Shown here one piece after another: positions 1-25,841 of a stretch of DNA of 25,841 nucleotides. The DNA comes from a virus, in the IMG/VR virus record IMGVR_UViG_3300023179_000457, positions 1-25,841 of that record; one strand, given 5' to 3'. Under the pieces are notes generated by a model that had not been told where the DNA came from, searched no databases, and saw only the letters and a program-made list of their open reading frames with translations. The stretch's first letter is position 1, and every line of letters begins with the position of its first letter. The position numbers and the translations under genes are program-made.

Positions 1-878
1 AGAACTGGGAAACAGAAATCAGCCTAAACATGGAAGACGAAATTCGTCGTCAACTAGTTGTTGCTGGTACAATCCGTCAGATTGCTATGAGCCAGCCCTT
101 CATGAAGCTGCCTATCAATCCTGATGCTGGTGCAGATGCAACCTGGGTAGCTAACAGTGACTTTGGTGGTAGTTCAAGCAGTGGTACACAACGTACACAT
201 GCACTAAAAGAGATTGAAATCAGTAGTGCAAAATTAGCTACCAAAGAGTATGTTAACTTTGAAGAAGAAGAAGATGGTTTAATCGCTATTGTTCCTATTA
301 TTCGCGATGCAATCGTACGCCGCATGGCTAAGACACTAGACAAAGCTATGATAATTGGTAACGATGTTGGTGCTACAACTTATACAGCCGGTATCAATGG
401 TTTAGCTTATTATGATGCATCAGCAACTTCAAGTCCAACAGTTGCTGTTGGTGGTAAGTTTACAGCTGCTAAGTTCCGTGATGCACGTCGTGCACTAGGT
501 GTTTGGGGTCTAGAGCCAAGCGAACTAATCTTATTTGTTAGCCAGGCCGCTTACTATGACCTCTTAGACGACACAGAGTTCCAAAGCACAGACAAGATCA
601 GTGAGTCACGTAATACACTAATCACAGGTCAAGTTGGTTTACTAACACAAACCCGTGTTTTAGTTACAGCACAGATGACTGGTGCAGCCGCTAATGATGC
701 ACTAGCAGTATTAGTTAATCCACGTAACTTCGTAGTTGGTAACCATCGTGCAATGCGTATGGATACAGATGACGAAGTAGTTAATCAGCGTCGTGTAATG
801 GTGGCAAGTATGCGTATTGCTATGAGCCAGCTTACAAGCAACGAAGGTGCTGGTGTAGTTACAGTACGTTACGTTTAA
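1..878 (+). CDS. Major capsid protein, HK97 fold (5' partial)
   Basis: This is the 3' part of the gene for the protein that forms the icosahedral shell. The frame is open from the window edge (codons from base 3 read NWETEISLNMEDEI), so the Met at base 30 is probably internal and the true start lies upstream. The visible ~290 residues have features usual in HK97-type capsid proteins: an acidic helix followed by a segment entering the core (MSQPFMKLPINPDAG), a TWV strand, the E-loop-like region rich in G/S, a spine-helix-like stretch (AIVPIIRDAIVRRMAKTLD), and a C-terminal half with an NPRNFVVGNHRAMRMDTD strand pair typical of the P/A domains. All arginine codons are CGT or CGC, unlike most genes downstream, which fits very high expression. 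The next gene is a connector, as expected. Family assignment is from memory of the fold pattern; confidence in the role is high. Confidence 0.88.
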   Translation, partial: NWETEISLNMEDEIRRQLVVAGTIRQIAMSQPFMKLPINPDAGADATWVANSDFGGSSSSGTQRTHALKEIEISSAKLATKEYVNFEEEEDGLIAIVPIIRDAIVRRMAKTLDKAMIIGNDVGATTYTAGINGLAYYDASATSSPTVAVGGKFTAAKFRDARRALGVWGLEPSELILFVSQAAYYDLLDDTEFQSTDKISESRNTLITGQVGLLTQTRVLVTAQMTGAAANDALAVLVNPRNFVVGNHRAMRMDTDDEVVNQRRVMVASMRIAMSQLTSNEGAGVVTVRYV

Positions 879-890
879 TTAGTAATTGAG

Positions 891-944
891 GCAGGATTCT
901 TAGGAGTCCTGCTTCTAAAGACTATCTTGGTGGTCTTTAGAAGC
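891..944 (+). promoter_or_regulatory. Two overlapping hairpins after the capsid gene
   Basis: Just after the capsid stop, bases 891-899 pair with 904-912 (gcagga against tcctgc plus weaker inner pairs), and bases 911-922 pair perfectly with 933-944 (gcttctaaagac against gtctttagaagc, 12 bp, 10-base loop). The hairpins share bases 911-912, so they compete or stack. No T-run follows, so neither is a standard intrinsic terminator. The second ends four bases before the Shine-Dalgarno site of the connector gene. Likely roles are mRNA 3'-end protection of the capsid message, RNA processing, or damping of translation downstream; the sequence alone does not decide. Confidence 0.7.
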
Positions 945-959
945 ATACAGGAGATTACA

Positions 960-1532
960 ATGGCATTAAACTTAACAACTAGAGCAGAGTATAAGACACA
1001 TGCCGGAATCAAAAGTACTAACTATGATGATGAAATTGATGCACTTATACCACGAGTAAGTGATTATGTAAAAAACTACTGTCGCAGAAGCTTTGTAGAT
1101 TACTACTTAAGTACTAGCCCTAAAATAGAATACTTTGATGGTGGTGTTGATAAGTTTATTTTAAAAGAACCACCTGTAAATACCATTATAAGTGTACAAT
1201 CAAGTTCAGATTACGGTCAAACTTATACTACGTTAGTTGAGTATACAGATTGGGTTAAAAGCGATGACTACATAATCAGTACTAGCATATACGGATTTAA
1301 ATACTTACTAAAAGGTTATAAAGTTACTTATACAGCCGGTTACAATGATGTACCTTTTGACTTAGAGCTTGCTGTAATGGATTTGATAACTTACTACCGC
1401 AAAAATGATGGTGCTGTGCATGTTAATCGTGATATTACTCCTAATATTACGCAGATACAATATGTACAAACTACTAGTTTACCAGCACATATTAGACGAG
1501 TCTTAGACCAGTATATGGCGGATTATACATAA
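960..1532 (+). CDS. Head-tail connector protein (HK97 gp6-like)
   Basis: A predicted 190-residue adaptor that would sit under the portal as a ring linking capsid and tail. The N-terminus (LTTRAEYKTHAGIKSTNYDD, then EIDALIPRVSDYVKNYCRRSF) matches the helical start of the HK97 gp6 / SPP1 gp15 connector family, in which 'DDEIDALI..a...I..yc.R.F' is characteristic; the middle is beta-rich (EYFDGG, EPPVNTIISV) and the C-terminus returns to helices (LELAVMDLITYYRKND). A longer frame open from base 927 was rejected: it runs through the upstream hairpin, while ATG at 960 has an AGGAG site at 950-954. The stop overlaps the next start by one base (TAATG), so translation of the two is probably coupled. 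The usual connector length is 100-200 residues, so this is at the upper end. Confidence 0.8.
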   Translation: MALNLTTRAEYKTHAGIKSTNYDDEIDALIPRVSDYVKNYCRRSFVDYYLSTSPKIEYFDGGVDKFILKEPPVNTIISVQSSSDYGQTYTTLVEYTDWVKSDDYIISTSIYGFKYLLKGYKVTYTAGYNDVPFDLELAVMDLITYYRKNDGAVHVNRDITPNITQIQYVQTTSLPAHIRRVLDQYMADYT

Positions 1533-3124
1533 TGAAATCTATACAAACCGCTGATGTAGAATTTATTAATAATCTACCACAAGAATTAATAAATGCAGTT
1601 GGTACATATAGAGAAAAAGGCAGAGAAAAAGAAGATACTAGATTATATGCTAGAAAAAATTTAGATTTTAGACAAATTATAGACCGCTCTTTTCCTACAA
1701 TGTTGATTATTGATTATGTTGATATAGAAAAAGAGCTTAAAAAATATCAAGTAATTGGTCCTTCACTAAAGCAGGCTCTTGGCGATAGATACGACCCTAA
1801 GTTTGAGAAAGATTTTAAACAGAGCAAACTTACTGATAGTGAAATCGCTTATATTTTAGAGATTATTAAAAGCTCAGTACAGCAATTTATACCTAAATGT
1901 GAATCTATTACTCAAAAGGGATTAATTAGAGCACTAAATACTACTATTCAGTATGAGTTGCCACAAAAAACAGTACTAAATGCATTAGATGAAATATTTA
2001 TAGATACATTTTATCTATCAGATCTAAGAACTTCTAGTAGAGAAGTATTCATTTATAGAAGTTTTGCTTCAATAGGTGCTAGTTTAACTAATATAATTAA
2101 TACCCGATTAAATGCAGCTCCGACTAAAACCGTAAATAGTATTGGCGAATTATTAAATTTTGGACATACCGCTACTGGTTATCAGCAAGGCGATGAAATA
2201 GTTGTACAATTTAATAGCCCAAAACTTATTAATATTATATTTGATGTTATTACTAATACTAGTGCAGACGATCAGGGATTAAAGGCTGCAACAGCAGCAA
2301 GCGTAAATTTTGTAGAGCAAACCGGACAAGTAGAAGATTATATAACTATAGATAAAAGTTTTAGCGATGGTTTTTTAAAAGTATTTGTTAAAATTGGCGG
2401 CAATATAGTAAAATTTGAAAACGCTATAGTTAATCAATATAGAGGTAGTGTTGTAGAGCGCACTACTAGCACTCAAAGCGACAGTAAAACTTTACAAAAA
2501 TTAGCACAATTAATTAAGGCAACAGGAAGTGGGTTAGGTAACAGAATAGCTAGATTACTTACTATAGGTCGCAGCAGTGCCAGTGTACTAGATTTTATAA
2601 CTACTAATATACTGAGTGCAATTAAAGGCGAAACAGTAAAAAGTTTTAAACAAACTGTTTCTACTAAAAAAACTACTAAGTTTAAAAATAAAGTACCTAT
2701 AATTGTAGGTATTACAAAAGGCACTAAAAAAATAAAATTACCTAGAGTTGCAGAAGGTCCACCAAAACCACTACTAAGTGATAAAGTAAAATTAGAGAGT
2801 AATTTAATAAACCTAAAAAACTTACTAGACTCTAATCTTGTACAAACTGTTAGGCAAAATATGGGTGCTGGTAATCGCCGTGACGTACTTAACCTACGTA
2901 GTGGCAGATTTGCAGAGAGTGTTCGTGTTGAACGCTTAACACAAAGTCGTAATGGAATGGTTACAGCTTACTATAATTATATGCGTAATCCATATGCAAC
3001 TTTTAGTCAAGGCGGTAAACAACAGTATCCTCGTAGCAGAGACCCTAAACTGCTAATCTCAAACTCAATTAGAGACGTAGCAGCACAAGCAAAGATAACT
3101 AGATTAAGGGCTATATTAGTATGA
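1532..3124 (+). CDS. Enlarged neck / head-tail completion protein
   Basis: A 530-residue protein in the slot where lambda-like phages carry a 100-190-residue neck protein (HK97 gp10, lambda gpZ). Only the last ~90 residues look like that family: NLRSGRFAESVRVERLTQSR, then a MRNPYATFSQGG stretch and a PRSRDPKLLISNSIRDV end. The first ~430 residues, which I do not recognise, are Lys/Ile/Asn-rich with predicted helices at about 90-150 and a beta-rich part at about 215-305 (GYQQGDEIVVQFNSP, YITIDKSFSDGFLKVFVKIGG). Arginine codon use changes between the parts: 14 AGA, 3 CGC and 1 CGA in the first ~430 residues, but 8 CGT/CGC of 14 in the last ~95. This suggests a fused or inserted N-terminal module. 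It overlaps its upstream neighbour by one base and its downstream neighbour by four (ATGA). Role from position and C-terminus; N-terminal function unknown. Confidence 0.6.
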   Translation: MKSIQTADVEFINNLPQELINAVGTYREKGREKEDTRLYARKNLDFRQIIDRSFPTMLIIDYVDIEKELKKYQVIGPSLKQALGDRYDPKFEKDFKQSKLTDSEIAYILEIIKSSVQQFIPKCESITQKGLIRALNTTIQYELPQKTVLNALDEIFIDTFYLSDLRTSSREVFIYRSFASIGASLTNIINTRLNAAPTKTVNSIGELLNFGHTATGYQQGDEIVVQFNSPKLINIIFDVITNTSADDQGLKAATAASVNFVEQTGQVEDYITIDKSFSDGFLKVFVKIGGNIVKFENAIVNQYRGSVVERTTSTQSDSKTLQKLAQLIKATGSGLGNRIARLLTIGRSSASVLDFITTNILSAIKGETVKSFKQTVSTKKTTKFKNKVPIIVGITKGTKKIKLPRVAEGPPKPLLSDKVKLESNLINLKNLLDSNLVQTVRQNMGAGNRRDVLNLRSGRFAESVRVERLTQSRNGMVTAYYNYMRNPYATFSQGGKQQYPRSRDPKLLISNSIRDVAAQAKITRLRAILV

Positions 3125-3561
3125 GCAGAAGAACAAGTATAGTAAAGGCCCTAGCAACTAAGTTTAACACAATTAATGGTACCGGCCCCTATAAAACTAA
3201 CCTACATAATAACAACTTTGCTAAGCTAAAGTTTTGGGACGAAGTAAACGATTTTCCTAGTGTATACCTATCACCAGGCACTGAGATGCGTGAGTATCAC
3301 AGTAGTGATTTTGCATGGGCTATTCTAGGTATTTGTGTAAAGGTATACTGTAAAAGTGAAGACGGTGCACAAGAGCAGTTAGAAAATTTATTAGAAGATC
3401 TAGAGCGTTGCATAGATCTAAACCGTCAACTAGTTTATGATTCAACAAGTGGTTATACAACAACAGAAATATTAATAGACTCAATAACTACGGACGAGGG
3501 CCTCTTAGCTCCCTATGCAGTTGGCGAGATTAACTTACAGGTCCGCTATCAGATCATGTAA
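3121..3561 (+). CDS. Tail terminator / tail completion protein
   Basis: A 146-residue protein expected to cap the head-proximal end of the tail tube and stop tube polymerisation, then bind the neck. It starts inside the stop of the neck gene (ATGA overlap), pointing to translational coupling, with AAGGG ten bases upstream. The pattern is that of gpU/gp17-like terminators: an N-terminal helix (SIVKALATKFNTIN), a beta sheet (FPSVYLSPGTEMREYHSSDFA), a central strand-helix unit (ILGICVKVYCKS then EDGAQEQLENLLEDLERCID), and a final strand pair in which ITTDEGLLAPYAVGEI is followed by NLQVRYQIM. That 'TDEG...P.a..ei...vrY' ending is common among these proteins. The gene lies between neck and tail tube, the normal place. 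Length is normal for the family. Confidence 0.78.
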   Translation: MSRRTSIVKALATKFNTINGTGPYKTNLHNNNFAKLKFWDEVNDFPSVYLSPGTEMREYHSSDFAWAILGICVKVYCKSEDGAQEQLENLLEDLERCIDLNRQLVYDSTSGYTTTEILIDSITTDEGLLAPYAVGEINLQVRYQIM

Positions 3562-3636
3562 GCAACCGTGCTAATTTGCAAACCACAGATAAATATCTCG
3601 TAGATGCACTATAGCACCTAAAAAGAGGGATAAAAC

Positions 3637-4818
3637 ATGAGTTTTAATTTAATTCGTAACGCGCGTATGTTTTTTACAACAAATGTAAATACAAATACAG
3701 GTGTTGTAGCAACTACAGGTTTTACAGCTAGTAATACTAAAGAAATTCAGGTATTAGATGGCCTAAGTTTTAGTCAGAACACTGGCAGTGAAACTGTAAC
3801 ATTAAATGAAGCAGGTACAACGCCTGTTCGTGGACAACGTAGTTTTAATACTAGCCTAGAACCAGTAGAACTAACTTTTAGTACTTATATACGTCCTAGT
3901 TATACAAATGATGGTAATAATGACGTTATTGATGCAGAAGAAGATGTATTGTGGAATGCTTTTGCAGCCGGTTATGTAGATGGTAGTGCTGAATTAATTG
4001 GCGGAGCTAATGCAGCCTGGGTAAAAACACCAGATGCTAGTACTCCCTATAGTACCCTAAGCATGACTAATAGCGGTAAAAATCAAATGCAACGTTTCGG
4101 CGTTATTGTTCTCTTAGATAGCACTAGCTATGTAATTGATAATTGTGTTCTTGATCAAGCCACTATTGACTTTGGATTAGATGCTATTGCTACTATTGCT
4201 TGGACAGCCCGTGGTAGTGTATTACGTTCAGCAACTATTACTGCTAATAGTGCTAGTCCAGTAGTATTTAGTGGTGCTTATTTTACTGCTGGTACTAATG
4301 AAGCTAAAGCCAAGAATACAACCGCTCCTTTCTTAGCAAACAAATTAAGTACTGTAGCAGTTACAAGTAATATTAGTGGTACTGCCGGTACAGCCTATTC
4401 GTTAGCTTTAACTGGTGGTAGTATTACTCTTGCTAATAATGTTACATATTTAACACCTGCAAACTTAGGTGTTGTTAATAAACCAGTTACCTATTTTACT
4501 GGAACCCGAGCAATTAGTGGTAGTATTAATTGCTATTTACGTACAGGTAATACTAACAGTGCCGGTTTATTGTCACAGATGTTAATAGACAGTGCAACTG
4601 ATGTAGATCCTGCATTTCAGGTAATTATTAAAATTGGCGGTATTGGTGCCAATAGAGTAGAATTATCAATGCCAGCTTGCGTATTAACAATACCAACAAT
4701 TAATACCGAACAAGTTGTTTCAACCACAATTAACTTTACTGCTCAAGGTTACAGTGGTACTACATTTGCAATTGACAGTGCTAACGAAGTTACACTTAAG
4801 TATTACGCAGCTCTATAA
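3637..4818 (+). CDS. Major tail tube protein, probable tandem double domain
   Basis: A 393-residue protein predicted to stack as rings that form the tail tube. It has a strong AGAGGGA site six bases before ATG and is followed directly by an intrinsic terminator and the tail chaperone genes, the standard neighbours. The protein is Thr/Ser/Val-rich and almost all beta. The two halves echo each other: VELTFSTYIRP (77-87), a short helix with VLWNAFAAG, then FGVIVLLD...CVL...TIAWTARG (154-193) correspond to ISGSINCYLRT (293-303), AGLLSQMLIDS, then FQVIIKIG...CVL...TINFTAQG (327-371). A duplicated tube fold is known in phage T5 pb6, whose rings are trimers with pseudo-sixfold symmetry; I infer the same here. 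At about twice the ~150-250 residues of a single-domain tube protein, the length fits. No separate terminal Ig-like domain is obvious. Confidence 0.82.
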   Translation: MSFNLIRNARMFFTTNVNTNTGVVATTGFTASNTKEIQVLDGLSFSQNTGSETVTLNEAGTTPVRGQRSFNTSLEPVELTFSTYIRPSYTNDGNNDVIDAEEDVLWNAFAAGYVDGSAELIGGANAAWVKTPDASTPYSTLSMTNSGKNQMQRFGVIVLLDSTSYVIDNCVLDQATIDFGLDAIATIAWTARGSVLRSATITANSASPVVFSGAYFTAGTNEAKAKNTTAPFLANKLSTVAVTSNISGTAGTAYSLALTGGSITLANNVTYLTPANLGVVNKPVTYFTGTRAISGSINCYLRTGNTNSAGLLSQMLIDSATDVDPAFQVIIKIGGIGANRVELSMPACVLTIPTINTEQVVSTTINFTAQGYSGTTFAIDSANEVTLKYYAAL

Positions 4819-4824
4819 TAAATT

Positions 4825-4849
4825 AGGCGGCGATATTAGCCGCCTTTTT
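4825..4849 (+). terminator. Intrinsic terminator after tail tube gene
   Basis: A 7-bp GC-rich stem (aggcggc at 4825-4831 with gccgcct at 4839-4845), a 7-base loop and a T-run to 4849. It lies seven bases beyond the tail tube stop. The chaperone gene follows at 4876 without a visible promoter, so termination is probably partial, letting tube mRNA exceed downstream mRNA. Confidence 0.85.
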
Positions 4850-4875
4850 AAATCAATAAAAAGGAAATAGTTTTT

Positions 4876-5286
4876 ATGTCGCAGTTATCATTAAAAAACA
4901 TGCTTGTACCTAGCAAAGAGGTTACCGTAGAGTATCCTGGTATGCCTGGATTTAATGTACAAGTTAGTTTTTTATCTAGAGAAAGTCTACAAAATATTAG
5001 AAAAAAAGCTACTAAAACTACATTTAAAAATCGACAACCAATCGAAGAATTAAATGATGATTTATTTTTAGAACTATATGTAAAAGGTAGTATAAAAGGT
5101 TGGAGCGGTTTAAAAATGAGTTATTTAGAACAGCTATCTCCCGTTGATGTTAGTGATCATGACCCTAATCAAGAACTAGAGTATACCGAAGAAAATGCTT
5201 TATACCTAATGAAAAGTTCTGTAAATTTTGATAGTTTTATTAGTGAACATGTAACTGACCTGGGAAACTTTTCCAAGAACAAATAG
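4876..5286 (+). CDS. Tail assembly chaperone, short form (lambda gpG-like)
   Basis: A 136-residue predicted cytoplasmic assembly chaperone that in lambda coats the tape measure protein and recruits tube subunits, and is absent from the finished virion. Start: AAGGA at 4861-4865, ten bases before ATG. The N-terminal part resembles tail chaperones in layout: a short beta unit (KEVTVEYPGMPGFNVQVSFL), a basic helix (SRESLQNIRKKATK), then a helical part (EELNDDLFLELYVKGSIKGWSGL). Its place between tail tube and tape measure is the standard one. The frame ends at TAG 5284-5286, five codons after a G GGA AAC slip site, and this is the only TAG stop among the genes seen here. A share of ribosomes should shift into the -1 frame to give the longer product. 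Sequence similarity to lambda gpG is not obvious; the call rests on position, size and the slip site. Confidence 0.85.
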   Translation: MSQLSLKNMLVPSKEVTVEYPGMPGFNVQVSFLSRESLQNIRKKATKTTFKNRQPIEELNDDLFLELYVKGSIKGWSGLKMSYLEQLSPVDVSDHDPNQELEYTEENALYLMKSSVNFDSFISEHVTDLGNFSKNK

Positions 5287-5663
5287 ATATAAATTATAAT
5301 CAACTAGAAAACTATTTAACTAATCGTGATCTTGGAGTAACTAAAGACAGTTATTTTGAAATCTGCGAGGCGCTAGGTAGTGAACCAGATCAAGAACAAG
5401 TACCTGTAGAATTTGATGAATTATTTCAACAAGCTCAACAAGCCATAGAAATATATGGTTTTTTAACAGACCGTTGGGAAGGTATGAGTGGTACTTTTAT
5501 GGGTAAAGATTACACTATAGTATTTGATCTGTTTAAAGTTTTTCAAGTAATTTCTATTGAAGAGCAGCAGTTAATATTAAGAATAATGTCTATGCTTGAT
5601 AGTATTAGAGGCAATATTATAGCTAAAAAGCAAAAAGAACGTGAACAAAAGCCCTCTAGTTAA
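4876..5663 (+). CDS. Tail assembly chaperone, frameshifted long form (gpGT-like)
   Basis: Predicted 262-residue fusion made by -1 slippage at 5262-5268: 131 residues in the first frame, then 131 read from base 5268 (LFQEQIDINYNQLENYLTNR...). The second half is a clean open frame to TAA at 5661-5663 with no start codon near its beginning; its frame is closed by TGA at 5256-5258, only three bases before the slip site, so it can hardly be expressed except through the shift. It is mostly helical and acidic (DELFQQAQQAIEIYGFLTDR, then a TMGKDYTIVFDLFKVF-type segment) with a basic Lys/Arg/Gln-rich tail. In lambda the T part binds tail tube subunits while G binds the tape measure protein, and the G:GT ratio matters for tail assembly. 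The gene ends inside a perfect terminator hairpin. Confidence 0.88.
5262..5268 (+). promoter_or_regulatory. Programmed -1 ribosomal frameshift site GGGAAAC
   Basis: The heptamer G GGA AAC fits X XXY YYZ in the frame of the short chaperone; lambda uses GGGAAAG at the same place in its G/GT genes. TGA in the -1 frame at 5256-5258 and TAG in the 0 frame at 5284-5286 confine the switch to this spot. Possible downstream pairing (tccaag 5272-5277 with cttgga 5331-5336, aaatag 5281-5286 with ctattt 5312-5317) is weak and close to the slip site, so a stimulatory structure is uncertain. Confidence 0.9.
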
Positions 5664-5678
5664 CTAGAGGGCTTTTTT
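5651..5678 (+). terminator. Strong intrinsic terminator after chaperone genes
   Basis: A perfect palindrome: gccctctag (5651-5659), TTAA, ctagagggc (5664-5672), followed by six Ts (5673-5678). The chaperone stop codon TAA lies at 5661-5663, in the loop. Because an A-run precedes the left arm, it could also act on the opposite strand. A promoter follows 21 bases later, so the head-to-chaperone unit and the tape-measure unit are transcriptionally separated. Confidence 0.93.
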
Positions 5679-5698
5679 ATTGTTAAAAAATCCTGCTA

Positions 5699-5727
5699 TT
5701 GATATTTTTTAACTGCTGTGTTATAAT
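5699..5727 (+). promoter_or_regulatory. Sigma-70 promoter for tape measure operon
   Basis: TTGATA (5699-5704), a 17-base spacer and TATAAT (5722-5727) with an extended -10 (TGT just before, giving TGTGTTATAAT). Expected start of transcription is near 5734, leaving a leader of about 55 bases before the tape measure ATG. The same extended -10 string recurs in the promoter at 20861. Such a match to consensus implies recognition by the host's main sigma factor. Confidence 0.85.
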
Positions 5728-5788
5728 TACTATAAAACTTGTAAAAGATACTAGGCAAAAATATGCTGACGCATTATTAGGAGAAAAA

Positions 5789-8700
5789 ATGGCTAGTCAA
5801 GACATTACAATTAGGATGCGTTTAGCAGCCGAAGGAATTAAAGAAGCTACAGCTGATGCCAAAGATTTAAATAAAGAATTAGGTAGAGCACAAAGAGCTT
5901 CAGTAGGTGGTACACCTACTGGAGCTAGTCGTGCTCGCGCAGCAGCTATGGCTGGTAGTGCTAGTACTTCAGAAAATATAGAATACGGTCGTGCACGTGG
6001 TAACATAGGCAGTACCGGTGCTAGTGCACGTGATTTTGCAAATCAATCTCAGGGTCTTGGTGGACTAGTTAGATTGTATGCAACATTTGCAGCCAATATA
6101 TTTGCTGTTAGTGCTGCTTTTAATACACTTAAAAATGCTGCTGATACTACAAATCTTATTAAGGGATTAGATCAACTAGGTGCTCGTAGCGGAGTAGCTC
6201 TAGGTCAACTATCTAAACAATTTAGTGAAGCTACAGATGGTATCGTATCACTACGAGAAGCAGCTCAAATAACAGCTAAAGCTACAGCTAGTGGATTAAG
6301 TAATAAACAAGTATTAGAAATTGCCAAAGTTGCTAAAAGCGCTAGTCAAGCACTAGGTATAGATGCATTAGATGCTGTTAATAGATTAACACGTGGTATT
6401 ACCAAATTAGAACCCGAACTATTAGATGAATTAGGTATTTTTACTAAAATTGATCCTGCTGTGCAGGAATATGCTCGAAGTCTAAATAAAACTGCTGGAG
6501 CACTTACTGATTTTGAGCGTCGCCAAGCTTTTGCTGTTGCTGCCTTAAAAGAAGGAGCCGATAAATTTGGTGCTATTGAACTAGATGCTAATCCGTATAG
6601 TAAACTATTAGCAAGCACTAAAAATGTAGCACAAGAGGTTCTTGAGCTGGTAAATAAAGCACTTACACCATTAGTTTCTATACTGGCTAATAGTCCAACT
6701 GCACTGTTAAGTGTACTTACTGGTATAGCTGCAGTACTACTAAAGCAAGCTATACCAGCTGTAGGAGAATTTAAAGCTGGTTTAGAAAAACAAGCAGATG
6801 AAGCTGCTGCACGCGCTAAAGCACGTCAGGTAGCTGCCGATGCAGCAGCTGTTACAGCATCAAAAGCTCGTTTAGCACTAGAAGAAAATAGTATAGAAAC
6901 ACTGCTAGCTAAACAAGAAGCTGCAATTGATAAATATAATTCAGCTAAATCAAAACAATTAGATCGTAGTAAAACAGCCTCAAAGCTAATGGCAGTTAAT
7001 ATAGAAGAAGTAACTGAAGCCGATATACGTTTAGCTAGACAAGAAGCTGATAGACTAGAAAAAGGTAAAAAAGCTAATCGAGAACAAGGTAAAAATTTAC
7101 GAGAATTAGCTGATAGTACAGAAGCTGCAAGAAATGCTCAGAAAGCTTATAATAAAGCAGTTGAAGAAGATGCTAGAATTATTGAGGAGCGTAAAAAAGG
7201 CTACAACATATTAGCTCTTAATCAAAAAATGGCTTCACAAGCGGCCGAAGAGTCTAATTTACGTTCTATAAAAAGTAATGCTGCATTAAATGGTAGTTTG
7301 GTTGGAATTAAAGATGCAGCAGTTTTGGCTTTTCAAGAGATAGATAAAACTGGTGGCAGCACGTTTTCAAAAACTACTAGTAAAGTAGGTGCTTTAACTT
7401 CAGCTGTTGGTGGAGCACTTTCTACGGTAATTCGTTTTGCTGGAGGATTTTTAGGCTGGATTGGAATTATTGGTTCTGTAATAGGTATTCTTGATAGTTT
7501 TTTAGATAAATCTGAGGAAGTATTAAATGGTTTTAGTTCAGCAGCAGACAGAGCCAATAAAGCAACTAAACATCTTGGTGATACTTTTACTGCTATATTT
7601 AAAAGCGATGCTTATTCTGTACAAGCACTTCAGGCTAGAACAAATGCATTGACTGAGCAATCGGAGGCAATGAGTGAACTCACTAAAAATGCTATAAAAG
7701 CTAAAGACGCACTAGCTAGTGATAGTTGGGCCAGAATAAAAGATAATTTTGCTAGTTTATTTGGTGGTGGAGTACAGAAAAACTTTGAAAAGGTTTTTAC
7801 TAAACAAATCTTTGATACACTAGAAAATTTAGATAATGCCAATCTTAGAGAGAAATTAACTAAAGCTATTCAAGATGAGTTAAATATATCCGAAGTTAAT
7901 TTTAACACCTTAACAGGAGCTATTAAAGGATTAGATCCTAGTAGTAATGCAGTTAAAAATTTAAATGCTGCTTTAAAACAAACTAGTGTAGATAGTGCGG
8001 AAGCAAGTACTAAAGCTACTCAATTTGCAGAAAGTTTTAGAAAGGGTACACAATTATTTGCTGATCTTAAAACTCAATTTGCCGACAAAAGTCCTATAAC
8101 TCAATGGGCTATACAATCAACACAAAGCTTAGGCGAGTTAGCACTAATTATGGAAGGCCCTATAGAGAATTCAATAGACAACTTAAATACTGCTATAACT
8201 CAAATGGCTAAAAATCCTATTTTTGGCCCGCAAGCTGGAGGATACTTAATAAAATTTGCAAATGCTATGAGCACTGCAAAAACAGAAGCTGCTGAAGCTG
8301 CTAAGGAAACAAAAAAATTAACAGATGAAATTAAAAAACAAGAAGAAAAAGCTGAAAGTATAAAAGAAGCCTTTACTGGTGGTCAAACAGGTTTACGTGG
8401 CGAAGCGCTTTTTACGGAGAGTAAAGACTATCAGCAATATGAAAAAATTCAGCAAGAAATAGCAGTTCTTCGTGGTGAGTCAGCTAAACAACAAGCTAGA
8501 CAACAACAAGCATTTGCTCAAGCAGAAAAAATTCGTGATAGTGTTGCTGGCGCACTTAGTGAAGGTGTAAAATTTAGTAGTGGCCTTATTGCCAAAACTA
8601 TTAGTGCACAACTTCAAAAAGGTGCAACAGAATTTTTACAGAAATACTATGCAGTATTTGATACTGTACCAGAATTTGCTGGTAAGGTTATAGAATTAAA

Positions 8701-11700
8701 GATACAAGAAATAGCTAATCAGTCGGAATTAATAAGAACACAGAGAGACTTAGTAGTTTCACAAGAAAGATTAAATGCTACTTATAATAAAGTCAGTGCA
8801 GAAGAAAAAGCAAAAAGTTTAATACAACAAGGACTAGGGCCTACCCCGGAGCTTCCAGAGGGTACTCAAGATTATCAACAAGCAGCAAAAGATGTTAAAC
8901 TTTATACAGAAGCACAGCAACAATTAGAAGCGGTTATAAAAAATCCTACTAAAGCACTACAAGATATGAGCAAGGTTACTGGCGAATTAACTAGTAGCCA
9001 GCTTGCAAATATAAATAGACAACAACAACTTGCACTAAGTATAACAGGTTATAATGCAACCTTAGCTCAAAATGCCAGACAACAACAAGATTTAAAACAG
9101 TATGAACAACCACTAGCTAAATTCCGTGCAGAGATGAAACTAAAACAAGAACAAAATGATATAGAACGCCAATTTAATGATTTATTACGTCAAAGAATTC
9201 AACTACAAACTGTAGGTATAGATGATATAGGTAAGGAATCTCTTAGTACACAGATAGAAAGTATAGCTATAGAAGATGCTAGATTAGAAAAACAAAGAGC
9301 ACTAAATGCCGCCGAAGAAAAATATCAAGCTAAGCTCATAGCAGCAGCCCAATTTCAAAATAACGACGATAAGAATCGTGCTGAACAAATTGCTAAAAAT
9401 AATTATGACATAGAAAAAGAATTAGCTTTAGGTAAAGAAAACTTAAAAGTAGATCAGGCTAGAATTGATGTTATTAAACAACAAACTGCTGCAGATTTAC
9501 AACGGTTAAATCAAAGATTACAAATAGAAGCCAATATTCGCGAAACTACTAATGCCAGAAGTTTGGCTACTTTGGCTATTGATAAGGCTAGGCTAGATGC
9601 TGCTATATCACTTAATGACTATAGCGATACTTATGTAGCTAAATTACAATATGCTAGTAGTATAAAAGATGCAGAAACTCAAAAAGAAATAGGACGAATT
9701 CAAGCAATAGCTGACTATGAAAAAGGTATAGAGGAATTACGTATTCGTAGAAAAGAAAGTAAGCGCCTTTTAGAGAAAGAGTCAGATCTCGAAGCGTACA
9801 TTCTCAGAGAAAATGCTATCGGTAGAGAGCAACAACTACTAGAAAGTAATAAACAAAAAACTTTAGCTAGTTTAGATATAGAATTTGATAAAAGTAAAAA
9901 AATTGCGGGTATAACAAAAGAAACTGCGCTTTATCAAGCTAAATTTAATGAAGAACTAGATAAGGCTAATAGATTTGCAGATGCACTAGGTGGAGCATTT
10001 GGCGAAGTAGGTAAAAAAGTAGGTGAATTAACTCTTGCAATAATAGAATACGGTCAAACACAAGATAAAAATAGTAAGCGACAACTAGAGTTAGAGACTA
10101 AAATACAAAATAGAAGAAAAATGGGTATTACGGATGATTATGATGCAAATGCTCTTGCTGAGGACGAAGAAGAGTTAACTAAACTGCGTCAAAAATCCAG
10201 AGACGATCAATTAAAAGGCAATGCTAAAGTATTGAATAGTGCTAAATCTATGTTTAAACAACATACTGGTATGTATAAGACTCTCGACTCCTTAGAGAGA
10301 TCTATGCATAGATTGCGTATGTTTAATACTCTACTAGAATATGCTACAAAAATAAAAACTTTTGCACTAGAATTAGCTGCGGCTGGAACTAAGGCAGCAG
10401 CCGACGTGTCATTAGAGAATGCTACATTAATGGGAAAAATTCCAGCATATACAGCAGGTATTTTTGGTAAAATTACTTCACAGATAGGTTTACCTGGTCC
10501 AGTTGTCGCAGCTGGTATTGTTGCGGCTATTTTTTCTGCATTTGGTGGTGGTAAAAGTAGCAGTGGTAGTGCAGGTCGCGGAGCAATTAGCGCTGAAGAT
10601 ATAAACAGTGTGCAAGGCACTGCCATGGGTTATAATCAGGCAGGTGAATTAGTGCAAGTACGTCCAGGTGTGTTGGGCGATACTAGTGCTACCAGTAAAA
10701 GTATTGAAAATGGCATAGAGTTACTAGGTAAGTATTCTGTAGATGGTCTAGATTATGATGACCGAATACTAAGAGCATTAAAAGATATTACAAATAATAC
10801 TAAAGCTACAGCATTAGCCGTATACGGAGCCGCTAGTCTAAGAACAGGTCAAATTCAAGGATTGCCTCAATCTACTGATGTAAGAGAAACAGGTTTTGGA
10901 CAAACAGCCGGCGTATTGGGTACTCTAGGTGGAGCAGCACTAGGTGGACTTGCCGGATCTGCTATAGCTGGAACTGCTATAGCAGGTGCAGGTACTATAT
11001 CATCAGTAGCAGCCAGTATATTAGGAATATCTTCTGGTATATTAGACTTGGTTATTCCAGGATTAGGAATATTACTAGGTGCAGTACTGGGCGATGCTTT
11101 AATAGATCAAACGGTTGTTGACAGTATTAACAAAAGTGGTATAATATTAAAAGGAAGTTTAATAGATTTAGCTGATAATACCGCAAATTCTATAACAGCC
11201 TATGTAGAGGGTGTAAGAACTATTACTACAGATTATTTATTTGGTGCATTTGAAGATAAAGAAATAGAACCAATATTTGAAGAAATAGCTATTCAAAATG
11301 TACAAGGTGGACAGCGAATTATTGAATCTTTACGTCCTGTATTTAAAAGTAGTTTAGATCTTATACGTGGATTAGCTGTAGAAGCCGGATATGGATTAGA
11401 GCAAACTAATCAGATTATTAAATCACAGATTACTAGAGAAACTATAAATTTACAAGGTTTAACTACTAGTCAACAAATTGGTGAAAAAATAGCTGATACT
11501 ATAAATGCACAGTTAGATACACTTAGTGCTGTGATATTTTCAGAGTATACAACTTTACAAAAAGCTAATGAAGGACTATTAGAAACAGTAATTAGAATAA
11601 ATCAGCAATATGTAACAATAAAGCAACAAATACAAAATCTTGGCAATATAGTAACTAAAATTCCAACTGATTTTAGTGGTAAACAAATAGCGAATTCAAT

Positions 11701-12973
11701 AACTGAATTATTTGGTGGTTTAGATAGTTTTATTGAACAAACTGAATTTTTTAGAGAAAACTTTTTAACAGAGGCTGAACGATTAGTTCCTATTCAATCT
11801 GCTGTAACAAAGGAATTTGACAGGCTAAATACTTTATATCCTAATTTAGGTATAAATGCTATAAAAACAAGAGACGATTTTAAGAAATTAGTTACTGGAC
11901 TAGATTTAACTAGTGTAAAGAGCCAAGAATTATTTGCTAGTTTAATGAAAGTTCAAGAAGGATTTGTAGAAATTATTACCGCGGAAGAAGAAGCAAACGC
12001 TAAAATAGCTGAAGAACGTACTAATTTACAGGAAAAATTAGAAGAGTTAACTTTATCGCAAACACAATTGCGTCAAAAAGAAATTGATAAACTAAATGAA
12101 AGTAATAAGGCTCTACAAATAGAAATTTATGCAAAAGAAGACTTTGTAAACACTACAAAGACTTTACAAAATAGTTTAAAAAGCACTACAGAAACTATAA
12201 AAAGCCAGATACAAACGTTAAAAGAATATAGAACTAATCTTGCTATAAGCGATCAATCGAATCTTAATACAGTACAGCAGTATGCCCAAGCTAAAGCTAA
12301 TATAGAACAATTATTAACAACTATTAATAAAGCAGCAGTGACACCAGACGAGGTAAAAGCTAGAAGTGATGCAATAAGTAAATTAACTGGTGCAACTGAT
12401 CGTTGGCTAGGATTATCCCGCAGTTTATATGCCAGTGGTTCACAATATACTGTTGATTTCAATACTGCAATTAGTCAGATTAATGCTGTTGAAAATTTAT
12501 TGGATACCCAGTTAACTGATGCAGAGAAACAATTAGAGCAACTAACTCAAAGTAATACATTTTTACAAACCATTGATAATAGTACTAAGACTACTGCACA
12601 GTTATTAGGTCAATATTTAATGCAAGGTGGTCAAGGCATAAATATCGGAGGATCTTTTGCTACAGGTATTAATTATGTACCTAAAGATATGATAGCACAG
12701 TTGCACCAAGGTGAACGTGTACTACCAGCAGCCGATAACTTTAGATTAATGACAACAGTTAATAGTACTAATAATTATAATAGAGAAATGTTACAAGAAA
12801 TACAAAAACTAAATGAAAAAATTGATAGCTTAGAGCAAACAGTAGCTAATGGAGCCGTAATAAATGCTAATGCTACAGATAGAAATACTGAAGAAATTGC
12901 ACAAGCGGTAATAGATAGTATTAGTAAAAGTGCTCAAGCTACTAGACTACAAAGTAAAGTTGGTATTAAGTAA
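5789..12973 (+). CDS. Tail tape measure protein
   Basis: A predicted 2394-residue protein that sets tail length and is ejected ahead of the DNA. An upstream TTG in frame at 5699 overlaps the promoter; ATG at 5789 has AGGAG at 5779-5783 and is preferred. Residues ~120-265 hold a conserved tape-measure N-terminal region with an LTRGITKLEPELLDELGIF motif. Hydrophobic stretches lie near 301-325, 532-572, 1558-1589 and 1709-1774 (long Gly/Ala/Ile runs), suitable for membrane insertion during ejection. Between them are long Gln/Ala/Lys/Glu-rich helices. The C-terminal part carries FATGINYVPKDMIAQLHQGE followed by RVLPAADN (about 2287-2324), a motif widely seen at tape measure C-termini. No peptidase or lysozyme motif was recognised. 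It is far longer than lambda gpH (853) or T5 pb2 (1226). Its own promoter and the upstream terminator make it the first gene of a new transcription unit. Confidence 0.95.
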   Translation: MASQDITIRMRLAAEGIKEATADAKDLNKELGRAQRASVGGTPTGASRARAAAMAGSASTSENIEYGRARGNIGSTGASARDFANQSQGLGGLVRLYATFAANIFAVSAAFNTLKNAADTTNLIKGLDQLGARSGVALGQLSKQFSEATDGIVSLREAAQITAKATASGLSNKQVLEIAKVAKSASQALGIDALDAVNRLTRGITKLEPELLDELGIFTKIDPAVQEYARSLNKTAGALTDFERRQAFAVAALKEGADKFGAIELDANPYSKLLASTKNVAQEVLELVNKALTPLVSILANSPTALLSVLTGIAAVLLKQAIPAVGEFKAGLEKQADEAAARAKARQVAADAAAVTASKARLALEENSIETLLAKQEAAIDKYNSAKSKQLDRSKTASKLMAVNIEEVTEADIRLARQEADRLEKGKKANREQGKNLRELADSTEAARNAQKAYNKAVEEDARIIEERKKGYNILALNQKMASQAAEESNLRSIKSNAALNGSLVGIKDAAVLAFQEIDKTGGSTFSKTTSKVGALTSAVGGALSTVIRFAGGFLGWIGIIGSVIGILDSFLDKSEEVLNGFSSAADRANKATKHLGDTFTAIFKSDAYSVQALQARTNALTEQSEAMSELTKNAIKAKDALASDSWARIKDNFASLFGGGVQKNFEKVFTKQIFDTLENLDNANLREKLTKAIQDELNISEVNFNTLTGAIKGLDPSSNAVKNLNAALKQTSVDSAEASTKATQFAESFRKGTQLFADLKTQFADKSPITQWAIQSTQSLGELALIMEGPIENSIDNLNTAITQMAKNPIFGPQAGGYLIKFANAMSTAKTEAAEAAKETKKLTDEIKKQEEKAESIKEAFTGGQTGLRGEALFTESKDYQQYEKIQQEIAVLRGESAKQQARQQQAFAQAEKIRDSVAGALSEGVKFSSGLIAKTISAQLQKGATEFLQKYYAVFDTVPEFAGKVIELKIQEIANQSELIRTQRDLVVSQERLNATYNKVSAEEKAKSLIQQGLGPTPELPEGTQDYQQAAKDVKLYTEAQQQLEAVIKNPTKALQDMSKVTGELTSSQLANINRQQQLALSITGYNATLAQNARQQQDLKQYEQPLAKFRAEMKLKQEQNDIERQFNDLLRQRIQLQTVGIDDIGKESLSTQIESIAIEDARLEKQRALNAAEEKYQAKLIAAAQFQNNDDKNRAEQIAKNNYDIEKELALGKENLKVDQARIDVIKQQTAADLQRLNQRLQIEANIRETTNARSLATLAIDKARLDAAISLNDYSDTYVAKLQYASSIKDAETQKEIGRIQAIADYEKGIEELRIRRKESKRLLEKESDLEAYILRENAIGREQQLLESNKQKTLASLDIEFDKSKKIAGITKETALYQAKFNEELDKANRFADALGGAFGEVGKKVGELTLAIIEYGQTQDKNSKRQLELETKIQNRRKMGITDDYDANALAEDEEELTKLRQKSRDDQLKGNAKVLNSAKSMFKQHTGMYKTLDSLERSMHRLRMFNTLLEYATKIKTFALELAAAGTKAAADVSLENATLMGKIPAYTAGIFGKITSQIGLPGPVVAAGIVAAIFSAFGGGKSSSGSAGRGAISAEDINSVQGTAMGYNQAGELVQVRPGVLGDTSATSKSIENGIELLGKYSVDGLDYDDRILRALKDITNNTKATALAVYGAASLRTGQIQGLPQSTDVRETGFGQTAGVLGTLGGAALGGLAGSAIAGTAIAGAGTISSVAASILGISSGILDLVIPGLGILLGAVLGDALIDQTVVDSINKSGIILKGSLIDLADNTANSITAYVEGVRTITTDYLFGAFEDKEIEPIFEEIAIQNVQGGQRIIESLRPVFKSSLDLIRGLAVEAGYGLEQTNQIIKSQITRETINLQGLTTSQQIGEKIADTINAQLDTLSAVIFSEYTTLQKANEGLLETVIRINQQYVTIKQQIQNLGNIVTKIPTDFSGKQIANSITELFGGLDSFIEQTEFFRENFLTEAERLVPIQSAVTKEFDRLNTLYPNLGINAIKTRDDFKKLVTGLDLTSVKSQELFASLMKVQEGFVEIITAEEEANAKIAEERTNLQEKLEELTLSQTQLRQKEIDKLNESNKALQIEIYAKEDFVNTTKTLQNSLKSTTETIKSQIQTLKEYRTNLAISDQSNLNTVQQYAQAKANIEQLLTTINKAAVTPDEVKARSDAISKLTGATDRWLGLSRSLYASGSQYTVDFNTAISQINAVENLLDTQLTDAEKQLEQLTQSNTFLQTIDNSTKTTAQLLGQYLMQGGQGINIGGSFATGINYVPKDMIAQLHQGERVLPAADNFRLMTTVNSTNNYNREMLQEIQKLNEKIDSLEQTVANGAVINANATDRNTEEIAQAVIDSISKSAQATRLQSKVGIK

Positions 12974-12980
12974 TTTATAT

Positions 12981-13002
12981 AGTGCCGCCTAAGTGCGGCA
13001 CT
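12981..13002 (+). repeat. Intergenic hairpin after tape measure gene
   Basis: A perfect 8-bp GC-rich stem (agtgccgc 12981-12988 with gcggcact 12995-13002) and a 6-base loop, eight bases after the tape measure stop. No T-run follows, so it is not a standard terminator; mRNA stabilisation or a pause site is more likely. An open frame from 12982 reads through the right part of it, but the downstream gene has a better start at 13021. Confidence 0.7.
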
Positions 13003-13020
13003 ACTTGTATAGGAATAATT

Positions 13021-13842
13021 ATGGCAAATATGCGTATAATTTATAACAATCTTATAGATTTAGCTTCGTCTATTACAGCAAGTACTACAGCTACTGGATT
13101 TAGTACAAATAATTTAAAAACAAATCAAAAAAATAGTGTTCATAGAAATACTGGTATTAGTGGCGTTACTTATACTATCACTTGGACGAGTGATCAAGCT
13201 ATAGATTGTGTAGCACTGCCAGCAACTAATTTAGTGGATGGAGCTACTATAAAAGTATTATTATATGACAATGCTAATGAAATAATAGGCGAAACTTCAA
13301 CTTTACAAGCTTGTAGTGGTAGAAACGTATTATTACAAAACGGTAGTACAAGACCAAATTATACAGATTTTATTTTTGGCGGAGCCACAAAAACTAGTGT
13401 ATGGTTTAATAGAACATACACTACAGTTAGAAAAATAGAAATTATTTTAGTAAATGGTACCAGTACTATAGATTGTAGTAGAATAGTCTGTGGAAAGTAT
13501 TGGGAAAGTTCCCAGCAAGTAGAAAAAGGTATTACTTTAGGAACAAATGATAGTAGCGAAATTATTACTACACGTAGTGGTAATACGTATATTGATAAAA
13601 AAGCTATAACTGAAACTATGGGTTTTAATCTTGGATTTATAAATAATACCGATAGAGCAACATTATTAAGTATATTTCGTACCATAGGTATTAGTGGATT
13701 TATGTATATTTGTATTTTTCCAGACAATACAAATCCTGAGTTAACACAAAGTTATAGTATATATGGTAGAAATCAGGCAAATAGCTTAGAGTATGCAGTA
13801 CATAATTTTTACAATACATCGCTAGATATTATAGGTTGGTAA
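13021..13842 (+). CDS. Distal tail-like protein (tail tip)
   Basis: A 273-residue protein directly after the tape measure gene, where distal tail (Dit) or lambda gpM-like proteins are encoded. Start: AGGA at 13011-13014, six bases before ATG; the frame is open back to 12982, but that part crosses a hairpin. Residues ~35-170 look like a beta sandwich of the galactose-binding/discoidin sort (TGISGVTYTITWTSDQAIDC, ATNLVDGATIKVLLYDN, TTVRKIEIILVN), and the C-terminal ~100 residues (ETMGFNLGFINNTDRATLLS, then IFPDNTNPELTQSYSIYGR) have the 'a.. G ... f ... ft..d...l' pattern of proteins that form the ring under the tail tube. It would join tube, hub and fibres. The family is not certain; the position and beta-rich composition are the main support. 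Confidence 0.6.
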   Translation: MANMRIIYNNLIDLASSITASTTATGFSTNNLKTNQKNSVHRNTGISGVTYTITWTSDQAIDCVALPATNLVDGATIKVLLYDNANEIIGETSTLQACSGRNVLLQNGSTRPNYTDFIFGGATKTSVWFNRTYTTVRKIEIILVNGTSTIDCSRIVCGKYWESSQQVEKGITLGTNDSSEIITTRSGNTYIDKKAITETMGFNLGFINNTDRATLLSIFRTIGISGFMYICIFPDNTNPELTQSYSIYGRNQANSLEYAVHNFYNTSLDIIGW

Positions 13843-13856
13843 TTAGAGAGGTTAAT

Positions 13857-15362
13857 TTGAAAACAGTTGCTGAAATAATTGCTTGGCTAAATTCTCCTAG
13901 CCATATAAAATGTATACTAGTAGATATTTTAGAGGTTAGAAATCAAGCTAATACACAAGATACGGCTTTTTATTTTTCTAATTTGCCATATAGTATTGAA
14001 TATAATCCTACTTTGCAAAGTGGTGTAAGTTTTACAGAATCGCTGTCGAGCGATGCTAATATATCTATTAGTTATGGTACTTTAGAATTAGACAATACTG
14101 GTGGACATAGCGATAGTTTTCTTACATATGTTTGGAAACGTAGACCTATTAAAATATATTTAGGAGATCCTAATTGGCTTAAAAGTGATTTTGTACTTAT
14201 ATTTGATGGTTTAGTAGAAGACTTAGTATCTACTAATGAAAATACACTTAGTATATCATTAGTAGATAAGATGCAAAAATTAAATGACGTATTGCAACTA
14301 AGAGCTTTAAAAGATTTGAACTATACTGAAAGCACTAGTGCTAGTAAAGAAAATGTGTTACCACTATTATTTGGCGAAGCTTTTAATTTTCAACCTATGT
14401 ATATAGATAATGGTAGTACGGCTAATACTGGCAAAATTTATAAAATACATGATGGTAGTTTAGATGAAATTATAGAAGTAAGGGATAACGGAGTACCTAT
14501 TCCAGTTACTAAAAATCTGGGTTTAGGACAATTTGAAACATTAAGTAATCCTGTTGGAACACTTACATGTTCTGCAAGAGCAAATAATGTTAATAATTGT
14601 ACAGTACCAGAATTAATTAAAATAATAGTAAAAAACTATGGTACGCAAACCAATAGATTTGTGGATGCAGATATTGATTTTTCTGGTATAACTAATACTA
14701 GTAAAGTAGGATTATATTGTAGCGATAGAATAAATATTTTAGAAGCTTGTAATCAATTGGCCAAAAGTATAAATGCAGGTTTAGTTTGTTCTAGTATATC
14801 TATTATAGGCACTAATGTTAATGATTATGAGGTTACTACTAGTAAATTAAAATTAATAGAACTAAAGACAGCTACTGGTCAAACAAGTAAATGGAATTTA
14901 TCTGACGACTATATGGTTATGGGGTCTCTTAGTATTAGCGAAACATTTGTAATAAAGCCTACTATTAAATTAGCCTATTGCAAAAATTATACTATACAAC
15001 AAACTGTAGCTGATGGTGTTAATCCTGCAAGTACTTTTAATGATGAATATTTATACATAACTAATACTCTTAGTACTGAGCAAACATTATATAGAGACAC
15101 TGGGTCTGTTCAAGAAGAGATAACATTGTTGCTAAATACTAGTGAAGCAACTGCAGAAGCTCAGAAACGCTCTCAACTTTGGGGCACTCAAAGGTTTTTA
15201 GTAACAGCTACCTATTTACCACAATTTATTTTTGTACAATTAGGCGACGTAGTCACTATAACTTCTAGTAGATTTAATTTAAATAGCGGAAAACAAGGAA
15301 TTGTTTATTCAATAACCAGAAATTGGTTAACAGGTTTAGTTGATATAGGAGTATTAGTCTAA
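13857..15362 (+). CDS. Tail hub-like protein
   Basis: A predicted 501-residue tail tip hub. The frame has no early ATG; TTG at 13857 is chosen because GAGAGG at 13845-13850 sits seven bases before it, while the farther TTG at 13836 overlaps the previous gene without a Shine-Dalgarno site. Early residues (IKCILVDILEVR...YFSNLPYSIEYNPT) and an LIFDGLVEDLVSTNENTLSI stretch resemble the strand-rich start of hub proteins of the gp27/gpL type. VLPLLFGEAFNF and EIIEVRDNGVPIPV are motifs I associate with this class. The end (AEAQKRSQLWGTQRF, LGDVVTITSSRFNL, then NWLTGLVDIGVLV) is typical of proteins that precede a central fibre. The stop overlaps the central fibre start by one base (TAATG), implying joint translation. 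Exact family is unassigned. Confidence 0.65.
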   Translation: MKTVAEIIAWLNSPSHIKCILVDILEVRNQANTQDTAFYFSNLPYSIEYNPTLQSGVSFTESLSSDANISISYGTLELDNTGGHSDSFLTYVWKRRPIKIYLGDPNWLKSDFVLIFDGLVEDLVSTNENTLSISLVDKMQKLNDVLQLRALKDLNYTESTSASKENVLPLLFGEAFNFQPMYIDNGSTANTGKIYKIHDGSLDEIIEVRDNGVPIPVTKNLGLGQFETLSNPVGTLTCSARANNVNNCTVPELIKIIVKNYGTQTNRFVDADIDFSGITNTSKVGLYCSDRINILEACNQLAKSINAGLVCSSISIIGTNVNDYEVTTSKLKLIELKTATGQTSKWNLSDDYMVMGSLSISETFVIKPTIKLAYCKNYTIQQTVADGVNPASTFNDEYLYITNTLSTEQTLYRDTGSVQEEITLLLNTSEATAEAQKRSQLWGTQRFLVTATYLPQFIFVQLGDVVTITSSRFNLNSGKQGIVYSITRNWLTGLVDIGVLV

Positions 15363-18300
15363 TGGCTACTACTATACTTAATTCCAGAGATACGGCATTA
15401 CAAAATTTAGCTCCTAGAATATTAGGAGTTCAAACTAATTTTATTTCTCTATCGGCTCCAGTTGTGGAATTTAATTATGGCCAAGATATAACTACTGCTA
15501 ATCCGAGTAGTATTAATATTACGGCCATATTAGCAGGAGTGTTAGCTGGTACAGTAACATTTAATGTTACTGGTCTTAATCCAGGAACTAATTTAAATGT
15601 AGCAAATAATATACTTACACTTCAAGCCAGCCAATTAGCTGGAGATAGTGCTATTATAACAGCAAGTATAAATTATCAAGGCACTGCTTATACTTCATTA
15701 CCTATAACAGTAGTTAAGAACTATACTGCTACTAGTTTAAGAATAACTAGATTAACTGATTTAGTAGTAACAGATCAGAGTGGCAATAATTATCAATTAC
15801 CTACAGATTTAAACACATTAGAATTATACAATGGTACTGTATTATTAAGTAATGTAATTTATGATATTATAGATGGTGTAGATTTATATACAACAACTTC
15901 AATAATATTTAGTAATTCAATTTCTACTGGTAATAAAATTTTTGTAATCGGTCCAAATCTTGCCTGGATACAAGGTGATTATATTTTATTTAAATATAAT
16001 GACTCTAATTATATGTATGGCACAGTAGTGGCATATTATCCTAATAATGGACTTTTAACAGTAAATATATCAAATATACAAGGTTCAGGTACCTATACTA
16101 CATATAATGTTATATTTTCAAACTCTAGTGGTGCTAGTTATATAGCGAAACGAACAACAAAAAATGGATTAAGTGTTACTATAAATACTAGTACTGGAAA
16201 TATAAAAGTATCTCAAGCTTCAAACAATGCTTGGTTGTCTCGTACTGAAAAATTTATACTAACTGCAGTAAAGAATAACATTACCTATACTACTACATAC
16301 ACTGTTTATAAAACAGGTACAGATGTTGTAGATAGTACGCCTCCTCCAGATCCTGCATTTAATTTAAGTGGAAATTTAACCGCAGCAGTATCATCTATAA
16401 CAATTAAGTTACCAAATTTACCCGTATATATACAAGGTCACGGACATAGTAGTACAGTAGTATATGGAGCAATACGTGCTACTAATGCTGGTATACCAAT
16501 TTTTGATAATGCTATAAAATTAACAGAATTTATAGGTACTGCTACAAGTATTGCAACTAATCCTAGTACTAATTGGTATATTTGGATAAAATATAAGAGC
16601 TCTGATGGGTATGAAAGTACTAACCCATTAGCATTAGGAAATATAACAACTGGCGAAGATGTTTCAACATTACTGGAAGCTCTTTCTGGTGAAATTACAA
16701 ACAGCCAATTATCTACTAGTTTAGCTAATACAGTTAGTTTAATTACTAGTGATAGTACAGTTCAAGGATCAGTTGCTAATTTAATAAGTAATGTACAAAC
16801 AAATTTACAAAGTCAAATTAATGATATTATACTGCCTCCACTATTTTCTATAAAAAATTATGCAATAAATGAAGTTACTGGTTATGACGGCAGTATTTAT
16901 AGAGCTAATCTAGGTATAAATGTAGTACAAAAAACAGTTACTAATACCTATAGTGATGATACAATTAGTGTTTCGAGTTCAAGTGATCTTAATATAGGTC
17001 AAGCAATACAGTTTACAGGTACTATTTTCGGAGGAGTCCAACAATCTACAATTTACTATATTAAAACTATAAATTCCGCAATAAACAGAATTACTATTAG
17101 TGCAACATTAAACGGAACAACAATTGATTTTAATAATAATTCTGGTTCAATGACGCTATCAGCAGTCCCTAATCCAACCGATACTAGTTATTGGACTAGA
17201 GTGGGTGATTATACTAGCTTAGGAGATAGTGTTAGTAGTTTAACTATTGCAATGCAAAATGTTTATACTAAAAATCAAACTGATAGCGCAATTACAAATC
17301 AACTAGATCTGTTTAAAAGTACCACACAGTTGCAAAACTATGTTACTAATTCTACTATACAAAATAACTACTATACAAAAACAGAAACTGATACTGCAAT
17401 TAGTGTAGCTTCTAGTACTTTATCTAGTTCTATTAATCAAGACGTTAATACAGTTAAAAGTAATTTACAAACTAATTATCTAACTAGTGTTCAAACCGAC
17501 GGTGCAATTAGTCAAGCTACATCTAATTTATATACTCAGCTTAAGGGAGACGTTAGCACTGTTGATAGTAAATTAACTAATAATTATATTACTATCGTAG
17601 ATGCTAATAATGCAATTACTCAGGCAAAAAATGAATTGTCATCAACCTTTAACCAAAATATTAATACTGTTGATAGTAAGTTAACTAATAATTATATTAC
17701 TGCCACTAATAGTAGCAATGCACTTAGTCAAGCAATAACTACACTAGAATCAAGATTTAATGGTAATTTAGATTCTGTTAATGGAAGTATTGGAGTTTTA
17801 AGTAGTAATTTATATAACAACTATCTTACTGCAGCTAGTACTACTGGTGCTATTGCTGAAGCAACAAATGCATTGTCTGTAGTACTTAATGGAAATATTA
17901 CTTCTAATATTACAACTTTTCAACAAACTAAAATTGGTTATGCTGTAATAACAAATAGTAGTCCTACTCAAGCTTTTGACAATAATGGACAAATAAAAAC
18001 CAAGGAAGATGTAGATGCTTGGAATTCTAGAACTAATATACCTCAAGGCACAAATTTTCAGTTAACATGGATTACAGGATTACCAATAGCTACTGCTGTA
18101 AAACAAGTTAATATTAGTGACGGGGATAGTAGCATTAATTTAGAACAAAGATTTATAGCACAAAAAAATACTAATACCAACCTACAAGGCCAATATACGG
18201 TCAAAATAGATAATAAGGGAAAAATAAGTGGTTTTGGATTAGCTAGTACAGGTTCAGGAGACATTTCACAATCTTCTTTTCTTATTAGAGCAGATCGTTT

Positions 18301-20818
18301 TGCACTAGTTGCAGCAGATCCTGATACTACTATATCAGGATTAGATAGAAGTCAAACACCTTTTATGGTATTTAGTACTCCTACAGAGGTTACTATTGGA
18401 TCAGTAACAAAAACTTATCCTGCAGGTACTTGGATAAATACTGCTTTTATTGCTAATGCTACTATAGATAGTGCTAAAATTAGTACAATAGAGGCTACTA
18501 AGATCGAATCTGGAACCATTACTGCAACCTTAACTATGACTTCGCCTATTATAAAGTCTAGTCTCAATACCTGGGCGGAAATTACTGCCGGTAATGGTTT
18601 TTGGTTAGGAGCAGATGGGCTAGATTCAAATAAGTTAAAATTTTATGCTGGTAATAGTGTTGATAAATATATTAAATATGATGGAACAAATGTATCAGCT
18701 AAAGGCTTGATTATATATGACAATCAAAATAATGTAATACTTAGTTCTGGGGGAGTAACTATTCCACAGGGTTTTGGTAATAATTTATTTACAAATGGTT
18801 CTTTTAAATATACTGCTTCAGGCGTAGAGATAGTGTCGGGTTATAGTTCCCTGCTAGTTGCTGAAACTATATCATATACTAGTATAAATTTAGTTCCACC
18901 AACAATTACTACTATTGATCAAAATATTTTTAATATAGCTGCAGCTGCACCTAGTGTAGTGTATCGAGTGATTGATCAAGGTGCTTCTGTAATGAACGGC
19001 ACTACAGGACTAACTCAAATCTTTAATGTCAGTACCACTACTAGTAACCCAGGCGATGACAGCGTAGTTCAGCATACTTTACCTTTTAATATTCAACTCT
19101 TAACTAGTTCTACGACTGTTGCCAGTGGTTCTAGCATAGTTATAGGTACCAATGGTTTTATATCTTTAGGTTCTTATACGGGCTCTGGGCATCCAGTAGG
19201 ACCCACTGTACCTCCAATTCCATCAATTTTTATTGGTGCTACAGATTGTGGATGTTTTAGAATTTATGCAGGAAGCGTAGATGGTAATCAAACATATAAG
19301 ATTCGCTGGGAAGGTGTTCAACTATACCAGCAAGGTACAAGTTATAGTCAATTAAATCGAGTATGGGAAGTTACTTTCTATGCTACCAATCCAAAAAAAT
19401 TTACTATAGCTATAGATGGTACTTATTGGGACACAGGTACTACATTGGGTGACAGTTATATTAAAAATAATAACACCATTATTTATCCTACCACAGGTAA
19501 TTTACCATTAGTTAAGGGTCAGTATATAACACTTTCTGGTGATGAGATAGATGCTTGGAATTTGGCAGCGAGATCTAATCAAGGATTTACAGCTCCATGT
19601 ACCATACAATTTACTAAAAATGCTTCTAATAATTATACTACTCAGTTAGAGTCACAAGCCATGATTGGTTGGAATGAAATAACTTCATCTATACCAAATA
19701 ATGCTAATCTAACTTTAGATCATGCTGCATTTCCATGGAGAGAATCAGATTATGAGGTCTATCATAATGGTACTCAACAACTACCAACTGTTTTAGGCGA
19801 AACCAATGTAACTTGGGATAAGTATGCAACATTTTATATCGTTTATGATACAGATGGTTATATTAGACACTATAATGGTACTAAATTACTTTATCAAGCT
19901 TACTATGGTACTAATAAGACGGTATATGTAGAAGCAGCATTTAAAGGATATAATTCTACCTACGCCTCATTTCAAAATATAAAGGTTGTTAAAGCATCAT
20001 ATGGAGAAATAACTAATACTCTTACCGGGCTTACGTCTTATGATTATAAGGATAGTATAACTATTACAAGAAATCCTAGTAATATTACACCTTTAGATAA
20101 TGAGGGAACTATAGCTGTTGCAAGAAAAGATCTAAAGCAAAATAGTTTAACAACTATTGATATTACTTTTAGAAATAAAACGGTAAAAAATTCTAGTTAT
20201 ACTGGCATAAATTATAATTGTCAAGGTGGTGATAGAATTGAGACATCAATATACTACAAAGCTATTAATTGTTATGCTTTAGTTATGTCAATAACCTGGT
20301 TAGATGTAAATGGATCAGTTATTAGTTCTAGTGAGGGTGAAAGTATTGCACTTACTGGAAATACAGCTACTGGCCCAACTAACTATAGTTTTAGAAAATT
20401 AACAGATTTTACAAGAACTGGGTTAATTGGTACAGCTCCGACTAATGCGGTTTCTTACTACCCAGAAATCTCGATATTAGTATATAATCAATCAACTACA
20501 TCAACTTTATACCAGCCTACTATTTACTTCTCTAGATTTTATATAGGAATAGCTTCTTCTAATCAAACGCAATTATCTCCGTGGTCAGAGGGTAGTGAAC
20601 CATTATTAATAACAGAAGAAAATGTCAGCACTTTTATTAGATCAGCCGCTATTACAGAAGCATATATTAAAAGTGCTAGTATATCAAGTCTTACTGCCGG
20701 CATAGCGCATTTTCCAAGTTCTAGTAGTGCTAATAGACTGGTAATAGATGGAACTAACAATAGATTAGAAGTTTATAATAATGGAGTATTACGAGTAAGA
20801 TTAGGTAACTTAATTTAA
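15362..20818 (+). CDS. Central tail fibre / tip attachment protein (gpJ-like)
   Basis: An 1818-residue host-attachment protein at the tail tip. Rough order: residues 10-120 a beta domain; 324-426 FN3-like, beginning PPPDPAF and ending YIWIKYKSSDGYES; 431-452 GEDVSTLLEALSGEITNSQL, a linker typical of gpJ-type proteins; 499-618 a chitin-binding-like module split by an inserted domain; 669-849 five tandem ~36-residue repeats starting NY(Y/L/I)T; ~852-1030 a DUF1983-like region (GQYTVKIDNKGKISGFGL, FLIRADRFALV, PFMVFS, INTAFIANATID); then a GNGFWLGADGLDSNKLKFYA unit. Beyond ~1130 are two beta-rich units (about 1230-1373 and 1428-1545, perhaps carbohydrate binding) and a gpJ-like end (AAITEAYIKSASISSL). 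AGGAG lies ten bases before ATG. It probably forms a trimer, with receptor specificity near the C-terminus; that last point is inference. Confidence 0.85.
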   Translation: MATTILNSRDTALQNLAPRILGVQTNFISLSAPVVEFNYGQDITTANPSSINITAILAGVLAGTVTFNVTGLNPGTNLNVANNILTLQASQLAGDSAIITASINYQGTAYTSLPITVVKNYTATSLRITRLTDLVVTDQSGNNYQLPTDLNTLELYNGTVLLSNVIYDIIDGVDLYTTTSIIFSNSISTGNKIFVIGPNLAWIQGDYILFKYNDSNYMYGTVVAYYPNNGLLTVNISNIQGSGTYTTYNVIFSNSSGASYIAKRTTKNGLSVTINTSTGNIKVSQASNNAWLSRTEKFILTAVKNNITYTTTYTVYKTGTDVVDSTPPPDPAFNLSGNLTAAVSSITIKLPNLPVYIQGHGHSSTVVYGAIRATNAGIPIFDNAIKLTEFIGTATSIATNPSTNWYIWIKYKSSDGYESTNPLALGNITTGEDVSTLLEALSGEITNSQLSTSLANTVSLITSDSTVQGSVANLISNVQTNLQSQINDIILPPLFSIKNYAINEVTGYDGSIYRANLGINVVQKTVTNTYSDDTISVSSSSDLNIGQAIQFTGTIFGGVQQSTIYYIKTINSAINRITISATLNGTTIDFNNNSGSMTLSAVPNPTDTSYWTRVGDYTSLGDSVSSLTIAMQNVYTKNQTDSAITNQLDLFKSTTQLQNYVTNSTIQNNYYTKTETDTAISVASSTLSSSINQDVNTVKSNLQTNYLTSVQTDGAISQATSNLYTQLKGDVSTVDSKLTNNYITIVDANNAITQAKNELSSTFNQNINTVDSKLTNNYITATNSSNALSQAITTLESRFNGNLDSVNGSIGVLSSNLYNNYLTAASTTGAIAEATNALSVVLNGNITSNITTFQQTKIGYAVITNSSPTQAFDNNGQIKTKEDVDAWNSRTNIPQGTNFQLTWITGLPIATAVKQVNISDGDSSINLEQRFIAQKNTNTNLQGQYTVKIDNKGKISGFGLASTGSGDISQSSFLIRADRFALVAADPDTTISGLDRSQTPFMVFSTPTEVTIGSVTKTYPAGTWINTAFIANATIDSAKISTIEATKIESGTITATLTMTSPIIKSSLNTWAEITAGNGFWLGADGLDSNKLKFYAGNSVDKYIKYDGTNVSAKGLIIYDNQNNVILSSGGVTIPQGFGNNLFTNGSFKYTASGVEIVSGYSSLLVAETISYTSINLVPPTITTIDQNIFNIAAAAPSVVYRVIDQGASVMNGTTGLTQIFNVSTTTSNPGDDSVVQHTLPFNIQLLTSSTTVASGSSIVIGTNGFISLGSYTGSGHPVGPTVPPIPSIFIGATDCGCFRIYAGSVDGNQTYKIRWEGVQLYQQGTSYSQLNRVWEVTFYATNPKKFTIAIDGTYWDTGTTLGDSYIKNNNTIIYPTTGNLPLVKGQYITLSGDEIDAWNLAARSNQGFTAPCTIQFTKNASNNYTTQLESQAMIGWNEITSSIPNNANLTLDHAAFPWRESDYEVYHNGTQQLPTVLGETNVTWDKYATFYIVYDTDGYIRHYNGTKLLYQAYYGTNKTVYVEAAFKGYNSTYASFQNIKVVKASYGEITNTLTGLTSYDYKDSITITRNPSNITPLDNEGTIAVARKDLKQNSLTTIDITFRNKTVKNSSYTGINYNCQGGDRIETSIYYKAINCYALVMSITWLDVNGSVISSSEGESIALTGNTATGPTNYSFRKLTDFTRTGLIGTAPTNAVSYYPEISILVYNQSTTSTLYQPTIYFSRFYIGIASSNQTQLSPWSEGSEPLLITEENVSTFIRSAAITEAYIKSASISSLTAGIAHFPSSSSANRLVIDGTNNRLEVYNNGVLRVRLGNLI
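17366..17908 (+). repeat. Five tandem 36-residue repeats within central fibre gene
   Basis: Units begin with NYYT, NYLT, NYIT, NYIT and NYLT at bases 17366, 17474, 17582, 17690 and 17819. The first three are exactly 108 bp; the fourth is 129 bp with a 7-residue extension; the fifth is incomplete. Units two and three end alike (TVDSKLTN), and bases 17558-17593 and 17666-17701 differ at one position. Hydrophobic spacing (AI..A...L.......V..V...L) suggests a trimeric helical stalk with a beta turn at each NY.T, as in other fibre stalks. Confidence 0.85.
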
Positions 20819-20860
20819 TACTATATAATGCTCTGTTTTATAAGCAAGGTATTTTTATAG

Positions 20861-20889
20861 TTGAAAACTTTTTGGTCTTGTGTTATAAT
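20861..20889 (+). promoter_or_regulatory. Sigma-70 promoter for distal fibre operon
   Basis: TTGAAA (20861-20866), 17-base spacer, TATAAT (20884-20889) with the same extended TGTGTTATAAT as the promoter at 5699. It lies in the 192-base gap after the central fibre gene. Expected transcription start is near 20896, giving a leader of about 115 bases before the ATG at 21011. It should drive the leucine-zipper protein and the fibre genes after it. No terminator was seen just upstream, so read-through from the tape measure operon is possible. Confidence 0.85.
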
Positions 20890-20955
20890 ATGTAAAAATA
20901 AAATAACGTTTAAAGACTTTTAGCTAATAATAGTCATATTGCACTTTATTAGATA

Positions 20956-20982
20956 ATAACTAAATAAAAAATATTTAGTTAT
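20956..20982 (+). repeat. 11-bp perfect inverted repeat in leader
   Basis: ataactaaata (20956-20966) pairs with tatttagttat (20972-20982) around a five-A loop, within the untranslated leader between promoter and gene. It ends about 15 bases before the AAAGGAG ribosome site. It is AT-only except for one C-G pair, with no T-run after it, so it is not a terminator; an operator or leader hairpin is possible. Confidence 0.65.
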
Positions 20983-21010
20983 AATTTACGCAAATAAAGG
21001 AGAAACTACA

Positions 21011-21343
21011 ATGATTGAGCTTGAAAATCATAGTTTTTTACAAACGCTTTCTGTGGGTGCAATGGCTATTATAGCATTAGGCGTAGGTATACAAAAATTA
21101 TTAAAAGAATGGCGCACTACTAACGCAGAAACTAGTGTTATTGAAATGATGCACAAGGAATTAGAGCGTATGGGTACGCAAAATTCTAAATTAACTGAAG
21201 AATTAACCAAATTACAAAATGAAATTGTAGAGTTAAACAGTCAGTTAACTAAACTTAATATTGAAAATAATAAACTGCAACAAGATATAGCTGCATTAAC
21301 TTTAGAGTTAAACAGTTTTAAAAAATTAACTAATCTAAAGTAA
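21011..21343 (+). CDS. Membrane-anchored leucine-zipper protein
   Basis: A 110-residue protein of unknown function. Start: AAAGGAG eight bases before ATG. One predicted membrane segment lies at residues 9-27 (FLQTLSVGAMAIIALGVGI). The flank after it is basic (QKLLKEWR) and the N-terminus acidic (MIELE), so the positive-inside rule favours the C-terminal part in the cytoplasm. Residues 61-103 form an unbroken heptad pattern with Leu at d positions 61, 68, 75, 82, 89 and 96, and L65, I72, L79, N86, I93, L100 at a positions. A single Asn in the core is a known mark of parallel dimeric zippers (GCN4). It heads the operon that continues with fibre genes. Candidates are a holin-like or spanin-like lysis protein, or a membrane factor for assembly or exclusion; none is proven, and the charge pattern speaks against an inner-membrane spanin. 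Confidence 0.7.
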   Translation: MIELENHSFLQTLSVGAMAIIALGVGIQKLLKEWRTTNAETSVIEMMHKELERMGTQNSKLTEELTKLQNEIVELNSQLTKLNIENNKLQQDIAALTLELNSFKKLTNLK

Positions 21344-21361
21344 GAAAGGTCGAGGTGTAAT

Positions 21362-22024
21362 ATGGCTCGTAGTAGATTAATAGATCCAATTAATGATTTA
21401 ATTAGTGATGGTGGAGCAATATTATGGTCATTTGTGCAAGGCGAGCAGCTAGAGTTTCCTTTAACACTTGGCTTTATAGAAAATATATTAATAACAGATG
21501 CGATTATAGCTGATTCTACTAAAGGTTATACATTAGAAGCAAAAGTAATTGAGGCAAATAATCAATCTGGTCAAACTGAAAAACCTAGTGCTATTAAAGC
21601 TGGTGGAATAACAACTAATATATCTATTAGGGTACCGTATTATGCCGGAATATGGGGATCAAGCACGGTCTACTTACGAGAAGATGTAGTACTTTATAGT
21701 GGCGTTTATTATAAATGTTTAGTAGCTGGTAATAGTAGTGTTAATGGTACTCCTAGTACTACTAACACTAAGTGGCAAGTTACACTTCCAAATAAAGTAT
21801 ATATACAATATCCCAATGAATTAGCAAATGACTGGGTTACAAAGTCAGTATTAACTGCTACTACATCTATCTATGGGTTTTTTGAATTACGAGTAACAGA
21901 ACCTAGTAGTGCTGGCAGCTATAGCTTAGGTCCAGCATTTGTACGTACCTGGAAGCCTGTACGCGGTATGGTAGAAATATTATATAGTCCAACACTAAGT
22001 AGTGATGACTTAAGTGCTACATAA
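21362..22024 (+). CDS. Structural protein with carbohydrate-binding-like module
   Basis: A 220-residue protein, probably virion-associated and attached to the tail tip or fibres. Start: GAGGTG four bases before ATG. Residues 1-90 and 140-220 are beta-rich (GGAILWSFVQGEQLEFPLTL; WKPVRGMVEILYSPTLSSDD), and the end resembles small proteins that precede fibre genes in other phages. Between them, residues ~91-140 (IWGSSTVYLREDVVLYSG, VYYKCLVAGNSSVNGTPS, then TKWQV) fit the CBM5/12 chitin-binding-like pattern W....Y..gd.V.y.g..Y......n....P.....W, with aromatic residues at the usual places. The canonical Gly-Asp of that motif reads Glu-Asp here. Such modules in phage tails usually help binding to surface sugars. 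The module appears inserted into a larger beta domain. Name of the carrier family unknown. Confidence 0.6.
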   Translation: MARSRLIDPINDLISDGGAILWSFVQGEQLEFPLTLGFIENILITDAIIADSTKGYTLEAKVIEANNQSGQTEKPSAIKAGGITTNISIRVPYYAGIWGSSTVYLREDVVLYSGVYYKCLVAGNSSVNGTPSTTNTKWQVTLPNKVYIQYPNELANDWVTKSVLTATTSIYGFFELRVTEPSSAGSYSLGPAFVRTWKPVRGMVEILYSPTLSSDDLSAT

Positions 22025-22035
22025 AGGAAAATATT

Positions 22036-24801
22036 ATGGCAGATTTAAATTTTACAACTTCTGCTAATAATATTATTGCCCAAGTAGTGCAACCAGAAAT
22101 AGTTGCAGATGCTAATAATCCCAATATAGTAGCATCTGTTAGTACAGGCAATATTGAAGTTACTAGTACCCAAGTAGTACAGTCAGGAATAATTGGAGAT
22201 GTTAGTAATCCCAATATAGTAGCATCTGTTAGTACAGGCAATATAGAAGTTACTAGTGCCATTGGCAAAGAAAAAGAATTATCGGTTAATACTATAAATT
22301 TAGGGGAAGAAAATATCCCCGATCCTATACTGTATTATAGAAAAAATGATATAGCATCTATAATTTTAAGTCAATTATATTTTATTATAGCAAAAAAACT
22401 TCAAGATAATGAAAATCTAAGCATACAGGACACTATAGTAAAATTACTTAATACAAGAATAGAAGAATTAACTGATATTATTGATCAAGTAAGATTAAAC
22501 TTTTCAACAGTATTTCAAGATTTAGTAGATGCTACAGACGATTTTTATGGCTTAGCAAATATTGATGATGATCAAATAGCTAGTATTCAAAAAGTTCTAA
22601 TAGATTATTTGAATGGAATAACTGATAGTTTATATAAAAGTATTGGTAAAAAAATAGAATTAACATTAGTTTCTACTGATACTTCTAAAAAATTATTAAG
22701 TAAAATATCTAACGATAGCTTTATATCATTAGATATAATTACAAAAATCACCGAAAAAAGCTTAATTGAAACAAAAACAATACTAGAACAAAGTACAAAA
22801 TTACTAGAAAAAGTAACTAGTGATATAGTAATTAAACAAGATTTAGTTAATTTATTGATTAATTTAAATAAACTAGATACTGTACAAACTATTAGTAACT
22901 TTTTTAGTATAGTTACTTTTATAAGAGAATTTAGCGATCAACTAGATGCTACAGATGACTTTTATGGCTTAGCAAATATTGATGATGATCAAATAGCTAG
23001 TTTTCAAAAAGTTTTAGTAGATCAAATACTATTAGTAGAACAATTTATTACTCAAGCTAATTTTTTACGATCTTTTAGTGATAGTTTGACTTCAGTTATT
23101 GAGTTAAATAGTAAGCTATATGACAAAAACAATTTAGATCAAATCAATACCAGTGAATTAATTACTAAAATTATTGATTATCAAAGAATCTTAATTGAAA
23201 CAAAAACAATACTAGAACAAAGTACAAAATTACTAGAAAAAGTAACTAGTGATATAGTAATTAAACAAGATTTAGTTAATTTATTGATTAATTTAAATAA
23301 ACTAGATACTGTACAAACTATTAGTAACTTTTTTAGTATAGTTACTTTTATAAGAGAATTTAGCGATCAACTAGATGCTACAGATGACTTTTATGGCTTA
23401 GCAAATATTGATGATGATCAAATAGCTAGTTTTCAAAAAGTTTTAGTAGATCAAATACTATTAGTAGAACAATTTATTACTCAAGCTAATTTTTTACGAT
23501 CTTTTAGTGATAGTTTGACTTCAGTTATTGAGTTAAATAGTAAGCTATATGACAAAAACAATTTAGATCAAATCAATACCAGTGAATTAATTACTAAAAT
23601 TATTGATTATCAAAGAATCTTAATTGAAACAAAAACAATACTAGAACAAAGTACAAAATTACTAGAAAAAGTAACTAGTGATATAGTAATTAAACAAGAT
23701 TTAGTTAATTTATTGATTAATTTAAATAAACTAGATACTGTACAAACTATTAGTAACTTTTCTAGTATAGTTACTTTTATAAGAGAATTTAGCGATCAAC
23801 TAGATGCTACAGATGACTTTTATGGCTTAGCAAATATTGATGATGATCAAATAGCTAGTTTTCAAAAAGTTTTAGTAGATCAAATACTATTAGTAGAACA
23901 ATTTATTACTCAAGCTAATTTTTTACGATCTTTTAGCGATACTATTAATGGTATAACTGAAATTATTAATAAAAATATACAGCTTAGATATAATGATGAA
24001 ATAATTAAAAGTGATTTAGATACTAAATTATTTACTAAAATACTAGTCGACAAAGCTATTAATTTAGAACAATTTACATTTGCTACTGAAAAATATTTTG
24101 AAAATTTAACAGCTATTGATGACAATCAAATAGTTAATTTACAAAAATTATTAATAAATCAAGTAAATATTACGTTAGATACTTTTATTAGCAACATTAA
24201 TAAAGTACTAATTAATCAATTATCTTTGTCAGAAGAAACAATAATAAATGTTAACAAAATACTATCAGATCAAACACAATCAATCTTAGATCAAGCTATA
24301 AAATTATTACAGAAATTATTTAATGATAGTTTAAATTCTGTTAGTGAAGTAAATACTAAACTTTATAATAAAAATAATTTAGATGAAATTAATACTAGTC
24401 AGTTAGCTTCAAAAATTATAGAAAAATCTTCGCAAGATTTATTGACTACTATAGATAGTTATAAATTATTAGCTGTTGAAAAATCTTTATTAGATCAAAC
24501 TCAGTTACAAGAAATAGTATATTTCTTAAAAATTACTACTATTTTCTTCTATGATCAACTAGATGCTACAGATGATTTTTATGGCTTAGCAAATATTGAT
24601 GATGATCAACTAGCTAGTCTTGGTAAGGTGTTGGCAAGTAGTACCTCGGGAGCCACAGATTTTAGTATTCGTCATATAATGCCAAATAAAGTGGATAGTG
24701 TTGCTACCAGTGAGTTAAGATCAGCACATATTCAAGATTATTTTTTAGAAGAGTATGTAGAACATACTCAAAGATATGTAGGAACCATATTAACTATTTA
24801 A
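22036..24801 (+). CDS. Repetitive fibre-like structural protein
   Basis: A 921-residue protein made largely of repeats, probably an elongated fibre or tail decoration; I know similar repetitive proteins next to fibre genes in other phages, but cannot name a family. AAAGGA lies seven bases before ATG. Order: two 30-residue repeats (16-75) containing NPNIVASVSTGNIEVTS; a helical region; a 143-residue unit present 2.7 times (from about 243) nearly identical even in DNA; a diverged region to ~835; a final repeat motif; and a unique C-terminus (FSIRHIMPNKVDSVATSELR...) that may be the anchoring part. The 16-residue motif DATDDFYGLANIDDDQ occurs five times. Inside the unit, shorter sub-repeats of ~20 residues end in S-D or L-D, rich in Ile/Leu/Lys/Asp. 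Arginine is rare and mostly AGA. Length may vary between relatives through repeat number. Confidence 0.7.
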   Translation: MADLNFTTSANNIIAQVVQPEIVADANNPNIVASVSTGNIEVTSTQVVQSGIIGDVSNPNIVASVSTGNIEVTSAIGKEKELSVNTINLGEENIPDPILYYRKNDIASIILSQLYFIIAKKLQDNENLSIQDTIVKLLNTRIEELTDIIDQVRLNFSTVFQDLVDATDDFYGLANIDDDQIASIQKVLIDYLNGITDSLYKSIGKKIELTLVSTDTSKKLLSKISNDSFISLDIITKITEKSLIETKTILEQSTKLLEKVTSDIVIKQDLVNLLINLNKLDTVQTISNFFSIVTFIREFSDQLDATDDFYGLANIDDDQIASFQKVLVDQILLVEQFITQANFLRSFSDSLTSVIELNSKLYDKNNLDQINTSELITKIIDYQRILIETKTILEQSTKLLEKVTSDIVIKQDLVNLLINLNKLDTVQTISNFFSIVTFIREFSDQLDATDDFYGLANIDDDQIASFQKVLVDQILLVEQFITQANFLRSFSDSLTSVIELNSKLYDKNNLDQINTSELITKIIDYQRILIETKTILEQSTKLLEKVTSDIVIKQDLVNLLINLNKLDTVQTISNFSSIVTFIREFSDQLDATDDFYGLANIDDDQIASFQKVLVDQILLVEQFITQANFLRSFSDTINGITEIINKNIQLRYNDEIIKSDLDTKLFTKILVDKAINLEQFTFATEKYFENLTAIDDNQIVNLQKLLINQVNITLDTFISNINKVLINQLSLSEETIINVNKILSDQTQSILDQAIKLLQKLFNDSLNSVSEVNTKLYNKNNLDEINTSQLASKIIEKSSQDLLTTIDSYKLLAVEKSLLDQTQLQEIVYFLKITTIFFYDQLDATDDFYGLANIDDDQLASLGKVLASSTSGATDFSIRHIMPNKVDSVATSELRSAHIQDYFLEEYVEHTQRYVGTILTI
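22081..22260 (+). repeat. 90-bp tandem direct repeat, two copies
   Basis: Bases 22081-22170 and 22171-22260 are adjacent copies encoding 30 residues each. The 3' halves (from aatcccaatatagtagcatc onward) are nearly identical and the 5' halves differ more (QPEIVADANN against QSGIIGDVSN). The more conserved half encodes NPNIVASVSTGNIEVTS. Confidence 0.9.
22762..23936 (+). repeat. 429-bp tandem direct repeat, about 2.7 copies
   Basis: Copies begin at 22762, 23191 and 23620, each with ttaattgaaac. The first two full copies (429 bp, 143 codons) look identical by eye; the third is cut at about 23936 and differs in at least one base in the shared part (T to C near 23761, Phe to Ser). The unit length is a multiple of three, so the frame is kept. 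Near-identity including silent sites implies recent duplication or ongoing homogenisation by recombination, and the true copy number could differ if the source assembly collapsed or expanded it. Confidence 0.95.
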
Positions 24802-24810
24802 GGATATATT

Positions 24811-25263
24811 ATGTTAATTGATAAAGTGAAAGCAAAAGGTACTGTTCATTTTGTACTTACTGATGAAAACGGTAAAGTTAAAGAGCAGCGAGAAGAAAAT
24901 TTAGTTGTTAATACAGGTTTAGCATATATTGCTAGTCGTATGGTTGGCACAGCTAAAAATGTTATGAGCCATATGGCAGTAGGAACCGGCACAACGGCAG
25001 CTGCCGCTGCAGACAGTGCACTACAAACAGAAAGTGCACGTGTAGCTCTTACTAGCACAACTATTGTAACTACTGTAGCTGCAAACGATGCAGTACAATA
25101 TGTAGCTACATTTAATCCAGGTACAGGAACAGCAGCATTAACAGAAGCTGGCATATTTAATGCTAGTAGTAGTGGTGATTTATTATGCCGCACAGTATTT
25201 CCTGTTATTAACAAAGGTGCACTAGATACACTAACAATTACTTGGAAAGTAACAGTAGCCTAA
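24811..25263 (+). CDS. Small virion protein associated with tail fibres
   Basis: A 150-residue protein with AAGGA overlapping the stop of the repeat-protein gene, nine bases away. The pattern is one I recognise from small structural proteins beside tail fibres in many tailed phages: an N-terminal strand pair (GTVHFVLTDENGKVKEQREE), NLVVNTGLAYIASRM, SHMAVGTGTTAAAAADSALQ, ESARVAL, a YVATFNPGTGTAALTEAGIF segment, then LLCRTVFPVINKGALDTLTI and TWKVTV. The motif 'htavGtGtt....dt.L..E..R' followed by 'eaGif' is the family hallmark. It is all beta with Ala/Thr-rich loops and is likely a subunit of the distal tail or fibre base. Its precise role is not known. Arginine codons here are CGN (CGA, CGT, CGT, CGC), unlike the gene before it, hinting at higher expression or different origin. 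Confidence 0.7.
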   Translation: MLIDKVKAKGTVHFVLTDENGKVKEQREENLVVNTGLAYIASRMVGTAKNVMSHMAVGTGTTAAAAADSALQTESARVALTSTTIVTTVAANDAVQYVATFNPGTGTAALTEAGIFNASSSGDLLCRTVFPVINKGALDTLTITWKVTVA

Positions 25264-25311
25264 CTTAGTATGGCGGCGATTATTTTTGACAGTTAAATAG
25301 GAATAGAATTT

Positions 25312-25841
25312 ATGGCTACAATTACCCTAAGACAAACAAAGGGATCACCGCTTACAAATCAAGAAATTGATAACAATTTTTCAAATCTTAATACTAGTAA
25401 ACTAGAAACTAGTAGTTTAGGCAGCGGTACATTTGGTGTTTCTATTGGCACCGCAGGTGCAACTAACACTACAGTTACTTGGGGTACTTCAACTGGTTTT
25501 ACAGCTAATACGTCTTCTAACTATACGTATGATTTAAAAGTAGGTCCAGCGCTTACTAATCTTGCTGCATTAATGACCACTGCAGGTGCCGGCTTCATTA
25601 AGCGTGGTGCTACAGCAGATACATATGCAATTGATACTAATACGTATCTAACTGGAAACCAGACTATTACGTTGTCAGGTGATGCTACAGGTTCAGGCAC
25701 TACATCAATTGCAGTAACACTAGCTAACAGTGGAGTTACAGCGGGTACTTATACTAAACTAACTGTTGATAGTAAGGGTCGTGTTACTAGTGCTACTACA
25801 CTAGCAAGTAGTGATCTACCTACTTATACAGGCACTATTAC
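25312..25841 (+). CDS. Tail fibre protein, N-terminal part (3' partial)
   Basis: The frame opens at ATG 25312 with AGGA at 25300-25303 and is still open at the window edge (176 codons seen). The start (MATITLRQTKGSPLTNQEID, then NNFSNLNTSKLE) is a very common phage fibre N-terminus, which in other phages attaches the fibre to the virion. Later stretches are classic fibre shaft segments: TITLSGDATGSGTTSIAVTL, ANSGVTAGTYTKLTVDSKGR, VTSATTLASSDLPTYTGTIT. These 'GvtaGtYtkvtVdakGrVtsgttl..sDlP' units usually recur many times before a receptor-binding C-terminal domain, which would lie beyond the window. Neighbouring fibre-associated genes support the call. It should form trimers and bind a host surface receptor. 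Confidence 0.88.
   Translation, partial: MATITLRQTKGSPLTNQEIDNNFSNLNTSKLETSSLGSGTFGVSIGTAGATNTTVTWGTSTGFTANTSSNYTYDLKVGPALTNLAALMTTAGAGFIKRGATADTYAIDTNTYLTGNQTITLSGDATGSGTTSIAVTLANSGVTAGTYTKLTVDSKGRVTSATTLASSDLPTYTGTI

What the first reader, a model, noticed from the sequence alone, without database searches (positions are those of the whole stretch)
22762..23936. Nearly perfect 429-bp in-frame tandem repeat in a fibre-like gene
Two full copies look identical by eye and a third partial copy differs at a base or so, including silent sites, while flanking regions of the same gene are diverged versions of the same motifs. This pattern suggests very recent expansion or gene-conversion homogenisation, and would let the length of a fibre change by steps of 143 residues. 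It may be a phage counterpart of repeat-number phase variation in bacterial surface proteins.
Basis: partly seen in the sequence, partly recalled or inferred. Interest (0 to 1): 0.7.

Follow-up and report, generated by a model that had tools for sequence, protein, structure and literature searches.

The report
Length-variable phage fibre with fresh repeat
An uncultivated virus of bacteria carries a fibre-like gene built from repeats inside repeats, one of which was copied in tandem so recently that the copies are still almost letter-perfect; the same gene differs about 17-fold in length among related viruses while its neighbours stay the same.

Summary
In ORF 22036-24801 (921 aa) a 429-bp unit is repeated in frame 2.74 times at 22761-23936, with one mismatch. 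The gene sits behind a T5-like tail module on an IMG/VR fragment. It is the middle gene of a conserved cassette: a CBM5/12-like protein, then this protein, then a 150-aa tail-collar-like protein. The flanking genes are 42-85% identical across relatives. The middle gene ranges from 138 to 2334 aa, is mostly 24-32% identical to the window's, and has no Pfam family of its own. Relatives share an 18-residue repeat, a TDDFYGxANIDDDQ motif whose spacing is quantised at about 18.5 residues, and usually a conserved C-terminus. One relative (L016) has an independent 684-bp near-identical array; another (L019) has older ones. A third (L143) equals its relatives plus two extra 177-aa units. Best reading: a variable-length fibre or adhesin shaft that grows and shrinks by in-frame unit duplication through recombination; this array is very recent. 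"Phase variation" is not shown: steps are in frame, within-population variants could not be examined, and one pair 54% identical keeps the same unit layout. Exact copy number could be an assembly artefact. Folds failed (pLDDT 33), so the fibre role is inferred.

The parts
22036..24801 (+). Repeat-built fibre-like gene, 921 aa; middle gene of the cassette
   Evidence: ORF; 28-31% overall identity to seven aligned IMG/VR relatives; shared motif and C-terminus
22761..23936 (+). Near-perfect in-frame 429-bp array: 2.74 copies, one mismatch (23762 C)
22761..23189 (+). Copy 1 (143 codons)
23190..23618 (+). Copy 2, identical to copy 1
23619..23936 (+). Copy 3, partial (318 bp), one mismatch; then runs into a diverged unit
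22501..22605 (+). Older diverged copy of the TDDFYGLANIDDDQ motif region (86%)
24055..24159 (+). Oldest, degenerate unit (60%; ATEKYFENLTAIDDNQ)
24535..24639 (+). Older diverged motif copy (73%)
24703..24798 (+). C-terminal segment, counterpart of the family's (Q)xYFxxxYVxxGYxGT ending
21011..21343 (+). 110-aa protein with coiled-coil/Rz- and lipoprotein-like weak matches; first gene of the cassette
21362..22024 (+). 220-aa CBM5/12-like protein, directly upstream of the fibre gene in 15 of 22 relatives scanned
24811..25263 (+). 150-aa tail-collar-fibre-like protein (phrog_5417), directly downstream in nearly all relatives scanned

Best explanation
ORF 22036-24801 encodes a rod-like virion protein, most likely a fibre or adhesin shaft, made of 18- to 20-residue elementary repeats. 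These are grouped into units of about 140-250 residues, each marked by a TDD(F/Y)YGxANIDDDQ motif. It is made together with a CBM-like protein and a tail-collar-like protein that stay constant while the shaft's length is free to change. The near-perfect array arose very recently, when a 429-bp unit was copied in tandem by unequal recombination between homologous units. Because units are whole codons and whole structural repeats, gain or loss keeps the frame and lengthens or shortens the rod. SHOWN: the array, the hierarchy of repeats, the conserved cassette, and unit-number differences between relatives. INFERRED: that it is a fibre on the virion, that recombination (not replication slippage) made the array, and that length affects adsorption.
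For: Array and sharp edges. Edges coincide with the change to diverged versions of the same unit, as expected for recombination between homologous units. Codons identical in the three copies (30/30 in the motif, about 20 expected) but only 18-22 of 23-25 against the outer units, and near random in most relatives, so recent copying rather than DNA-level conservation. 18-aa periodicity in nearly all relatives; motif spacings quantised at 18.5 aa (resultant length 0.75, none of 5000 uniform random sets as strong). Independent near-identical array in L016 (684 bp, 98.5% over 947 bp) and older ones in L019 (87-92%). L143 versus L142/L012: same order of units plus two extra 177-aa units in genes 59-67% identical. 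Flanking genes constant and 10-70 nt away in most relatives, while the middle gene runs from 301 to 2334 aa in that set and down to 138 aa in EBPR siphovirus 1 gp36. Neighbours match tail-tip and tail-collar fibre models.
Against: Both AlphaFold2 models were uninformative (pLDDT 33), so no fold supports a fibre. No PDB, Pfam or named PHROG relative. In several relatives the cassette lies next to the terminase gene and not among tail genes, so a head or other virion location is possible. The 18-aa period is weak in the window's own protein (z 2.3). No reads or long-read data were available to confirm copy number.
Confidence: 0.6

Rival explanations
1. The copy number is an assembly product: the assembler walked a repeat loop an arbitrary number of times, and the true gene has another number of copies.
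For: The exact repeat (572 bp) is longer than usual short-read k-mers and probably longer than library inserts (general knowledge). In a second sample the contig carrying the L016 gene ends 42 bp after the two L016 copies become identical, showing that such arrays do break assemblies.
Against: The third copy carries its own base (23762 C), so it is not a mere re-walk of copy 1. The unit is in frame, codon-sized and matches the natural unit marked by the motif. Comparable arrays occur in an unrelated relative (L016). Inference: short-read error would more easily collapse such an array than expand it.
Confidence: 0.15
2. Old repeats are kept alike by gene conversion; they are not newly duplicated.
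For: Near identity including silent sites inside a gene made of many older units; outer motif copies also share more codons than expected (18-22 of 23-25 versus 15-17).
Against: Units 1, 5 and 6 of the same gene are not homogenised; identity ends abruptly at both edges; in most relatives motif copies share codons near the random level.
Confidence: 0.15
3. A repeat-number switch: copy number changes often within a phage population, and different fibre lengths serve different hosts or conditions.
For: A near-identical array is recombination-prone; unit number differs widely between relatives (1-11 motifs).
Against: No variant within a population seen or testable here. L011 and L015 keep all five units at 54% identity. 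Only 2 of about 31 complete relatives show young or fairly young internal copies. The step is in frame, so there is no on/off switching.
Confidence: 0.08
4. The protein is not a fibre but another extended virion component (head decoration, tail-associated spacer) or a secreted protein.
For: In several relatives the cassette sits beside the terminase gene; folds uninformative.
Against: The downstream partner matches tail-collar fibre models (PF12571 weakly, phrog_4176 tail fiber) and the upstream partner a carbohydrate-binding module; in the window the cassette follows the tail-tip fibre gene (PF09327).
Confidence: 0.2

Closest known systems
crAss-like phage BACON-domain tandem-repeat tail proteins (de Jonge et al. 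2019, PMC6949934)
   Same: Tail-associated tandem domain arrays in uncultivated phages that grew by internal duplication; suggested host-binding role
   Different: The unit here is not a BACON domain (no Pfam match), copies are nearly identical and not old, and the unit is itself made of 18-20-residue repeats with quantised spacing. In crAssphage cluster 1 the array order is reported as evolutionarily stable
Repeat-number variable surface proteins of bacteria, such as streptococcal M and alpha-C proteins (from general knowledge)
   Same: Near-identical long in-frame tandem repeats in a surface-exposed rod-like protein, able to change length by recombination
   Different: Encoded by a phage; no size variants demonstrated; no sequence relation shown
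Triple beta-spiral or beta-helical phage and adenovirus fibre shafts with 15-20-residue repeats (from general knowledge)
   Same: Short sequence repeat of similar length; shaft length set by the number of repeats
   Different: No sequence match to solved structures; fold not predicted with confidence
EBPR siphovirus 1 gp34-gp37 (JF412302)
   Same: Same cassette order; gp35 is 37% identical to the CBM-like protein and gp37 43% to the collar-like protein
   Different: Its middle gene gp36 is only 138 aa, an apparently minimal version

Membership tests
Variable-length cassette protein family defined here (CBM-like / repeat protein / collar-like) | Flanked by CBM-like gene upstream and 150-aa collar-like gene downstream | tested here: met
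   Window 21362-22024 and 24811-25263; same layout in most relatives
Variable-length cassette protein family defined here (CBM-like / repeat protein / collar-like) | TDD(F/Y)YGxANIDDDQ motif and YFxxxYVxxGYxGT-like C-terminus | tested here: met
   Five clear motif copies and the C-terminal counterpart DYFLEEYVEHTQRYVGT in the window
Variable-length cassette protein family defined here (CBM-like / repeat protein / collar-like) | 18-residue periodicity | tested here: inconclusive
   Strong in most relatives (z 4-13) but weak in the window protein (z 2.3 at 18, 3.3 at 6)
BACON-domain tandem-repeat phage tail proteins | BACON domain in the repeat unit | tested here: not met
   No BACON match in Pfam scans of the window protein or of relatives
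T5 L-shaped tail fibre family | Sequence match to T5-type side tail fibre | tested here: not met
   No match in cultured phages by tblastn at E 1e-5 although hundreds of T5-like genomes are in the collection; masking of low complexity limits this test
Phase-variable repeat-number genes | Near-identical tandem repeats inside the gene | tested here: met
Phase-variable repeat-number genes | Frame or expression switched by copy number | tested here: not met
   Unit of 429 bp is a multiple of 3 and the ORF stays open
Phase-variable repeat-number genes | Copy-number variants within one population | not testable with these tools
   No reads held; no near-identical phage carrying the unit found

The most novel reading that the evidence does not exclude
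A widespread phage cassette has a built-in length adjuster: two constant partner proteins hold a shaft whose length evolves in quantised steps of about 18.5 residues and, in bursts, by whole units of 140-230 residues through recombination, giving fibre-length polymorphism within phage populations that tunes adsorption past host capsules or surface layers.
Probability: 0.15. Interest if true: 0.75.

Novelty: new variant of a known kind. Interest (0 to 1): 0.42.

Why it matters
If right, it links a very recent duplication to a whole family in which one virion gene changes about 17-fold in length between constant neighbours, by quantised steps. That would give a clean natural system for asking how shaft length matters for phage adsorption, and whether phages tune fibre length by recombination. 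The family has no Pfam model of its own and is almost absent from cultured phage records.

Tried and rejected
Structure prediction of two units of the window protein (27-row alignment) and of a short relative, L141 (12 rows): pLDDT 33.6 and 33.1, all low confidence, so no fold search was run. Searching cultured phages with the window protein, L007, L006, L140, L150 and a motif peptide: no match; low-complexity masking may contribute. Weak Pfam and PHROG matches of the window protein (HisKA_2, Rbsn, phrog_11104, phrog_17912) were rejected: they have no stretch, or only a short one, passing on its own, are of unrelated kinds, and the relatives do not share them. Gene conversion of the motif as a general rule: rejected because codon sharing is near random in most relatives. 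Looking for near-identical phages with another copy number: L016 has one, but its contig breaks at the repeat; L019 and L143 have none; the window has none. T5-like complete contigs found by the tail tube mostly lack the cassette, so they gave no copy-number comparison. Literature searches for variable-number repeats in tail-fibre genes found only the crAssphage BACON work as a close parallel.

Full report
What is there. The window is a 25,841-bp IMG/VR fragment of a siphovirus with a T5-like tail module. It has a tail tube 30-33% identical to Vibrio and Klebsiella T5-like phages, a tail terminator, a chaperone, a tape measure and a tail-tip fibre protein (PF09327). Behind these lie a 110-aa protein, a 220-aa CBM5/12-like protein, the finding's gene (22036-24801, 921 aa), and a 150-aa tail-collar-like protein.

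The repeat. A 429-bp unit is repeated 2.74 times in frame at 22761-23936, with one mismatch. Copies 1 and 2 are identical over 429 bp. The third, partial copy has one changed base (F to S). Identity stops abruptly on both sides, where the sequence becomes a diverged form of the same unit. Inside the motif all 30 codons are the same in the three copies (about 20 expected from codon usage), against 18-22 of 23-25 between these and the outer units. In most relatives motif copies share codons only a little above chance, so the motif is normally conserved as protein and not as DNA. Hence the array is a very recent duplication.

The family. Searches of IMG/VR gave some 30 distinct relatives. They show (a) the motif TDD(F/Y)YGxANIDDDQxAxFxK, 1-11 times in those where it was counted; (b) an 18-residue sequence period, often with 36 and 38, and multiples of about 19 up to 228 and 266 in L164; (c) usually a C-terminus like QSYFAxxYVxPGYVGT. 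A few short members lack a recognisable motif. Distances between successive motifs fall on a ladder with a step of about 18.5 residues (resultant length 0.75; none of 5000 uniform random sets as strong). The protein is therefore a hierarchy: elementary repeats of 18-20 residues, units of about 140-250 residues, and occasionally fresh near-identical copies of whole units.

The cassette. In 22 relatives checked directly, the 150-aa collar-like gene lies just downstream in 21 (42-82% identity to the best of several queries, and 100% where the query came from that locus). The CBM-like gene lies just upstream in 15. Other relatives reached through the CBM-like gene show the same order. The middle gene ranges from 301 to 2334 aa in the first set, down to 142 aa in the wider set, and 138 aa in EBPR siphovirus 1 gp36. 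The cassette also occurs outside T5-like phages, next to terminase genes. Most long T5-like contigs searched lack it. It thus behaves as an exchangeable module with a length-free middle gene.

Unit gain and loss. L016 carries an independent array: 684-bp unit, 98.5% over 947 bp. L019 (2334 aa, 11 motifs) has older copies, 87-92% identical. L143 has the same order of units as L142 and L012 (59-67% identical) plus two extra 177-aa units before the last one. Those two are only 48% identical to each other at protein level, so they are old. On the other side, L011 and L015 keep the same five-unit layout at 54% identity, and only 2 of about 31 complete relatives besides the window have clear internal near-identical copies. 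Copy number therefore changes in evolution, but nothing here shows that it changes often.

Artefact check. An exact repeat of 572 bp is hard for short reads (general knowledge). The L016 gene in a second sample ends 42 bp into the identical stretch. The private base in copy 3 and the natural, in-frame unit argue for a real array, but the exact number of copies stays unproven.

Function. Two AlphaFold2 runs failed. The fibre role rests on the neighbours (tail-tip fibre, CBM-like, collar-like) and on the rod-like repeat architecture; it is an inference. No relative in the PDB.

Verdict. Observation confirmed; recent expansion supported; phase variation not supported. The more interesting result is the length-free middle gene of a conserved cassette with quantised repeats. 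The nearest published parallel found is the BACON tandem repeats of crAss-like phages (PMC6949934), which fail the membership test here because no BACON domain is present.

Noticed in passing
window 22079-22257: Two 90-bp direct repeats (about 87-89% identical) at the N-terminal end of the same gene, separate from the 429-bp array.
   Followed up: no
window 17558-17760: A 108-bp tandem repeat, 1.9 copies, 76% matches, inside the 1818-aa tail-tip ORF.
   Followed up: no
window 5286-5699: Gap between the tail chaperone ORF and the tape measure ORF, a place where T5-like and lambda-like phages often have a frameshifted chaperone extension; not examined.
   Followed up: no
L019:5464-12468: Largest relative: 2334 aa with 11 motif copies, flanked by the same two genes as in the window.
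   Followed up: partly
L163:7338 (end of contig): A contig from a second sample, 99.9% identical to L016's, ends 42 bp after the L016 repeat copies become identical.
   Followed up: yes
L144-L157, L158: The same cassette lies directly after a terminase-like gene in several phages unlike T5, suggesting exchange of the module between phage groups.
   Followed up: partly
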